A stretch of 64,000 bases of DNA from Gracilimonas mengyeensis. Its GTDB lineage: Bacteria; Bacteroidota; Rhodothermia; Balneolales; Balneolaceae. The notes under the pieces were generated by a model. That model saw only the letters and a list, made by a program, of their open reading frames with translations. It had not been told where the DNA came from and ran no database searches. Positions 1 through 64,000 of this stretch are shown here, piece by piece. The DNA lies in assembly GCF_900182705.1 (NCBI RefSeq), contig NZ_FXTP01000001.1:1-64000 (forward strand), in the 5' to 3' direction. The number at the start of each line of letters is the position of its first letter. Position 1 is the first letter of the stretch. The position numbers and the translations under genes were made by a program.

Positions 1-406
1 TAAACTACTTCGTCAGGCATTTGCCGTTGGAAAAAGCGGAGAGGGCTTTGACAAAGAAAAAGCGATGGCCGCTTGACTTTAAGCACAGTTCATTCAGAAC
101 GAAAGTGAAGAACCTTAGCCACAAAATGATTACCAACTATCCATAGGGTAAAGTGGCGGAAGCACTGAAAATGCTGTACAGGAAATTAGCCCAAGTAGCT
201 CCGCAAAATGCAAGGTCCATCGTCCCGAGTAATTCGGGATGGATGACCGGGATGGTGGAGAAAAAGCGTGACTTTCAGTCTCTATCCAAACCTCTGCACT
301 TTCAATGCATGTTAATTTAGTTAAATGAAATTGGCACTTGGTTATAATTCCGAGAGATTAATTTTTTTCAGTTTCATTTAATAAGCTTGCGGGCTATGTT
401 ACATAC
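1..406. other. Gene-poor left edge with decayed-looking sequence
   Basis: No confident gene. Two frames are open from the window edge: one stops at position 76, the other at 146 (ending ...KMITNYP), so the tail of a gene that starts outside the window is possible, but I recognise neither. A short perfect hairpin (TCCCGA, 5-nt loop, TCGGGA) lies at 223-239. The last ~100 bases before recO are AT-rich and probably hold its promoter, although I see no clean TAnnTTTG box. Confidence 0.3.
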
Positions 407-1138
407 ATGATTACGCACACCCAGGCCATAATACTCCGCAGTATCGACTACCAGGAGTCTTCCAAAATTTTGACGGTTCTATCCGAAGAGCATGGCAAAA
501 TTGCACTTATGGCCCGTGGTGCAAAAAAACCAAAAAGCACACTTTCCGGTATCATAGAGCCCGGTTCGGTGCTGGATGTGGTGTATTACTATAAAGCCTC
601 ACGCGGAGTGCAAACCCTCACGGAAGCGTCGAAACAATTTAGTACGGATATCTTCAGGAGAGATTTTGAACGGGCGGCTGTATTATACGCAACCCTGGAA
701 TTGGTGGCCCAGCTAGTGCATGATAATGAGGTAAATGAGCCCGTTTATGCATTTTCTTATCAGGTTATAAAATGGCTGGCTGAGGCCGATGAAATTCCGG
801 GTAGCGTGTTTGCCTATGTGCAGTTACGTTTGGCAGAATTGATCGGGATAGGATTATACAGTATGCTTGAAGATTATAAGAATACGGTGTATTTGAACGT
901 TAGCAGCGGCAACATCTCGGAACAAGCGGAAGATGAATTGTCTTATAAACTGAGTGAAGCGCAGGGAATTTTTGTGATAATGGCCCTACACAGCAAGAGT
1001 AGAAAAGTGCTGGGCATAAAATTAGAGAATGCTGAGCTCAAACAACTTGTTCACCATTTAGATGTATATTTTAAATATCATATTGAAGGGTACCGAGAGC
1101 GAAGGTCGGACTCCATTTTTGAACAGATGTTATTATAG
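407..1138 (+). CDS. recO: DNA repair protein RecO
   Basis: RecO works in the RecFOR pathway: it anneals single strands and helps load RecA onto SSB-coated gaps. The 243-aa protein begins with the family's OB-fold signature (THTQAIILRSIDYQESSKILTVLS), followed by the 'KIALMARGAKKPKS' strand and loop typical of the N-terminal domain, and then a helical C-terminal half. It contains no cysteine, so it belongs to the RecO type without the four-Cys zinc site. ATG start; the HtrA-like gene starts 2 bases after the stop, which suggests co-transcription. The family call is firm; the role comes from the family. Confidence 0.93.
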   Translation: MITHTQAIILRSIDYQESSKILTVLSEEHGKIALMARGAKKPKSTLSGIIEPGSVLDVVYYYKASRGVQTLTEASKQFSTDIFRRDFERAAVLYATLELVAQLVHDNEVNEPVYAFSYQVIKWLAEADEIPGSVFAYVQLRLAELIGIGLYSMLEDYKNTVYLNVSSGNISEQAEDELSYKLSEAQGIFVIMALHSKSRKVLGIKLENAELKQLVHHLDVYFKYHIEGYRERRSDSIFEQMLL

Positions 1139-1140
1139 CT

Positions 1141-2685
1141 ATGATGAAACGTAAAGATTTAGTATTGACCGCCATTTTGTTGGTGATGATTGGGATAACC
1201 GGAGGTACCATCATTGCCCTCTACACCATGAATGAAGAGCTGGCGCCATTGGCGGAGGTCAGAACTACCGAGATCAACCGAAGCAGTGAACCGTTTATTT
1301 CTGAAGAAGATCTGGAAAGTGCTGATGCCCGCTTTTTATTTAAGAAAATTGCAGAAGAAGTGACCCCAACGGTTGTCTACATTGAGGCAATCATTCCGGT
1401 TGATGAAGGCATGCCGGAAGATGAGCGGCATGAATTTGAGGAAGAAGATCCAGAAGAAGGACTCTGGGACCGGCTGGTTCCGCGTAGGGCCCGTACGGTG
1501 GGTTCTGGAATACTGATTACTTCAGATGGATATATTCTCACCAATCACCATGTAATAGAAAATGCAGTTGATAAAGGTCTGCGGGTGGTACTCAGTGACA
1601 AACGAGAATATTACGCCAAAGTGGTAGGCTACGACACCAGCACCGATCTGGCCGTAATCAAGATCCCCGGTACCGAGTTGCCCAATATTACGGTTGGAGA
1701 TTCTGAAAATGTAGAAGTTGGGGAGTGGGTGTTAGCCATCGGTAATCCTTTCAGATTGCGTTCAACCGTAACGGCTGGCATCGTAAGTGCCTTAAGCCGG
1801 GATGTACAAATCATTGACGACCGCATGCGCATTGAAAGTTTTATTCAAACCGATGCGGCAATAAACAGGGGTAATAGTGGAGGCGCCCTGGTAAACACCA
1901 GCGGACAGTTGGTGGGGGTAAACACCGCTATTGCTTCTCAAACCGGATCCTACCAGGGATATGGTTTTGCGGTGCCCAGTAATCTTGCTTTAAAAGTAGC
2001 CCGCGATATCATAGAATTTGGTGAAGTTCGCCGCCCGCTGCTTGGAGTTAGTATTGCCGGGGTGGATTACACACGTGCCGTGGAAAAAGGAATGGATACG
2101 GTACGAGGCGTTGAAATTATTACCGCTGCACGGGATGGAGCGGCTGCTGAGGCAGGGATTGAATCCGGTGATGTAGTGCTGGAAGTGAACGCTGTGGCCG
2201 TAAATGAAGCAAACCAGCTACAGCAGCAAATAGCCGTCTTAAGTCCCGGGCAGAGGGTAAACCTTACAATCTGGAGAGATGGGAAGGAGCTGGATATAGA
2301 AGTTCCACTGAAAGAAATGGAACGGGAACCTGTGCCCGAAATCTCCTCAAACGAAGAGTCAATTATCCCACCTGAAATCCCAGAAGGCGACAACACAGGT
2401 ATTTTATACCGTGAGTTTGAAAATGGTTTTCGCGTAAAAGCAATGGCCACCCCTGAAGATCCGGCTAAATTCGATTTGTATGTTGATCACGTATATAAAT
2501 ATTCTGAAGCCTGGAACCGGGGACTTCGCGAAGGACAGCAGATTTTAGAAGCCGGCAAAGAAAAAGTTGAAGATCTCACAAGTTTGGAAGAACTTATGCG
2601 CCGCAATCTTAATGATAATGGTTCGATCATCCTGGAAGTCGTAAATGATGAACAGGCAAAAGGTTACATCGAACTTAAGAATTAA
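1141..2685 (+). CDS. HtrA/Deg family periplasmic serine protease with PDZ domains
   Basis: Envelope quality-control protease, 514 aa. An N-terminal hydrophobic segment (about residues 8-28) acts as signal or anchor. The trypsin-like domain carries the full triad: His137 in TNHHV, Asp169 in STDLAVIKI and Ser246 in RGNSGGAL. A PDZ domain follows at about 295-390 and a second, more divergent one at about 425-510. A very acidic stretch (about 88-108) sits inside the N-terminal part of the protease domain, where DegP has its LA loop. It lies directly after recO and directly before a lipoprotein gene (4 bases on), consistent with a short operon. DegP, DegQ and DegS roles cannot be told apart from sequence alone; two PDZ domains favour DegP/DegQ. 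Confidence 0.92.
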   Translation: MMKRKDLVLTAILLVMIGITGGTIIALYTMNEELAPLAEVRTTEINRSSEPFISEEDLESADARFLFKKIAEEVTPTVVYIEAIIPVDEGMPEDERHEFEEEDPEEGLWDRLVPRRARTVGSGILITSDGYILTNHHVIENAVDKGLRVVLSDKREYYAKVVGYDTSTDLAVIKIPGTELPNITVGDSENVEVGEWVLAIGNPFRLRSTVTAGIVSALSRDVQIIDDRMRIESFIQTDAAINRGNSGGALVNTSGQLVGVNTAIASQTGSYQGYGFAVPSNLALKVARDIIEFGEVRRPLLGVSIAGVDYTRAVEKGMDTVRGVEIITAARDGAAAEAGIESGDVVLEVNAVAVNEANQLQQQIAVLSPGQRVNLTIWRDGKELDIEVPLKEMEREPVPEISSNEESIIPPEIPEGDNTGILYREFENGFRVKAMATPEDPAKFDLYVDHVYKYSEAWNRGLREGQQILEAGKEKVEDLTSLEELMRRNLNDNGSIILEVVNDEQAKGYIELKN

Positions 2686-2689
2686 TTAC

Positions 2690-3232
2690 ATGCCCCGATT
2701 TTTTGTTTATTTGTGTGTTTCTCTCGCTCTTTTATTCACTGCTTGTTCCGCCTCCGAGACTACTGTAAGTGAGCAAGAGCTGGAAACAACGGTTCCCGCC
2801 AAATATCCGGCCTGGTTTAATAGCAACGGGGTTCAATCAGATTCTCTTTCTTTTCATGTCTATTCCACCGCTGTAGCAGCTGATTCATTAAGAGCTATCC
2901 GTAATGCGCAGAGAACAGCTCGTACCCAACTCGAATCTCATATCTCGGATGCGGTAGAAGAAGTACGATCAGAGCTGGAAGAAAATGGCAACAGCCAGGC
3001 GGCCTCAACCAGTTATATCCTGATGCTCAATGAAGCGGTAGATGCGGTGGATACAGCAGCCGAAGAGGATAAGATTGATGTATGGACTACTGATCAGCAT
3101 TTCAGGGCATTTGTTCAGATTTCATTATCCAAAGCCGGATTTACTGAGATACTAAAAAACCATTTTGAGGAAGGTTCCGGTGACTGGGCTGCTTTCTCAG
3201 GAACTTCTGCTTATTCCGAAGAGCTCCAGTAA
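2690..3232 (+). CDS. LPP20-like outer-membrane lipoprotein
   Basis: Predicted lipoprotein of 180 aa. I chose the ATG at 2690 because it places a classic type II signal at the N-terminus (MPRFFVYLCVSLALLFTAC, lipobox LFTAC); an in-frame start at 2645 would lie inside the protease gene and bury the signal. After the lipid anchor comes 'YPAWF' and a helical region with regularly spaced alanines (AIRNAQRTARTQLESHISDAVEEV), which resembles the LPP20/LPP family of H. pylori-type lipoproteins. Function unknown. It probably shares the recO-htrA transcript and is followed by a candidate terminator. Confidence 0.7.
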   Translation: MPRFFVYLCVSLALLFTACSASETTVSEQELETTVPAKYPAWFNSNGVQSDSLSFHVYSTAVAADSLRAIRNAQRTARTQLESHISDAVEEVRSELEENGNSQAASTSYILMLNEAVDAVDTAAEEDKIDVWTTDQHFRAFVQISLSKAGFTEILKNHFEEGSGDWAAFSGTSAYSEELQ

Positions 3233-3245
3233 TAAAGTTTAGCTA

Positions 3246-3290
3246 ACAGCACCTTTGTTGTTTCCCCGACAGCCGGTGCTGTACTTTTCT
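3246..3290 (+). terminator. Candidate rho-independent terminator after the recO-htrA-lipoprotein row
   Basis: Perfect 8-bp stem ACAGCACC / GGTGCTGT with a 21-nt loop, followed by a T-rich run (acttttctctttt). The loop is long for a terminator, so confidence is moderate. Confidence 0.5.
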
Positions 3291-3462
3291 CTTTTCTTAG
3301 ATCAACCTGATAAGCTAAAGTCCGTCAGGTAACTTCATTTGAACGCTAATCCACAGATGCAAGTTGTAATAGTTGTATTTGGGACATTATGCTGAAATCC
3401 TGCTCGCACATCATCAGCAAAATTTTGTCCTTTTCAATCGCAAATTACAATACTGTGGACGT

Positions 3463-4659
3463 ATGAATCCTAAAAAAACCGCTCTTTTCTCGTTCGGAAT
3501 TTTGGTGGCCGGTGTTTTGATATCCGTACTCATTTTTTCAACTGAACCCACCGCTCAGCAGTCGGCTGCCACTAAAGAAACCCCCATGCTGGTGGAGGTA
3601 ATGGAAGCCCAATCTGGGGATTTTGTGCCGGTTATTACGGCTACGGGAGAGGTAGTACCTGAACAGGAAATAATGCTTAGCCCGAGGGTAAGCGGGGAAG
3701 TTATGGCCCGTTCCTCCAAATTCTCCCCGGGCGGTTTTGTTGAAAAAGGGGATATGCTGATCCAAATAGACTCCACAGACTACGCTACAGCTTTGAGCCA
3801 GCGTCAAAGTGAGTTAACCGAGGCACAAGCCAATCTGGAAATGGAACAAGGTCGCCAGCAAGCAGCTTTGCGTGAGTACGAACTGTATGGCAATACTCTT
3901 TCTGAGGCAAATAAAGCCCTTGTGCTACGTCAGCCACAACTTAAAACTGCACAGTCACAGGTTGAATCAGCAAAAGCAGCGGTGCGTCGGGCTCAATTAG
4001 ATTTAGATCGTACCACGGTCCGCGCGCCTTTTGATGCACACATCCTGTCCCGTAATGTAAATGTGGGCTCTCAGGTAAGTGCCGGTGATCAATTAGGGCA
4101 GTTAGCCGGGATGGATACCTATTGGGTGGAAGCCACGGTACCTCTTTCCAAACTTAAATGGCTGACTTTCAGGGAAGATGCTAATGCTGAACAAGCTTCA
4201 GGTGTACGCATACGCAATCGAACGGCTTGGGAAGAAGGCACTCACAGAGAAGGTAATCTATACCGTATGTTGGGCTCACTGGATGATGAAACCCGAATGG
4301 CCCGGGTATTGGTTACGGTAGATGATCCACTAAGCCAGGATGATGGGAATGCCAACCAGCCCAGAATGATTATTGGATCTTTTGTTGAGGTCGAGATAGA
4401 GACGACTCCCCTGGAAAATGTAGTTCGCTTAAGCCGCGATTACCTGCGATCAGGTGAAACAGTATGGGTGATGAAAAACGAACAGCTTGAAATACGAGAG
4501 GTCGATATACGCTTTCAGGACCAAAACTATGCGTACATCACTGACGGGCTTAGTGAAGGGGAGCAGGTGGTTACTACGAGTCTGGCAAGCGTAAGCGAGG
4601 GCGCCCCTTTAAGGCTGGAAGCTTCTGCACCTAACGAGTCATCCGCCTCCACAGAGTAA
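3463..4659 (+). CDS. RND efflux periplasmic adaptor (membrane fusion protein), pump 1
   Basis: Adaptor linking an inner-membrane RND permease to an outer-membrane channel. The start at 3463 (MNPKKTALFSFGILVAG) puts an N-terminal membrane anchor first; the frame is open upstream to 3373, but that stretch is not protein-like. The layout is typical: N-terminal beta/lipoyl half (about 50-110), helical coiled-coil hairpin (about 110-190, QRQSELTEAQANLEMEQGRQQAAL), lipoyl return (TTVRAPFDAHILSRNVNVGSQV), then a beta-barrel. It sits 20 bp upstream of its permease. No channel gene is adjacent; the TolC at 24479 or the one at 56340 could serve. Substrate unknown. Confidence 0.88.
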   Translation: MNPKKTALFSFGILVAGVLISVLIFSTEPTAQQSAATKETPMLVEVMEAQSGDFVPVITATGEVVPEQEIMLSPRVSGEVMARSSKFSPGGFVEKGDMLIQIDSTDYATALSQRQSELTEAQANLEMEQGRQQAALREYELYGNTLSEANKALVLRQPQLKTAQSQVESAKAAVRRAQLDLDRTTVRAPFDAHILSRNVNVGSQVSAGDQLGQLAGMDTYWVEATVPLSKLKWLTFREDANAEQASGVRIRNRTAWEEGTHREGNLYRMLGSLDDETRMARVLVTVDDPLSQDDGNANQPRMIIGSFVEVEIETTPLENVVRLSRDYLRSGETVWVMKNEQLEIREVDIRFQDQNYAYITDGLSEGEQVVTTSLASVSEGAPLRLEASAPNESSASTE

Positions 4660-4679
4660 TTGCGGTCATTAAGAATTAA

Positions 4680-7600
4680 ATGCTTAACAAAAGATCTATG
4701 AGCAAGTCGGAATCAAAAGGAGAAACATCCGAAGGGATATTTAGTGGCCCAATAGCTTATATGGCTAAAAATCCCATCGCTGCCAATTTATTGATGATTA
4801 TTCTGCTGGGCGGTGGCATCTGGACCATGTTCAACATTCAAAAAGAGGTATTCCCAGAGTATCTGTTGGATGTAGTTGAGGTGAGTGTAGTATATCCGGG
4901 AGCTTCTCCGGCCGAGGTTGAACAAGGTATTTTACGCCCGGTTGAGGAAGCCATCAGAGGTGTTCAGGGCATTAAAGAAATAACATCGACTGCAGAAGAA
5001 GGTTTCGGCTCTGTTTCTATTGAACTGGTGTCAGGTTCAGAGCGGATGCAGGCTTTCCAGGATATTGATCAGGCCGTAAATCGCATCACCACTTTCCCGG
5101 ATGATATTGAAGAACCCGAGGTCCGGCTTCAATCCAACCAACGGGAAGTGATGACCATTGGTTTATATGGAGATGCCGATATCTGGACCTTACGAAAATT
5201 AGCTGAACAGATCAGGGATCAGTTGCTCAGTCAGCCTTCCATTACCCAGGTAGAAATTGGTAATGTACCGGAATATGTGACACATGTGGAAATCCCGGCC
5301 CGAACCTTACGCGAATATCGTTTAACACTGGGTGAAGTTGCCAATCTTATTGAAGCTTCCAGTGAGGACATTCCTGCCGGTGCCGTAGAAACCAATGCTG
5401 GCGAGATCATGCTTCGCGTACAGGAACGCAAACAGTGGGCGGATGAATTTGCCTCTATCGAAATCATCTCAGCGCGGAATGGTGGTTCAGTTACGTTAGG
5501 TGATTTAGCCGTAATTACGGATGGCTTTGAAGAAACCAGTTTTCACGGACAGTTCAACCGCCAAAACACGGTGGACCTGAACATCTACAGAATCGGTGAT
5601 CAGTCGCCGCTCACCATCGCTGAAACGGTAGAACGGGTTTTAGAAGAATCCAAAACTGGTTTTCCGCAGGGCGTACAGTACCGGATTGACAGCAACGCAG
5701 CAGATGATTTCGAAGAGCGGCTTTCGCTTTTGATGGAAAATGGGGTAATGGCCATTTTTATTGTGTTATTTATTCTGGCGCTGTTCCTTGAATACCGCCT
5801 CGCTTTCTGGGTGATGATGGGGATGACTATTTCTTTTGTGGGCGCGTTGCTATTCCTGCCACTTGCCAACCTCAGCATCAACATGATATCCATGTTTGGT
5901 TTCCTGGTCGTATTGGGTATTGTTGTTGATGATGCTATTGTGGTGGGGGAGAATATCTACGAATATCGCCAGCAAGGTATGAATTTCCTGGAGGCTGCCG
6001 TTGAGGGAGCCCGGGATATGAGCCGGCCGGTAACCTTTAGTATTCTCACCAATATCATCGCTTTTGTACCACTGCTGTTTATGCCGGGAACCACCGGTAA
6101 ATATTGGTGGCCGTTACCTGCTGTGGTCATTATCGTGCTGGCGGTATCCCTTTTTGAAGCTCTGTTCATTTTGCCCGCCCACCTTGCACACAGTAGCGGG
6201 GAAAGCTCATTCAAAATTGGTCGCAAGTTGCAGAAGTTTCAAAAGAGTTTTGCCCAGAAGGTGAATCATTTCATTAACACAAAGTATCGCTCCTTTCTGG
6301 ATTTGTGCCTGCGCAATCGATACATCACCTTAAGTACAGCCATTGCATTATTAGTGATTGTAGGTGGATACGGCTACAGCGACCATATGGGAATGGTATT
6401 GATGCCCGAGCAAGCCGCCGATGAAATTGAGGCCGGTGTGGGTCTTCCGGTGGGTACTACACCGGATCAAGCAGCTAAAGTGGCAATGGATATCACCGAT
6501 GCCACCTATGAGCTGTTTGAAGCAAACAACTTATTTGAGGTCGCCGAAGGAATTAAAACCAATGTACGCGGGCAAAGTTTTATTGACGTGGAAATTGTGA
6601 TGCGTCCACCTGACGAACGGGATATGACGGCAAGAGAATTGATTGCTTTGTGGCGGGATCAGATTGGAGACATTGAAGGAGTGGATCAAATCACTTTTGA
6701 AGCAGAACGAGGCCCCGCAGGTTACCAGCAGGATATTAGTGTGGATCTTAGCCACGCCGACATCAATGTACTGGAAGAGGCCAGTCAGGCTTTTATGGAA
6801 CGGATGGAAGCCTTTGATGCCACTCGCGATGTAAATGACAACTATAACAAAGGTAAAACCCAATACGATTTTAAGTTGCTACCAGAAGGTCGCAAACTTG
6901 GATTTACCTCTTCAGAAGTAGGCTGGCAGGTTCGCAATGCCTTTTACGGAGCACTGGCCAAACGACAGCTCAGGGGAACCAATGAGGTGGAAGTACGGGT
7001 AAAATTACCTGAAGAAGAGCGTAATGACCTATATCACCTTGAAAACTTTGTATTACAAACAGCCGGAGGCACACAAGTGCCACTGATGGATGTAGTGGAA
7101 GTGGAGGAGGGAGAAGCCTTTACAAGCATCAATCGCAGAGACGGCCGCCGTATTGTTTCTGTAGGTATGGATAGTGAGCCCGCAAGTGCTGTGGGACAGG
7201 TGTTGGAAGCTATCCAGACGGAGGTTCTCCCTGAACTCAGAGAAGAATATCCGGGGCTGACCTGGAGCTTTGAAGGCAGCCAGGCTGATATGAGAGAATC
7301 TACGCAAGCACTTTGGGGAGGATTTTTCCTGGCGCTTTTAGTGATTTATGCACTGCTGGCGGTTGCCTTTAACAGTTACCTGCAGCCCATGATTGTGATG
7401 GGGGCTATTCCATTTGGTATCGTAGGTGCGGTGTTAGGACATATTTTTCTGGGCTATGATTTATCACTCGTAAGTCTAATGGGGGTAATTGCATTGTCAG
7501 GTGTTGTCCTCAATGATTCATTGATCATGATAGACTATGCGAATAAGAAACGAAAAGACCAATCTGCTTATGATGCCATTCATGAAGCCGGATTAAGACG

Positions 7601-7820
7601 TTTCCGCCCCATACTGCTTACTACCCTAACCACTTTCGGGGGACTCACGCCGATCATCCTGGAAACATCACGTCAAGCTATTCACTTGATACCGATGGCT
7701 ATATCGTTAGGTTTTGGGATTGTATTTGCTACTTCCATTATACTGGTAATAGTCCCTTGTTTGTACATGATACTGGAAGATATATTGCCAACCAGCAGTG
7801 GTGAAACTGCTTCAGCTTGA
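4680..7820 (+). CDS. RND efflux permease, pump 1, AcrB-like but lacking the TM10 lysine
   Basis: Proton-driven efflux permease of 1046 aa with the usual duplicated plan: TM1 near the N-terminus ([16 protein letters not shown]), a large periplasmic loop with the family motif '[13 protein letters not shown]', a TM2-6 block, then a repeat of the whole. The TM4 aspartate pair is present ([13 protein letters not shown], Asp417/Asp418). In TM10, where AcrB has Lys-Asn, this protein has Asn945-Asp946 ([14 protein letters not shown]), so the proton relay must differ from AcrB. An alternative in-frame ATG lies 18 bases further in (MSKSES). Forms a two-gene unit with the adaptor upstream. Substrate unknown. 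Confidence 0.88.
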
Positions 7821-7881
7821 GTGTGCTACTTCGGTAACCTGCCAAGTGATATAAACCTTTACAAAATCACTTCAATTATTC

Positions 7882-7914
7882 TTTGATTGATTGCAGTGTA
7901 GGTGCCTATATTCG
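7882..7914 (+). promoter_or_regulatory. Candidate Bacteroidota-type promoter for the EIIA gene
   Basis: TTTG at 7882-7885, 21 bases, then TATATTCG at 7907-7914, one mismatch from TAnnTTTG. The gene starts at 7956. Before it, an AAGTGAT/ATCACTT hairpin (7844-7872) after the permease gene may separate the two units. Confidence 0.45.
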
Positions 7915-7955
7915 ACAAATATTAAACCACTCACTTGTTGAATAGAATTTTTTGC

Positions 7956-8429
7956 ATGAATTTATTTTCGCTGTTAGATGAATCAACGGTTTTACCCCAT
8001 TTTGAAGTGGGCTCAAAAAAAGAGCTTATCAATGCTTTAGTAGACTCCCTGAAAGATAAAATAGAGACTGAGGAAAGCCTTGAAGAAGTAAGGGAGGCCG
8101 TTTTTGAACGCGAAGAAATTATGTCAACCGGGGTAGGCAAAGGATTAGCCATCCCGCATGCCAAAACCAAAGCAGTTGATACGAACCTTGCTGTTTTTGC
8201 ACTGCTTAAAGAGTCTCTCGATTTTGATTCTATTGATAAAGAGCCTGTACGATTAGTGTTCTTACTGGTAGGACCGGAATCAAATAACAGCCAGCATATT
8301 AAATTGTTGAGTCGCATTTCCAGACTGATGAACAGCGGTTCGTTCCGGGAAAAAATATTGAATTGTACCACCACCGAAGAAATTTTAGAAGCTTTCCGGG
8401 AAGAAGAGGAAAAATACTTTGTGAGCTAA
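7956..8429 (+). CDS. PtsN-like PTS EIIA domain protein (fructose/nitrogen type)
   Basis: Single EIIA domain of 157 aa of the fructose/mannitol/nitrogen class, a phosphoacceptor of phosphotransferase systems. The active-site motif GVGKGLAIPHAK places the phosphorylated histidine at His68. The N-terminal region (LLDESTVLPHFEVGSKKELINALVDSL) and C-terminal helices match the PtsN family. No EIIB or EIIC is fused or nearby, so a regulatory role of the EIIA-Ntr kind is more likely than sugar uptake (inference). I chose the internal ATG at 7956, which starts at the conserved region and agrees with the candidate promoter. Its stop codon abuts the next start, so the two genes are co-transcribed. Confidence 0.85.
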   Translation: MNLFSLLDESTVLPHFEVGSKKELINALVDSLKDKIETEESLEEVREAVFEREEIMSTGVGKGLAIPHAKTKAVDTNLAVFALLKESLDFDSIDKEPVRLVFLLVGPESNNSQHIKLLSRISRLMNSGSFREKILNCTTTEEILEAFREEEEKYFVS

Positions 8430-9866
8430 ATGAGCAAAGCAATCCGCATCCTTTTTCTGTTCTTATTTGTCTTTGCAGCGGAATCACTTTGCGCACAATC
8501 TTTATCATCCATCATAAAAAAAGCGCCTAATCAAGAGGCGTTCTGGTCGGTGACCGTGCGGGATGAAAACGGGGGAATTCTCGAAAGCTATCACCCCAAA
8601 AAAGCCATAATTCCAGCTTCCAATCAAAAACTGGTAACCTCTGCGGCTCTGCTCGATTATTTTGGATCGGATTTTAAGTTTGTTACGAATATTTATGGAG
8701 ATGGAAGCCAACAGGGAGCCACCTGGATGGGAGATTTGATCATTAAGGGCAGCGGCGATCCATCAATCAGCGGGGACTTGTACGACGGAGATCGATATCA
8801 TGTATTCGAAGTCTTTCTTGAACAGCTTCAAGATCAAGGAATTGAGAGAGTAGAAGGTGATTTACTGGCTGATGTTTCACTGTTCGATACCCAATATTAT
8901 CCAAAAGGGTGGGACTGGTACGATATGTCGTTTTACTACGGGGTGCAGGTGAGTCCCTTATCGTTTAATAACAACGCTGTTGATCTGGATGTGTATGCGG
9001 AGGGAAATATTGGGGATACTCCACGTATTTCATGGTTTCCTGAAAATACAGATTACGTCACTTTTGTAAATGAACAGGTGATCACGCATCCGGCTACCGA
9101 ATACGATGAATACTACCGGCGTGAAATGGGCGGTAATACCATTGTGCTGGGGAGCACACTTCCACAAGGATATCACGAGGAAGAAGCACTTTCTGTAAAC
9201 AACCCGGCGCTATTTTTTCTGGATTCTTTTAAGAAATATTTGCTCCGGAATGGTATCTCCGTCACAGGAGATATTGAGATTTTGCCGGCAGAAGCATCCT
9301 ATGATACGTCGATGGTGCTGGCTCAGCATCATTCTAAGCCTCTTGGAAAACTCATTGAATGGCTGAACAAAGAGAGCGACAATTTTTATACTGAAATGTT
9401 GGTTAAAAAACTCTCAGCGCAGAGCGGCACACAACCGGGTACTTTTGAAGATGGCATCAAGCTAGTACGTGTTTTTCTGGATGGCTTGGGGATTGATACT
9501 ACCTATGTTCAAATGAATGACGGCTCCGGGATGGCTGCAGGTAATTTTAACCAAACATCCATACTTTCGGGCTTACTGCAGAACATGCAAGATCATCCGG
9601 AATTTGACAGCTACTTTAGTAGCATGTCGATTGCCGGTATCGACGGAACGCTTGCTCACCGGATGAAAGGAACACCTTTGTACCAGAATTTCAGGGGCAA
9701 ATCCGGTTTCGTGACAGGCGTGCGAACGCTGAGCGGGTATATGGAAGCGAAATCCGGAAAAAAGCTGATAGTTAGCCTGGCCACCAATAGTTTTATCTCC
9801 GAGAAAGTTCGACCTATCGATGCCGTACACGAAGAAATTTTGATGTACCTTTATGAAAAGTACTGA
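8430..9866 (+). CDS. D-alanyl-D-alanine carboxypeptidase/endopeptidase, PBP4 (S13) type
   Basis: Periplasmic penicillin-binding protein that trims or opens peptidoglycan cross-links. 478 aa with a cleavable signal peptide (about 1-22, ending SLCAQ). All three active-site motifs are visible: Ser64-x-x-Lys67 in PASNQKL, Ser316-Asp317-Asn318 in NKESDNFY, and Lys424-Ser425-Gly426 in RGKSGFV. Length and the inserted region between the first two motifs fit the S13 family (DacB). The gene begins at the base following the EIIA stop, suggesting translational coupling between a regulatory PTS protein and a wall enzyme. Confidence 0.9.
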   Translation: MSKAIRILFLFLFVFAAESLCAQSLSSIIKKAPNQEAFWSVTVRDENGGILESYHPKKAIIPASNQKLVTSAALLDYFGSDFKFVTNIYGDGSQQGATWMGDLIIKGSGDPSISGDLYDGDRYHVFEVFLEQLQDQGIERVEGDLLADVSLFDTQYYPKGWDWYDMSFYYGVQVSPLSFNNNAVDLDVYAEGNIGDTPRISWFPENTDYVTFVNEQVITHPATEYDEYYRREMGGNTIVLGSTLPQGYHEEEALSVNNPALFFLDSFKKYLLRNGISVTGDIEILPAEASYDTSMVLAQHHSKPLGKLIEWLNKESDNFYTEMLVKKLSAQSGTQPGTFEDGIKLVRVFLDGLGIDTTYVQMNDGSGMAAGNFNQTSILSGLLQNMQDHPEFDSYFSSMSIAGIDGTLAHRMKGTPLYQNFRGKSGFVTGVRTLSGYMEAKSGKKLIVSLATNSFISEKVRPIDAVHEEILMYLYEKY

Positions 9867-9923
9867 AGTATCAGTTTTGAGTTCTAAATGTGATGTCATA
9901 GAATTAAAATTCGCAGTTTATAG

Positions 9924-11297
9924 ATGTCTGAAAAGAAAGCCCATATATTGGTAACGGATGATGAGAAATCAATCCGTAATACCCTTAAGGAAATCCTGGA
10001 ATTTGAGGATTACCTGGTTTCTGCCGTAGAGAGCGGACAGGCAGCGCTGGATTTTATTGAAAAGAATGACATAGACCTGATGTTTCTCGACATCAAGATG
10101 CAGGGCATGGACGGCTTGGAAACCCTGGAGAAACTTCGTGAGGATGGATATGGATTTCCCGTCATCATGATATCAGGCCATGGCACCATTGAGATTGCGG
10201 TAGAGGCGACCAAGATGGGCGCTTATGATTTCCTGGAAAAACCCCCGGATTTAAATCGCTTGCTCATTGCGGTGCGCAATGCACTCTCACAGCAAAACCT
10301 GCAAAAGGAATACAAGCAGATTAAAAAGAAGCTGCCCAAGATTCAGGAGATTATCGGGGAGAGCAAAGCCATTGAAGAGATTAAGACGATGATCGAAAAG
10401 GTGGCACCCACGCATTCCAGGGTACTTATTACCGGCGAAAACGGAACCGGCAAAGAGTTGGTAGCGAGATGGATCCATGAGAAAAGTCCGCGCAGTGCCG
10501 GACCATTTGTGGAGGTTAACTGCGCCGCCATCCCTTCAGATTTGCTGGAAAGCGAACTATTTGGGCACGAGAAAGGAGCCTTTACCGGGGCCTCGGAGCA
10601 GCGCATCGGTAAATTTGAACAAGCCGACGGGGGATCGCTCTTCCTGGATGAAATTGGAGATATGAGCCTGGAGGCACAGGCCAAAGTGTTACGTGCTTTA
10701 CAGGAAAGTATCATCACACGCGTAGGTGGTAATGAATCTATCAAAGTGGATGTACGCATTTTAGCTGCTACCAATAAAGACCTGGAAGAGGAAATTAGCG
10801 AGGGTAATTTTCGGGAGGATTTATTTCATCGCATTAGCGTGATTCCTATAGAAGTACCGCCGCTGCGTGAACGGCAGAAAGATATCCCACTAATAGCTCA
10901 GGCATGTTTGCAGAATTTGAAGGAGCGGGATATCAGTTTTTCATCGATTTCATTTTCAAATGATGGTCTCAAAGCTCTTCAACAAAAAGAATGGAGCGGT
11001 AATGTGCGGGAGCTGCAAAATGCGGTAGAACGACTTGGTATTTTAGCCACCGGGGAAGAGATCACCGAAGAAACCGTGCAAAACGTACTGAAATCCAGAG
11101 ACTTAAAGGCGGAAGACTTGGGAAATCTTGCAGACGAAACCGAGGACTTTCAGGATTTTAAGGAAACGGCCGAACGTCTTTTTCTGGTGAAACAACTGGA
11201 GAAAAACGACTGGAATATCTCTCAGACTGCGGAAACCATTGGCATACAGCGCAGCCATATGTACAACAAAATGAAAAAATATAACATAGAACGATAA
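9924..11297 (+). CDS. Sigma-54-dependent response regulator, NtrC/NtrX family
   Basis: Transcription activator of 457 aa with receiver, AAA+ and Fis-type DNA-binding domains. The receiver (about 5-120) has the acidic pair Asp12/Asp13 and phosphoacceptor Asp56 (LMFLDIKM). The AAA+ domain (about 140-380) has Walker A GENGTGK at 171-177, the sigma-54 contact loop GAFTGA at 218-223 and Walker B LFLDEIGDM. The C-terminus (NDWNISQTAETIGIQRSHMYNKMKKY) is the Fis-like helix-turn-helix. The domain spacing is NtrX-like. No sensor kinase gene is adjacent, so its signal is unknown. folD follows 7 bp downstream. Confidence 0.92.
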   Translation: MSEKKAHILVTDDEKSIRNTLKEILEFEDYLVSAVESGQAALDFIEKNDIDLMFLDIKMQGMDGLETLEKLREDGYGFPVIMISGHGTIEIAVEATKMGAYDFLEKPPDLNRLLIAVRNALSQQNLQKEYKQIKKKLPKIQEIIGESKAIEEIKTMIEKVAPTHSRVLITGENGTGKELVARWIHEKSPRSAGPFVEVNCAAIPSDLLESELFGHEKGAFTGASEQRIGKFEQADGGSLFLDEIGDMSLEAQAKVLRALQESIITRVGGNESIKVDVRILAATNKDLEEEISEGNFREDLFHRISVIPIEVPPLRERQKDIPLIAQACLQNLKERDISFSSISFSNDGLKALQQKEWSGNVRELQNAVERLGILATGEEITEETVQNVLKSRDLKAEDLGNLADETEDFQDFKETAERLFLVKQLEKNDWNISQTAETIGIQRSHMYNKMKKYNIER

Positions 11298-11304
11298 ACA
11301 TACC

Positions 11305-12195
11305 ATGAGCGCAGAAATAATTGACGGGAAGAAAGTAGCTGGATTAGTAAGAAGTCGTGTACGGGAGGATGTAGAAGACTGGAAAAGCAAAGGCAATCGG
11401 GCGCCTTTTCTACAGGTGGTTTTGGTGGGGGATGATCCTGCATCTAAAGTATACACTGGGGCAAAAACACGTGCCTGTGAAGAAGTAGGCATAGAAACCC
11501 ATACCGAAATTTTGCAGGATACCATTTCGGCGAAGGAGCTCAAGTCCATCATTCAAGGGTATAATGAAGATGATTCTGTGGATGGAATTTTAGTGCAACT
11601 TCCTCTGCCTTCACATTTATCTTCTCATGACGTAATTGAAAGCATTGATCATCGCAAAGATGTAGATGGCTTTCATCCAATGAACGTGGGGCGGCTTACC
11701 GTAGATCAACCCTGTTTCAAAAGCTGTACCCCGGCCGGTATTATGGAATTATTTAAGCATTACAGCATCCCGGTCAAGGCCAAACACGCCGTAGTAGTGG
11801 GAGCCAGTAACATTGTGGGTTCGCCCATGGCTATCATGCTTTCACGTGAAAATGCGGCAGGCAAAGCAACTACGACCATCTGCCACAAGTACACCAAAGA
11901 TTTAACCCAACACACCATCTCTGCCGATATCGTGATTGCCGCTGCAGGTCAGCCACACCTCATCAAAGCCGAAATGGTTAAAGAAGGCGCTGTGGTGATT
12001 GATGTAGGCATCAACCGTGTGGCCGATGAAACCCGTGAAAAAGGCTATAAACTTGTAGGGGACGTAGACTTTGAATCCGTGAAAAAGAAAGCCAGCTGGA
12101 TTACACCGGTACCAGGCGGAGTAGGCCCCATGACCGTTGCCATGTTGATGAAGAATACCTTGCTGGCAGCCAAAAAAAGTATTTATCCGGAATAG
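11305..12195 (+). CDS. folD: Methylenetetrahydrofolate dehydrogenase/cyclohydrolase FolD
   Basis: Bifunctional one-carbon enzyme interconverting 5,10-methylene- and 10-formyl-tetrahydrofolate with NADP. 296 aa, standard length. The catalytic region with its lysine is clear (DDPASKVYTGAKTRACEEVGI), as is the second signature (VDGILVQLPLPSHL) and the Rossmann motif (VVVGASNIVGSPMA). The C-terminal PGGVGPMTVAMLMKNT motif is complete. It ends in a 13-bp tail-to-tail overlap with the PIN toxin gene on the other strand. Confidence 0.96.
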   Translation: MSAEIIDGKKVAGLVRSRVREDVEDWKSKGNRAPFLQVVLVGDDPASKVYTGAKTRACEEVGIETHTEILQDTISAKELKSIIQGYNEDDSVDGILVQLPLPSHLSSHDVIESIDHRKDVDGFHPMNVGRLTVDQPCFKSCTPAGIMELFKHYSIPVKAKHAVVVGASNIVGSPMAIMLSRENAAGKATTTICHKYTKDLTQHTISADIVIAAAGQPHLIKAEMVKEGAVVIDVGINRVADETREKGYKLVGDVDFESVKKKASWITPVPGGVGPMTVAMLMKNTLLAAKKSIYPE

Positions 12196-12605
12196 TTTAC
12201 GGTTTGGATATCTAACTCAATGGCGGCTTTCAGCAACACGTTATCAAAAGTAAACAAGGCTAGTAGATGGTTTTTTGCTATACCAAGATGAATAGCATCA
12301 AGCGTTCGGAGTGGTGTCGTAGTATTTTTAAGCAAGAGTTCTGCAGATTTGAAATCAAGGTCTTCTAATTCTATGTATTCGAATAGGTTTTCAGATCGGT
12401 GAAACTTATACATCTCATGTGTTAGCTGGACATCTTCAACAGAAATTTGGCCAATTCGATTACGCTTTTTCAAAGCTGAATAAAACTCAACATCTGTTAA
12501 TGAGCTTACATAGGTAGTCTCAGTTGAGCCAATTATTCTTTCAACAGTGGCACTTTTCTGTTCCGCAATGTAATAAGCAAAAAGCGTACTTGTATCTACA
12601 TACAT
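12183..12605 (-). CDS. PIN-domain toxin (VapC-like) of a type II toxin-antitoxin pair
   Basis: Predicted ribonuclease toxin of 140 aa. The four acidic PIN residues are visible: Asp4 (MYVDTSTLF), Glu40 (LTDVEFYSAL), Asp103 (LRTLDAIHLGIA) and Asp121 (FTFDNVLL). I chose the ATG at 12605 because it puts the first aspartate at the usual distance from the N-terminus and lies one base after the antitoxin stop (TGATATG), a coupled arrangement. Its 3' end overlaps that of folD on the opposite strand. Family call good; target RNA unknown. Confidence 0.85.
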   Translation of the reverse strand: MYVDTSTLFAYYIAEQKSATVERIIGSTETTYVSSLTDVEFYSALKKRNRIGQISVEDVQLTHEMYKFHRSENLFEYIELEDLDFKSAELLLKNTTTPLRTLDAIHLGIAKNHLLALFTFDNVLLKAAIELDIQTVNYSG

Positions 12606-12606
12606 A

Positions 12607-12864
12607 TCAATATCGTTCTTCTCTGCGCATATCCACGACAAATTCTGACATGGGTTTCCCTTTCACTTTTATTTTCTTTCGAAACTCCGTCATATCCGGA
12701 AATTTATTTTTACCCTTCTTTTGATTTTTTTCCGGCTCTTCATAGTTCACCAGTTTAGCTACGGGTTTATTATGACGGGTAATGATCACTTCTTCGCCTT
12801 GCTCAGCTTCGGTGAGATATTTAGCTAATTGCTCTCTGACTTGGTTGACAGGTACTTTTTTCAT
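12607..12864 (-). CDS. Phd/YefM-type antitoxin
   Basis: Antitoxin of 85 aa upstream of the PIN toxin on the same strand. The N-terminal half (VNQVREQLAKYLTEAEQGEEVIITRHNKPVAKLV) is a textbook Phd/YefM DNA-binding domain, and the basic, lysine-rich C-terminal tail is the likely toxin-neutralising segment. The ATG at 12864 fits the family's N-terminus; the upstream in-frame extension is not conserved-looking. Phd-PIN pairing is a known mix. Such antitoxins usually repress their own operon. Confidence 0.83.
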   Translation of the reverse strand: MKKVPVNQVREQLAKYLTEAEQGEEVIITRHNKPVAKLVNYEEPEKNQKKGKNKFPDMTEFRKKIKVKGKPMSEFVVDMRREERY

Positions 12865-13046
12865 GACACCATTGGTTAATTCTGTACATAAATAAATGTA
12901 CATAAACTGGTTTTTCATTCCTAATGTGCATTTAAACGCTGTATAGGTATAAAACAATTCCAGAAATTAATTTAAATAGGGGTGACAATATGATGTCACC
13001 CGGTGTGTGTAACTTGGAGTAAATCAAAAAACAAACACACACTACG

Positions 13047-13388
13047 ATGACAAATCAAGCACTTTCAATTACTCCAGAAACAAACAATAGCACTCAACTT
13101 TTTGCGGTTCCTATTCTTAAGCGTATTGAGCAAGAAGGGCGGGAAGAATATTCCGAGATGCAGCAAGCTTTCGATTTGCTGGGATGGGGCAGTTTACCAG
13201 ATGAGCTCAAAATTGAGATCAGTGACGATGTGAAATTTATGGTGGAAGAGCTGAAAGGCCGGTTTTCTTCCTGCGATCCTCATGTAGAGCGACGCCGTGA
13301 ATCAGTTCATTACTGGGTTAGCTGCTACCAGGATGGTATTTGCAGTCTTCAAACAGCTGTTAAAGCGCTTAAGGTGAAATCTCTTTGA
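13047..13388 (+). CDS. Hypothetical protein, 113 aa
   Basis: I do not recognise this protein. It is mostly helical and acidic in the middle (EGREEYSEMQQAFDLLGWGSLPDELKIEISDDVKFMVEELKGRF), with three cysteines in the second half and no signal peptide or membrane segment. Just upstream, GTGTGTGT (13002-13010 area) and CACACACAC (13034-13042 area) can pair over the leader, possibly masking the start region. Coding status rests on a clean ATG frame and protein-like composition. Confidence 0.55.
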   Translation: MTNQALSITPETNNSTQLFAVPILKRIEQEGREEYSEMQQAFDLLGWGSLPDELKIEISDDVKFMVEELKGRFSSCDPHVERRRESVHYWVSCYQDGICSLQTAVKALKVKSL

Positions 13389-13448
13389 ATCTTAATGAAA
13401 TCAGATGGGAAGGACTTCTGGAAGTAACGGAGCGACACTAAGGCGGGC

Positions 13449-14216
13449 TCACGATTTTGTTTTATTACGTGAACTTATGTCCTCATTTACTTCCTGATCT
13501 TCTTCTGTTTCGTCTGGCAAAATCCGGTGTTGAACGGGATTACTTAGAGTATCGATGATAAGCTGTGTAATCGTTTTAAACTTCTTCTTTTGCTTACTAA
13601 AGTAATATCTGAGTACACCCATAAAACTGAAATAACCGGCAATCCCTCCTAAGGGTGTTAAGGGGATGAAGGTTGATTTAGGTAGGCCAATACTTTTTAG
13701 CAAGATCATCAAAAAAATAGCCCCTAAGATGGCGGACAAACCAAGTCCTGGAAAGCGAAGGTCATCCCAGTTGACGTGGTGGATGATCCGGGTGCGGTCT
13801 TTTTCGGGTAAAACAGTAATCCTCCGCAGACTTTCGAGACGGTTCTCAACCTGTTCCCAGTCATAGCCGTTACCTACTTTCTCAACTTCCCCTTTCTTGC
13901 CTGTAAACGTATTGAGTTCAGGGAACAATTGGTCTAAATGTAATTCCGTTACGGTATTATCAATAACTACGGTTGACTTCAGTTCACTGCTTCCCAGAAG
14001 CCAATTGAAAGATTGCTCCGAAGTATGCATGTAGTTACTGATGGCCTGTCGCAAGGCTTGAGGTGGAATGCCTACTTCTTCAGCTATCTCGAACAGTTCT
14101 TCTTCCGATACCCCTTGTTCATGGGGTGTGGCTTTATCTTGAGAAAGTTGAATCTCAGAGGCTTTGGAAAGTATTTCCGCAATTTCCTTTTTTGAAAAAA
14201 ACTTGGAATCAGCCAT
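13449..14216 (-). CDS. Membrane protein of unknown function with N-terminal helical domain
   Basis: 255 aa from the ATG at 14216 (MADSKFFSKKEIAEIL); a TTG at 14285 would add 23 unconserved-looking residues. The N-terminal domain (about 5-70) has the pattern 'KKEIAEILSKASEIQ ... GVSEEELFEIAEEVGIPPQALRQAI', seen at the start of many bacterial membrane proteins of unknown function. Two membrane segments follow near 155-205 (LGLSAILGAIFLMILL and FIPLTPLGGIAGYFSFMGVL), then a charged cytoplasmic tail. No function can be assigned. Confidence 0.65.
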   Translation of the reverse strand: MADSKFFSKKEIAEILSKASEIQLSQDKATPHEQGVSEEELFEIAEEVGIPPQALRQAISNYMHTSEQSFNWLLGSSELKSTVVIDNTVTELHLDQLFPELNTFTGKKGEVEKVGNGYDWEQVENRLESLRRITVLPEKDRTRIIHHVNWDDLRFPGLGLSAILGAIFLMILLKSIGLPKSTFIPLTPLGGIAGYFSFMGVLRYYFSKQKKKFKTITQLIIDTLSNPVQHRILPDETEEDQEVNEDISSRNKTKS

Positions 14217-14322
14217 AGAACTTGTAGAATTTACACGTTTAGTCTCATTTCGTATTGAACTTACAATATCTTCATTAACATACAAGAAGGCTTTTCAGTA
14301 GTTCTGTATTAGAGTTTAAAAG

Positions 14323-14436
14323 TTAATGATGGGCTTTACCTTTAATGAAAATGTTGGCGGATTTACTTTTTTCGGTGGAGTTGGAGAACAATTGCTGACC
14401 TTCATCTTTACTGTAAAATGCTTTGGAAGAGGCCAT
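14323..14436 (-). CDS. Possible small protein, 37 aa
   Basis: A short ATG-initiated frame reads MASSKAFYSKDEG...ANIFIKGKAHH and stops with TAA. It is polar, serine- and lysine-rich, with no membrane segment or cysteine. It lies upstream of the membrane-protein gene on the same strand, separated by about 105 bases. The third-position pattern looks coding, but a frame this short can be chance. Confidence 0.4.
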   Translation of the reverse strand: MASSKAFYSKDEGQQLFSNSTEKSKSANIFIKGKAHH

Positions 14437-14511
14437 TTTTTATTTTTTGTGATGGCTACGTAAATCAACGAAAAAATATTATTCAATGCAGAAGTTCCAC
14501 AGAGATATACT

Positions 14512-14519
14512 TATCTTTG
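14512..14519 (+). promoter_or_regulatory. Promoter -7 box for guaB
   Basis: TATCTTTG, an exact match to the Bacteroidota -7 consensus TAnnTTTG, 28 bases before the guaB start. No clear TTG upstream element. Confidence 0.6.
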
Positions 14520-14547
14520 AAAAACTGCAAGCCAAACTTTAGCCTTA

Positions 14548-16035
14548 ATGCATAACACAAATAATTCTTATCCCTTCGAACGCATTACACGCCAAGGCCT
14601 TACGTACGACGACGTTCTCTTGGTTCCTAACTATTCTCAAGTACTTCCACGCAATGTGGACACCACTGTTAACCTCACACCTTCGCTCAAATTAAATGTC
14701 CCCATCATAAGTGCGGCCATGGATACGGTATCTGAATACCGCCTGGCTATTGCACTGGCTCGTGAGGGCGGCATCGCGATGCTGCATAAAAACATGAGCA
14801 TTGAAGATCAGGCCGAGCATGTTCGGCTGGTGAAGCGCAGTGAAAGCGGGATGATTGTGGATCCGGTAACTCTCAAGGAAGATGCCACAGTTCGTGAAGC
14901 ACGCGCGCTCATGAAAAAACAAAAAATTGGTGGAATCCCCATTGTGGATAAAGCCGGTATTTTGGTTGGTATTGTAACGAATCGTGATCTGCGATTTGAG
15001 TCGGCCATGAATAAGAAGCTGGGCGAGATCATGACCCATGAAGATCTCGTTACGGCCAAAGAGGGAACTAACCTGCAGCAAGCCGAGAAAATTCTGCAAC
15101 ACTACAAAGTGGAAAAGCTACCTATCGTAAACGATAATAATAAGCTGGTAGGGCTGATCACTTTCAAGGATATTGAAAAGAAAATGAACTTCCCGAATGC
15201 CTGCAAAGATGATATGGGGCGATTGCGGGTTGGCGCAGCGGTAGGGGTTACGCCTGATACCATGGACCGTGTGGATGCGCTGGTAGCTACAGGTGTTGAT
15301 GCTATCACCGTGGATACCGCACACGGGCATTCCAAAGGCGTACTGGAAACCATCAAAAAAATTAAAGAAACTTATCCTGACCTGAATGTGATAGGCGGCA
15401 ATATTGCTACGAAGTCGGCTGCTGAGGCCCTGGTTGAAGCCGGAGCTGATGTAGTGAAAGTTGGAGTAGGTCCTGGTTCTATATGCACAACACGTGTGGT
15501 AACCGGTGTTGGTGTACCTCAGCTTAGCGCTGTGATGGAAGTGGCCGAATTTACCCGTGAAAAAGGTGTTGGGCTTATTGCCGACGGAGGTATCAAACAA
15601 ACCGGCGATATCCCCAAGGCTATTGCGGGTGGTGCGGATGCTGTTATGATGGGATCCATGTTTGCCGGTGTAGACGAGAGTCCAGGAGAGACCATCATCT
15701 ATGAATCCCGTAAATATAAATCCTACCGTGGCATGGGCAGCATAAGTGCCATGAATAAAGGTTCCAAAGACCGTTATTTCCAGGATGTGGAAGATGATAT
15801 TAATAAATTGGTTCCTGAAGGTATCGAAGGACGCGTGCCATTTAAAGGATACCTCAGCGAAGTAGTGCACCAAATGACCGGTGGATTACGCGCAGCCATG
15901 GGCTATGCCGGTGCTGCTACCATTGATGACATGAAAAGTGCAGAATTTGTTCAGATTTCGGCCGCAGCATACAGAGAAAGTCATCCGCATTCGGTTCAGA
16001 TTACCAAAGAAGCGCCTAATTACTCGGTATCCTAA
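14548..16035 (+). CDS. guaB: Inosine-5'-monophosphate dehydrogenase GuaB
   Basis: Catalyses the NAD-dependent oxidation of IMP to XMP, the committed step to GMP. 495 aa. The barrel is interrupted by two CBS domains (about 100-215; [17 protein letters not shown] ... and [18 protein letters not shown]...). The catalytic cysteine is Cys313 in GPGSICTTR; the flap ([10 protein letters not shown]) and the C-terminal '[12 protein letters not shown]' segment are intact. It has its own promoter box, and a glycosyltransferase gene follows closely. Confidence 0.97.
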
Positions 16036-16050
16036 CCGGTTTTGGCGGAC

Positions 16051-17319
16051 ATGAAGAACGTACTCGTTATTGTATATTACTTCCCTCCGATGGGGGGAAG
16101 TGGTGTGCAGCGTCCTCTCAAATTTGTTAAGTATTTGCGTGATTTTGGGTGGGACCCCATTATTCTTTGTCCCGAACCCGGGGCCTATCATACCTTTGAC
16201 CAATCGCTGATGGAGGAGGTGCACAATGCCAACCTCCAGGTATTCCGCGTGCCGGTTGATACGCCTTTTCATAAAACCGGACAAAAACAGAAGCAGGTTC
16301 GTATTCCTCCGGCAATAGCGAAAATTCTGCGCTGGTTTTCTTCCTTCTTTTTCTTGCCAGATAACAAGAAGAAATGGATTGAACCCGGCCTGGAGGCTGC
16401 TATGAAAATAATTGAGGAACAAGACATCGATCTGATTTTTTCCTCTGCTCCGCCTTACAGCAACTTGATGCTTGCTAAATCTATCAAGCAAAAAACAGGG
16501 CTTCCGGTGGTCATGGATTTGCGGGATGACTGGCTGGAAAGCCATCTCATCAAATACCCTACACGCTGGCACAAAAACCGTATGCGACAGCTTGAAGCGG
16601 AAACCTTATCTGAAGCTGATGGATTGTTGACCATAAACGAGCGAATTGCCCAAAGTTTAAAGGAGCGTACTCAAAAAGAGGTAGAAGTGATTGGCCATGG
16701 ATACGACCCCGAAGATTTTAAGGGTTTAGGAGCTGATCAATATCCCCCCAACAAAAAACTAACCTTTTTATACAGCGGCACCTTTTATCCGGATAGCCGG
16801 CCGGATACATTTCTGAGGGCCTGGGCTGAATTATTGAAGGAGAGTCCTTCACTCAAAGAACGTGTTGAACTTCAATTTCAAGGGCGGCTGGAAAATGCTC
16901 ACTGGAAATTGATCAATGAACTTAACCTAAAAGATCTGGTGGTGGATTTTGGATATGTAGATCATGACACGGCAGTGCGTAACCTCTTGAGGGCAGATGT
17001 GCTTTGGTTGATTGTAGGTCATAAAAAGAATGCAGAGATTATCTCATTAGGAAAAACGAGTGAATATTTTGCCGCACGTAAACCTATTTTAGGTTTGGTG
17101 CCGAAAGGCAGCGCTCGCGATATGTTGCTAAATTACGGTAATGCTTTTATCGCTGCCCCCTACCACATCTCGCAAATAAAAAAGCAGTTGGAAGTTATTT
17201 TGAAGCACAAACGGAATGGAGACTGGCCGGAACCTTCAGAGGAAGTGATACAGTCTTTTAACCGGAGAAAATTGACAGGAGAACTCACCCGGATGTTTGA
17301 TCAAATTAATTCCCGATAA
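16051..17319 (+). CDS. Family 4-like glycosyltransferase
   Basis: GT-B fold sugar transferase of 422 aa. The N-terminus (VLVIVYYFPPMGGSGVQRPLKFVKYL) is the classic acceptor-domain opening of GT4-like enzymes, and the second Rossmann half holds 'LTFLYSGTFYPDSRPDTFLRAW' and 'DFGYVDHDTAVRNLLRADVLWLIVG'. A tryptophan-rich patch (ILRWFSSFFFLPDNKKKWIEPG) could contact the membrane. I use the ATG at 16051; a TTG three codons earlier is possible. Substrate unknown; probably envelope polysaccharide or glycolipid. A CCGATAA/TTATCGG hairpin (17313-17329) overlaps the stop codon. Confidence 0.82.
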   Translation: MKNVLVIVYYFPPMGGSGVQRPLKFVKYLRDFGWDPIILCPEPGAYHTFDQSLMEEVHNANLQVFRVPVDTPFHKTGQKQKQVRIPPAIAKILRWFSSFFFLPDNKKKWIEPGLEAAMKIIEEQDIDLIFSSAPPYSNLMLAKSIKQKTGLPVVMDLRDDWLESHLIKYPTRWHKNRMRQLEAETLSEADGLLTINERIAQSLKERTQKEVEVIGHGYDPEDFKGLGADQYPPNKKLTFLYSGTFYPDSRPDTFLRAWAELLKESPSLKERVELQFQGRLENAHWKLINELNLKDLVVDFGYVDHDTAVRNLLRADVLWLIVGHKKNAEIISLGKTSEYFAARKPILGLVPKGSARDMLLNYGNAFIAAPYHISQIKKQLEVILKHKRNGDWPEPSEEVIQSFNRRKLTGELTRMFDQINSR

Positions 17320-17335
17320 TATTTATCGGTTTGCT

Positions 17336-17343
17336 TAACTTTG
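17336..17343 (+). promoter_or_regulatory. TAACTTTG box ahead of the M23 peptidase
   Basis: Exact match to TAnnTTTG, but only 6 bases separate it from the ATG at 17350, so a transcript from it would be nearly leaderless. May be chance. Confidence 0.3.
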
Positions 17344-17349
17344 TGTGCT

Positions 17350-18207
17350 ATGGTTGAACTGCTAAAAAAATTATTTGAGCAACGTCAGCGAGATATCACC
17401 GTAATTTTGCTGGATGATTCTAAGCCCGACGAAGATAATTCCTACAGAATAAATCCCAATGGTTTAATTGGGCTGATATTGGGAATTTCAGGAGTTTTTG
17501 CGGTTATTGTTGCTCTATTGTTTATGTTAACTCCAATTGGAAGCTTACTTTATAGCAATGATGACGCTGAAATAAGAGCCCAGATTTTGGAGGTTACCAA
17601 CCGAACCATGGCCCTGGAGGATTCGCTGCGACAAAGGGACTTGCAACTACAAGAAATGAAAAATATCATTCGTTTTAGTGTAGATACTACCTTAACTCCT
17701 GACGAACGTTTCATGAGTATGGGAGATGAGAACGCTCCTTTTACTAGTCCAGATATATTGGCTTCAGAGCGAATGGAAAACCTGGAGCAATTTTCTCAAA
17801 ACGAAATTATATTTTCTAATATCTTTAAAGCCACTCCTGATTTTCCGGCTCGATATCCTGTAAAAGGAACGTTAACCAGAAGATATTTGCCGGGACAGGA
17901 TCATTTTGGAATGGATATTGCAACAAAAGATAGGGAACCCGTTATAAACGTGGCAGATGGTTCCGTGATAAATAGCAGTTGGACCATTAATAATGGTTAC
18001 ATAATCTCGGTACAACATAGTGACGGGTTGGTAAGCACTTACAAACACTTGGCAACCGTGAGCAAAAGGGAAGGCGACCTGGCATTGCGAGGCGATATAC
18101 TTGGCGAAACCGGAAACACCGGAGTACTAAGTACCGGCCCTCATTTGCATTTTGAAATATGGAAGAATGGTGTACCTCAAAATCCTGAAAAATATTTAAT
18201 TAAATAA
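17350..18207 (+). CDS. M23 (LytM-type) metallopeptidase, membrane-anchored
   Basis: Peptidoglycan endopeptidase of 285 aa. A cytoplasmic N-terminus (about 1-38) is followed by one membrane segment (LIGLILGISGVFAVIVALLFML), a coiled-coil stretch (AEIRAQILEVTNRTMALEDSLRQRDLQLQEM) and the C-terminal peptidase domain. The zinc ligands are intact: His185 and Asp189 in DHFGMD, His267 in HLHFE, with His265 as catalytic partner, so it should be active. ATG at 17350; a TTG three codons before is possible. It is 7 bp from a bactofilin gene, a common pairing in which the bactofilin scaffold positions the peptidase. Confidence 0.9.
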   Translation: MVELLKKLFEQRQRDITVILLDDSKPDEDNSYRINPNGLIGLILGISGVFAVIVALLFMLTPIGSLLYSNDDAEIRAQILEVTNRTMALEDSLRQRDLQLQEMKNIIRFSVDTTLTPDERFMSMGDENAPFTSPDILASERMENLEQFSQNEIIFSNIFKATPDFPARYPVKGTLTRRYLPGQDHFGMDIATKDREPVINVADGSVINSSWTINNGYIISVQHSDGLVSTYKHLATVSKREGDLALRGDILGETGNTGVLSTGPHLHFEIWKNGVPQNPEKYLIK

Positions 18208-18214
18208 TAGAAGC

Positions 18215-18664
18215 ATGCTGAATTCGAGACGATCAAAGAGTAAGAGCAGTACTCCTAATTCAAACGGCGGTAACTCACCAGCTGTAAATATTATAAGTGA
18301 AGGCACCCAGCTTGACGGTGACCTGAACTCGCAAACGGATATTCGCATAGCCGGAACGATTACCGGGGAGGCAATTTCTAAAGGTAAAGTCATTATTACC
18401 GGCAGCGGAAAAGTGGTTGGTAACATTACCTCGGCTGATGCAGATATTGCTGGTAAAATTGAAGGGGAGGTAAAGGTTTCGAATAAACTAACCCTTCGTG
18501 ATTCTGCCGTGGTGGATGGAAATATCTTCACCAAAACACTGATTGTGGAAGAAGGCGCCAAAGTAAACGGTTCTTGCAAAATGGGTGCTGATATAAAATC
18601 GATCTCACGCAATAGTGATGCCGACTACGCCAGCGATACCAAAAAAGTACAATCCTCATCCTGA
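18215..18664 (+). CDS. Bactofilin (polymer-forming cytoskeletal protein)
   Basis: 149 aa: a short serine/lysine-rich N-terminus, then the beta-helical bactofilin domain (about 25-120) with its repeating pattern (IISEGTQLDGDLNSQTDIRIAGTITGEAISKGKVII ... GNITSADADIAGKIEGEVKV), and a disordered serine-rich tail. Bactofilins self-assemble without nucleotide and organise wall enzymes or other envelope machines. The upstream M23 peptidase is its likely partner; the ATP synthase genes begin 5 bp downstream. Confidence 0.93.
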   Translation: MLNSRRSKSKSSTPNSNGGNSPAVNIISEGTQLDGDLNSQTDIRIAGTITGEAISKGKVIITGSGKVVGNITSADADIAGKIEGEVKVSNKLTLRDSAVVDGNIFTKTLIVEEGAKVNGSCKMGADIKSISRNSDADYASDTKKVQSSS

Positions 18665-18669
18665 CTTAA

Positions 18670-18891
18670 TTGCTCAATAACCTTCTGCCTGATAAATACG
18701 GCCGGTATGTAAGCCTTGGGGTGGAAATCGCCGTATCCATGGCTTTACCTGTGGTAGGAGGGTACTTGTTAGATGACTATTTTGGTACCAGTCCCTGGCT
18801 GGTGCTGACAGGTATAGTATTAGGAATGCTTAATTTTGGACTTATGATTGCACGGATTGCAAAAAAATTAAACGAAGAGGATGACAAATGA
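18670..18891 (+). CDS. AtpZ/AtpI-like small membrane protein of the ATP synthase operon
   Basis: 73-aa two-helix protein (VSLGVEIAVSMALPVVGGYLLDDYFG and LVLTGIVLGMLNFGLMIARIAKKL) matching the AtpZ-type family at the head of many atp operons, thought to help Fo assembly or Mg2+ supply. An in-frame stop lies directly before the TTG at 18670, and no ATG or GTG gives a full first helix, so TTG is the start. It overlaps the next gene by 11 bp. Confidence 0.82.
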   Translation: MLNNLLPDKYGRYVSLGVEIAVSMALPVVGGYLLDDYFGTSPWLVLTGIVLGMLNFGLMIARIAKKLNEEDDK

Positions 18892-19264
18892 TACGTTTCC
18901 CGTAATGAAACGGACGCTCAAAATGTCGGTTTTATTGCTGGTACTTTCTACTACGTTTTTTCTGATAGGTGAACAGCAAGGGGTGGCAGTCGTCTCCGGA
19001 GTACTTTTAAGCTGCATTTTTGTAGTAAGCAGTGCCTGGGTGTTTGATTTCTTCAGCGGACTGGATAACAAGAAGTTTATGAAAATATTTTTCTTGTCAA
19101 CCGCGCTGCGCTTTGTGTTAGTGCTGATTCTGTTCGGAATTTTTATCGGACTGACAAAAATTGACGAAATCTACTTTACAGTTAGTTTTATAATTTCCTA
19201 TCTTTGCCAATCTGTAACGGAAGTGATTTTTATAAATAAAATTCTTGACAACAGCGGCAGATAA
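18881..19264 (+). CDS. ATP synthase subunit I-like protein
   Basis: 127 aa with four predicted membrane helices (MSVLLLVLSTTFFLIG, VAVVSGVLLSCIFVVSSAWVF, LRFVLVLILFGIFIGLT, YFTVSFIISYLCQSVTEVIFI). Position directly before atpB and topology fit the ATP synthase I/AtpI group, a probable c-ring assembly helper. Low sequence conservation in this family makes the call partly contextual. Translationally coupled to the previous gene. Confidence 0.72.
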   Translation: MTNDTFPVMKRTLKMSVLLLVLSTTFFLIGEQQGVAVVSGVLLSCIFVVSSAWVFDFFSGLDNKKFMKIFFLSTALRFVLVLILFGIFIGLTKIDEIYFTVSFIISYLCQSVTEVIFINKILDNSGR

Positions 19265-19269
19265 AAGAA

Positions 19270-20340
19270 ATGGTTCAAACCCTGCGTCTACTATTTTTAA
19301 CCTTATTATTTTTAAGTGTAAGCACACCAAATACTTTGGCAGCCGACCCTAGTGGGGCGGAGGAAGAGCCCGTTATTGATGTAATGGGGACTGTGCTTGA
19401 TCACGACTATCTAAAAACTCCGTTTGGTAAAATTTATTTGCCGCGCATTTTCTATTGGGAAGATGCTTCCGGTCAAACTCACCTCAACGCTTACGGCAGT
19501 ACGAAAAAAGCCGAGCAGTCTGAACTTTTTGAATTAGCTGAAAGCGGAGCTATTGTTCCTTCCGGCGGTGGGCATATTCTTATTGACATGTCCATTACTT
19601 CTCACTTGGCCTTTGTATGGTTCAGTGTGATTATTGTGATGATTGTGACCTTTATTGTGGCAGGTAAATATAAAAGGGGTGTGGGTAAGGAAACGGAGCC
19701 TAAGGGCGCTTTTCAAAATATTTTTGAGATCTTGTTTGAATTCATCAGGGATCACGTAGCTAAAGACAATATCCCGGATCACAAATACAAGCGTTATGTG
19801 CCCTATTTGTTTGCTGTATTTACCAGTATTGCCTTAATGAATTTGTTTGGTTTGTTGCCCTGGGCGGCTACAGCAACTGCTGACTTAACGGTGACAGCTA
19901 CTCTTGCTGCTATTTCATTTTTCGTAATTCAGTTCAGTGGTACCAAAGATCACTGGGCACACGTATTTTGGTTCCCGGGAGTACCTGGCTGGTCTCGCAT
20001 TATTTTGACGCCGGTAGAGATATTAGGGTTATTCACTAAGCCTTTTGCGCTCGCGATTCGACTTTTTGCCAACATGCTTTCCGGTAAAATGATGATTATC
20101 GCTATTCTTGGATTGATATTTATTTTCGCCGACCTTTTCGGCCCTGTAGGTGGTTACGGTATGGCTGGTTTCCTGGCAGTACCATTAACGGCCGCCATTT
20201 ATTTTCTGAAAGCCTTTGTGGCTTTACTACAGGCATACGTGTTCACTATTCTTACAGCAGTATTTATTGGAATGGCTGCCGAAGATCACGAACACGATGA
20301 AGAAGGCTATCATGTTGAACATGTGGCTGAAGCCGAATAA
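19270..20340 (+). CDS. atpB: ATP synthase Fo subunit a
   Basis: Stator subunit carrying the proton half-channels. 356 aa, longer than E. coli subunit a because of a cleavable-looking signal peptide (MVQTLRLLFLTLLFLSVSTPNTLA) and about 80 extra N-terminal residues, a form common in this phylum. The essential arginine is in FALAIRLFANMLSGK, and the fifth helix 'FLKAFVALLQAYVFTILTAVFIG' is typical. A His/Glu-rich tail (EDHEHDEEGYHVEH) follows. First main gene of the B-E-F-H-A-G block. Confidence 0.95.
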   Translation: MVQTLRLLFLTLLFLSVSTPNTLAADPSGAEEEPVIDVMGTVLDHDYLKTPFGKIYLPRIFYWEDASGQTHLNAYGSTKKAEQSELFELAESGAIVPSGGGHILIDMSITSHLAFVWFSVIIVMIVTFIVAGKYKRGVGKETEPKGAFQNIFEILFEFIRDHVAKDNIPDHKYKRYVPYLFAVFTSIALMNLFGLLPWAATATADLTVTATLAAISFFVIQFSGTKDHWAHVFWFPGVPGWSRIILTPVEILGLFTKPFALAIRLFANMLSGKMMIIAILGLIFIFADLFGPVGGYGMAGFLAVPLTAAIYFLKAFVALLQAYVFTILTAVFIGMAAEDHEHDEEGYHVEHVAEAE

Positions 20341-20380
20341 ACGACTTTATTTAACTAACTACTTAAAAAACCATAACTAA

Positions 20381-20617
<237 letters not shown>

Positions 20618-20633
20618 TCTCGTGATACACTCC

Positions 20634-21146
20634 ATGCTACTTTTAGCAGGCGGGGGAGGATTACTCTCTTTTAATACCGGATTTGCCATCTGGATAGCTA
20701 TCACTATGGTGGTATTTATCTTTCTTATGGCCAAATTTGGTGTTCCACCGATCATGAAGGCGCTCGAAGAGCGTGAGCATAAAATCAAAGAGTCTTTGGA
20801 ATCTGCCGAAAAAGCAATTGCTCGTGCAGAACAAATTTCAAAAGACAATGAGAAAGCACTTCGTGAAGCGGAAACCAAGGCTCAACAAATTCGCAAAGAA
20901 GCAGTTGAGGAAGCAGAGTTGATCCGAACGGAACGAATTAACAAAGCCAAAGAGGAAGCTGAGCAAATTATTGACCAAGCCAGAACCTCTATTGAACAGG
21001 AAAAAAGACAAGCTCTTACGGAACTTAGAAGCGAAGTGGCAAAACTTGCCGTAGCATCTGCTTCCAAGATTCTTGATTCCGAGCTTGATGAGAAAAAGAA
21101 TCACAAGCTGGTGGATAATTTTATATCCGACCTTCAAAAAAATTAA
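20634..21146 (+). CDS. atpF: ATP synthase Fo subunit b
   Basis: Peripheral-stalk subunit: one N-terminal membrane helix (FNTGFAIWIAITMVVFIFLMAKF), then a long charged coiled coil (ALEEREHKIKESLESAEKAIARAEQI... ) to the C-terminus. 170 aa from the ATG at 20634; an in-frame GTG four codons earlier (20622) is the alternative. A single b gene is present, so the stalk is probably a homodimer. Ten bases before atpH. Confidence 0.93.
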   Translation: MLLLAGGGGLLSFNTGFAIWIAITMVVFIFLMAKFGVPPIMKALEEREHKIKESLESAEKAIARAEQISKDNEKALREAETKAQQIRKEAVEEAELIRTERINKAKEEAEQIIDQARTSIEQEKRQALTELRSEVAKLAVASASKILDSELDEKKNHKLVDNFISDLQKN

Positions 21147-21156
21147 CTCATAATTC

Positions 21157-21705
21157 ATGCTGGTATCCAAAGCGGCACGCCGATATGCCACCGCACTTTT
21201 ACAGCTAGCTCAAGAGCAAGACGCCGTAGAGCGTACTCTTGAAGATGTTGAATTTATTCAGAATACAATCAAGGATTCACGCGATCTGCAGCTGTTTTTG
21301 AAGAGCCCGGTTATTAAACCGGATCAAAAAGTGAAGGCACTCGAAGCCATTTTTGAGGGTGAAGTGAGTGAAATGGTACATAAGTTCATTTTACTTATCA
21401 CCCGAAAAAACCGGCAAAATATCCTTGCTGAAATCGTTGAGGCTTTTATAGAAAAGTACAACGAGTTTGCAGGTATTATTTCTGCCAAGGTTTTTGTGGC
21501 CTACAAACTGGATGATAAAGAACTCAATAGCGTACAAAAGAAGCTGGAGTCGGTCACTGGTAAGAAAGTGAACCTCACAGTGGAAGTACAACCTGAGTTA
21601 AAAGGTGGAATGGCCGTTAAAATCAACGATACAGTGATGGACGGCACGGTTAAGCATAAATTGGATCAGCTTGAAAATACATTCCTTAGCACAGCCACGG
21701 AATAA
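21157..21705 (+). CDS. atpH: ATP synthase F1 subunit delta
   Basis: Links the peripheral stalk to the top of F1. 182 aa with the standard OSCP/delta opening (SKAARRYATALLQLAQEQDAVERTLEDV), a helical N-terminal domain and the C-terminal signature 'LKGGMAVKINDTVMDGTVKHKLDQL'. Usual position between b and alpha. Confidence 0.95.
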   Translation: MLVSKAARRYATALLQLAQEQDAVERTLEDVEFIQNTIKDSRDLQLFLKSPVIKPDQKVKALEAIFEGEVSEMVHKFILLITRKNRQNILAEIVEAFIEKYNEFAGIISAKVFVAYKLDDKELNSVQKKLESVTGKKVNLTVEVQPELKGGMAVKINDTVMDGTVKHKLDQLENTFLSTATE

Positions 21706-21733
21706 ACAAATCAGATTTTAATCATAAGATACA

Positions 21734-23344
21734 ATGAGTCAAGTCAGACCAGACGAAGTTTCAGCCATATTACGCAAGCAGTTATCAGGTTTCGACAATG
21801 AAGCTGATACCTACGACGTAGGTACCGTACTTGAAGTAGGGGATGGTATTGCCCGCGTATACGGCTTATCGAAAGTACAAGCAGGTGAATTGGTTGAGCT
21901 GCCGGATTCAAAAGATGAAAACGGCGAGACTGTCACCGGTATGGTACTTAACCTTGAGGAAGACAACGTTGGTATCGTACTTTTTGGTGCTTCAAGCGCC
22001 GTAGAGGAAGGCCATACAGTAAAACGTACTAATGATATTTCTTCTATCAACGTAGGAGACGGATTATTAGGCCGCGTTATCGATCCTCTTGGGAACCCAA
22101 TTGATGGAAAAGGAGCAATCAGCGGCGACACTGTTCGCCTGCCTCTTGAGCGTAAAGCACCTGGTGTAATTTACCGTCAGCCGGTAGATGAACCCCTCCA
22201 GACCGGTTTGAAATCCATTGACTCATTAATTCCAATTGGCCGTGGTCAGCGTGAGCTTATTATTGGTGACCGCCAGACGGGTAAAACCTCTGTTGCCGTT
22301 GATACCATTATCAACCAGCAGGCTACTCAGGATTCTGACAAGCCTGTGTACTGTATTTATGTGGCTGTAGGACAGAAAGGTTCTACCATTGCGAATATTC
22401 GCCAGGTACTGGAAGAGAAAGGTGCCATGGAATACACTACTATTGTGGCTGCACCAGCCAGTTCAACTGCTCCCATGCGTTACATTGCTCCTTTTGCCGG
22501 AGCTGCTATCGGTGAGTATTTCCGGGACACTGGTCGACACGCTTTGGTTATTTATGATGATCTTTCAAAACAAGCCGTAGCATATCGCGAGCTTTCGCTA
22601 TTGCTGAAGCGTCCTCCTGGCCGTGAAGCTTATCCTGGTGATGTATTTTATTTGCACAGTCGTTTGCTGGAGCGTGCTGCTAAAATCATTGAAGATGATG
22701 AAGTAGCAAAATCCATGAATAACATCCCTGAAGAGCTTAAGCCTAAAGTAAAAGGTGGTGGATCATTAACAGCCCTTCCGGTGATTGAAACCCAGGCCGG
22801 TGATGTGTCTGCCTACATTCCAACCAACGTAATTTCTATTACCGATGGTCAGATCTTCCTGGATACTGACTTGTTTAACCAGGGTATTCGCCCCGCTATT
22901 GATGTAGGTACTTCCGTATCTCGTGTAGGTGGTTCGGCCCAGGTTAAGTCCATGAAGAAACTTTCTGGTACTTTGAAGCTTGACTTGGCTCAGTATCGTG
23001 AGCTTGAAGCTTTTGCCAAATTCGGTTCTGATCTTGATGCATCTACTCAGGCTCAGCTTCGAAAAGGAGAGCGTACTGTAGAATTGCTTAAGCAGCCTGA
23101 ATACCAGCCGCTGCCCGTAGAACAGCAAATTGCTTTGTTGAAAGTGAATGACGAAGGATTACTGGATAATATTGATGTTGAGCAAATCGGTGATTTTGAG
23201 GATCAATTCCTTGAAACTCTTGGCCTCAAGTATGAGCAAGAGATGAGCGCCCTGGCAAAAAGTGGAAAGCTTGACGACACCTTTGGTGACAAGATTATCG
23301 AGATTGCCAATTCAGTTATTGATCAGATTAACGTAAGCAACTAA
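21734..23344 (+). CDS. atpA: ATP synthase F1 subunit alpha
   Basis: Non-catalytic nucleotide-binding subunit, 536 aa. Walker A GDRQTGKT, the '[43 protein letters not shown]' block and the ATP synthase alpha/beta signature region ([17 protein letters not shown]) are all intact. Somewhat longer than the E. coli protein, partly through an insert near residues 50-70 ([12 protein letters not shown]). Followed by gamma; no beta gene follows. Confidence 0.97.
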
Positions 23345-23360
23345 AAACCTTTAGGTATCG

Positions 23361-24257
23361 ATGGCCAACCTTCGCGACATACGAAACCGGATATCATCGG
23401 TTAACAATACCCAGCAGATAACCAAAGCCATGAAAATGGTTGCGGCTGCCAAGCTCAAGAAAGCGCAGGACCGGATGACTCAGACTCGTCCATATGCAGC
23501 TAAAATTGAGGAAGTGGCGGGCCGGTTAGCTGGAAGTACAAAAGCCGACCATCCGGTAATGCGGAAACCCGACGAAATTAATGAAGTATTATTCGTTGTG
23601 GTTGGTTCTGACCGTGGTTTACGTGGTGGTTTCAATAATAACCTGTTCAAGGAAGTCGAATCGCGCTTACATGAAGAGTTTCAGTCTCACTTAGATGACA
23701 AATCGCTTTCAATGATTACCATTGGTAAGAAAGCAACGGCTCATTTTACCAAACGTAAATACAAGGTGATTGAGAGTCACCCTGGCTTTTTTGATGATCT
23801 GGACTATTCTTCTACGTCTGACATTATGAATGCGATTATAAAGGAATTCTCCGATGAAAAGTTTGATGAAGTATATATAGCTTTCAACGAATTTAAGTCG
23901 GTAATTGCTCAGAAACGACGCATTCAAAAGATTCTGCCAATCGATCCAGAAAAAATTGCAAAATCAGAAACTGAGGATGCAAAAGAACAAGTTATTGATT
24001 ACCTTTACGAGCCTGATTCGCAAGCTATTCTGAATCGCTTGTTACCGTTGCACTTAAACATGCAATTATGGCGTGCAGTTTTAGAGTCTAATGCTTCTGA
24101 ACAGGGCGCACGAATGACAGCGATGGATAGTGCTACTGAGAACGCAAAAGATCTTGAAAAAGAATTGAGGTTAGAATATAATCAGGCACGTCAAAGTGCG
24201 ATTACTACCGAGATTTCCGAGATTGTTTCTGGAGCTCAGGCACTTAGCGAAGATTAA
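23361..24257 (+). CDS. atpG: ATP synthase F1 subunit gamma
   Basis: Central rotor shaft, 298 aa. The N-terminal helix (MANLRDIRNRISSVNNTQQITKAMKMVAAAKLKKAQ) and C-terminal helix (MTAMDSATENAKDLEKELRLEYNQARQSAITTEISEIVSGAQAL) are diagnostic. It ends the operon: tRNA-Ser and a terminator follow, so atpD and atpC must be elsewhere in the genome. Confidence 0.97.
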   Translation: MANLRDIRNRISSVNNTQQITKAMKMVAAAKLKKAQDRMTQTRPYAAKIEEVAGRLAGSTKADHPVMRKPDEINEVLFVVVGSDRGLRGGFNNNLFKEVESRLHEEFQSHLDDKSLSMITIGKKATAHFTKRKYKVIESHPGFFDDLDYSSTSDIMNAIIKEFSDEKFDEVYIAFNEFKSVIAQKRRIQKILPIDPEKIAKSETEDAKEQVIDYLYEPDSQAILNRLLPLHLNMQLWRAVLESNASEQGARMTAMDSATENAKDLEKELRLEYNQARQSAITTEISEIVSGAQALSED

Positions 24258-24281
24258 GATTTTATTGACGATTGTACTAAT

Positions 24282-24368
24282 GGAGAGCTGGCAGAGTGGT
24301 CGAATGCGGCGGTCTTGAAAACCGTTGAGGCTTCACGGTCTCCGGGGGTTCGAATCCCTCGCTCTCCG
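24282..24368 (+). tRNA. tRNA-Ser (anticodon TGA)
   Basis: 87-nt cloverleaf. Acceptor GGAGAGC pairs with GCTCTCC; D-arm GCA...TGC; anticodon stem GCGGT/ACCGT around loop CTTGAAA (anticodon TGA at 24316-24318); long class II variable arm; T-arm with GTTCGAAT. Discriminator G at 24368; CCA is not encoded. Long variable arm and anticodon both give serine. Confidence 0.96.
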
Positions 24369-24393
24369 CATTAGTTCTAATGAACACATAAAT

Positions 24394-24413
24394 AGCCCCT
24401 TTTGGGGCTTTTT
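24394..24413 (+). terminator. Rho-independent terminator after tRNA-Ser
   Basis: Stem AGCCCC / GGGGCT with a TTTT loop, then TTTT. It ends the atp-tRNA unit before the TolC gene. Confidence 0.85.
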
Positions 24414-24478
24414 ATGTTTTACGAAATACTTTAAATAAACTGATCGTGCATTCGTTTAAGCCCCAAAACCTTTTTCTT

Positions 24479-25864
24479 ATGACAGCACGAACTCTAAGCT
24501 TTTTCCTTCTAACCTTTTCTTTGTTATCCATGCCCGTTGTGGCACAGGATACCCTTCAGATTTCATTTGATGCTTTTTTGAGTAAAGCCAAACAAAGTTC
24601 AGGCCAGCTAAAACTTCAGAAACAAGATGTGGAGTTGGCAGAAAACAGAGTTGATTTGGCTCAAGCTCAGCGTATTCTTCCAAATTTAAGCTTTGATACC
24701 CAGCATGGATTGGTTCCCGGAGTAGAAAGTAATCGTGATGACTTGTCTGAAAACGAATATTACCTGGATCCCAACCTTGAGAACAACTGGGAGAATTGGG
24801 CAGTCTATACCAAGTTTGAACTGTCTGCCGTACAGCCCATTTTTACCTGGGGCGCCATCAATAAAGCGATTGATGCGGCTAAGTTAGGAGCTGAAGCTGC
24901 TCGCTATAAATACGATGCCGATCAGGCTAACTATGAGATGCGTTTGTTTGAACTGTATTACAGCTATGTACTGGCGCTTGAAATTGAACGTCTGCTGAAT
25001 GAAGCTCAGGAAAAAATTGATCAGATTGAGCGGCAGATTACCAAAATGCAGGAAGAAGGAAATGAGAGCCTGGACGAGTCGGATGTATTCAAATTTGAGA
25101 TTTATAAATCAGAATTTGAGATACAGAAAGCCGAGGTGTTTGAAAATATGGGCTTCGTAAGAGAAACCTGGAATTATGTGCTTCGTGATGATGAGGGTAC
25201 GGTGTACGAACCCGAAGTTCGGTTTTTGGATCCTATTTCAATGGAACTTGAATCTATCGACTTCTATCAAGAAGCCGCATTCAATAACCGGCCGGAATTG
25301 AAAGCGCTGGAAGTGGGTGAAGAAGCAACCCGAACCTATATTTCATCCCTAAAAAAGCAGAATCTTCCGGGACTGTATTTGGCTGGGTTTTTCAATTTTG
25401 CCCATACTCCGAATCGCCCACGTCAGTCTAACCCATTCATCATCAACAATACCAACAAACTAAGTGGTGGAGCTGGATTTACTATCCGTCAAAAGCTGAA
25501 CTTTTTCTCTATAAAAGCAAATCTTGAAAGAAGCCGTATTGAGCTTAAGAAAGCGGATTATGCACAGGATGCAGCCGAAGATGGTATCATGCTGGAAGTA
25601 AATAATACCTACCGGCAAGCATCGGTGGCAGCCGTGAAAGTAGAGCAAACTGACGAGGCTCTGGTTACTTCAAAAAGATGGGTGCGACAGGAACAATTGG
25701 ACTATGATTTTGGTATGGGTGAAGTAAAGGACCTTATTGATGCTATGAAGAAAGAACTGGAGCTTAAGCTCAAACAGAAAGAACGGATATTTGAATTTAA
25801 TTCTTCGTTGGCAAAACTGAATAAAGTATCGGGTATTCCGTTAACTACCCTGATTAGTAATTAA
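24479..25864 (+). CDS. TolC-family outer-membrane protein
   Basis: Outer-membrane channel component of efflux or secretion, 461 aa. Signal peptide from the ATG at 24479 (MTARTLSFFLLTFSLLSMPVVAQ); an in-frame GTG 11 codons earlier is less likely. Two repeated halves of the TolC fold show long helices with regular heptads (KQDVELAENRVDLAQAQRILPNL ... ; LNEAQEKIDQIERQITKMQEEG). There is no adaptor or permease next to it, but MlaC follows 16 bp downstream, an unusual partner. It could serve pump 1 at 3.5-7.8 kb. Confidence 0.83.
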   Translation: MTARTLSFFLLTFSLLSMPVVAQDTLQISFDAFLSKAKQSSGQLKLQKQDVELAENRVDLAQAQRILPNLSFDTQHGLVPGVESNRDDLSENEYYLDPNLENNWENWAVYTKFELSAVQPIFTWGAINKAIDAAKLGAEAARYKYDADQANYEMRLFELYYSYVLALEIERLLNEAQEKIDQIERQITKMQEEGNESLDESDVFKFEIYKSEFEIQKAEVFENMGFVRETWNYVLRDDEGTVYEPEVRFLDPISMELESIDFYQEAAFNNRPELKALEVGEEATRTYISSLKKQNLPGLYLAGFFNFAHTPNRPRQSNPFIINNTNKLSGGAGFTIRQKLNFFSIKANLERSRIELKKADYAQDAAEDGIMLEVNNTYRQASVAAVKVEQTDEALVTSKRWVRQEQLDYDFGMGEVKDLIDAMKKELELKLKQKERIFEFNSSLAKLNKVSGIPLTTLISN

Positions 25865-25880
25865 ATAACGAACAGATATC

Positions 25881-26474
25881 ATGAATTACTTAAAAAGCAT
25901 TTTTATTTTTTCTATTCTATTCTCGGTTTTAAGCATTACTGCCGTGGCGCAACAAACCGAGGAAGATGTACGAAGCATGCTGGAAGAACGTGACGAAGAA
26001 ATTAAGGAATTGGTAGGACCAGAGGGTACAACCTACACCGATGAGCAACGCGCTACTCTTAAGGAGATTATTAATGGCGTGATAGATTTTGAAGCCATGG
26101 CCCAGGAAGCTCTTGCCGAAACATACGATACCATCGCTACCGAAAAGCGGGAAGAGTTTGTCGACCTTTTTTCTACCATTGTACGGGATCAGTCGCTAAA
26201 CAATCTTGACATTTATCGTGCCAAGGTTACCTATACTTCTATTGAAGTAGATGGTAATCAGGCACGTGTAGAGACTCTGGCACAACTGGAAAATGTACGT
26301 ACTCCGGTAAATTATGAACTTCGTTTTGAAGAGGGGCAATGGTTTATCACTGATATGGAAATTGATGATGTATCTACGGCTGCTTCCTACAACCGACAGT
26401 TTCAGCGAACCATTGCCCAAAATGGTTTTGAGGATTTAATGGAGCGGTTGAGAAAACGAGCCGCCAGGGCATAA
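25881..26474 (+). CDS. MlaC-family phospholipid-binding periplasmic protein
   Basis: Shuttle protein family of the Mla retrograde phospholipid transport system (also Ttg2D). 197 aa with a signal peptide (about 1-23, ending AVAQQ). Typical features: helical N-terminal part with 'VIDFEAMAQEAL', then 'FVDLFSTIVRDQSLNNLDIYRAKVTYTSIEVDGNQARVETLAQ' and 'VNYELRFEEGQWFITDMEIDDVS'. Nothing else of the Mla system (MlaD, E or F) is in the window. It follows the TolC gene closely. Confidence 0.82.
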   Translation: MNYLKSIFIFSILFSVLSITAVAQQTEEDVRSMLEERDEEIKELVGPEGTTYTDEQRATLKEIINGVIDFEAMAQEALAETYDTIATEKREEFVDLFSTIVRDQSLNNLDIYRAKVTYTSIEVDGNQARVETLAQLENVRTPVNYELRFEEGQWFITDMEIDDVSTAASYNRQFQRTIAQNGFEDLMERLRKRAARA

Positions 26475-26504
26475 AGTTTGGCTTTACACCCTCTCGAAAT
26501 TGTG

Positions 26505-26512
26505 TATATTTG
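26505..26512 (+). promoter_or_regulatory. Promoter -7 box for the GT8-like gene
   Basis: TATATTTG, exact match to TAnnTTTG, 13 bases before the GTG start; TTTG at 26477-26480 may be the upstream element (24-base gap). Confidence 0.5.
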
Positions 26513-26525
26513 AAAATAAAAAGAC

Positions 26526-27560
26526 GTGCTAACTCCGGTTAAAAATAAAAAATTAGGGAATGAAGGGTACATTTACGTCAGCTATGGACACCCGAAATAC
26601 CTTCAGCATGCCGTAGCTTCGGTTACCACATTGCGCAGGTATGATACAGAGCGTCCGGTAGCTATCGTTTGTACCAAGAAACACCAGCAGCTTATAAAGA
26701 AGCATAACCTTAGTGATTTCTTTGATCTTGTTTTTGACTTGCCGGAAGAACACGCTTCCATTGTGGGTTTCAAACACAATTTTTATAACTACCTGTTTTT
26801 TGAGAACAACTTATTTCTCGACAGCGATATCATTTGGTGCAAGAACCCGGATCCACTTTGGGAAGCTTTTAGGCCTTTTGATTTTACTGTAACAGGTACA
26901 CTGGTTTCTGATAACTTTTTTGGTGCGCCCAAAAGTATTGGTGTGGTGAAAGACATATTATTGCGTAGGCGAACCCGCACACTAAAGCGTTTCGGGTTAT
27001 CCTACCTGAGCAGGGCACAAACCGGCATTATGTACAGTTCTGATTACGCCCTTACCAAGAAAACCTGCGAATTGGCAAAGGAGATGCTTAAGCGTAAATC
27101 AGAAACCCATTTTCAAAGCCGAAAAAAAGAAAAAGGCCGTACAGAAGAATCCTGTGAATGGAGTTTGGCTATGGCCATGTCTAAGTTAAATATCCCTGTA
27201 TATCCATGGTTTCAAGGGCTCAACAGTCCTCAGTTGGATTATATTGAAATGCTCACCGATCACGATAAAGAGTTCGAATATGTAAACTGTAAGTATTATT
27301 CACACCGGTTTGTGTATTCGCTTAGAGGCTTAAAAAGTGATTTTTTGAAAAAACTACTGATTGGTGTCTTTACTCTTTATCCTGGTAATGGAGATTATAT
27401 GATGGTGACGCCATTTTGCCTCCATTTTGGTTGGTATCACGAGAAAAAGGCATTTCTTGATTTTTCTGATAAGATCTGGAACCGGCTGGAATCTGGTTTA
27501 GATACCTCACACTACGAGAACCGGATCCAGGAAGCTGACAGCTCTGCAACCGAAGCATAA
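26526..27560 (+). CDS. GT8-like nucleotide-sugar glycosyltransferase
   Basis: 344-aa cytoplasmic protein. The N-terminal GT-A-like fold (GYIYVSYGHPKYLQHAVASVTTLRRYDTERPVAIVCT) leads to a metal-binding Asp99-Ser100-Asp101 motif (LFLDSDIIWCKNPDPLW), as in family 8 enzymes. The second half is less typical (RLAMAMSKLN-type segment followed by 'YVNCKYYSHRFVY'). GTG start at 26526; no other in-frame start lies near. It precedes a Wzi-family gene, which suggests a role in surface polysaccharide (inference). Confidence 0.68.
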   Translation: MLTPVKNKKLGNEGYIYVSYGHPKYLQHAVASVTTLRRYDTERPVAIVCTKKHQQLIKKHNLSDFFDLVFDLPEEHASIVGFKHNFYNYLFFENNLFLDSDIIWCKNPDPLWEAFRPFDFTVTGTLVSDNFFGAPKSIGVVKDILLRRRTRTLKRFGLSYLSRAQTGIMYSSDYALTKKTCELAKEMLKRKSETHFQSRKKEKGRTEESCEWSLAMAMSKLNIPVYPWFQGLNSPQLDYIEMLTDHDKEFEYVNCKYYSHRFVYSLRGLKSDFLKKLLIGVFTLYPGNGDYMMVTPFCLHFGWYHEKKAFLDFSDKIWNRLESGLDTSHYENRIQEADSSATEA

Positions 27561-27591
27561 TTACACGACCAATCACTCAAATCGCATCCGA

Positions 27592-29115
27592 TTGATTAGT
27601 AATAAAGTCCACACTGTTGTTTTGTTCCTGTGTGTATTGGGACTTTTACCTATACCATCTTTGGCACAATGGCATAGCCCTGACAGTATAAGTGCAGGTC
27701 TGTACACTTCGGTATCAAAAAAGGAGTATCAACCCTTTTGGCTTGCGGCAAACAGGCAAGGATTTATTGAAGAGTTTAGCCAGGGGAATGCGGTATTTAG
27801 AATGCAGGCCCATTCTTCATTTCAATCTTACAATATATTCGAATATGCTTATGGCATTGATGTTGCGGCAAGAGCTGCAGAGGTGAATTCAGATCTCTAT
27901 TTTCATCAGTTATATGGTTCACTGAAAGCTTCTATCTTTCAATTGGATGCAGGTTGGAAATATTACACGGTTGGTGAACCCCCAAGTAAACTCTCTTCTG
28001 GATCAATGGGGATTAGTAATAACAGTCGTACCATTCCAAGGATTAATCTCTCTATACCTAAATTTACCCCCGTTCCTTTAACGTATAGTTTTATTCAGTT
28101 CAAAGGAAACCTGGCTCATGGCTGGTTAGGCAATGACCGAAGTACTAAAGGAGCTTACCTCCACGAAAAGACCTTTTACCTACAGGGCGGCTTTGATTAT
28201 TGGCCGGTACAGGGCTATGCCGGAATGGTACATTTTGCGCAATGGGGAGGTACTATGCCAGATGGGGAGGAGCTGCCATCTGGATTTGAGGATTTTACCT
28301 CTGTGTTTTTTGGGAGTGGGGGAGGAAGTGATGCACCGGATGGTGAACAGGTTAACGCGTTGGGCAATCATCTGGGAATTTGGGATTTCGGCATGGAAAT
28401 AGAGTTAAAAAACATAACCTTAAATCTCTATTATCAGCACCCTTTTGAAGATAAATCTCAGTTGAGGTTTAGCAGGGAAGAGGATGGATTATACGGGATC
28501 AATGTTGAATCCAAAAAACAGAATATACTGTCAGGGTTTTTGTGGGAGTTTATTTACACCAAAGCACAAACGGGCCCGGGATTGTCTGATCCGGTAGCTA
28601 ATTTTCCGTATTGTGAAGAAGAGAATTGCGGATATCCATATGGTGGTCGGGATAATTACTATAACAATTATATCTATGAAGACGGCTGGACAAATCAGAA
28701 CAGAACTTTAGGTACTCCTCTTTTCTTGAGTGTAGCTCAATTGAAAAGCTATTTTCCGGATGCCAAGGTGTATAACACCGCAATTGAAAGTAACCGAATA
28801 GTAGGACATCATATGGGCTTGGAAGGCTATATAAGTCCTCGTTTTAAATATCGTGCCTTGGTTACATATGTGAGGCACTACGGTAATTATCATGGAATAA
28901 ATGGGGGGTACGGTCAATTTAATAGTAAGAACCCCGAGTACGACAAGACCCAATATTTATTCTATCCGGCTTTAGAGCAGTGGAATTTTTTGGTTGAAAC
29001 AGAATACTCATTTCCCCGGCTATCGAACATCCATTTTATTACATCCTTGGCGTATGACAATGGAGATTTAAACCAGAATTTAGGGCTTTTATTGGGCGCT
29101 ACTTATCATTTTTGA
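27592..29115 (+). CDS. Wzi-family outer-membrane protein (capsule assembly)
   Basis: 507-aa outer-membrane beta-barrel candidate with a signal peptide (VVLFLCVLGLLPIPSLAQ). The motif 'QPFWLAANRQGFI' and alternating aromatic strands (FEYAYGIDVAARA..., ITLNLYYQHPFED) fit the capsule-assembly Wzi family, which binds surface polysaccharide at the outer membrane. The start appears to be TTG at 27592, as no ATG or GTG precedes the signal peptide in frame. The 3' end overlaps the opposite-strand glycosyltransferase gene by 17 bp. Confidence 0.78.
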   Translation: MISNKVHTVVLFLCVLGLLPIPSLAQWHSPDSISAGLYTSVSKKEYQPFWLAANRQGFIEEFSQGNAVFRMQAHSSFQSYNIFEYAYGIDVAARAAEVNSDLYFHQLYGSLKASIFQLDAGWKYYTVGEPPSKLSSGSMGISNNSRTIPRINLSIPKFTPVPLTYSFIQFKGNLAHGWLGNDRSTKGAYLHEKTFYLQGGFDYWPVQGYAGMVHFAQWGGTMPDGEELPSGFEDFTSVFFGSGGGSDAPDGEQVNALGNHLGIWDFGMEIELKNITLNLYYQHPFEDKSQLRFSREEDGLYGINVESKKQNILSGFLWEFIYTKAQTGPGLSDPVANFPYCEEENCGYPYGGRDNYYNNYIYEDGWTNQNRTLGTPLFLSVAQLKSYFPDAKVYNTAIESNRIVGHHMGLEGYISPRFKYRALVTYVRHYGNYHGINGGYGQFNSKNPEYDKTQYLFYPALEQWNFLVETEYSFPRLSNIHFITSLAYDNGDLNQNLGLLLGATYHF

Positions 29116-30292
29116 CGCGTTCATTTTCCAAGGCAAGTGCGTACAACTCTTCAAAATGGGCACAGGCGTGGTCCCATGTAAAATTTTGCCGAATGTGGGT
29201 TGCTCCGGCTCTTCCCATGGCTTGTCTCTGGTCAGGGTGTTCTAATAAGTATTGAATGGAGTCTGCCAGAGCTGTGGGATTATCAGCTTCTACTAAACAG
29301 CCATTTTTTTGGTTTTGGATGATTTCAGGAGTGCCTCCAACTTTTGTGCTTACAGTTGGGGTTCCCACACACATAGAGCTCAGTACAGCAAGGCTGAAAT
29401 TTTCTTCGCGAGAGGGAAGTACACATAATTTTGATTTTGAAAGTACCTGACCAAGCTCATGGTGATCCATCCATGATTTGAATATGACCTTCTTTGAGAG
29501 TTTTAGTTTTTCAACTTCCTCCTGGAGTTCTTGCTTCATCTCTCCGCGACCAATAATCCAGGTTTCGGGAATTTCTTGAGGATCAAGTAAGCTTAAAGCC
29601 TCAATTAATGTATCTACGCCTTTGGTTTTTGTAAGTCGCCCAAAAAATACGATAGGCCCCTGCTGAGCTTCCGGTTTTCTGTGATAATTTAGAAATTCAT
29701 CAGGCACACCATTGTGTACGGGTTGCAGCCTTTCTCTAGGAATATTGAAGGCCTTTCCAATCATTTCAGCCGCCCATTGGCTTGGTGGGGTACAGAAATC
29801 TGCATGAAAAGCTGCAGAGGCTTGCATCAGATACTTACCATTTTTCAAAGCCGTAAATACTTTGGTAGTAAAAGGAAGTTTTTTGTGTTTAAAGAATACC
29901 TCAGGATAGTGAGGGTGGTGTGGAGTACAAATAAAAGCAAAGCTATGATGGTCGCGAATTTTGTGAACGAGTCCGGTTTCTTCTCCATTGCCGTGTACGA
30001 CGGTGTCTTCATTTGGGTTAATGATTTTTTTGAGGATTCTATTAACACTTAATGCAGTTAAGGGCCTTAAAAAAACAGCTCTTTTACTTTTAGCAGCTAT
30101 TAAATGAGCCCAGTGAATTTGATAAGGCACATCATCAGGGACAGAAATAGTTTCCCAAGGTGGCTTGGAATAAATGACCGTTACTTTATGTCCCCGTTTG
30201 GACATTGCAACCCCTAAATTGTGCGTAACTCTTTGAGCTCCTCCACTATAAGCCGACCAGGGGGAATAATCTACGGTTAAAATTATATGCAT
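29099..30292 (-). CDS. Family 4 glycosyltransferase
   Basis: 397-aa GT-B enzyme. Start at 30292 gives the classic N-terminus 'MHIILTVDYSPWSAYSGGAQRVTHNLGVAMSKRGH'; an ATG nine codons upstream is possible. The C-terminal domain shows 'PIVFFGRLTKTKGVDTLIEAL', 'SREENFSLAVLSSMCVGTPTVSTKVGGTPEII' and the EX7E-type motif region 'ENFSLAVLSSM'. Likely uses a nucleotide sugar for envelope glycan synthesis. Convergent with the Wzi gene. Confidence 0.87.
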   Translation of the reverse strand: MHIILTVDYSPWSAYSGGAQRVTHNLGVAMSKRGHKVTVIYSKPPWETISVPDDVPYQIHWAHLIAAKSKRAVFLRPLTALSVNRILKKIINPNEDTVVHGNGEETGLVHKIRDHHSFAFICTPHHPHYPEVFFKHKKLPFTTKVFTALKNGKYLMQASAAFHADFCTPPSQWAAEMIGKAFNIPRERLQPVHNGVPDEFLNYHRKPEAQQGPIVFFGRLTKTKGVDTLIEALSLLDPQEIPETWIIGRGEMKQELQEEVEKLKLSKKVIFKSWMDHHELGQVLSKSKLCVLPSREENFSLAVLSSMCVGTPTVSTKVGGTPEIIQNQKNGCLVEADNPTALADSIQYLLEHPDQRQAMGRAGATHIRQNFTWDHACAHFEELYALALENERVKNDK

Positions 30293-30508
30293 TACATTTT
30301 TTGCATTTAGTAAGAGCAATATGAATGTTTAAAACACTACAGTGAGTTCAGGCAAATTCCTATTCCATTTTGACGTATTGAAATTAGGTCTGCAACAATG
30401 ATTTAACGATTTGTGCTGCATTGAAAATAGTATGCTCTGATTAATTAATACATTGTATGGTGTGATTTTAGATAAGTTAAGTATAGTAGTAACAGAAAGG
30501 ATGGCCAA
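30293..30508. other. Gene-free, AT-rich spacer
   Basis: No protein-like frame, RNA gene or repeat recognised. It must hold the promoter of the leftward glycosyltransferase gene and the end of the membrane-protein gene to its right. Confidence 0.5.
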
Positions 30509-31513
30509 TCATTTTTGAGACTCTGTTTCTTCACTGGCAGCCAGCTCAGAAACATCCGGTACAAAGGAGCTTTCCTTAATCCAGGCGCTAAGCCCGAATG
30601 CCAAAAAGTTGAAAGCCTTATTCAGCACGCCCTTGGTTAACATTAATGCTGCAATATCGCTGGTTGACACCGCTAATCCTTCGGCTATACCAATACTCAT
30701 TCCCACATAAATCAAATCCTGGTTGGGGATAAAAGGAATGCGGGTTAGTACGATCTCTACAGATAACAAAGTGAACCAAACATATAAAGGCGTTTCGGGC
30801 ATCACTACATAATACATCAGCACATTAACGGCTTGTCCCAGAATCAACCGGAAAGTTTGTATGCCAAAGATGCTGAAGGCCGATTTCATGGGCATAGAAA
30901 TCACCTGGTGACGGAAATGAACAAAAAGGATCACTAAGACCACCAGGAAGATCGCCCCACCCCAAAAATATGCTTGGTCTTGACGGGCAAACCATTCTAC
31001 AATTTTGATTTGATCCGTAAAAAGAAAAGCAGAAAGCAAACCAATGGCCACCAGGGTAGAAGCAACCGAGGATATAATGTTATTATCCTTAATGGTCTTG
31101 AGGACTTCAGAGTCGGTGAGATTCAGGTTGTTGCGAGCCCACACATAAAAATATACTTCTCCTGAATATCCCAAGAGGTCTTTGTTGTATATTTTCTTAA
31201 GTAAGAAAACCGGGATAGATTTCAGCCAGTCAAAAGTCCAGGTAATGCGATAGATAAAGATCTCAAAGAAAGGCAGTTGGAAATACAGAAAAAGAAAAAG
31301 GAGGTAGAAAACCGGGTTAAGGGGCAACGAATTCCAAACCTTGAGCCATCCAATGTCGGTGAGTTCATACACCAGCCACACCAGGATCGCCGTGTTAAAC
31401 AGGTACTGTCCCCATTTAAGAATACGTTTACCGGTTTTCGTCTTGAAAAAGGAAGAAAGCCTTTTTCTGTAATATCGAAGTCGTACCTTCAAGCGTGTTG
31501 CGGGTTGATTCAT
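30509..31513 (-). CDS. Multi-pass membrane protein, unknown (UPF0104/LPG-synthase-like topology)
   Basis: 334 aa, basic N-terminus, then about seven membrane helices (LFNTAILVWLVYELTDIGW, VFYLLFLFLYFQLPFFEIFIY, SSVASTLVAIGLLSAFLF, GGAIFLVVLVILFVHF, ...). The order and the 'RIPFIPNQDLIYVGMSIG' segment recall the integral-membrane part of lysylphosphatidylglycerol synthase/UPF0104 proteins, but the match is weak. Surrounded by glycosyltransferases, so an envelope role is plausible. A good promoter box lies just upstream. Confidence 0.55.
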   Translation of the reverse strand: MNQPATRLKVRLRYYRKRLSSFFKTKTGKRILKWGQYLFNTAILVWLVYELTDIGWLKVWNSLPLNPVFYLLFLFLYFQLPFFEIFIYRITWTFDWLKSIPVFLLKKIYNKDLLGYSGEVYFYVWARNNLNLTDSEVLKTIKDNNIISSVASTLVAIGLLSAFLFTDQIKIVEWFARQDQAYFWGGAIFLVVLVILFVHFRHQVISMPMKSAFSIFGIQTFRLILGQAVNVLMYYVVMPETPLYVWFTLLSVEIVLTRIPFIPNQDLIYVGMSIGIAEGLAVSTSDIAALMLTKGVLNKAFNFLAFGLSAWIKESSFVPDVSELAASEETESQK

Positions 31514-31521
31514 TGAAGCAA

Positions 31522-31529
31522 CAAATATA
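31522..31529 (-). promoter_or_regulatory. Promoter -7 box for the multi-pass membrane protein
   Basis: On the minus strand TATATTTG, exact TAnnTTTG match, 8 bases ahead of the ATG. Confidence 0.5.
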
Positions 31530-31593
31530 GGGTTATTTCAAGCTACTGTTTAACTACTAATTCTTTAATTTTTTTGAAAACAGCTAACTTAAT

Positions 31594-32724
31594 ATGCGCT
31601 TAGCTCTTATTACTCAGGATTTTACCCCAAAGATAGGAGGCATTCAGACCTATGCGCTGGAATTGGCCAAACGTTTTAATAAAAAATGCGACTTTTTTTG
31701 TGTGATTGCTCCGGATGTACCTGGTGCAGCGGAAGTCGATGAAAAACTTCCGTTTCCTGTAAAAAGAATTAAGACACCAGAACCGTGGCTGGGCTGGGCG
31801 GGCATTCCCGAAATTCCACTTTATATCTATCACCACAGTATCGACCGAATTTTCCATACCCAATGGAATACCTTACCTGTTTCTTTGATGATGAAAAAGA
31901 CCGGGTTGATTAACCACATCTATGTAGCCGCTCATGCCCGGGAATTGCTTTTTAATCCTGTAAAAGGAAGTGTTTTTGGGGGAGGGTATGCAAAATATCG
32001 ACAGAAAATGTTATCCAAAGCGGATTACTTCTTTCCGGTGAGCGAATTTACTGCCGGGTTGCTTCAGAATGAGGGAATACTATCAGAACAAATACAGGTG
32101 GTAACAAATGGGACAGACCCCGAAGAGTTTTATCCATTGAAATCTGATGATCTTAAAAAAGAACTGGGCATTGAAAACCGGAAAATCCTGCTAACTATCA
32201 CCCGACTGGTTTCCCGGAAAGGAATTGATACGGTCTTAAAAGCCATGCCTATAATAGTTGAGGATCATCCCGAACTTCTTTATATGATAGTAGGAGAGGG
32301 AGAACAAAGGCCGCAGCTGGAACAACTGGTAGATGAGCTAAACCTGCATGACCATGTGCATTTTACCGGAAAAATTCCTCACACAAAGCTAAACGGGTAT
32401 TACAACAGTTGTGATGTGTTTGTAATGCCATCTAAAACCGAACTCCCTGATGTAGAAGGTTTTGGTTTGGTGTTTTTAGAAGCCAACGCTTGTGGCAAAC
32501 CGGTCATCGGTTCGTATTCGGGCGGAATACCCAGTGCGATCATTCATGAGGAGACCGGACTTATGGTAGAACAGGAAAACCCAAAAGAGTTGGCGGCCGC
32601 TGTTAATCATTTACTAAATAATCCTGATTTGGCTGAGAAATTAGGACAGCAGGGAAGGCAGCGTGTCGTGGAGGAGGCGAACTGGAATCGGGCTGCAGAA
32701 CGGATTATAAAGCTTATGCGGTAG
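31594..32724 (+). CDS. Family 4 glycosyltransferase
   Basis: 376-aa GT-B enzyme close to the mannosyltransferase-type GT4 group: 'LALITQDFTPKIGGIQTYALELAKRF' at the N-terminus, 'VSEFTAGLLQNEGI', 'VVTNGTDPEEFYP', 'LLTITRLVSRKGIDTVLKAMPII', and 'PDVEGFGLVFLEANACGKPVIGSYSGGIPSAI', which carries the EX7E motif. No signal peptide. It lies between the divergent membrane-protein gene and the nuo genes. Sugar specificity unknown. Confidence 0.9.
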   Translation: MRLALITQDFTPKIGGIQTYALELAKRFNKKCDFFCVIAPDVPGAAEVDEKLPFPVKRIKTPEPWLGWAGIPEIPLYIYHHSIDRIFHTQWNTLPVSLMMKKTGLINHIYVAAHARELLFNPVKGSVFGGGYAKYRQKMLSKADYFFPVSEFTAGLLQNEGILSEQIQVVTNGTDPEEFYPLKSDDLKKELGIENRKILLTITRLVSRKGIDTVLKAMPIIVEDHPELLYMIVGEGEQRPQLEQLVDELNLHDHVHFTGKIPHTKLNGYYNSCDVFVMPSKTELPDVEGFGLVFLEANACGKPVIGSYSGGIPSAIIHEETGLMVEQENPKELAAAVNHLLNNPDLAEKLGQQGRQRVVEEANWNRAAERIIKLMR

Positions 32725-32863
32725 AAGTAGTTAATGTTTTTGTTTTATAAAGTTTAAGTCCTTTGAAGATAAGCGCCCATTTTAATCAAGCCGTTGAATA
32801 TTTAATGAATCTAAATTCCTTAAAAATCACCCAAAACGCTCTTTACCTTGCTGAAGTTTTTTG

Positions 32864-32871
32864 TATCTTTG
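32864..32871 (+). promoter_or_regulatory. Promoter -7 box for the nuoL-nuoN unit
   Basis: TATCTTTG, exact match to TAnnTTTG, 65 bases upstream of nuoL. A TTG lies 13 bases before it (32848-32850), closer than usual. Confidence 0.55.
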
Positions 32872-32936
32872 CCATCCATTTTGGAACCGCAAGCTGTGGT
32901 TCCTCTTCTATATCGCAAATAAATAAAGACTAATAG

Positions 32937-34958
32937 ATGGAATCCGCTGCGGCGTTGTTTACACTCATTATTGCTCTTCCATTGCTGGGTTTTCTGATTA
33001 ACGGGATAACCGGGCTTTTTGTAGAAAATTATCGTACCAAGAAAAACCTGATTGGCATCATTGCCAACACAGCGGTATTCATTCCTTTTCTGATTGCGGT
33101 TTACTTCTTCCTGAATATGAATGCCGGCTCTGAAGCCGTGGTATACAAGCTGTTTACCTGGATGGATGTGGGCACCTTTAGTGTGGATATTGCCTACCGG
33201 GTTGATCAGCTCTCTATTATGATGGCGCTGGTAGTAACGGGTGTTGGTTTCTTGATTCATTTGTATTCCATGGGCTATATGGCCGATGATGAAGGATATT
33301 GGAAGTTTTTTGCGTATCTGAACCTCTTTATTTTTGCGATGCTCAACCTGGTGTTGGGTAACAATCTCTTGCTTTTATTCCTTGGATGGGAGGGGGTAGG
33401 TGTTTGTTCGTACCTGTTGATTGGTTTCTGGTATACAGATATGGCCAAATCGGATGCCGCTAAAAAAGCTTTTATCTACAACCGTATTGGTGACTTTGCT
33501 TTCCTGATCGCCATGTTTATGGTGTTCCAAACGGTAGGTAGTCTTAATTTTGATGTGATTCTTGGTAACCTGGATGCTTTTTCCAGTGATTACACCTTCA
33601 TTATTGGTTTATTGATGTTTATCGGGGCTACGGGTAAATCAGCCCAGATTCCTTTATTTGTTTGGTTGCCCGATGCCATGGCTGGCCCAACTCCTGTTTC
33701 CGCCCTGATTCACGCGGCTACGATGGTAACCTCCGGAATCTACCTGATTTCACGAATGTCACCTATGTATGTGCTTTCACCGGAGGTTATGCTAATTGTT
33801 GCCGTAATTGGTGCTTTAACGGCCATTGTTGCAGCTACCATTGCCATCACACAAAACGATATCAAGAGTGTGCTGGCCTACTCAACGGTTTCTCAGTTAG
33901 GATATATGTTCCTTGCACTGGGTGCCGGTGGTTTTACGGCCGCGATGTTTCATGTGATGACGCATGCCTTCTTTAAAGCATGCCTGTTCCTCGGTTCCGG
34001 TTCAGTAATACACGCTATGCATCACGTTGAGCACGAACTGGAGCATGATGGTAAAGATGTTCATTTTGATCCACAGGACATGCGAAATATGGGTGGGTTG
34101 CGAAAGTATATGCCTTCCACTTATAAAACATTTTTGATTGCTACGATTGCTATTGCGGGTATTCCTCCGCTGGCCGGTTTCTTCTCCAAAGATGAAGTTT
34201 TAGCTATGACAGCCAATGCCGGTGCCGGTGAATTTGGGCAGTATATGTATATGGCATTGTGGGTAGTTGGTATTATCACCGCCTTCCTGACAGCCTTTTA
34301 TATGTTCCGCCTCACGCTTACTACCTTCCATGGCGAATTCAAGCTTGGAAAACGTTTTAAAGAAGCTGTAGGTGCAGAAAAGTATTTACATGAAAGTCCT
34401 GCTACTATGACCATTCCACTTTGGTCGCTGGCCGGTTTGGCTACCGTTGGTGGTTTCCTTGGGGTTCCAAACTTCATTGTGGAAACCTTTACCCACGAAG
34501 AAGCCCATATCAATTTATTGCATAACTGGTTATACAATATCACCGCCGATTACGAACTAACCCTTTCCCACGGTATCGAATGGGCGCTGATGTCAACTTC
34601 TATTATTATTGCAATAGCCGGTGTATTTACCGCTTTCAAAATGTATAACAACAATCAGCAAGTTGAATCGGACGCTAAACTGGCTTCTATGTTTGGAGGC
34701 TTGTATCAAACCTGGAAAGACAAATACAACTTCGACGAAGTGTATGAAGGCTTAATCGCTCGTCCGATGGTTCGCTTCTCTGATAAAGTACTTGCCGTGT
34801 TCGACATGAAGATAGTGGACGGTATCGTAAATGCTACCGCCGGAACGGTTCGCTTGTTTGGCAGCCTCTTCCGTTATGTGCAAACCGGAGTTGTTTCAAG
34901 CTATGCGCTGGCTTTTGTTTTAGGCGTGATTCTCATTCTCTACTTAATGGTAATGTAA
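32937..34958 (+). CDS. nuoL: NADH-quinone oxidoreductase subunit L
   Basis: Distal antiporter-like subunit of complex I membrane arm, 673 aa. The core is unmistakable: 'VDQLSIMMALVVTGVGFLIHLYSMGYM', 'FLGWEGVGVCSYLLIGFWY', 'QIPLFVWLPDAMAGPTPVSALIHAATMVTSGIYL' and 'MFHVMTHAFFKACLFLGSGSVIHAM'. The C-terminal lateral helix and last membrane segment are present (to SYALAFVLGVILILYLMV). An own promoter box precedes it; nuoA-K are not in the window. Confidence 0.96.
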   Translation: MESAAALFTLIIALPLLGFLINGITGLFVENYRTKKNLIGIIANTAVFIPFLIAVYFFLNMNAGSEAVVYKLFTWMDVGTFSVDIAYRVDQLSIMMALVVTGVGFLIHLYSMGYMADDEGYWKFFAYLNLFIFAMLNLVLGNNLLLLFLGWEGVGVCSYLLIGFWYTDMAKSDAAKKAFIYNRIGDFAFLIAMFMVFQTVGSLNFDVILGNLDAFSSDYTFIIGLLMFIGATGKSAQIPLFVWLPDAMAGPTPVSALIHAATMVTSGIYLISRMSPMYVLSPEVMLIVAVIGALTAIVAATIAITQNDIKSVLAYSTVSQLGYMFLALGAGGFTAAMFHVMTHAFFKACLFLGSGSVIHAMHHVEHELEHDGKDVHFDPQDMRNMGGLRKYMPSTYKTFLIATIAIAGIPPLAGFFSKDEVLAMTANAGAGEFGQYMYMALWVVGIITAFLTAFYMFRLTLTTFHGEFKLGKRFKEAVGAEKYLHESPATMTIPLWSLAGLATVGGFLGVPNFIVETFTHEEAHINLLHNWLYNITADYELTLSHGIEWALMSTSIIIAIAGVFTAFKMYNNNQQVESDAKLASMFGGLYQTWKDKYNFDEVYEGLIARPMVRFSDKVLAVFDMKIVDGIVNATAGTVRLFGSLFRYVQTGVVSSYALAFVLGVILILYLMVM

Positions 34959-34974
34959 TTCCCCAGAATTCTTG

Positions 34975-36585
34975 ATGGAAACTCTTTTAAATATCGTTAT
35001 TTATTTACCGCTGGTTGGCATTCCGCTGATCATTTTATCCAAGAATGAAACCACGCAAAAGTGGATTGCCTTACTGGTGACCACCATTACCTTTGTAGCA
35101 TCTCTGCCGCTGATGTTTGGCTTTGATGTTGCTAATTCAGGTACCGCACAATTTGTAACCGAAGGGGGAAGGTTAATTGAAAACCTGGATATAAAATATC
35201 TGGTTGGCCTGGATGGACTGAGTCTATTGCTTTTTATGCTCACCACTTTTATGGGCCCATTGGTGATTCTTTCTTCCTGGAATTCCGTGACCAAGCATCT
35301 CACCGGATACTGGAGCATGTTGCTATTGCTGCAAACGGCTTCTTTGGGCGTATTTTCATCGCTCGATCTTATGGTTTTCTACGTGTTCTTCGAGCTTTCT
35401 TTGATACCTATGTATTTCCTGATTGGAATTTGGGGAGGAGCAGGACGCATTCAGGCTACTATAAAGTTTTTCATTTATACCCTGGTTGGGTCGCTCATTA
35501 TGTTGGTTGGGTTGATTTACCTCGGCTACGACGCTGGCGCTGCCATGGGGGCAGGAACCAGCTTTACTACCGACTGGCGCTTCCTTTCCAGTGATGTGTA
35601 TACGATTGGTCTGGTAGAACAAACCTATTTATTCCTGGCTTTTGCACTGGCCTTCTGTATCAAAGTGCCCTTGTTTCCATTCCACACCTGGTTGCCTTAT
35701 GCGCATACCGAGGCTCCAACGGCAGGTTCTGTGGTACTGGCGGCTATCATGTTGAAAATGGGTACATACGGTTTGATCCGCGTTTGCTTGCCGATCTTTC
35801 CAAATGCCTTCATGGAATTTGCGCCCTGGATGGCGGCATTGGCTGTAATTGGTATCATCTATGGTGCACTCGTTGCTATGGTCCAAAAGGATGTGAAAAA
35901 ACTGGTTGCTTATTCTTCAGTGAGTCACCTTGGTTTTGTGGTACTCGGTATTTTTGCTCTGAACACGGTAGCCGTACAGGGTGCCATCATCCAAATGATT
36001 AACCACGGACTTTCCACAGGCGCACTCTTCCTTATTGTTGGGATGATTTACGATCGTCGCCACACCCGTATGATTAAAGACTTCGGTGGTATTGCCAAAC
36101 AAATTCCCGTGTTTACGGTGATGTTTATGATAGCCACTTTTGCCTCTATTGGCCTGCCCGGCTTAAATGGATTTGTGGGAGAGTTTTTGATCCTGAATGG
36201 TTCCTTCTTTTCTGAGCTGTATAACAACAAGATTTTTGCTATCCTCGCTGCATCCGGTGTAATTCTGGCAGCAGTTTACATGTTGTGGATGTTCCAGCGT
36301 GTGATGTTTGGTCCGTTAACCAATGAAGAGAATAAGAAATTAGTAGATCTGAACGGTCGTGAAATCGGATTACTGATTCCACTCGTTGTTTTCATGTTTT
36401 GGATTGGTATCCGTCCTGTAGACTTTACCAAGTATTCTGAAGTTCAGGTTACTGAATTGATTGAAGCTTCTGAAGAGAAGAGTATGGCCGTGCTGGAACA
36501 GGCTCGCAATGAAGATTTGCCAAACTGGACTACGAAATTGTATGATGTAGACGAATCAGAATCGCAATTAGCATCAACCAAATAG
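34975..36585 (+). CDS. nuoM: NADH-quinone oxidoreductase subunit M
   Basis: Antiporter-like membrane subunit of complex I, 536 aa. Signatures include 'LVGLDGLSLLLFMLTTFMGPLVILSSW', 'YVFFELSLIPMYFLIGIWGG', 'PLFPFHTWLPYAHTEAPTAGSVVLAAIMLKMGTYG' and 'KDVKKLVAYSSVSHLGFV', with the ion-channel glutamate in FELSLIP. ATG at 34975 (a TTG directly before it is also in frame). The dehydratase gene follows 4 bp after the stop. Confidence 0.96.
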   Translation: METLLNIVIYLPLVGIPLIILSKNETTQKWIALLVTTITFVASLPLMFGFDVANSGTAQFVTEGGRLIENLDIKYLVGLDGLSLLLFMLTTFMGPLVILSSWNSVTKHLTGYWSMLLLLQTASLGVFSSLDLMVFYVFFELSLIPMYFLIGIWGGAGRIQATIKFFIYTLVGSLIMLVGLIYLGYDAGAAMGAGTSFTTDWRFLSSDVYTIGLVEQTYLFLAFALAFCIKVPLFPFHTWLPYAHTEAPTAGSVVLAAIMLKMGTYGLIRVCLPIFPNAFMEFAPWMAALAVIGIIYGALVAMVQKDVKKLVAYSSVSHLGFVVLGIFALNTVAVQGAIIQMINHGLSTGALFLIVGMIYDRRHTRMIKDFGGIAKQIPVFTVMFMIATFASIGLPGLNGFVGEFLILNGSFFSELYNNKIFAILAASGVILAAVYMLWMFQRVMFGPLTNEENKKLVDLNGREIGLLIPLVVFMFWIGIRPVDFTKYSEVQVTELIEASEEKSMAVLEQARNEDLPNWTTKLYDVDESESQLASTK

Positions 36586-36589
36586 TACA

Positions 36590-36877
36590 ATGGCACAACC
36601 ACCACTTTCCGAAAACGATATTCAACAAGCGTTGAGTTCTCTGGAAGGATGGGAATTCGGCGACGATACAATCACCAAAGAATATAGTTTTAATGATTTC
36701 AGTGAAGCCCTTGGATTTATCGTCCGCGTTGGCTTGGAAGCTGAAAAACAGGTCCATCATCCACAACTGTTTAATGTGTACAACACGGTAAAGATCAGCC
36801 TTAATACACATGATGCAGACGACAAAGTAACACAGAAAGATGTGGATCTGGCCAAAGCAATAGAAAGCGTTTTATAA
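36590..36877 (+). CDS. phhB: Pterin-4a-carbinolamine dehydratase
   Basis: 95-aa enzyme that dehydrates 4a-hydroxytetrahydropterin, recycling the pterin cofactor of aromatic amino-acid hydroxylases. The family motif is clear: Glu52-x3-His56-His57-Pro58 (EKQVHHPQLFNVYNTVKI), with His74 and the 'KVTQKDVDLAKAI' C-terminus. It sits between nuoM (4 bp before) and nuoN (9 bp after) on the same transcript, with no known link to complex I. Confidence 0.92.
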   Translation: MAQPPLSENDIQQALSSLEGWEFGDDTITKEYSFNDFSEALGFIVRVGLEAEKQVHHPQLFNVYNTVKISLNTHDADDKVTQKDVDLAKAIESVL

Positions 36878-36886
36878 AATTAGCTA

Positions 36887-38350
36887 ATGGATTATTTAGG
36901 CGACATACAAGCTTTTTTACCCGGAGTAATCACTGCCGTAGCAGGTTTAGTGGTTATTGTGATAGAATCTCTCAAGAAAGAGAGTCCTCTTAATTTTTAC
37001 GTAACCATAGTGTCGCTTGCGGCTGCTCTTATCGTGAGCGTGTATTCGCTGGGAGGAGAACTGGAGACAGCCTTTTCCGGTATGCTCGTTCACGGCGGAC
37101 CTGTTGCCTTTGGTAATATGGTTATCTTAGCCGGAGCTTTATTTTGTGTCTTCATCAGCGAGGATTACCTGAAGGGCATTGGCCACTATTATGGCGAGAT
37201 TTATGCCCTCTTGTTGTTTGCTACTTCGGGGATGTTAGCCTTGGCAGGCTCCAATAACCTGATTACTCTTTTTGTAGGTCTTGAGACCATGTCTATTTGT
37301 TTATATGTGATGGCAGGTTTGATCAAAGACGAAAAAGCCGGAGCAGAATCAGCACTTAAATACTTTTTATTAGGAGCTTTCTCTACGGGATTTCTTTTGT
37401 ATGGGATGGCCCTCATTTACGGAGCTACCGGTACTACCAGTATTCCCGAGATAGGAGCTGCAGCAAGTACCGGTTTGTTATTCCTTGCCGGAGCTGCCCT
37501 GTTGATGGTTGGTTTCTTATTTAAGGTATCCGCCGTTCCTTTCCACATGTGGACGCCAGATGTGTATCAGGGCACGCCAACCTCTCTGACGGCTTATATG
37601 GCCACAGCATCTAAAGCTGGGACCTTTGTAGCCTTTATTTTGGTGCTATCCCGCGCACTTCCTGTTATGGAAGGATTAAATTGGCAGCTGGTGTTGAGCG
37701 TGATTGCAGTGCTTACTATGGTATTTGGTAACATCATCGCATTGGTTCAGGATAATGTCAAACGCATGCTGGCCTACTCAAGTGTGGCCCATGCCGGTTA
37801 TGCTTTAGTTGGCTTGTCTACCGGAACATTTGAAGGATATAATGCCGTACTTTACTACTTGTTTGCATACACCATCATGAATATTGGTGCTTTTGGAGTG
37901 ATTGCTTATTACGAACGTAATAAAGGACTTGATTTCAATCAGGTACAAAACCTGGCTGGTCTTGGTTTTAAAGAACCCCTGATGGGTGTTTCGCTTTCAG
38001 TATTCTTATTCTCTTTGGCAGGTATTCCGCCACTGGTAGGTTTTGTAGGTAAATACTACGTATTTGCTGCGGCCATTAATGCTGAGCTGGTTTGGCTGGC
38101 AGTGGTCGGTGTCTTAGCGAGTGCAGCCAGTGTGTATTATTATCTGCGTGTGATGGTCTATTTGTATTTCCGCGAAGAGCATCAGCCTATTACTTTGTTT
38201 TCTCCAACCCTGATGTACAAAGGTACCATTGTAGTACTTGCCCTGCTTACCCTTTACTACGGTATAGAGCCCGTATTGCCCTCCACAGGGTTGATGGAAA
38301 TTCTGAGTGGCTTTGGCGGATATGACGCTGCTGCTTCTTTAGCTCCGTAA
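36887..38350 (+). CDS. nuoN: NADH-quinone oxidoreductase subunit N
   Basis: Third antiporter-like subunit of complex I, 487 aa. Marks: 'NNLITLFVGLETMSICLYVMAGL', 'SALKYFLLGAFSTGFLLYGMALIYGATGT', 'KVSAVPFHMWTPDVYQGTPTSLTAYMATASKAGTF' and 'VKRMLAYSSVAHAGYALVGL'. Last gene of the unit; a strong terminator follows 28 bp later. Confidence 0.96.
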   Translation: MDYLGDIQAFLPGVITAVAGLVVIVIESLKKESPLNFYVTIVSLAAALIVSVYSLGGELETAFSGMLVHGGPVAFGNMVILAGALFCVFISEDYLKGIGHYYGEIYALLLFATSGMLALAGSNNLITLFVGLETMSICLYVMAGLIKDEKAGAESALKYFLLGAFSTGFLLYGMALIYGATGTTSIPEIGAAASTGLLFLAGAALLMVGFLFKVSAVPFHMWTPDVYQGTPTSLTAYMATASKAGTFVAFILVLSRALPVMEGLNWQLVLSVIAVLTMVFGNIIALVQDNVKRMLAYSSVAHAGYALVGLSTGTFEGYNAVLYYLFAYTIMNIGAFGVIAYYERNKGLDFNQVQNLAGLGFKEPLMGVSLSVFLFSLAGIPPLVGFVGKYYVFAAAINAELVWLAVVGVLASAASVYYYLRVMVYLYFREEHQPITLFSPTLMYKGTIVVLALLTLYYGIEPVLPSTGLMEILSGFGGYDAAASLAP

Positions 38351-38378
38351 TGATCTAAATTATTTTAGCGATTTGTAG

Positions 38379-38412
38379 AGCCCTTCAGAGAATGATCTGA
38401 AGGGCTTTTTTT
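38379..38412 (+). terminator. Strong rho-independent terminator after nuoN
   Basis: Perfect 11-bp stem AGCCCTTCAGA / TCTGAAGGGCT with a 6-nt loop and a run of T. Confidence 0.93.
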
Positions 38413-38435
38413 GTGGATTCTTGAAATGTTATACA

Positions 38436-38450
38436 CAATGTATTACATTG
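38436..38450 (+). promoter_or_regulatory. Palindromic operator candidate for the RHH/PIN pair
   Basis: CAATGTATTACATTG is a perfect palindrome (7+1+7), 27 bases before the antitoxin start. Ribbon-helix-helix antitoxins usually bind such sites to repress their own operon. Confidence 0.6.
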
Positions 38451-38477
38451 AAATGAAGTTTAATAACAACTGCAGCT

Positions 38478-38726
38478 ATGCGTTCAATACGTCTCTCAGA
38501 TGAAATGGAAAAAGACCTGGAGGCTATCGCAGATCAAAAGAAAACCTCCCGGTCCAATATCGTTAAAGAAGCATTGGTGGAGTATATGGCAAAAGAGAAA
38601 AAATACAATAAACCCTTTGAGTTGGGCGAGCGCTACTTTGGGAAGTACGGTAGCGGAGATACCAATCGCTCAACAACCTACAAATCACGACTAAAAGAAA
38701 AGCTCCGTGACAAGCACTCTCATTGA
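38478..38726 (+). CDS. Ribbon-helix-helix (CopG-type) antitoxin
   Basis: 82 aa. N-terminal RHH domain (MRSIRLSDEMEKDLEAIADQKKTSRSNIVKEALVEYMAK): a beta strand with alternating Arg/Ser for DNA contact, then two helices. The polar C-terminal part (KPFELGERYFGKYGSGDTNRS...) is the likely toxin-binding tail. It overlaps the toxin gene by 20 bp, a usual sign of coupling. Confidence 0.85.
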   Translation: MRSIRLSDEMEKDLEAIADQKKTSRSNIVKEALVEYMAKEKKYNKPFELGERYFGKYGSGDTNRSTTYKSRLKEKLRDKHSH

Positions 38727-39120
38727 TGCGGGCCCGATTATAGCTTTATTTGACCGCGATGATCAATATCACCGGAAAGTGTATGAGTTTATGCGGGATT
38801 TTGAAGGACGGTTGATATCCACCTGGCCGGTGCTCACTGAGGTTTCCCATATGCTGGATTTCCATAAACAAGCTCAACTTGATTTTATTGATTGGGTAGG
38901 CGAGGGAGGTATTGATGTCCATAACCTGGATCAGTGGCAGCTATTTAATATTCGCAGCATCATGGATAAATATGATGATTTACCCGCTGACTTTGCCGAT
39001 GCATCGCTGCTTGTGGCCGCAAATGAGCGCACACTTACCCACATCATTTCACTAGATTCTGATTTCCAGGTATATCGTTTAAAAAATGGAGAAGTATTGG
39101 AGAACTTATTGCCATTATAA
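38707..39120 (+). CDS. PIN-domain toxin
   Basis: 137-aa predicted ribonuclease. Acidic PIN residues: Asp7 (LIDAGPIIALFD), Glu45 (PVLTEVSHML), Asp98 (PADFADASLLVAA) and Asp117 (ISLDSDF). GTG start at 38707 gives the normal N-terminus just before the first aspartate. Second PIN toxin of the window, not close to the first in sequence. RHH-PIN pairing is the classic VapBC-like plan. Confidence 0.85.
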   Translation: MTSTLIDAGPIIALFDRDDQYHRKVYEFMRDFEGRLISTWPVLTEVSHMLDFHKQAQLDFIDWVGEGGIDVHNLDQWQLFNIRSIMDKYDDLPADFADASLLVAANERTLTHIISLDSDFQVYRLKNGEVLENLLPL

Positions 39121-39395
39121 CGGCAAATAACGCCTTACTTAATAGCCCACTTTTCGATTCTAAACCAGTCAGCAATCGTAACTCGGGGTCTCACACTTGA
39201 TTTCCTAAACAAACTAGATCAGTTTATTAGATCTGCTGGTACAAGCGAGACGCTTGCACTAGTCGTTAGTTATAGGTTGTAGAACAGTTCTTTGAGCAGG
39301 AGCCCTACATATCATAAACATTTCGTGGTAATAGAATCAGTACAAGAGCTTGGTTGAATCCTAAAAATCAGCGCAATCAAATAAATCAGTGATCC
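39121..39395. repeat. Spacer with a CAAGCG-AGA-CGCTTG repeat-type hairpin
   Basis: No gene. A short perfect hairpin, CAAGCG AGA CGCTTG, lies at 39242-39256, and AGATC-containing words recur around 39218-39235. The hairpin looks like an intergenic repetitive unit rather than a terminator because no T run follows. Confidence 0.45.
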
Positions 39396-40328
39396 CTACT
39401 CGATCACCATTTTTTCTTCTTCAGATTCCAGCTCTTCAGGAATTGAGTTTTTAATTACATCTGCAAAAGAATCAATCAAATTTTTCTTGAGGAATTCACG
39501 GCTGTACACCAGTCGTATTTTGCGAGAAGGAACCGGATCACTGAACTTTTTAACTACGCCATTAGCACATCGCGTATCATGATCGTTCATAGCCAGGTAG
39601 GGCATTAGCGTGACGCCAAAATCCTGCTCCACCAATCGCTTCAGAGTTTCAAGGTTTCCGCTTTCAAAAGTAATAGGGGTTTTATTTCGCTTCTCGTTAT
39701 TCTTCTTGCAGATCTTCATGGTTTGATCGCGGAAACAGTGCCCCTCATTCAGCAACCATAAATCCTCTTCATACATATCTTCAATTGCAATTTTGTCTTT
39801 CTTAGTAAGTTCGTGATTGGGGTTCATGTAAGCTAAAAAAGGCTCTAAAAACAGCTCATGCTCAAAGATATGTTGTTCGGTAGGGGTAGCAATAATTCCA
39901 ACGTCAAAATAATCTTCGTTAAGTCCTTTGAGTACTTCCTCTGTAAGAGCTTCTTCAAAAACGAGTTCTACCTCAGGGTGTTTATCCACAAATGGCTTCA
40001 GGAACAAAGGCACCAGGTAAGGAGCGATGGTGGGGATAATCCCAATGCGAAAACTGCCCTTAAGGGTTTCTCCCTGCACCGAAACCATATCTTCGATGTG
40101 TTTGGCTCCGCTTAAAATTTGCTTTGCCTGTGTGATGATTTCTTCACCGATAGCTGTGGGTACTACGGGGCTTTTGGACCGGTCAAAAATGAGCACGCCT
40201 AATTCATCCTCAAGTTTCTGAATTTGCATACTGAGGGTAGGCTGTGTGATGTATATTTTTTTGGCAGCCGTGGCAAAATGTCGGTGTTTGTCGACGGCAA
40301 CGATGTAAGAGAGCTGCGTAAGAGTCAT
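39396..40328 (-). CDS. oxyR: OxyR, peroxide-sensing LysR-type regulator
   Basis: 310 aa. N-terminal winged helix (MTLTQLSYIVAVDKHRHFATAAKKIYITQPTLSMQIQKLEDELG), then a substrate-type sensory domain. Both redox cysteines of OxyR are kept in context: Cys198 and Cys207 in 'NEGHCFRDQTMKICKK', matching E. coli Cys199/Cys208, so peroxide sensing by a disulfide switch is likely. An acidic C-terminal tail (ELESEEEKMVIE) follows. Divergent from the acylphosphatase gene. No catalase or peroxidase gene is nearby. Confidence 0.92.
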   Translation of the reverse strand: MTLTQLSYIVAVDKHRHFATAAKKIYITQPTLSMQIQKLEDELGVLIFDRSKSPVVPTAIGEEIITQAKQILSGAKHIEDMVSVQGETLKGSFRIGIIPTIAPYLVPLFLKPFVDKHPEVELVFEEALTEEVLKGLNEDYFDVGIIATPTEQHIFEHELFLEPFLAYMNPNHELTKKDKIAIEDMYEEDLWLLNEGHCFRDQTMKICKKNNEKRNKTPITFESGNLETLKRLVEQDFGVTLMPYLAMNDHDTRCANGVVKKFSDPVPSRKIRLVYSREFLKKNLIDSFADVIKNSIPEELESEEEKMVIE

Positions 40329-40419
40329 TTCAAAAAACGATTTGAACTATTTTAGGAAGAATAATTTTTTATAATTGCGTAGCTGTAAAATAGAACTTTA
40401 ATAACAAAAAGGTAGACCA

Positions 40420-40698
40420 TTGAGAAAGCATATTTTCATAAGTGGACGTGTACAGGGTGTAGGCTTCCGTCACTTTACGAAAGTGAATGCGCGAAATCTA
40501 AATATCAACGGATGGGTGAAGAATTTGTCGGATGGCAGAGTGGAAGCAGTTTTTGAGGGTGAACAGGATCAAGTTCGGGAAATGATGCAAAAAGTGAAGA
40601 AAGGTCCCAGGACGAGTTCTGTAAATTCTGTTGTTGAAAGCGATGAAGCACCGACTGAGCAGGAAGAAACACTCAATTCTTTCGAAGTCAGATACTAA
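40420..40698 (+). CDS. Acylphosphatase
   Basis: 92-aa enzyme hydrolysing carboxyl-phosphate anhydrides such as acetyl phosphate. Active site: Arg17 in 'SGRVQGVGFRHFT' and Asn35 in 'NGWVKNLSDGRVEAVFEG'. The start is TTG (40420), since the family's N-terminal strand begins right there and no ATG is near. Divergent from oxyR, sharing an intergenic region of 91 bp. Confidence 0.92.
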   Translation: MRKHIFISGRVQGVGFRHFTKVNARNLNINGWVKNLSDGRVEAVFEGEQDQVREMMQKVKKGPRTSSVNSVVESDEAPTEQEETLNSFEVRY

Positions 40699-40887
40699 AA
40701 AATCTACTTTACAAAAAGACAGCGTAAGCAAACAGGGCATTGAAAGTTTTATCAGACAGGTTAATAACCTTCGATTGGTTGATTCCTCTGTAAATAAAAC
40801 CCTAATGTATTTTTTGAAACTTGTCCTAAATTGATTAGGCTATAGTTGGTATCCAAAATTCTAAATTAATTCAATAGGGTCGGTATT
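40699..40887. other. AT-rich spacer, no gene seen
   Basis: No coding frame with a supported start, no RNA gene and no strong hairpin. Confidence 0.4.
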
Positions 40888-41673
40888 ATGAGGAAATATA
40901 TTTTATTTATCATCTTTGTGTTTATTCATATAACCATCACCGGATGTACCACCTCAACCGATGAAAGTAAAGTGAATGTTCGCATTCATAATGACTCGTC
41001 AGAAGATTTAAACAATATCACTTTAAACCTGGTCTCTTCGGAAACATTCGATTCATTTTTTGAAAACAGCGACACGCTTACCTATGAGGTTTCAAATGTG
41101 GCAAGTAAAGCTTACAGTGAATACTATCCTGCGGATGAAGAAACCAGAGACATTGAGCTGATTTTTGATGTAAATGGTGATGAAGAAATCAACAGAATGC
41201 AGGTTTCTGATTTTGATACGCTGTTATCCGGAGACTATACAATTAGTTTTCAGGATAATTATTTATTTGAACTGGAATCTATGACCCATGATGGAACCAG
41301 CGAAGATGGATCAGTCAAGGTGAGAATCATGAATAATACCTCCTTTGATTTTGAAAGCGTATTTCTAACCTTGGATCAGGAACGTCCTGAAGATCCGGAT
41401 TCTCCTGAAAGCCGCAATAATGTGGAGAGAAAAGAGGTGGACTTTGGTAATCTTGCCAGTGGTGCAGCAACAAACTACGTAGAAACAGACATTGGCTTTA
41501 ATGTGCCCCGAGGATATACTTTCAATGTTAACGGACAGGAAGAAAACTACTGGAATTTTGATTTCGAATCCTATTTTTATGAAGATTACGAAACATTAGA
41601 TCCGGGTTTATATACTTATGTAATTTCCTATACCGGCATACAAGTCTACTTTTCTGATTTCACCAAGGATTAA
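40888..41673 (+). CDS. Lipoprotein with two related domains, unknown function
   Basis: 261 aa with a type II signal (MRKYILFIIFVFIHITITGC). The mature part is acidic and beta-rich, and appears to be two diverged copies of one domain of about 105-115 residues: copy one opens 'KVNVRIHNDSSEDLNNITLNL', copy two 'SVKVRIMNNTSFDFESVFLTL', and both end near a 'L..G.YT..I/S' strand (LLSGDYTISF; LDPGLYTYVISY). Function unknown. More AT-rich than its neighbours. A hairpin follows the stop. Confidence 0.7.
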   Translation: MRKYILFIIFVFIHITITGCTTSTDESKVNVRIHNDSSEDLNNITLNLVSSETFDSFFENSDTLTYEVSNVASKAYSEYYPADEETRDIELIFDVNGDEEINRMQVSDFDTLLSGDYTISFQDNYLFELESMTHDGTSEDGSVKVRIMNNTSFDFESVFLTLDQERPEDPDSPESRNNVERKEVDFGNLASGAATNYVETDIGFNVPRGYTFNVNGQEENYWNFDFESYFYEDYETLDPGLYTYVISYTGIQVYFSDFTKD

Positions 41674-41697
41674 CCCAAAAAATCATAAAATGAGTTT

Positions 41698-41718
41698 CTG
41701 TTCATTCTGTATGAACAG
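41698..41718 (+). terminator. Hairpin after the two-domain lipoprotein gene
   Basis: Perfect 8-bp stem CTGTTCAT / ATGAACAG with a 5-nt loop, 24 bases past the stop. No T run, so an intrinsic terminator is only possible. Confidence 0.4.
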
Positions 41719-41803
41719 CTAAGCTTTACCGATTTTTCAGGATTTTTGAATGAGGGGTGGATCATTAAATGTCTGAGCTATTAATATTTAAATCGATCAG
41801 TTC

Positions 41804-42526
41804 TTACTTATTGATAGAATCATAATAATAAAGCAGCGTACGGGCCTCACGCTCGTTTTTAATCTTAAGTCTGGCAGCCTTGGCATATTCTTTTAAATCC
41901 TTTTCGTGCGTGCCCAGGGTTTCAATAAAAGGGTTTCGTTTTAACCTGGTCTTCGTCAAACCAATGTGCTCTGTGAGAAGATAGTACGTTACGCTTTCTT
42001 TGTACTCGCTGTATTTTGCGTTGGAGAAAGGATCCCGTGAGCTGTTTTGATCAAAAAAGACCTCGTGTTTGGCCAGTAGTTTTGTATCACCGCTATACAC
42101 AACGCGCATCAGATCAGAAGGACCTATATTTAGATTTTCATCATAAAAACCATTTGCAAACTGGGTTTCCACATTACCGTTGTCATCAAGAATGATGAAG
42201 CCCTTTATTTTATCAGGATCATAGGCTCTTAATTCATCCCCTTCTTTAAACACCACTTTCTGTTCATAGATGTTATAGTTCAGCTTTAGCTTTTTGGTGA
42301 TAGACTTATTGTCCAGGATTACTTTACCGTCTACCCAATCATCAGAGAAATATTGAGAGCCTTTTACGTTATTATTCTTAGTGAGGAATAACTTCGAGTC
42401 GCCATTCCAGGCATCATACTGTTGTTTGTCGGATTCCGAACTTTGTGCTATTAACGGGGAGGTGAAGAGTAGTACCAGAGGGAATAATAAACCAATGAAT
42501 AAGCGGTGATTAATTAATGTCATCAT
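41804..42526 (-). CDS. Secreted protein of unknown function
   Basis: 240 aa with a signal peptide (FIGLLFPLVLLFTSPLIAQ). The mature part is polar, with strands such as 'GKVILDNKSITKKLKLNYNIYEQKVVFKEGDELRAYDPDKIKGFII', a pattern seen in Bacteroidota exported proteins of unknown role. No enzyme motif. A basic, helical C-terminus (EKDLKEYAKAARLKIKNEREARTLLYYYD) ends it. Confidence 0.65.
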   Translation of the reverse strand: MMTLINHRLFIGLLFPLVLLFTSPLIAQSSESDKQQYDAWNGDSKLFLTKNNNVKGSQYFSDDWVDGKVILDNKSITKKLKLNYNIYEQKVVFKEGDELRAYDPDKIKGFIILDDNGNVETQFANGFYDENLNIGPSDLMRVVYSGDTKLLAKHEVFFDQNSSRDPFSNAKYSEYKESVTYYLLTEHIGLTKTRLKRNPFIETLGTHEKDLKEYAKAARLKIKNEREARTLLYYYDSINK

Positions 42527-42820
42527 AGAAATCTCTTGTTGCTGTTTAAAAGAGTATAATGAACTCCGGCATGATTATCAGAATTCATGTAAACAAAATA
42601 CGATGGTTCAAGTGTTTACAAAGTGTGGAAAACTAATACTGTTATGAGGCTGACAGAACAGTATATTATTTAGGCTAATTGCAGACTTTAAATATCGTGG
42701 AATCTTTTTCGTACACATTTGATTCCGAATGCCTTAGCAAAATATTATCTTTGAATGTGAGAAGCGCATCAGACATCCAGCACCTAAAACGAATCTAAAA
42801 CCGCGTACCAAACTCTTTAG
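42527..42820. other. Spacer holding the dnaE promoter
   Basis: Gene-free. It carries a promoter box near 42746 for dnaE and must carry the promoter of the leftward secreted-protein gene. Confidence 0.5.
42746..42753 (+). promoter_or_regulatory. Promoter -7 box for dnaE
   Basis: TATCTTTG, exact TAnnTTTG match, with TTTG at 42718-42721 (24-base gap). Confidence 0.55.
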
Positions 42821-45800
42821 ATGTATTTAATTTTTGATACCGAAACCACGGGCTTACCTCAGGATTTTTCCGCACCCATTTCTGATCTGGACAATTGGCC
42901 CAGACTGGTGCAACTGGCCTGGCAGCTTCATGACCACACCGGAAAGCTCATCAATAGCGGTAACTATATTGTAAAACCTGAAGGATTTACGATCCCGTTT
43001 AACTCGGAGAAAATCCACGGTATTTCAACGGAGCGTGCCCATGAAGAAGGGGTGGAGCTGGAGTTTGTGCTCAAAGAGTTTTCCAAAGACATCGACAAGG
43101 CATTTTTCCTGATTGGGCACAATGTCAGTTTTGATGAAAAGATCATGGGGGCGGAATATCTTCGCAAAAAGATTCCTTCGGCCATCATTGATAAGCCCAA
43201 AATTGATACCAAAATTGACGGTACGGATGTAGCCAAGATTGAAGGCGGTCGCGGTGGTAACTACAAATGGCCATCACTGGGTGAATTACATCATGCCTTG
43301 TTTGATGAAGGCTTTGAAGATGCCCACGATGCTGCAGCTGATGTTGAAGCTACAGCACGCTGTTTCCTGGAGATGGTTCGCATCGGGGCTACCACCATCA
43401 ACTTCCCGATGGATGCAAGATTATACGAGTCTGCCCAAAGCTACATCAAAAAAGATGAATACATTGATCTGGTTTCCCCTTCCCGTTTTAAAACCAAACA
43501 GACGGAGGAACAACTAGAGGCTCAAAAAAAAAATGGCAGCGCAGACGGGACAACTGGTAGCAAGCAGTTAAAAGAGGCTACTTTTACCCACCTTCACAAT
43601 CACTCCAAATTTTCGGTGTTACAGGCCACAGCAGGCATCAAAGACCTGGTTGCAAAGGCCAAAGAAGAAGGGATGAGTGCGGTAGGCTTGGCCGATTTAG
43701 GCAATATGTACGGGGCTTTTTCTTTTGTGCGGGCCGCCCATGCCGCAGATATCAAACCGATTGTAGGCTGCGAATTTTATGTGGTGGAAGATCGTCTGCA
43801 GAAGAAATTTACCCGTGATAACAAAGACCGCCGTTATCAAATCCCGATGTTTGCGAAAAACCAAAACGGGTATAAAAATCTCTCCAAATTAAGTTCTATC
43901 GGTTTTACGGAAGGATATTACTATAAATATCCCCGTATTGATAAAGCGGCGATTGCCGAACATGCCGAAGACATTATCTGCCTGAGCGGCGGCGTTCGTG
44001 GATGGCTGGCCGATTTGATCCTCAATAAAGGACAAGAGTTCGCCGAAGAGGAATTGAAGTGGTGGATGGATACTTTTGGGGACGATTTTTACCTGGAAGT
44101 GCTGAACCACGGACTGGAAGAAGAGAAGCGGGTAAACGAGGTATTCCATTCTTTTGCCGAAAAATATGGCGTAAAACTGGTAGCCACCAACAATGTATTC
44201 TACCTGGATGAAGAGGACGCCAAGGCCCACGATGCGCTGATTTGTATTGATGATGGCGAGCTGATGAGTACCCCCAAAGGCAGGGGCAGGGGATACCGGT
44301 ACGGCTTCCCAAATGACGAGTTTTACTTCAAAACTCAGGATCAAATGAAAGAGTTGTTTGCGGATATGCCGCAAGCCATCCTGAGTACCGACGAGATTGT
44401 AGATAAGATTGAGCCCATCAAACTGGAGCGTGACGTACTTTTGCCGCGCTTTGAGCTTCCCGAGGGCTTTGAGACGGAAGACGAATACCTCCGCCATCTT
44501 ACCTTTGAGGGAGCCAAGCCCCGGTACGACGAAATTGATGAAGAAGTAACCGAGCGTATTGAACTGGAGCTGGGTATCATCAAAGAGATGGGATTTGCCG
44601 GCTACTTCCTGATTGTGCAGGATTTTATTGCCGCGGCTAAAGATATGGGCGTATATGTAGGTCCTGGGCGTGGATCGGCGGCCGGTTCGGTGGTAGCATT
44701 TTGTACAGGGATCACCAATATCGACCCGTTGAAGTACGATTTGCTGTTCGAGCGTTTCCTGAATCCCGAACGTGTAAGCATGCCCGATATTGATATCGAT
44801 TTTGATGATGACGGGCGCCAGCGTGTTATTGAATATGTGGTGGATAAATATGGGGTTGACCAGGTGGCGCATATTATCACTTTTGGTTCTATGGCGGCAC
44901 GTTCCTCGGTGCGTGATGTGGCCCGCGTGCTCGATTTACCCCTTTCTGATGCAGACCGCCTGGCCAAGCTGGTTCCCGAAAAGCCCGGTACTTCTTTGGA
45001 TGATGCTTTTTCTGAAGTCAAGGAACTGCGTGATATCCGTGATGGTGAAGGCCTGGAATCAGAGACTATGCGTATGGCGCATGTTTTGGAAGGTTCAGTC
45101 CGAAACACCGGTATTCATGCGGCCGGCGTTATTATTGCCCCGGATAAACTCACTGAGTACATCCCGGTAAGTACGGCTAAAGATGCTGATTTGTACGTCA
45201 CCCAGTTTGACGGTGGGGTGATTGAAGATGCCGGTATGCTGAAGATGGACTTTTTGGGGCTTAAGACCCTTTCCATCCTTAAGACGGCCATCGAGTATGT
45301 AAGAGAAAATTTTGGTAAGGAATATGACCTGGATGACATACCGCTGGATGATGAAAAAACCTACCGGTTGTACCAGCAGGGAGGCACTTTAGGAACGTTT
45401 CAGTTTGAGAGTGAAGGGATGCGCAAGCACCTCAAAAACCTCAAGCCTACCAACATCAATGATTTGATTGCTATGAACGCCCTGTACCGTCCGGGGCCGA
45501 TGCAGTTTATCCCGGATTATATTGCCCGGAAACATGGTAAAGAAAAAGTCGAATATGATCACGAAGATCTGATCGACATCCTGGAGCCCACCTATGGTAT
45601 TATGATCTATCAGGAGCAGATCATGAAAGTAGCGCAGAGGATGGGCGGCTACTCGTTGGGTGAAGCGGATGTACTTCGCCGTATCATGGGTAAGAAAAAG
45701 CCGGAGCTGTTACCGCCTGAAGAAGAAAAGTTTGTCAATCAGGCCGTTGAAAAAGGCTATGACAAGCAAACCGCCAAGGATGTATTTGACAAGATGGCGA

Positions 45801-47038
45801 TGTTTGCCGGTTACGGCTTCAATAAATCGCACTCGGCGGCTTATTCGGTAGTGGCCTATCACACCATGTATTTCAAAGCCAACTATCCGGCGGAGTACAT
45901 GGCTGCGGTGATGAGCCACAACATGAGCGACATCAAAAAAGTGGCTTCTTTCATCGAGGAATGTCAGCGAATGGGTATCCCGGTAGATCCGCCAAACATC
46001 AACACGGCACGGGGTAAATTCCGCGCTAAAGAAGGCCGGGTGCAATACGGGATGTCTGCCATCAAAGGGGTGGGTTCATCCGCTATCCAGCATATTGTGG
46101 AAGAGCGGGAAGATAACGGCGACTTCAGCTCTATCTTTGATTTTGCTACCCGGGTAGACCTCAGAACTTGTAACCGCAAAACCTTTGAGAGCCTTATACT
46201 TGCCGGAGCTTTTGATACCCTCAATGATAATCGCGCTCAGCTGTATGATTCCTTAGAAGATATTTTATCCTATGCTGTTCGCAAGCAGGAAGAGATCCGC
46301 TTAAACCAGGGGAACCTGTTTGGTGGGGACAGCGGTGGACCCGGATCACAAGAACCTAAATTACGGGAAGTGGCCCGGTGGTCTCAAATAGAACGATTGA
46401 ACCAGGAAAGGGAACTGATTGGTTTTTACCTGAGCGGACATCCCTTAACCCGTTTTAAAGAAGAGATCAATTTATTTGGAAAACAGGATCTCAGTGAGGA
46501 GAAGTTTGCTCACATGAATGACCGGGCAAATATAAAATTCATTGCCATTGTTACCGGAGTGAAAAGAGTGACCGACAAAAAAGGGCGTCCTTTTGCCTTT
46601 TTGCAGGTTGAGGATCTGAATAACTCAACCGAAGTGATTGCTTTTAGCAGTACTTACGATCAGTATATGGGACTGCTGCAAACCGATAACGTGCTCTATA
46701 TTGATGGTGTGGTAGACATGCGAAGCGGCGAGCCCAAAGTGATAGCCAACTCGTTTGAGCGGGTAGAGAACCTGCGGGAAAAATTCCAGGAACAATTGAA
46801 TCTTAAAATTGACCTGAAGACGGCAGAGCTGAATAAGGATGACCTCAAGCAAATGGAAACCTTATTCTCCCTGAACAAAGGAAGCACAAACGTACGCTTT
46901 ACACTACATAGTAAAGAAGCCAACGGCCCCATCCGAATGAATGTGCGGAATTTTGTAGTAGAACCCAATGATGATCTGCTGCGTGGACTACGGGAAGTTT
47001 TAGGCGAAGAATCGGTACGGTTAGTGCATGGGAATTAG
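42821..47038 (+). CDS. dnaE: DNA polymerase III alpha subunit with fused N-terminal DnaQ-type exonuclease
   Basis: Replicative polymerase of 1405 aa, about 245 longer than E. coli DnaE. Residues 1-190 are a DEDDh proofreading exonuclease with all five residues: Asp6 and Glu8 (FDTETTG), Asp105 (GHNVSFDEKI), His169 and Asp174 (EDAHDAAADVEAT). A low-complexity linker (about 225-250) leads to the PHP domain (HLHNH, 257-261), the C-family polymerase with catalytic Asp656/658/660 (MPDIDIDFDDDGR), the helix-hairpin-helix region, an OB fold (about 1190-1270) and a C-terminal tail. The two activities, separate epsilon and alpha in E. coli, are here one chain. Own promoter; thioredoxin follows 200 bp later. 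Confidence 0.95.
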   Translation: MYLIFDTETTGLPQDFSAPISDLDNWPRLVQLAWQLHDHTGKLINSGNYIVKPEGFTIPFNSEKIHGISTERAHEEGVELEFVLKEFSKDIDKAFFLIGHNVSFDEKIMGAEYLRKKIPSAIIDKPKIDTKIDGTDVAKIEGGRGGNYKWPSLGELHHALFDEGFEDAHDAAADVEATARCFLEMVRIGATTINFPMDARLYESAQSYIKKDEYIDLVSPSRFKTKQTEEQLEAQKKNGSADGTTGSKQLKEATFTHLHNHSKFSVLQATAGIKDLVAKAKEEGMSAVGLADLGNMYGAFSFVRAAHAADIKPIVGCEFYVVEDRLQKKFTRDNKDRRYQIPMFAKNQNGYKNLSKLSSIGFTEGYYYKYPRIDKAAIAEHAEDIICLSGGVRGWLADLILNKGQEFAEEELKWWMDTFGDDFYLEVLNHGLEEEKRVNEVFHSFAEKYGVKLVATNNVFYLDEEDAKAHDALICIDDGELMSTPKGRGRGYRYGFPNDEFYFKTQDQMKELFADMPQAILSTDEIVDKIEPIKLERDVLLPRFELPEGFETEDEYLRHLTFEGAKPRYDEIDEEVTERIELELGIIKEMGFAGYFLIVQDFIAAAKDMGVYVGPGRGSAAGSVVAFCTGITNIDPLKYDLLFERFLNPERVSMPDIDIDFDDDGRQRVIEYVVDKYGVDQVAHIITFGSMAARSSVRDVARVLDLPLSDADRLAKLVPEKPGTSLDDAFSEVKELRDIRDGEGLESETMRMAHVLEGSVRNTGIHAAGVIIAPDKLTEYIPVSTAKDADLYVTQFDGGVIEDAGMLKMDFLGLKTLSILKTAIEYVRENFGKEYDLDDIPLDDEKTYRLYQQGGTLGTFQFESEGMRKHLKNLKPTNINDLIAMNALYRPGPMQFIPDYIARKHGKEKVEYDHEDLIDILEPTYGIMIYQEQIMKVAQRMGGYSLGEADVLRRIMGKKKPELLPPEEEKFVNQAVEKGYDKQTAKDVFDKMAMFAGYGFNKSHSAAYSVVAYHTMYFKANYPAEYMAAVMSHNMSDIKKVASFIEECQRMGIPVDPPNINTARGKFRAKEGRVQYGMSAIKGVGSSAIQHIVEEREDNGDFSSIFDFATRVDLRTCNRKTFESLILAGAFDTLNDNRAQLYDSLEDILSYAVRKQEEIRLNQGNLFGGDSGGPGSQEPKLREVARWSQIERLNQERELIGFYLSGHPLTRFKEEINLFGKQDLSEEKFAHMNDRANIKFIAIVTGVKRVTDKKGRPFAFLQVEDLNNSTEVIAFSSTYDQYMGLLQTDNVLYIDGVVDMRSGEPKVIANSFERVENLREKFQEQLNLKIDLKTAELNKDDLKQMETLFSLNKGSTNVRFTLHSKEANGPIRMNVRNFVVEPNDDLLRGLREVLGEESVRLVHGN

Positions 47039-47240
47039 TTTTGCAGTGATCAGTAGGCAATTCAAAATTCATCATTCACCATTCAAAATTGATCTTACAT
47101 CTTTAATCTTAAATTTTGAATTTCTAAGGTATCACTCAGCCTTATCAGCCCAATAATTTAAAAGAATGTGTAATATTGAATGAATTATGCCGATATTTGT
47201 TCAGAATTATTGAAAACCTAATAAATACAACAAAAGCATT
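47039..47240. repeat. Spacer with ATTCAAAATT / AAATTTTGAAT inverted words
   Basis: Between dnaE and thioredoxin, 'attcaaaatt' occurs twice (47060-47092 area) and its complement 'aaattttgaat' at about 47110-47120, an imperfect inverted intergenic repeat of the kind also seen at 63239-63321. GATATTTG at 47192-47199 is one base from a promoter box. Confidence 0.4.
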
Positions 47241-47567
47241 ATGGCTAAACCAATTGAATTCACAGACAGCAACTTTGATGACGAAGTATTGAAATCCGAT
47301 CAGCCGGTATTGGTTGATTTTTGGGCCGAGTGGTGTGGTCCTTGCCGTATGATCGGGCCCATCGTAGAAGAGATGGCCGGAGAGTATGAAGGAAAAGCCA
47401 AAATCGGAAAAGTGAACGTTGACAACAATCCGGAAGTATCAGTTAAATATGGTATCCGAAGCATTCCTTCGCTGCTGATCTTCAAAGACGGCGAAGTGGT
47501 GGATCAAATTGTAGGTGCTGTACCCAAATCACAGCTGACCAAACAGTTAGAAGCGCAAGTAGCGTAA
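47241..47567 (+). CDS. trxA: Thioredoxin
   Basis: 108-aa disulfide reductase. Active site Cys32-Gly-Pro-Cys35 in '[16 protein letters not shown]', cis-proline loop '[15 protein letters not shown]', standard length. Single gene with its own terminator. Confidence 0.97.
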
Positions 47568-47588
47568 TTTCTAACTAACTGAATCTCA

Positions 47589-47619
47589 AAGCGATGCAGA
47601 GTATTGCATCGCTTTTTTT
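47589..47619 (+). terminator. Rho-independent terminator after trxA
   Basis: Stem GCGATGCA / TGCATCGC with a 6-nt loop and seven T; the flanking A/T pairs lengthen the stem. Confidence 0.92.
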
Positions 47620-48203
47620 ATGCTTCCTATTTTTTACAAGGCTTATCCTCGTCACGGTGCTGCGCAGCGTAATTTGTGATAGAGGCTCTGCCTCAAACTA
47701 AAAATCCTGTCCGCCTAGCCCCATTTCCGGGAACCATCAAGGTTGATGATGAGGCAATAAGCACATCCACGATGGCATAACTGTTTACAAAATCACCAAA
47801 GGGTTACTTTTCTGGCGCTCCGAGTCATAAGAGGCGTATAGGGAGAAATAGTGGCAAGTTTTATATATCTAAAACTTGCCAAAAACTACTTTTCCAATTT
47901 ATCTGTGCTTTTCCTATAATCCATTGTTATTCAAACAATTTAAACCAAAGTTCTTGGTCTGACGGCTTGCCCGTCTAGCCAATGGTTGAATTCGGGTAAC
48001 GTAGCTTTTAGCCATCCCTCAAACCGGCAATCGGTCAGATGGAAATCGAAATGGTTTTATACGGTTTCTCGATCTGACGGCTCTAAGTCCGTCTGATCGA
48101 TGGTTAGATTGGAGTTGGGAAACCGTGGGTACCCTGCAGATGGTTAATCTGTCAGTTGGTTTTCGGGAAAGGTAATAGTAAATAAGTAAAAAATCGGTTT
48201 TCG
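47620..48203. repeat. Gene-free stretch with decayed intergenic repeats
   Basis: No gene. 47641-47712 (CTTATCCTCGTCACGG ... GGCTCTGCCTCAAACTAAA) is a relative of 51574-51631. A perfect 11-bp hairpin GGCAAGTTTTA / TAAAACTTGCC (6-nt loop) lies at 47853-47880. Two diverged copies of a ~45-bp unit with the core TCTGACGGCT...CCGTCT and ending ATGGTT(G/A)AATT-like are at 47951-47993 and 48065-48112. Confidence 0.6.
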
Positions 48204-48426
48204 TTTATGCCACTCTTCCAAAATGTGGTACTGAATACATTTCTCTCCGGGGTGGATGAGAAAAAGGTGGAACTCGGTCTCACCGAAGAAGCCGAATGAA
48301 TGGAGTACTTCAATCAACAAAAGCCCAGAACAATGAGCTCAAATCCTGAATCGTACAAATGGATTCCGAGATTGTCTGGATGGTGTATGGGTTGAAGAGA
48401 AAGTTAGGATTGTGGAGAATGCAGGA
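48204..48426 (+). pseudogene. Decayed 3' end of a type IIG restriction-methylation gene (probable)
   Basis: Three frames together spell a C-terminus typical of type IIG/Eco57I-like enzymes: 'VDEKKVELGLTEEAE', a TGA (48297-48299) where Trp is expected, 'MEYFNQQK', a shift, 'NELKS', a second TGA (48347-48349), 'IVQMDSEIVWMVYGL', a shift, then 'EEKVRIVENA' (from 48394). In intact relatives this reads roughly EEAEW.eyF..QK...elk.eI...D.EID.mVY.LYGLt.eEi.iVE. No 5' part of the gene is present. The family match is from memory and unconfirmed. Confidence 0.55.
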
Positions 48427-48556
48427 AATTAAGAATTATGGATTGGGAATCTCTAAACCATTATAAATTTTTTTGTAAGGAATTACTCTGAACTAATGGT
48501 TAGATTAAATCTATATGTTTAATAAAATCAATTTTTAGATTAATATTTACTGAGCT

Positions 48557-49537
48557 ATGGCCAAAGAAGAAGAGCAAAAAAATGAGAGGTTATTATTATC
48601 TAAAGAGTTGATAAAGAATCTTGATCACATGCATAGCATTCGTTCTTTAGAAAAAGTATTAGCTGGTTTCAGTGAGCATTTAAAGTTAAATCAAATCGCT
48701 CTTTCTAAATCTATAATAGCTGCAACGAAAGCTTCCGAATTGGCAACTTTAAATTTAGATAGATTTATAAAAGTAAGAGAAGCCGAAGTAGAAAGAATTG
48801 TTAATGCAGTAATTCAAAATCAAAAAATTTTTACTGAAATAGGAGTCATGACTGCTGGAATGCTTTCACAAATTGCGAAGAACAATTTGGGGCTTGAGTC
48901 AAGAATTTCCTCAATTATGGACTTATCTATTCCACTGCATCAGTTTGAAAGCTCTTTCAATCAAGAATTTCTACAAAATATTCACTCGGAATTTTCAGAA
49001 GTAGAATCTGAAGCAGAGGGATTAGAATCATTAATTAGATTTTTTGAAGCTAAAATATCTTCTCTTAAAAAAGGTAGTGTATCTGCTCAAGGTTTTTGGC
49101 TAATTTTGCGACTTTATATTGCGATAATCCCAACAATTGCTCTAATAATTAGCATCAACCAAGGGAAAACAAATAAACAAGTAGCGGAAGATGTATCAGC
49201 AATAAAAGAAGATTTATCAGCCATAAAACATGCAAAAGAAATCTCAAATGAGTTTTTGGGAAATTTAAATGAATTAGGAGAAAGGGTTTTTCCATTAATT
49301 GAAGATTTGGCTATCAGTGACAAGGAAGAAGTATTGTATATTGTTAAGAAAAAAGCTCCCATTCGGGCAAAACCTAAATCAGATAGCGACACTCTCCATC
49401 GTGTTTATCCAAATCAAATTGTAAATATCATTTCCGAAGAAAAGCGATGGTTTTACGTTGAATATTTTGATCATATAGAAGCACTTCCCAAAATGGGATA
49501 CATTTACAAAGGGAATGTAACTGAGTTTAATAAGTAG
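48557..49537 (+). CDS. Membrane-anchored coiled-coil protein with C-terminal SH3-like domain
   Basis: 326 aa, AT-rich gene. N-terminal two-thirds is helical and charged (LIKNLDHMHSIRSLEKVLAGF...). One membrane segment (about 183-202, ILRLYIAIIPTIALIISI) is followed by a short coiled coil (VAEDVSAIKEDLSAIKHAKEI), and the last ~65 residues (YIVKKKAPIRAKPKSDSDTLHRVYPNQIVNIISEEKRWFYVEYF) look like a bacterial SH3 domain. No catalytic motif. It precedes the TAC cassette by 148 bp, same strand and similar base composition. Function unknown; a defence or stress role is only suggested by location. Confidence 0.7.
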   Translation: MAKEEEQKNERLLLSKELIKNLDHMHSIRSLEKVLAGFSEHLKLNQIALSKSIIAATKASELATLNLDRFIKVREAEVERIVNAVIQNQKIFTEIGVMTAGMLSQIAKNNLGLESRISSIMDLSIPLHQFESSFNQEFLQNIHSEFSEVESEAEGLESLIRFFEAKISSLKKGSVSAQGFWLILRLYIAIIPTIALIISINQGKTNKQVAEDVSAIKEDLSAIKHAKEISNEFLGNLNELGERVFPLIEDLAISDKEEVLYIVKKKAPIRAKPKSDSDTLHRVYPNQIVNIISEEKRWFYVEYFDHIEALPKMGYIYKGNVTEFNK

Positions 49538-49685
49538 GAGTGTTTAAATTCGTTTCTAACCCCGTTGTAATTTTAATTAGAGAAAAAAAGTATCGAGAAA
49601 CCAACATTAGAGCATAAAATGACTCAACGTACAACATTAATGATAGAAGCAAGGAACTTTCTAATCAACTCACAGGTTGATTGAT
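49538..49685 (+). other. Leader of the TAC cassette with a 21-codon frame
   Basis: AT-rich leader. A short ATG frame at 49619-49684 (MTQRTTLMIEARNFLINSQVD) ends one base before the candidate toxin start (TGATATG). It may be a coupling leader peptide or chance. Confidence 0.3.
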
Positions 49686-50261
49686 ATGGAGATTGTACGT
49701 ATAATAGACGCTCCAGAACCAGTATTGTATGCTGTACAGTACACTGGAGAGGAAATTCATGAACTATATAGAAATATAGATTTATGGATTGATCCAGAGT
49801 ATCTAAGAGAATTTTTTAAAACTCATGAAAAAGATTTAAAGTCCTATTGTGAGTTCCACGAAGTTTTTTATAGCATCAATGATGCCGTAAGAAAAACTAT
49901 AAATGACATTGAAAACTTAGAACAAGTTTTAATAGAAAAAGCTGAAAACGGGATAAGTGATGAAGAGGAAATCCTTGAAACTCTTTTTAAACCACTACAC
50001 AACAAAGAAAAAGACCAGCGTTATGCTTTACAAGAAAGTAAAGCTACTTTAGATGAAGAAACCTGGCTTAGATTATATGCTATTCGAATTGATAAACATT
50101 TGTATGTGATAACCGGAGGAGCAATTAAGCTCACAGAAACCATGAACGAAAGAGATCATACTAAAACTGAACTCAAAAAAATGGATCAGGTTGTTCAATA
50201 CCTAAGAAATGAAGATTTGATCAATGAAGAAGAATTTGAAAAGTTTGAATTAGGGATTTGA
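49686..50261 (+). CDS. Candidate toxin of a toxin-antitoxin-chaperone cassette
   Basis: 191-aa acidic, soluble protein. ATG at 49686 (MEIVRIIDAPEPVLYAVQY); a TTG three codons upstream is also open. The N-terminal part is 'GEEIHELYRNIDLWIDPEYLREFFKTHEKDL', the middle a charged helical stretch, and the C-terminal third 'TWLRLYAIRIDKHLYVITGGAIKLTETM' has a strand-turn-strand pattern that faintly recalls RelE/HigB-type toxins, but I cannot assign it to a family. The toxin call rests mainly on position: first gene of a three-gene unit with an HTH antitoxin 3 bp downstream and a SecB-like gene third. Twice the length of classic HigB. Confidence 0.6.
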   Translation: MEIVRIIDAPEPVLYAVQYTGEEIHELYRNIDLWIDPEYLREFFKTHEKDLKSYCEFHEVFYSINDAVRKTINDIENLEQVLIEKAENGISDEEEILETLFKPLHNKEKDQRYALQESKATLDEETWLRLYAIRIDKHLYVITGGAIKLTETMNERDHTKTELKKMDQVVQYLRNEDLINEEEFEKFELGI

Positions 50262-50264
50262 GAT

Positions 50265-50708
50265 ATGACAGATATTAGAAAAAAAATAGAAGAAATCGCC
50301 ATTGATGATACCAGTGGCTGGAAAGAAGATGCAAAATATCGTCGTGCCAATAGAAAATGGTTACGAAAATCTCAGGATATCGCCCTCCGCATTTTAGATG
50401 TTCTTGAAGAGAAAGGGATGCAGCAAAAAGATTTGGCGGAAGCTCTAGATGTTTCTCCCCAGCAAATCAGTAAGATTGTAAAAGGGAAACAAAATCTGAC
50501 GCTTGAAACAATTTCCAAATTGGAGCAGGTGCTTGGCGTTGAATTGGTAGGTGTACCTAAATATCAAACCAAGATGGATGTGGATAAAAAAGAGGTCAAA
50601 ACAAGTTTTGGAAAGCAGAAGAGACAAAGAGTTGCTGTTCAGGTAGATTTTGGAGATGTTTTTAAGCAACCATCAGATTCGGACTATAATTATAGAAATG
50701 CGGCATGA
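50265..50708 (+). CDS. XRE/HigA-type antitoxin with C-terminal extension
   Basis: 147 aa. A Cro/C1-type helix-turn-helix spans about 42-93 (ALRILDVLEEKGMQQKDLAEALDVSPQQISKIVKG), as in HigA antitoxins. The ~50 residues after it (YQTKMDVDKKEVKTSFGKQKRQRVAVQ ... NYRNAA) are polar and probably flexible, the place where TAC antitoxins carry the chaperone-addiction segment that makes folding depend on the SecB-like partner (known for the M. tuberculosis HigBA-Rv1957 system; inferred here). It overlaps the chaperone gene by ATGA. Confidence 0.82.
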   Translation: MTDIRKKIEEIAIDDTSGWKEDAKYRRANRKWLRKSQDIALRILDVLEEKGMQQKDLAEALDVSPQQISKIVKGKQNLTLETISKLEQVLGVELVGVPKYQTKMDVDKKEVKTSFGKQKRQRVAVQVDFGDVFKQPSDSDYNYRNAA

Positions 50709-51151
50709 GCAAAGAATTAGCACTTAGTTTTCGCTTGGTTGACATTAAAACTGATGAGTTTGCCATAATAGAGGATAGCTTTGAAGAGGGAGGGAATGTA
50801 AGATTGGGAACCTTCTTTGACTTTGGGTTAGATAAAGAAAAACACATTTTAGGCACCAATGTTAAATTTCTGTTTGAGCAGGATGAAAAACCTTTTTTAA
50901 TCATTTCTGTAACCTGTGGCTTTGAAATGGAAGAAGAAGCTTGGGAATCATTGATTGACGCAGACAAGAATAAAATAATAATACCGGAAGGTTTTGCTTC
51001 TCATATGGCTGTATTAACCGTGGGCACTGCCAGAGGGGTACTTCATGAAAAGACAAACGAAACAGATTTTAACGATTTCATTATTCCTCCCATCAACCTT
51101 ACTAAAATCATTAACGAGGATATCGAAATTGATTTGAATGTTGATGAATAA
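50705..51151 (+). CDS. SecB-like chaperone of a TAC cassette
   Basis: 148 aa. The middle and C-terminal part follow the SecB pattern: a beta-sheet core (PFLIISVTCGFEMEEEAW) and then 'IIIPEGFASHMAVLTVGTARGVLHEK', whose 'H/R...T...ARG.L' resembles the SecB helix 'ARECITSMVSRGTFP', ending 'FIIPPINLTKII', comparable to SecB 'LNLAPVNFDALF'. Start overlaps the antitoxin stop (ATGA). In known TAC systems such a SecB-like protein binds the antitoxin tail and allows it to neutralise the toxin. A general SecB role cannot be excluded, but it is acidic and sits with TA genes. Confidence 0.8.
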   Translation: MSKELALSFRLVDIKTDEFAIIEDSFEEGGNVRLGTFFDFGLDKEKHILGTNVKFLFEQDEKPFLIISVTCGFEMEEEAWESLIDADKNKIIIPEGFASHMAVLTVGTARGVLHEKTNETDFNDFIIPPINLTKIINEDIEIDLNVDE

Positions 51152-52146
51152 GTGTAGTGGTTAACTTCCAACCTCTTTCCCAACGCCCCAGTTGGGAATA
51201 CCCCGCCGGACCACACGATCCGAGTGAGCAGTATGACCTCGTTGCGAAGCTCCATCTTCCCGTAGCTGTAATGAGCCTGTCATCCCGGATACCGAATCAC
51301 TGGAAGCCGGAGCTTCTGGAAGAAGGGGGTTACGCAGCCGGAGCTACGTAACCAGGATGGAGGACAAGCGGCGCTACGTACATCTCTCAGGTACCACATG
51401 GTTATGTCTTTTAGTATTTCCTGAAATTCTTTTCTTTTTTTGTAAGGAATGACTCTCAACTCCCTCTTACTAATACATACTTGAACCAACAGCCCCGGAG
51501 AATTACGCAGCTTTTCGTGGTCGGGCTTAATAATGCTTAATCCATTTTATTTAGGAGGTACTTTATGGACCCTTGTCCTCGTCACGGAGCTCTGCTCCGT
51601 GATGCCCCATGAAGGCTCCGCCTCAAACTAAATTCATAACGCCCAATTAGCCCAACCTCCGGCAACCGGCAAAGCCACTGGCGCCCACCGGGCGGAGGTT
51701 TGCGGGCGGGTTGGTTTGTAAACCCCGGGCTGCGTCCGGCCCGGCATCCCAAACCAAATTTAACTTCGCAACGGACTTACCCGGGGCTACTCATATGTGA
51801 CCCCTATCGGGGTCGGCCATAAATCAAGATGATCTCTGAATCTTGTAAATCATGATTCAAGCCTAATGATAGCATTAACCGCGATCATCCGCCTGATCCG
51901 CCTCATCCGTGTTCCATTCCTTCTGTGTTTGAACCTCGTTCCCAACGCCCCGCTCGGAATGCCCCGCAGGCTCCCCGGTCCGAGTGAGCAGCAAAGGGGT
52001 TTATACTCAGGGTACACACTCATACATGTAGTTCTTTTGTATGCATTACTCATGCATTATTTTTTACAAGGCTTTTCAAGAAAATCGAATGCTTAATGCA
52101 GGCTAAAGGTTAACTTTAACATCAAAATTCTGCTAAATAAATTTAT
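51152..52146. repeat. Gene-free stretch with several intergenic repeats
   Basis: About 1 kb without a credible gene. Two copies of a GC-rich unit: 51169-51230 (CCTCTTTCCCAACGCCCC ... CCGAGTGAGCAG) and 51931-51990 (CCTCGTTCCCAACGCCCC ... CCGAGTGAGCAG). 51574-51631 (CTTGTCCTCGTCACGGAGC, hairpin with GCTCCGTG, then GGCTCCGCCTCAAACTAAA) is a relative of 47641-47699. 51430-51460 (TTTTTTTGTAAGGAAT...) recurs near 48470-48495. 51875-51915 has a CCGC-ATCATCCGCCTGATCCGCC-type repeat. These look like decayed dispersed elements. Confidence 0.65.
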
Positions 52147-53226
52147 ATGAAACGCATACTCATCACCATCGGGGTATTGGTCGTATTAGGATTATTGGCC
52201 ATACCCAAAGTAAAAAGCCTAACGCAAGCCTCTGATGCCGGACAGTCTTCCAATGCCTCAAATGAACCGTTATTGGTTGATGTCCATTTGGTGGAAGCGC
52301 AGGTATTTGAGAATAAGATATTTACCACAGGCACCTTGCTTGCCAACGAAAGCGTGGACTTGCGCAGCGAGACCTCGGGAAAAATAACAGAGCTCCAGCT
52401 GGAAGAAGGGCAGCAGGTTAAAGCCGGTGAATTGCTGTTGAAAATTAATGACAGTGAACTACAGGCCCAGTTGAAACAGGCAGAATATCGACTGAGTTTA
52501 GCAGAACAACGGGAAACCCGCCAAAAGCAACTGCTGGATCGTGGGGGGATTAGCCAGGACCAATACGATGCCACACTGAACGAACTGAATGTGTTGCAAT
52601 CGGAAGTAGATTTGATCAAAGCTCAAATAGATAAAACCCAGATCAATGCTCCGTTTGATGGCGTTGTTGGTTTGCGTTATGTGAGTAATGGCAGTTATAT
52701 CTCACCAACAACCGAAATTGCGAATTTACAATCCATCAACCCCATTAAAATTGAGTTTTCAATTCCCGAGCGCTATGCCGGTGTGGTTGAAGAAGGCGAC
52801 CGGGTGATTTTTTCGGTACAGGGACAGGATCAGGACTTTGAAGCTTCTATCTATGCCATCGAGCCCCGTATCGATCCCCAAACCCGAACCCTGCGTATGC
52901 GTGCCCGTGCTGCCAACAACGACGGATTATTACTGCCGGGAGCTTTCGCCAATATGGAGCTCATTCTGGAAGAAATTGAAGATGCCTTGCTGATTCCATC
53001 TATTAGTGTGATTCCCGAATTGGATGGACAAAAGGTATTTGTATTAAGAGACGGCGTGGTACAGGAACAGCAAGTTTCTACAGGTATCCGTACGGAATCA
53101 TCCGTACAAATTACCAGCGGACTTGCTCCCGGCGACTCCGTTTTGACCACCGGCCTTTTGCAAGTTCGTAGCGGTCAGCCGGTACGGGTAGATGAAGTGG
53201 ACAGATTCGAGGAGTTAGACCTATGA
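52147..53226 (+). CDS. RND efflux periplasmic adaptor, pump 2
   Basis: 359-aa membrane fusion protein. N-terminal anchor (ILITIGVLVVLGLLAIP), lipoyl and hairpin region (LRSETSGKITELQLEEGQQVKAGELLLKINDSELQAQLKQAEYRLSLAEQRE...), return 'TQINAPFDGVVGLRYVSNGSYISP', beta-barrel and a C-terminal membrane-proximal domain. Its stop overlaps the permease start by ATGA (53223), so the two are coupled. First gene of a complete adaptor-permease-channel operon. Confidence 0.92.
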   Translation: MKRILITIGVLVVLGLLAIPKVKSLTQASDAGQSSNASNEPLLVDVHLVEAQVFENKIFTTGTLLANESVDLRSETSGKITELQLEEGQQVKAGELLLKINDSELQAQLKQAEYRLSLAEQRETRQKQLLDRGGISQDQYDATLNELNVLQSEVDLIKAQIDKTQINAPFDGVVGLRYVSNGSYISPTTEIANLQSINPIKIEFSIPERYAGVVEEGDRVIFSVQGQDQDFEASIYAIEPRIDPQTRTLRMRARAANNDGLLLPGAFANMELILEEIEDALLIPSISVIPELDGQKVFVLRDGVVQEQQVSTGIRTESSVQITSGLAPGDSVLTTGLLQVRSGQPVRVDEVDRFEELDL

Positions 53227-56200
53227 GTTTATCGTCCTTAAGTATTCGCCGGCCGGTATTGGCTACGGTATTGTCGCTGGTTATCCTGATTTTGGGTGTG
53301 GTGGCATTTACCTTTTTGGGCATTCGGGAATATCCTGCTACGGAGCCGCCCATTGTTACGGTTAGTACATCCTACACCGGGGCTAACGCGGATGTCATCG
53401 AATCCCAGATTACCGAACCGCTGGAAGAAGAAATCAACGGGATTGCCGGTATCCGCACCATGACGTCCGTGAGCCGTGAAGGCCGCAGTACCATCACCGT
53501 AGAATTTGACCTGGAAATTAATCTCGATAACGCCGCCAATGATGTGCAATCCCGGGTTTCCCGGGCGGTGCGTGAATTACCACCTGATGCAGATCCGCCG
53601 GTGGTTTCTAAAGCAGATGCCGATGCCAGTCCCATTGTGTTTCTCAATGTGCGCAGTGATAAGCGGAACCTGCTGAGTTTATCCGATATTGCCCTAAATG
53701 ATTTCAAGGAACGGGTACAAACCATCCCCGGGGTAAGCAGCGTACAAATTTGGGGTGAAAAGCAGTACTCCATGCGTTTGTGGATGGATCCATTGAGGCT
53801 GGCCGCTTACAGCCTCACTCCGCTGGATGTACAACAAGCCCTCCAACGCGAAAATGTGGAACTGCCTTCCGGACGCATTGAAGGAGAAATGACCGAGCTG
53901 ACAGTCCGAACGCAAGGACGTCTTTATGAACCTGAAGAATTCAACAACCTTATCATCACCGAACAGGGTGGAGACGTAGTTCGCTTTCGGGATATTGGCC
54001 GGGCAGAGTTAGGTCCTGCTAACGAACGTACCATCTTAAAAAGAAACGGCGTACCAATGGTAGGGGTGGTCATTGTTCCCCAGCCGGGTGCAAACCAGAT
54101 TGAGATTGCCAATGAATTTTACAACCGGGTAGAGCAAATCAAAGAAGATTTACCCCCGGATATCCAAACGGCTATCGGTTTTGATACCACGCAGTATGTA
54201 CGAGATTCCATTGATGAGGTGCAGCAGACCATATTTCTGGCGCTGGCACTGGTAATCCTGATTATCTTTTTATTCTTGCGGGATTTGCGGACGACCATCA
54301 TTCCCATTATTGTAATTCCCATTGCTTTGATCGGGGCCTTTTTCGTGATGTACATCGCAGATTTTTCCATCAACGTACTCACCTTGCTGGCCATCGTATT
54401 GGCCATTGGTTTGGTAGTGGACGATGCCATTGTGGTTCTCGAAAACATCTATGCCAAAATTGAGGACGGCATGGGCACCATTGAGGCCGGAATACTGGGA
54501 TCCCGGGAAATCTTTTTTGCCGTGGTGGCTACTTCCTTGGCACTTGTTTCCGTGTTTACGCCGCTATTGTTTTTAGGCGGGATTACAGGTCGCCTGTTTC
54601 TCGAATTTGGCGTGGTGATGGCCGGGGCTATTATCATTTCATCATTTGTGGCTTTGACGCTCACCCCGATGCTATCCACCAAGATTTTAACCGCGGATTC
54701 CAAACACAGTACCTTCTACAAAAAAACAGAACCATTTTACCAATGGCTGAACAAAAAGTATAAGTCCAGCTTGGAATCCTTTATGGAATATCGCTGGGTA
54801 TCTTTCGTGATTGTAGCACTTTGTGGGGCAGGCATCTGGTTGTTTTTTGGAAGCCTGCAGCAGGAGTTGGCACCGCTGGAAGATCGCGGTCGCCTCATTG
54901 TAAGTTCCACCGCACCGGAAGGAGCTACCTTTGAATACATGGACCACTATGTAGACCAGCTCACCGATTTCATCCTGGACGAGGTTCCGGAAACCGAAGG
55001 ACTGATCACCGTAACCTCTCCCGGTTTTGGTGCCTCCAGTTCGGTTAACTCTGCCTTTGGGCGTATTATCCTGAGTGATGCCAGTGAACGGGAGCGGACT
55101 CAGCAGGAAATCTACAACGATCTCTCATCCAAGGTACAGGATTTGAGTGGAGCCCGTACATTCATCGCACAAGAACAAAGCATTGGTGGGAGTCGGGGAG
55201 GCCAACCGGTACAGTATGTACTCCAAGCCGGTACCATTGATGAGTTGAAAGAGATCATTCCTGAGTTCCTGGAACAAGCCCGCCAGGATCCGGCTTTTGC
55301 TTTTGTAGATATCGACCTCAAATTTAGTAAGCCCGAAGTGGAAATCAGCATTGATCGCGACCGGGCTCAGGCGCTGGGTGTTTCTACCCGGGATGTGGCC
55401 CAGACTCTTCAGCTGGCTTACAGTGGTCAACGATTCGGCTATTTTCTAAGAGGAGGGAAGCAGTACCAGGTGATTGGACAGATGTCTCGCGAAGACCGAA
55501 ATGCGCCCGTCGATTTGCGAAGTTTATATGTGCGTAACAACCAGGGAGAAATTATCCAGCTGGATAACCTGGTTACGCTCACCGAGCAGAGTAGTCCGCC
55601 ACAGCTATATCGTTTTAATCGATATGCCTCGGCTACCGTCTCTGCCAGCCTTTCTCCCGGTTACACCATTGGAGATGGTATTGATGCCATGGATGCCATC
55701 GCTGACCAAGTGTTGGATGAGTCCTATACAACTTCATTATCAGGACCTTCCCGAGATTTTGTGGAGAGTTCATCAAGCCTGATTTATGTATTTATGCTGG
55801 CTTTGCTTCTGGTTTATTTAGTGCTCTCGGCTCAATTCGAAAGTTTCCGTGATCCTCTCGTAATCATGTTTACCGTTCCTCTGGCACTGACGGGAGCATT
55901 ACTTACACTCTGGTACTTCAATCAAACGCTGAATATTTTCAGTCAGATTGGGATGATCATGCTGATTGGCTTGGTTACCAAAAACGGGATTCTGATTGTG
56001 GAATTTGCCAACCAGAGGCAGCTGCAGGGCTTATCCAATCTGGAAGCCATTAAAGATGCCGCCGTGGCTCGTTTCCGTCCTATTTTGATGACTAGTATGT
56101 CTACCGTGTTGGGGATTTTGCCCATTGCATTGGCCATTGGGGCCGGAGCTGAAAGCCGTAAATCAATGGGGATTGCCATCATTGGTGGACTGATATTTGC

Positions 56201-56333
56201 CAGTGTGCTTACACTGTATGTGATCCCCGCTTTATACACGTACATCTCAGCAGAGCGCTCCCAAAAAGAAACCATTGATGATGAAACTTTCCGCAAACTG
56301 GAAAACCTCGAAACCGCAGACCTTAACGCGTAA
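53223..56333 (+). CDS. RND efflux permease, pump 2, AcrB/HAE1 type
   Basis: Proton-driven multidrug-type permease of 1036 aa. Standard plan: TM1 (RRPVLATVLSLVILILGVVAFTFLGIREYP), porter loop (EEINGIAGIRTMTSVSREGRSTITVEF), TM4 pair Asp400/Asp401 ([15 protein letters not shown]), second repeat, and TM10 Lys920-Asn921 (LVTKNGILIVEFAN). The full AcrB proton-relay set is thus present, unlike pump 1. Coupled to the adaptor, and the channel gene follows 6 bp downstream. Substrates unknown; hydrophobic or amphiphilic compounds likely from the family. Confidence 0.95.
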   Translation: MSLSSLSIRRPVLATVLSLVILILGVVAFTFLGIREYPATEPPIVTVSTSYTGANADVIESQITEPLEEEINGIAGIRTMTSVSREGRSTITVEFDLEINLDNAANDVQSRVSRAVRELPPDADPPVVSKADADASPIVFLNVRSDKRNLLSLSDIALNDFKERVQTIPGVSSVQIWGEKQYSMRLWMDPLRLAAYSLTPLDVQQALQRENVELPSGRIEGEMTELTVRTQGRLYEPEEFNNLIITEQGGDVVRFRDIGRAELGPANERTILKRNGVPMVGVVIVPQPGANQIEIANEFYNRVEQIKEDLPPDIQTAIGFDTTQYVRDSIDEVQQTIFLALALVILIIFLFLRDLRTTIIPIIVIPIALIGAFFVMYIADFSINVLTLLAIVLAIGLVVDDAIVVLENIYAKIEDGMGTIEAGILGSREIFFAVVATSLALVSVFTPLLFLGGITGRLFLEFGVVMAGAIIISSFVALTLTPMLSTKILTADSKHSTFYKKTEPFYQWLNKKYKSSLESFMEYRWVSFVIVALCGAGIWLFFGSLQQELAPLEDRGRLIVSSTAPEGATFEYMDHYVDQLTDFILDEVPETEGLITVTSPGFGASSSVNSAFGRIILSDASERERTQQEIYNDLSSKVQDLSGARTFIAQEQSIGGSRGGQPVQYVLQAGTIDELKEIIPEFLEQARQDPAFAFVDIDLKFSKPEVEISIDRDRAQALGVSTRDVAQTLQLAYSGQRFGYFLRGGKQYQVIGQMSREDRNAPVDLRSLYVRNNQGEIIQLDNLVTLTEQSSPPQLYRFNRYASATVSASLSPGYTIGDGIDAMDAIADQVLDESYTTSLSGPSRDFVESSSSLIYVFMLALLLVYLVLSAQFESFRDPLVIMFTVPLALTGALLTLWYFNQTLNIFSQIGMIMLIGLVTKNGILIVEFANQRQLQGLSNLEAIKDAAVARFRPILMTSMSTVLGILPIALAIGAGAESRKSMGIAIIGGLIFASVLTLYVIPALYTYISAERSQKETIDDETFRKLENLETADLNA

Positions 56334-56339
56334 GCTTTG

Positions 56340-57686
56340 ATGAATCGCTTAAAATCACTATCACAAATAGTAACTGTTTTTCTTTGTTTTGGGGTGATGG
56401 TTTCGTTACCCGTACAAGCCCAGCAGACTCTGAGTTTAGAAGATGCCATTCGTCTTGGTATGGAGAAAAACTTTGCCATCCGGATTGCAGAAAACAACGC
56501 CCGCATTGCCGACAACAATGCATCTATAGGCAACGCCGGTTTCCTGCCGGTGGTTACGGCCGACGGCTCCATCAACGAAAGGATCGAAGACAATACCACG
56601 GTGTATGGCAGTCCAAGCATCCCGGATCGAAATGATGAAGGTGCCCGCACCACCGTGTACAACTATGGTATAGATGCAACCTGGACGCTGTTTGACGGCC
56701 TCACCATGTTTGCAGCATTCGACCGTCTGGCCGCCCAGAAAGAAATCAGTGAAGTTCAGGCCCGCCAACAGGTTGAGTTGGTGTTAGCAGATATTATAAC
56801 TGGGTATTACGAAATTGCCGGCCAGCAAAAAGCTGCGGCTGTGTTAGATAGCACGGTAAAAATATCAGAAGAGCGTATTCGTATTGCCGAAAGCGCCTGG
56901 GATATTGGTTCAGGATCGGAATATGATTTGTTGCTCGCTCGGGGTGATTATAATGCCGACCGGGCTGCTTTGATTCGATCTCAAACATCGTTAAGCCAAC
57001 TCAAAATAGTATTGACTTCCGTGTTAGGGGATTTGCCTTCTTATGATTTTGCAGTAAATCCTGAAATAGAAATGGCCGAACTACTGGAGCTTGATGCTTT
57101 GATTGATGATGCCCTTGCCCAAAACAGGCAACTTACTATAGCAAGATTAACAGAACGTTCAGCACAGGCTGAAATAAGAGAGGTTAGAGGCGAGTGGTTT
57201 CCAGAGGTTTCCGTTTCCGGCGGATATGGATATCAGCGAACTGAAGCCAGCGCTGGTTTTGCAGAGTTTTCTGAAACTGACGGCTTTAGTTATGGAGTAA
57301 CGGCACGACTCAATTTGTTTGATGGGCTCAACAAAAACCGGCGTATGCAGAACGCTCAAATCACGGCTAAGAATGAGCAGCTGCGTATTGAGGAACTACA
57401 ACTTCAAATAACTGCGGAAGTGAGCCGTGTATATGCCCAATACCTGGATGCCCGCTCGCTAATCGAGCTGGAACAGGAAAACCTGGACATCAACAAAGAG
57501 ACCGTTGATATAGCTTTGGAGCGATACCGGCTCGGAACCATCAGTGCGATTGAATTGCGTGAGGCCCAGCAAAGCTTGCTGGATGCTGAAAACCGTTTGA
57601 TTGATGCGCAAATCCAAGCCAAAGCAGCAGAAACCGAGTTGCTTAGATTGAGTGGGCGTCTGCTTTCTGAGGAAATGGAAGATTAA
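56340..57686 (+). CDS. TolC-family outer-membrane channel, pump 2
   Basis: 448 aa with a signal peptide from ATG 56340 (LKSLSQIVTVFLCFGVMVSLPVQAQ); a TTG directly before is in frame. Two helical halves of the TolC fold are visible: 'LEDAIRLGMEKNFAIRIAENNARIADNNASIGNAGFLP' and 'LEQENLDINKETVDIALERYRLGTISAIELREAQQSLLDAENRLIDAQIQAKAAETELLRLSG' pattern in the second. Completes the tripartite pump with the two genes upstream. Confidence 0.92.
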   Translation: MNRLKSLSQIVTVFLCFGVMVSLPVQAQQTLSLEDAIRLGMEKNFAIRIAENNARIADNNASIGNAGFLPVVTADGSINERIEDNTTVYGSPSIPDRNDEGARTTVYNYGIDATWTLFDGLTMFAAFDRLAAQKEISEVQARQQVELVLADIITGYYEIAGQQKAAAVLDSTVKISEERIRIAESAWDIGSGSEYDLLLARGDYNADRAALIRSQTSLSQLKIVLTSVLGDLPSYDFAVNPEIEMAELLELDALIDDALAQNRQLTIARLTERSAQAEIREVRGEWFPEVSVSGGYGYQRTEASAGFAEFSETDGFSYGVTARLNLFDGLNKNRRMQNAQITAKNEQLRIEELQLQITAEVSRVYAQYLDARSLIELEQENLDINKETVDIALERYRLGTISAIELREAQQSLLDAENRLIDAQIQAKAAETELLRLSGRLLSEEMED

Positions 57687-57730
57687 CAGAATACTACATG
57701 TTTAAAAACATCAAATTTAAGAATATAATA

Positions 57731-57890
57731 GATCCTTCCTCATTCATTTCGCTACGCTCCATTCACTCCTCAGGATGACATTCAGGGTGGACGGCTATCA
57801 TAAGGCGCTAAAGGCGCCTTTAATCTCTACCCCAACTCCTTTGTCATCTTGAACGAAATGAAGCATAGCGGAATGAAGTGAAAGATCTCC
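57731..57890. repeat. MITE-like element with ~50-bp imperfect inverted ends
   Basis: The left arm (57731-57780, ...TCAGGATGACA) and right arm (57842-57890, TGTCATCTTGA...) are imperfect inverted copies; a perfect hairpin AAGGCGC-TAAAG-GCGCCTT (57802-57820) lies between. No coding. It resembles 'GTCATCCTGAACGAA'-type dispersed repeats. The rest of 57687-58029 shows nothing else. Confidence 0.65.
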
Positions 57891-58029
57891 CAAATTACAT
57901 GTATAGCAGGTTTTGGAGCACGTTTCTAAAAATGTATCCAACTTTTAGATAGTTATACTCAGCAAGTAATAAATCTTCCATAGCGAAGCGTTTCAATCTG
58001 CAATTTGTAATCTGTAATTATAAATTCAG

Positions 58030-58332
58030 CTACAGCCGTACCGGCTGGCTGGCCTCATCACCCACCACGGTGGTCCACTCTCGCACTTCCCATTTTTCAA
58101 CCAGTCCGTTTTGCACGTAAGGATCGTTTTTGGCAAAGTTTTCAGCTACCTCGGCCGTATCACCTTTGAATAAAAGAACGGCTTTATCAGCGGGATCATT
58201 GAGTGCGCCTCCGTGGATAAGATCACCCCGTTCGTAAGCATCCCAGGCCATTTTTAAATGTACCGAGCGGTACTTGGTTCGTTTTTCCAGGTAATCAGGA
58301 GAGAGGGTATAGAAGAGCAGGAAGTGTTTCAT
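58030..58332 (-). CDS. YciI-family protein
   Basis: 100-aa ferredoxin-like-fold protein. Family marks: N-terminal strand 'MKHFLLFYTLSPDYLEKR', conserved histidine His25 (YRSVHLKMAWDAYERGDLIHGGAL) and 'ENFAKNDPYVQNGLVEKWEVREW'. YciI proteins have unclear roles; some relatives are dehalogenase- or cyclase-like. It lies downstream of the anti-sigma-type gene on the minus strand (33-bp gap). Confidence 0.87.
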   Translation of the reverse strand: MKHFLLFYTLSPDYLEKRTKYRSVHLKMAWDAYERGDLIHGGALNDPADKAVLLFKGDTAEVAENFAKNDPYVQNGLVEKWEVREWTTVVGDEASQPVRL

Positions 58333-58365
58333 GGTTTGATAGAAGATGCCTTATTCAATCAGTTT

Positions 58366-58776
58366 TTAATCACTTGGCAAGTTAAAAATAAGGGTCAGTT
58401 TTGAACCGCCATCCGAGTATTTTACCTCGTCAGCGTATTCTTCCATTAAAAAGACCCCTCGTCCACTTGGCTTGTAAAGGTTTTCATCAGCCCGCGGATC
58501 GGGAATGTCTTCAGGATTAAATCCCTCGCCTTCATCTTGTGTTTCCACAACCAGCGCACCATCGTTGGTGAAAGCTGCTATTTCAACAGATTTTGAGGCG
58601 TCCAGTTTATTGCCGTGCACAATACCATTGGTAGCCGCCTCAGAAACGGTGAGCATGAGACGGGCATAAAAGGCATCGTCGAAGCCGAGTTTATCCTGCA
58701 GCGCCGAGAGTAAACCTTCTACTTTTTCGACCTCCTCGTAAGAAGATGATAACCTAAGTGTTTCTAATAATTTCAT
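58366..58776 (-). CDS. Anti-sigma regulatory factor, RsbW/SpoIIAB-like ATPase
   Basis: 136-aa GHKL/HATPase domain protein. N-box 'LMLTVSEAATNGIVHGN', G1 'VETQDEGEGFNPEDI', G2 'GRGVFLMEEYADEV'. Stand-alone domains of this kind are serine kinases that bind sigma factors and phosphorylate anti-anti-sigma partners. No STAS partner or sigma factor is nearby. It starts 3 bp after the gdhA stop, so is co-expressed with glutamate dehydrogenase. Confidence 0.87.
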   Translation of the reverse strand: MKLLETLRLSSSYEEVEKVEGLLSALQDKLGFDDAFYARLMLTVSEAATNGIVHGNKLDASKSVEIAAFTNDGALVVETQDEGEGFNPEDIPDPRADENLYKPSGRGVFLMEEYADEVKYSDGGSKLTLIFNLPSD

Positions 58777-58779
58777 CTA

Positions 58780-60090
58780 TTAAGCATAAATACCACGCAA
58801 TTTCAGCGTTGTAGCCACACGGTCGATGGCATACACATACGCCGCTTGACGGAGCGTAATACTATACTTTTCACTCACCATAAACAAGTTGTCAAAAGAT
58901 TCTCTCATTAAACGGTTTAAACGACGGTTAACGCGTTCTTCTGTCCAGAAGTATCCATGGCGATCCTGCACCCATTCAAAGTAAGAAACCGTTACGCCAC
59001 CTGCATTGGCCAGAATATCCGGGACAATCATAATGCCTTTTTCCTCCAGAATTTTATCGGCGTTGGCCGTTACCGGTCCGTTCGCCCCTTCTGAAATGAT
59101 CTTGGCTTTTATATTTGGAGCATTGTCTTTATTGATCTGATCTTCTTTGGCTGCTGGGATGAGCACATCACATTCCAGTTCCAGCAGTTCTCTGTTGGAT
59201 ATTTTCTCTGCGCCGTCAAAACCTTCCAGTGAAAATCCGTTAGTCAAGGAGTACTGAGTGGCTGCAGGAATATTGATCCCATCCTTATTGTAATAGCCGC
59301 CACTGATATCACTGATGGCAATAATTTTTGCGCCTTGTTCATACATCAGCTGAGCGGATACAGAACCTACATTCCCAAATCCTTGTACTACCACAGAAGT
59401 TTTACTGGGGGAGATGCGCAATTTGCTGAGGGCAGCCAGCGTACAAGTAACCACACCGCGTCCGGTAGCTTCCTTTCGGCCTTTGGAACCGCCTAAAATG
59501 ATAGGCTTACCGGTAACAACAGCGGTTTCGGTTTTCTTCTGATTCATACTGTACGTATCCATGATCCATGCCATCACCTGTTCATTGGTATTCATGTCAG
59601 GTGCTGGGATGTCGCGGTCGGGGCCAAACACATCCAGCATGTTGGAAGTGTATCGACGGGTAAGCCGTTCCAGCTCATTTTGGGATAACTCTTTGGGATT
59701 TACACGGACACCACCTTTGGCACCACCAAAAGGCACATTCACTACGGCACATTTCCAGGTCATCCAGGCCGCCAGGGCTTTTACTTCGTCAATGGTTACA
59801 TCATCAGAATAGCGGATGCCACCTTTGGAAGGACCAAGAATGCTATTGTGGATTACCCGGTAGCCTTCAAAAACCTCGATATCGCCGTTATCCATGGTAA
59901 CCGGGATAGACACCATGATCACTTTTTCGGGACTGGAGAGGTATTTAAAAACGCCTTCATTTAGCTCAAGGATTTCGGCGGCAAAGCGAAATCGCTCCAT
60001 CATGGAAGCAAAAGGGGAATCGGGAGTAATGTGGGGAACAGGTTCTTTATAAAAGCCGCTTGAAATAGAATTTTTTTTGTTATTGGACAT
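58780..60090 (-). CDS. gdhA: Glutamate dehydrogenase (Glu/Leu/Phe/Val family)
   Basis: 436-aa oxidoreductase interconverting glutamate and 2-oxoglutarate plus ammonia. Dimerisation/substrate domain with 'GPSKGGIRYSDDVTIDEVKALAAWMTWKCAVVNVPFGGAKGGVRVNP' (catalytic Lys in GGAKGG region), then the Rossmann domain (VVVQGFGNVGSVSAQLMYEQGAKIIAISD). Length fits the NAD(H)-type hexameric enzymes. It has an exact promoter box upstream and leads a three-gene minus-strand row. Confidence 0.94.
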   Translation of the reverse strand: MSNNKKNSISSGFYKEPVPHITPDSPFASMMERFRFAAEILELNEGVFKYLSSPEKVIMVSIPVTMDNGDIEVFEGYRVIHNSILGPSKGGIRYSDDVTIDEVKALAAWMTWKCAVVNVPFGGAKGGVRVNPKELSQNELERLTRRYTSNMLDVFGPDRDIPAPDMNTNEQVMAWIMDTYSMNQKKTETAVVTGKPIILGGSKGRKEATGRGVVTCTLAALSKLRISPSKTSVVVQGFGNVGSVSAQLMYEQGAKIIAISDISGGYYNKDGINIPAATQYSLTNGFSLEGFDGAEKISNRELLELECDVLIPAAKEDQINKDNAPNIKAKIISEGANGPVTANADKILEEKGIMIVPDILANAGGVTVSYFEWVQDRHGYFWTEERVNRRLNRLMRESFDNLFMVSEKYSITLRQAAYVYAIDRVATTLKLRGIYA

Positions 60091-60138
60091 CGTCTGTATT
60101 TGGGTAAAATGTTTGCTGAACGCTTAAAAAAGCGGTTC

Positions 60139-60146
60139 CAAATATA
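60139..60146 (-). promoter_or_regulatory. Promoter -7 box for gdhA
   Basis: Minus-strand TATATTTG, exact TAnnTTTG match, 48 bases before the start codon. Confidence 0.55.
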
Positions 60147-60206
60147 AAAGTATTATGACCAATAATGATAATTTTTGTGTAAAAAAACCGATCTTATTTC
60201 AAGTTT

Positions 60207-61220
60207 TTAAAAGTTCATGGAAACAGATAGGCCGGGAGCTGTTTGGCCTGTAGAGGGATCGAAAAGAGGAGCAGGAGCTACCTGCAAAGCCGTTTCTTGA
60301 TCAGCATTTTTAGCCCTAAAGTAACGGAACCCATTGTAGACCATCGAGGCACTTCCCATAATGATGTTGGCGACTGATAATTTTGTGCGGTCAGGATTCT
60401 TATAGGTCGTTTCCTGTTCCCAGCATGGAGCTACAATTCCACACATGGGATCGGTTTTAACTTGGGTATTATCCAGGTTAATTACACCAAGGGTAAGCGA
60501 AGCAAAGCCTAATGCACCATTTACCACATATGCATTACGGTTGGGTTGCCCTTTCATAAGCAGGTGATAGGTAGATAGCCCGATTTGCGCACCGGCCAGG
60601 AGAGATGAGCCAATGGCATATTCCGTCTCAATGTTGTTCTTGGTTACTGTTCGCCGGATAGGTTGGTAGGTAGGTTGTATCATGGCCGCTTCTTTTTTGG
60701 TAATACCGTTCTTAGCCAGCCATCCATCAATCAGTTTTGGGTTGATGTCTTTGACATAATCAAATTTATGGTCCCGGTTTATACGCTCAGCATAGGGGAG
60801 TCCTTCGGTTTGGGCAATCAGGTAACCTACCGCACACAGGTTGCCATCACGATCAATAAATACGGGCCTGCGGGTTTCAAAGTGATGATTTCTTGGAAAC
60901 ACTCCGCCCTCAGTATACTGTTCCAGTAAATCGATAATACGTGCCCGATTCTGTTGTTGTTGATGGGTGAGATCGTCTGTTTTCTTTTCCTTCAGCAAAG
61001 CAATCACATAGTTCAGGTGCGTTTTCAGGCGAAGAATCTCAGGAGAGGAGGCATCTGGTTCAACCCCGAAAGCCTGTTTATAACTGTCATCACCTATTAT
61101 TGCATTTACACTTTTATCTATCTGGGATGATCTGTTATCAAAAGAATTAGGAGAATGTATAAAACTGGCAGAAAGTAGAAAGAGCGCAGTTAGAAAAGGA
61201 AAGAAAGATCGAAATGTCAT
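60207..61220 (-). CDS. Exported protein of unknown function
   Basis: 337 aa from the internal ATG (MTFRSFFPFLTALFLLSASFIHS), which begins a signal peptide; an ATG 18 codons upstream would hide it. A helical domain (about 30-110) ends with 'RRPVFIDRDGNLCAVGYLIAQTEG', a motif I associate with a Bacteroidota family of unknown function. The C-terminal part has two hydrophobic segments (ASLLAGAQIGLSTYHLLM-like; ANIIMGSASMVYNGF). Role unknown. Confidence 0.62.
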   Translation of the reverse strand: MTFRSFFPFLTALFLLSASFIHSPNSFDNRSSQIDKSVNAIIGDDSYKQAFGVEPDASSPEILRLKTHLNYVIALLKEKKTDDLTHQQQQNRARIIDLLEQYTEGGVFPRNHHFETRRPVFIDRDGNLCAVGYLIAQTEGLPYAERINRDHKFDYVKDINPKLIDGWLAKNGITKKEAAMIQPTYQPIRRTVTKNNIETEYAIGSSLLAGAQIGLSTYHLLMKGQPNRNAYVVNGALGFASLTLGVINLDNTQVKTDPMCGIVAPCWEQETTYKNPDRTKLSVANIIMGSASMVYNGFRYFRAKNADQETALQVAPAPLFDPSTGQTAPGLSVSMNF

Positions 61221-61482
61221 ATCCCTGGTTTGATTGAAGTGAAAGAGCCATTTGTTAGCCAATACGCACTTCATGGCATATTCGCTACAGTACCTTTTAA
61301 AGAGAAATGAGTAGAGAAAGGAGATAATGCCTATTCAAGGGCCAATTTTTTTATGTATTTGCCGAAACGCTTCCAATTGTTGTTATCTAATTGTTAAGAA
61401 TAGGTCTTATAGCGGAATCGTAACACTGTCTTAACATAGATTTTTTACCCTTGGTCACAAATTCAGCACACAAATAGAATAG

Positions 61483-62607
61483 ATGTCGAACTCACAGTCT
61501 GACCAAAAACAAAGCCCGATTGAACAATTCATCCCTACGGGCTTTTATGATGTAATAAAACAGGAACGAACTTTCATAGGGCTCATAGGCCTCTTTTTCT
61601 TTATCGCCGGTATTACCTTCCCATACGCCGAAATAGCTATGTGGATAGGATTTATCTTTGCCGGCTATTCTGCTATAGCCAATGACAGTATCCAAACCAT
61701 AGGTACTTTTCTTGCCTCCAATATGGATAAAAAATGGTGGGTCTTATGGCTTTGGATAGGAGGTATATTTCTGGTTACCGTAACAGCGAGTTTTTACATT
61801 TATGACGGGGATGTAACCTACCAAAGGCTAACATCCAAAGGTTTTGCCGAGGCGCCCACATCTTTTAGTTTCCTGCAGGTAGCTGCTCCTATTTTCTTAT
61901 TGATACTGACCCGCATGCGAATGCCGGTTTCAACGACCTTCCTGCTTTTAAGCTGTTTTGCTACTTCTGCAGAAGGGATTACATCGGTTTTAGGCAAAAG
62001 TTTACAAGGATACGGGCTGGCTTTGATTGCAGGCTTAGTAGTTTGGTTGATTGTGACCAACACGCTCGAGAAACGTTTTAATGGAGAACCCCACAAAATT
62101 TGGCTACCACTACAATGGATTATCTCAGGTAGCCTTTGGGCCGTATGGGTGATGCAAGATGCTGCTAACATCGCGGTCTATTTGCCCCGTTCGCTCGATT
62201 TTACCCAGTTCCTTGGATTCTCTCTTTTCATCTTTTTTGGATTGGGACTGTTGTTTTACTTGAGGGGAGACCGGATTCAGGAAATTGTGACGGAGAAATC
62301 AAGGGTCACCGATATTCGATCAGCTACCATAATCGACTTTGTGTATGCCATCCTGCTGGTTTATAAGCTGACCGTTAGTACCGTGCCAATGAGTACCACC
62401 TGGGTATTCCTTGGTTTGCTGGCTGGTCGGGAGTTGGGCATGAGTATTATGGATGGCAAGGAGCATGGACGCCCCCTGACCAAAGTGTTTGGAATGGCCT
62501 TTAAAGATCTCTCTTATGCGTTAATTGGATTGGCGGTTTCCATCATACTTGCAATCTCAATTAATGATGAAGTACGGGATCAATTACTGCAAATGATTGG
62601 CTATTGA
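61483..62607 (+). CDS. Multi-pass membrane protein, distant PiT (phosphate transporter)-like
   Basis: 374 aa with about nine to ten membrane helices. Two segments recall the duplicated PiT motifs: 'GYSAIANDSIQTIGTFLAS' (compare GANDVAN..GT) and 'RMRMPVSTTFLLLSCFATSAEGITSVLGKSLQGYG' (compare PVSTTHa...G). A conserved second repeat is not obvious. A phosphate or other anion carrier role is a guess from these motifs. Single gene with a terminator 28 bp downstream. Confidence 0.5.
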   Translation: MSNSQSDQKQSPIEQFIPTGFYDVIKQERTFIGLIGLFFFIAGITFPYAEIAMWIGFIFAGYSAIANDSIQTIGTFLASNMDKKWWVLWLWIGGIFLVTVTASFYIYDGDVTYQRLTSKGFAEAPTSFSFLQVAAPIFLLILTRMRMPVSTTFLLLSCFATSAEGITSVLGKSLQGYGLALIAGLVVWLIVTNTLEKRFNGEPHKIWLPLQWIISGSLWAVWVMQDAANIAVYLPRSLDFTQFLGFSLFIFFGLGLLFYLRGDRIQEIVTEKSRVTDIRSATIIDFVYAILLVYKLTVSTVPMSTTWVFLGLLAGRELGMSIMDGKEHGRPLTKVFGMAFKDLSYALIGLAVSIILAISINDEVRDQLLQMIGY

Positions 62608-62634
62608 TATTTAAGATCAAATATCTCATACTAA

Positions 62635-62666
62635 GGCGTACTCGTTCTGCGGGTACGCCTTTTTTT
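62635..62666 (+). terminator. Rho-independent terminator
   Basis: GGCGTAC / GTACGCC stem with an 11-nt loop and seven T. Confidence 0.85.
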
Positions 62667-62736
62667 ATTCATCTGTTGTGTTCTATACTAAGGAAATGAA
62701 ATACATATCATCAACAGAAAAACCAATAGATGCACT

Positions 62737-63237
62737 ATGAACGCTAACGTACTGGTGTTGAATCAGGATTATCAGCCGCTGAGCATTTGTTCCGTTCAGC
62801 GTTCTATAAAACTGATTTTTTTAAATAAGGCGGAGCTTCTCCACGACGATCCCAAAAAGGAACTGCGAACTCCCACTGAGTCGTATCAATTTCCTTCTGT
62901 AATCCGCTTGCGGAGCTATATTCGTGTGCCGTATAAAAAAATTGTGTTATCTCGCCGTAATGTGATGCGAAGGGACGATTATACCTGCCAGTATTGTGGA
63001 AAGAAATCGGATTTGACCATTGACCACATCATGCCTCGAAGCAGAGGGGGACAAGATACCTGGGAGAACCTGGTTACCGCCTGCGAGAAGTGCAACGTTC
63101 ATAAAGGAAACCGCACCCCCAAAGAGGCCAGGATGCCCCTGAGCCGCAAACCCTATCGTCCGGTTCCCATTACTTTTTTCCGCGATTCCAACGGGGGCGT
63201 ACAAGAACCCTGGAAACCTTATCTGTATATGACCTAG
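62737..63237 (+). CDS. HNH endonuclease family protein
   Basis: 166 aa. The N-terminal part (VLVLNQDYQPLSICSVQRSIKLIFLNKAELL) is typical of a widespread stand-alone HNH family. The nuclease core has two zinc knuckles, Cys84/Cys87 (YTCQYCG) and Cys116/Cys119 (CEKCN), around the catalytic Asp96-His97 (TIDHIMPRSRGG), with Asn111 and His122. DNA target and role unknown; such genes are usually chromosomal and not mobile by themselves. Confidence 0.9.
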   Translation: MNANVLVLNQDYQPLSICSVQRSIKLIFLNKAELLHDDPKKELRTPTESYQFPSVIRLRSYIRVPYKKIVLSRRNVMRRDDYTCQYCGKKSDLTIDHIMPRSRGGQDTWENLVTACEKCNVHKGNRTPKEARMPLSRKPYRPVPITFFRDSNGGVQEPWKPYLYMT

Positions 63238-63238
63238 G

Positions 63239-63321
63239 AATATTGAATGTTGAACAGTTGAATATCGAATCTTGAAGTCTTTAGTTCGATATTCACTATT
63301 CAATATTCGTTATTCAATATT
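63239..63321. repeat. Nested inverted repeat between convergent genes
   Basis: Outer arms AATATTGAAT (63239-63248) and ATTCAATATT (63312-63321); inner arms GAATATCGAA (63260-63269) and TTCGATATTC (63285-63294). Could act as a bidirectional terminator or be a dispersed intergenic unit. Confidence 0.65.
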
Positions 63322-64000
63322 CTACTCCTCTTCTTCCGGTAAATTAAATTCTACGTTATCCCGGTAATCATCCAGAAGGTGTTCTGCAAAGTAATACCAT
63401 TTCATTCGCTCGAAATAGGGTTGATAGGGACCAAAACCATGCCGGCGTCCGGGTAAAATCATCATATCAAAGCGTTTTCCGGCTTTAATCAATTCATCGG
63501 CCAAGCGGATGGTATTTGCAGGGTGAACGTTATTATCCACATTACCATGAACCAATAATAAGTGCCCTTTCAGGTTGCCGGCAAGGTCGGTATTGCTGTC
63601 CACTCCAGCTTCGTGTGTGATAACCTCTTTTTCCACTTCCACGCTGTCCTCGTTCATCTCAGTAACAGTTTCTCGTTTTTCCTGAACACCGTTATGTACT
63701 TCACTCCACCAGATATTATAAATATTGTTATCGTGATTACCGGCTGAGGATACGGCCACATCATAAAAATCAGGATAGGTGAGGAGGGCGGCCGTACTCA
63801 TAAAGCCCCCGCCGGAATGCCCGAAAATACCAACCCGTTCCTGGTCAATAAATGAATGGCGGGCTGCAAGCTGCTCAATACCATATTTGTTGTCGGCTAA
63901 AGGATAATCACGCAGATTACCATAGCCATAGTTGTGATAATACTTGGAGCGCAACGGACTTCCCCCGCGATTCCCAAATGCAACCACCACAAAACCTAAT
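63322..64000 (-). CDS. S9-family prolyl oligopeptidase-like peptidase, C-terminal part (cut by window)
   Basis: C-terminal alpha/beta-hydrolase domain of a serine peptidase; the frame runs off the right edge, so the N-terminal propeller is not visible. The catalytic set is present: Ser in 'VGIFGHSGGGFMS', Asp in 'LLVHGNVDNNVHP', His in 'GRRHGFGPYQ'. The opening visible part 'VVVAFGNRGGSPL' is also typical (family: ...D.RGS). An acidic insert (EKRETVTEMNEDSVEVEKEVITHEAGV) lies between Ser and Asp. Probably a dipeptidyl-peptidase IV-like exported enzyme. Confidence 0.88.
   Translation of the reverse strand, partial: LGFVVVAFGNRGGSPLRSKYYHNYGYGNLRDYPLADNKYGIEQLAARHSFIDQERVGIFGHSGGGFMSTAALLTYPDFYDVAVSSAGNHDNNIYNIWWSEVHNGVQEKRETVTEMNEDSVEVEKEVITHEAGVDSNTDLAGNLKGHLLLVHGNVDNNVHPANTIRLADELIKAGKRFDMMILPGRRHGFGPYQPYFERMKWYYFAEHLLDDYRDNVEFNLPEEEE

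Follow-up and report, generated by a model that had tools for sequence, protein, structure and literature searches.

The window, by which we mean the whole 64,000-nucleotide stretch of Gracilimonas mengyeensis contig NZ_FXTP01000001.1 that was analysed, carries a 4.4-kb insert between trxA and an RND membrane-fusion gene, and on this insert, on the plus strand at positions 48187-48432, lies the relic of a type IIG restriction-methylation gene. The insert is bounded by two copies of a 15-bp direct repeat, TTTTTTACAAGGCTT, which has only these two exact copies in the 4.67-Mb assembly (at 47630 and 52060), and no integrase was noticed among the open reading frames (ORFs) between them. Near both ends of the insert, at 47649-47703 and 51578-51632, similar repeat-rich stretches (TCCTCGTCACGG...GGCTCNGCCTCAAACTAAA) were recognized by eye. 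The coordinates of all features are collected in Table 1.

Table 1. Features of the trxA-RND pump site in the window, and loose tails located in three other loci
Feature	Position	Strand	Remark
trxA	47241-47567		left neighbour of the insert
Left 15-bp direct repeat, TTTTTTACAAGGCTT	47630-47644		bounds the insert
Promoter-like leader of the lost gene (CTTTTCCTATAATCC...)	47906-47995	+	matches the leaders of the intact G005 and G006 genes
Head	48187-48272	+	22 codons from the start codon (48207) onward, plus 5' flank; 48187-48271 aligns to the start of the G006 gene
Putative deletion junction (shared by the head and tail matches)	48259-48271	+	contains AAAAGGTGGA
Tail	48259-48432	+	roughly the final 60 codons; two TGA codons, two frame shifts
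Neighbouring ORF, 326 aa, SH3_3 domain	48557-49537	+	same insert as the relic
Three-gene cassette (194 aa, 147-aa HTH, 148 aa)	49677-51151	+	PDC-M64 candidate defence family
Right 15-bp direct repeat, TTTTTTACAAGGCTT	52060-52074		bounds the insert
RND membrane-fusion gene	52147-53226		right neighbour of the insert
Loose tail, L110	2032-2133		79% identical (DNA, 92 bp) to the tail of the type IIG gene itself
Loose tail, L111	2188-2245		95% identical (DNA, 58 bp) to the tail of the type IIG gene itself
Loose tail, L112	5711-5835		81% identical (DNA, 121 bp) to the tail of the type IIG gene itself

Downstream of the relic, the SH3 ORF is followed by a three-gene cassette whose products match the PADLOC family PDC-M64 (best E values of 1e-5, 7e-22, and 2e-8). 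The 147-aa protein has a strong HTH match, while the third protein gave no Pfam match up to an E value of 1, nothing telling in the PDB, and a weak BLASTP alignment to a SecB-family protein of another type IIG locus (two-sequence E of 6e-5). These resemblances suggest that the cassette may be a candidate toxin-antitoxin-chaperone-like system. The SH3 ORF and the cassette are framed by the only two copies in this genome of TTTTTTGTAAGGAAT followed by N-ACTCT (48469-48489 and 51436-51456), and similar words occur in L009 (at 548 and 9045).

We sought trxA and the pump gene in 10 genomes of the genus, our own included. All 10 contain trxA and 9, again counting our own, have the pump gene beside it; no pump gene match was found in the ninth relative, G006. 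The spacer between the two genes, 4.58 kb in the window, measures only 162 to 311 bp in seven of the eight relatives with both genes, and the relatives' spacers contain TTTTTTACAAGGCTT or a close sequence once each. In the remaining relative, G003, the spacer is 2,752 bp long and contains a single long frame on the minus strand, which looks by eye like the gene of a secreted propeller protein and ends in a putative type IX secretion tail; no defence gene is recognizable there. None of the relatives compared showed the insert at this position. Defence-type genes have, with the relic and the candidate cassette, accumulated at least once on the insert of the window. The proposal of an earlier note, that the site is a hot spot of defence turnover, finds no support in the relatives, since seven of the eight scorable sites are empty, G003 has no recognizable defence gene, and different defence systems were not found at this position.

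The same note had listed six peptides as traces of a type IIG C-terminus, and all six are present, in three frames and in the order claimed, as are the two TGA codons and the two frame shifts, which were borne out by three-frame translation. TEEAE and MEYFNQQK lie in the frame starting at 48102; NELKS, IVQMDSEI, and VYGL lie in the frame starting at 48101, where a TGA (48347-48349) separates NELKS from IVQMDSEI; and EEKVRIVE is read in the third frame (48100) at 48394-48417, with the next in-frame TAA at 48430. Two changes of frame are therefore required to read the whole relic. The frame that opens with the ATG at 48207 (MPLFQNVVLNTFLSGVDEKKVE) reads MPLFQNVVLNTFLSGVDEKKVELGLTEEAE up to the other TGA (48297-48299) and continues with MEYFNQQK.

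We then searched 57 genomes, our own included, at the DNA level with positions 48190-48450. In G006, a member of the same genus, two collinear matches were found on the same strand 2.9 kb apart, one to positions 48198-48271 (74 bp, 86% identity, E = 8.8e-19) and one to 48259-48394 (80% identity, E = 2.7e-27), and G005, G002, and G025 likewise gave two collinear matches, one per gene end. The G006 matches flank a single open gene of 1056 codons (L009:5097-8267, minus strand), which starts with MPLFQNAVLNKYLSGVDEQKVEEAW, ends with KKKKVELTLDKEAEWMEYFNQQKAKANELKNQIAQTDSEIDGMVYELYGLTKEEIEVVEGS, is assigned by PADLOC to REase_MTase_IIG (PDLC03609, E = 0, residues 1 to 1054), and contains the Pfam domains Eco57I (2e-49) and TaqI_C (2e-13). 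As the two matches are the two ends of one gene, what survives in the window is a type IIG gene reduced to its beginning and its end, without the body, and the ATG at 48207, which falls inside the homology to G006, is the gene's own start codon. The identification of a type IIG relic is thereby confirmed, whereas its description as a C-terminus holds for the tail only: positions 48207-48272 are the gene start, and some 2.9 to 3 kb of body is absent between the two.

Chance peptides in non-coding DNA might have been suspected, given that the fragments are short and spread over three frames, but DNA-level E values of ~1e-18 and ~1e-27, the correct order and strand, the presence of both gene ends, and the agreement of several relatives refute this explanation, to which we attach practically no probability. 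Through its collinear homology to both ends, the window copy can be classed as a pseudogene of the PDLC03609 subfamily. It shares with the intact G006 gene the leader motif as well as the first 22 and the last codons, at 80 to 86% DNA identity, but lacks the nuclease, the Eco57I methyltransferase, and the TaqI_C specificity (recognition) domain, and its reading frame is broken by the two stops and two frame shifts. Composed of a leader, 22 head codons (residues 1 to 22 in local alignment), and about 60 tail codons joined directly to them, the window copy makes no enzyme and, taken by itself, is an ordinary pseudogene. Elsewhere in the same genome, the only PDLC03609 match at E ≤ 1e-10 is a distant one on contig 7, a 1229-codon frame (L086, E = 1e-15); this Eco57I-type methylase relative has the same kind of LYGLSEEEIGIVEG tail as the relic but belongs to another subfamily and is not the parent of the relic.

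Homology to intact genes also extends upstream of the start codon. Positions 47906-47995 match the leaders of two intact genes, in G005 over 93 bp (78.5%, E = 5e-17) and in G006 over 36 bp (E = 6e-4). CTATAATCC, found here at 47914, recurs in three (L009, L011, and L053) of the nine genes whose upstream 130 bp were compared, and CTATAATCT in two of them (L049 and L052). The leader is separated from the start codon by a stretch rich in dispersed repeats, with 47950-48180 matching seven places in the genome, itself included, and a similar repeat-rich stretch is present in G026.

At the point where head and tail meet, the two homologies overlap by 13 bp, the head ending at 48271 and the tail beginning at 48259. 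The intact G006 gene carries AAAAGGTGGA as a perfect 10-bp direct repeat, at nucleotide 56 and 179 nucleotides before its end, and a deletion between these two copies in a G006-like gene would yield the arrangement of the window. The statistical support that this comparison lends to a repeat-mediated junction is modest: the G006 gene contains 13 direct repeats of at least 10 bp, among them AAAAGGTGGA, and 3% of random pairs of windows within that gene share a word as long. We also considered terminal direct repeats as a general cause of collapse and rejected it, retaining it through G006 for the window copy only. Six other intact genes had no direct repeat of 10 bp or more at their two ends, and head-tail similarity did not rise significantly above background in any of the seven intact genes (P = 0.08 for G006 and 0.38 to 0.86 for the rest), leaving no signal in six of the seven.

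We therefore favour the following history, with a probability of about 90%: the relic derives from a complete type IIG gene that collapsed through an internal deletion of about 3 kb and then decayed, on what is now the 4.4-kb insert. A complete Eco57I-like gene, with endonuclease, methyltransferase, and specificity parts fused, would once have stood here or on the inserted DNA, read to the right from its own promoter. Deletion between direct repeats of about 10 bp (AAAAGGTGGA) near both gene ends would have taken out the portions for cleavage, methylation, and target recognition, after which what was left would have decayed neutrally. The data are compatible with a deletion in place as well as with one that preceded arrival.

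The G026 match turned out to be collapsed as well, with MPLFQNAVLNTYLSGIDE joined to AEWLDYFTQQKAQADELK... in an open frame. This natural 71-residue frame served as the query for further copies and, being itself a head-tail form, favours the finding of such forms. It matched in 33 of 128 genomes of the order (E ≤ 0.01), 32 of 244 genomes of the class (E ≤ 0.001), and 26 of 394 genomes of the phylum (E ≤ 1e-6), many of these matches being the tails of long type IIG genes that are distant or have unrelated bodies. Loci of the subfamily in the order were scored by a family profile and by inspection, and 18 were scorable in the 128 genomes. Five contig-end fragments (G115:C129, G099:C41, G087, G088, and G093), a tail piece in G077 (L036) that better matches a second subfamily, and long-frame distant type IIG genes with weakly matching tails were left out, and little weight was given to the tails of G091:C79 (L109), which lie on a short contig with GC-rich codons and are perhaps foreign to that genome.

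Nine of the 18 loci have an uninterrupted frame (G005, G002, G006, G080 twice, G098:C125, G025:C21, G115:C90, and G018), two are full length yet frame-shifted (G101 and G059), one retains a head of at least 216 residues with no tail (G100), and one is a tail only, by a weak match (G025:C15, E = 1.9e-4). The remaining five are head-tail collapses: the window copy (G000) and those of G026 (L012), G027 (L014), G098 contig 61 (L045), and G106 (L046). By local alignment, from which three extensions of the head to residues 39, 45, and 58 were set aside as chance, the five retain 18 to 24 head residues and tails that start 47 to 78 residues before the gene end, the window tail starting about 60 residues before it by DNA match. 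We observed no copy in the order whose head and tail are separated by an intermediate distance.

The four other copies resemble the relic in having some 20 head codons joined to the tail but differ from it in the sequence of the junction. The G027 copy has stops, as does that of the window, whereas those of G026 and G098 are open, the former (P0001, 71 aa) within a 201-codon frame and the latter as a short ORF with its own start and stop in a 74-codon frame. The G098 copy has a weak head (score 36 to 42) without a DNA match. In the G106 copy the far end of the tail is lost, and this copy is less certain because its genome is 89% complete with 7% contamination. Separate events are indicated by the diversity of junctions and by the lack of any clear sign that the collapsed copies resemble each other more than they resemble full-length genes. 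A single ancestral collapse passed around was rejected on these grounds, the G026 and G106 tails being 89% identical to each other over 64 bp and 88 to 89% identical to that of L049. We likewise rejected a mobile non-autonomous element, as the search of the order gave one collapsed copy per genome, the surroundings differ by eye, and parts of the leader also occur in intact genes.

The open frames of G026 and G098 would fit a small functional gene of about 70 aa, kept for a role of its own, of which the window copy is a broken member. Stops in the window and G027 copies and the lost tail end of G106 speak against it; a weak sign in the same direction is that the changed tail codons alter the amino acid in 10 of 15 cases in G026 and 13 of 17 in G098, relative to the nearest copy, a share as high being attained in 5 of 36 pairwise comparisons between full-length genes. 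We regard such a gene as highly improbable.

That four other genomes show the same collapse at other junctions suggests that a single fortunate repeat is not the whole cause. Collapse might be recurrent and non-random, the ends of type IIG genes serving as preferred points of break or exchange and the window copy being one such scar; recombination between related loci would then swap gene bodies and downstream defence cargo, leaving remnants and loose tails. We hold this to be possible but on balance doubtful. It draws on the five head-tail forms among 18 loci, with short heads, differing junctions, and no intermediates seen; on the DNA of the 48-codon tail, which is 76 to 93% identical among nine full-length genes of differing lengths; and on loose tails just after the cargo downstream of type IIG genes of the second subfamily. 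It is weakened by the bias of the query towards head-tail forms, by the weakness of the G098 head, and by the finding of no recombinase or shared att site. The head point, moreover, is not universal: besides the long head of G100, the last 55 residues directly adjoin a head of 138 in a Flavobacteriaceae record (L064), and in G073, of the second subfamily, a head of about 55 to 60 residues precedes some 26 tail residues that match weakly (E = 0.36 for the tail alone). In the phylum search, none of 17 loci outside the family had a head within 1.5 kb upstream, where distant heads are hard to detect, and the short-frame tail matches of G477, G360, G441, G337, and G406 were left unassigned. Short-head collapse thus appears, from these comparisons, to be frequent in the PDLC03609 subfamily of the window's family, but it is not a law.

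The second subfamily was sought with a joined control query, which matched in 38 of the 128 genomes. At about 4317-4541, L107 contains an open mini-gene that resembles the head and tail of this subfamily, its tail match alone being weak. In L110, L111, and L112, cargo lies behind a type IIG gene, which is a single frame in the first two and two frames in the third, and beyond the cargo comes another tail, shorter than the first and with the same orientation. The cargo consists of a 1020-aa protein with an Avs2-like stretch and an HSDR_N domain in L110, a PDC-M34B-like protein in L111, and a Gp49-like toxin, an HTH protein, and a SecB-family protein in L112. One reading of this order is that cargo may arrive with a new tail, the old one being left behind. 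Taken further, the ends of type IIG genes would be anchor points for the repeated exchange of bodies and downstream defence cargo, and the five collapses, the Flavobacteriaceae case, perhaps one case in the second subfamily, and the loose tails would be footprints of exchange; we consider this rather unlikely.

It is the recurrence, and not the single window copy, that is of interest. A literature search returned no report of such type IIG remnants, which is no proof of absence, and the passages checked in PMC12707154 hold nothing on them. If restriction genes of this group do collapse repeatedly to the same ends, and if loose tails mark the places where cargo was exchanged, head and tail scars could reveal the former defence genes of a lineage and the routes of their exchange; should the gene ends act as anchor points for exchange, collapses and loose tails would form a fossil record of defence turnover. 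The recurrence and the loose tails both deserve systematic study.

In G006, the intact type IIG gene is directly followed by a gene for a PDC-M34B-like protein of 357 aa (L009, 4024-5097, minus strand), which overlaps its end and shows HEPN_Swt1 below the Pfam cut-off. A similar protein, by eye, comes after the intact gene of G002, and such proteins come after type IIG genes in L013 and L111, an arrangement which suggests that the type IIG gene and the PDC-M34B-like gene form a two-gene system.
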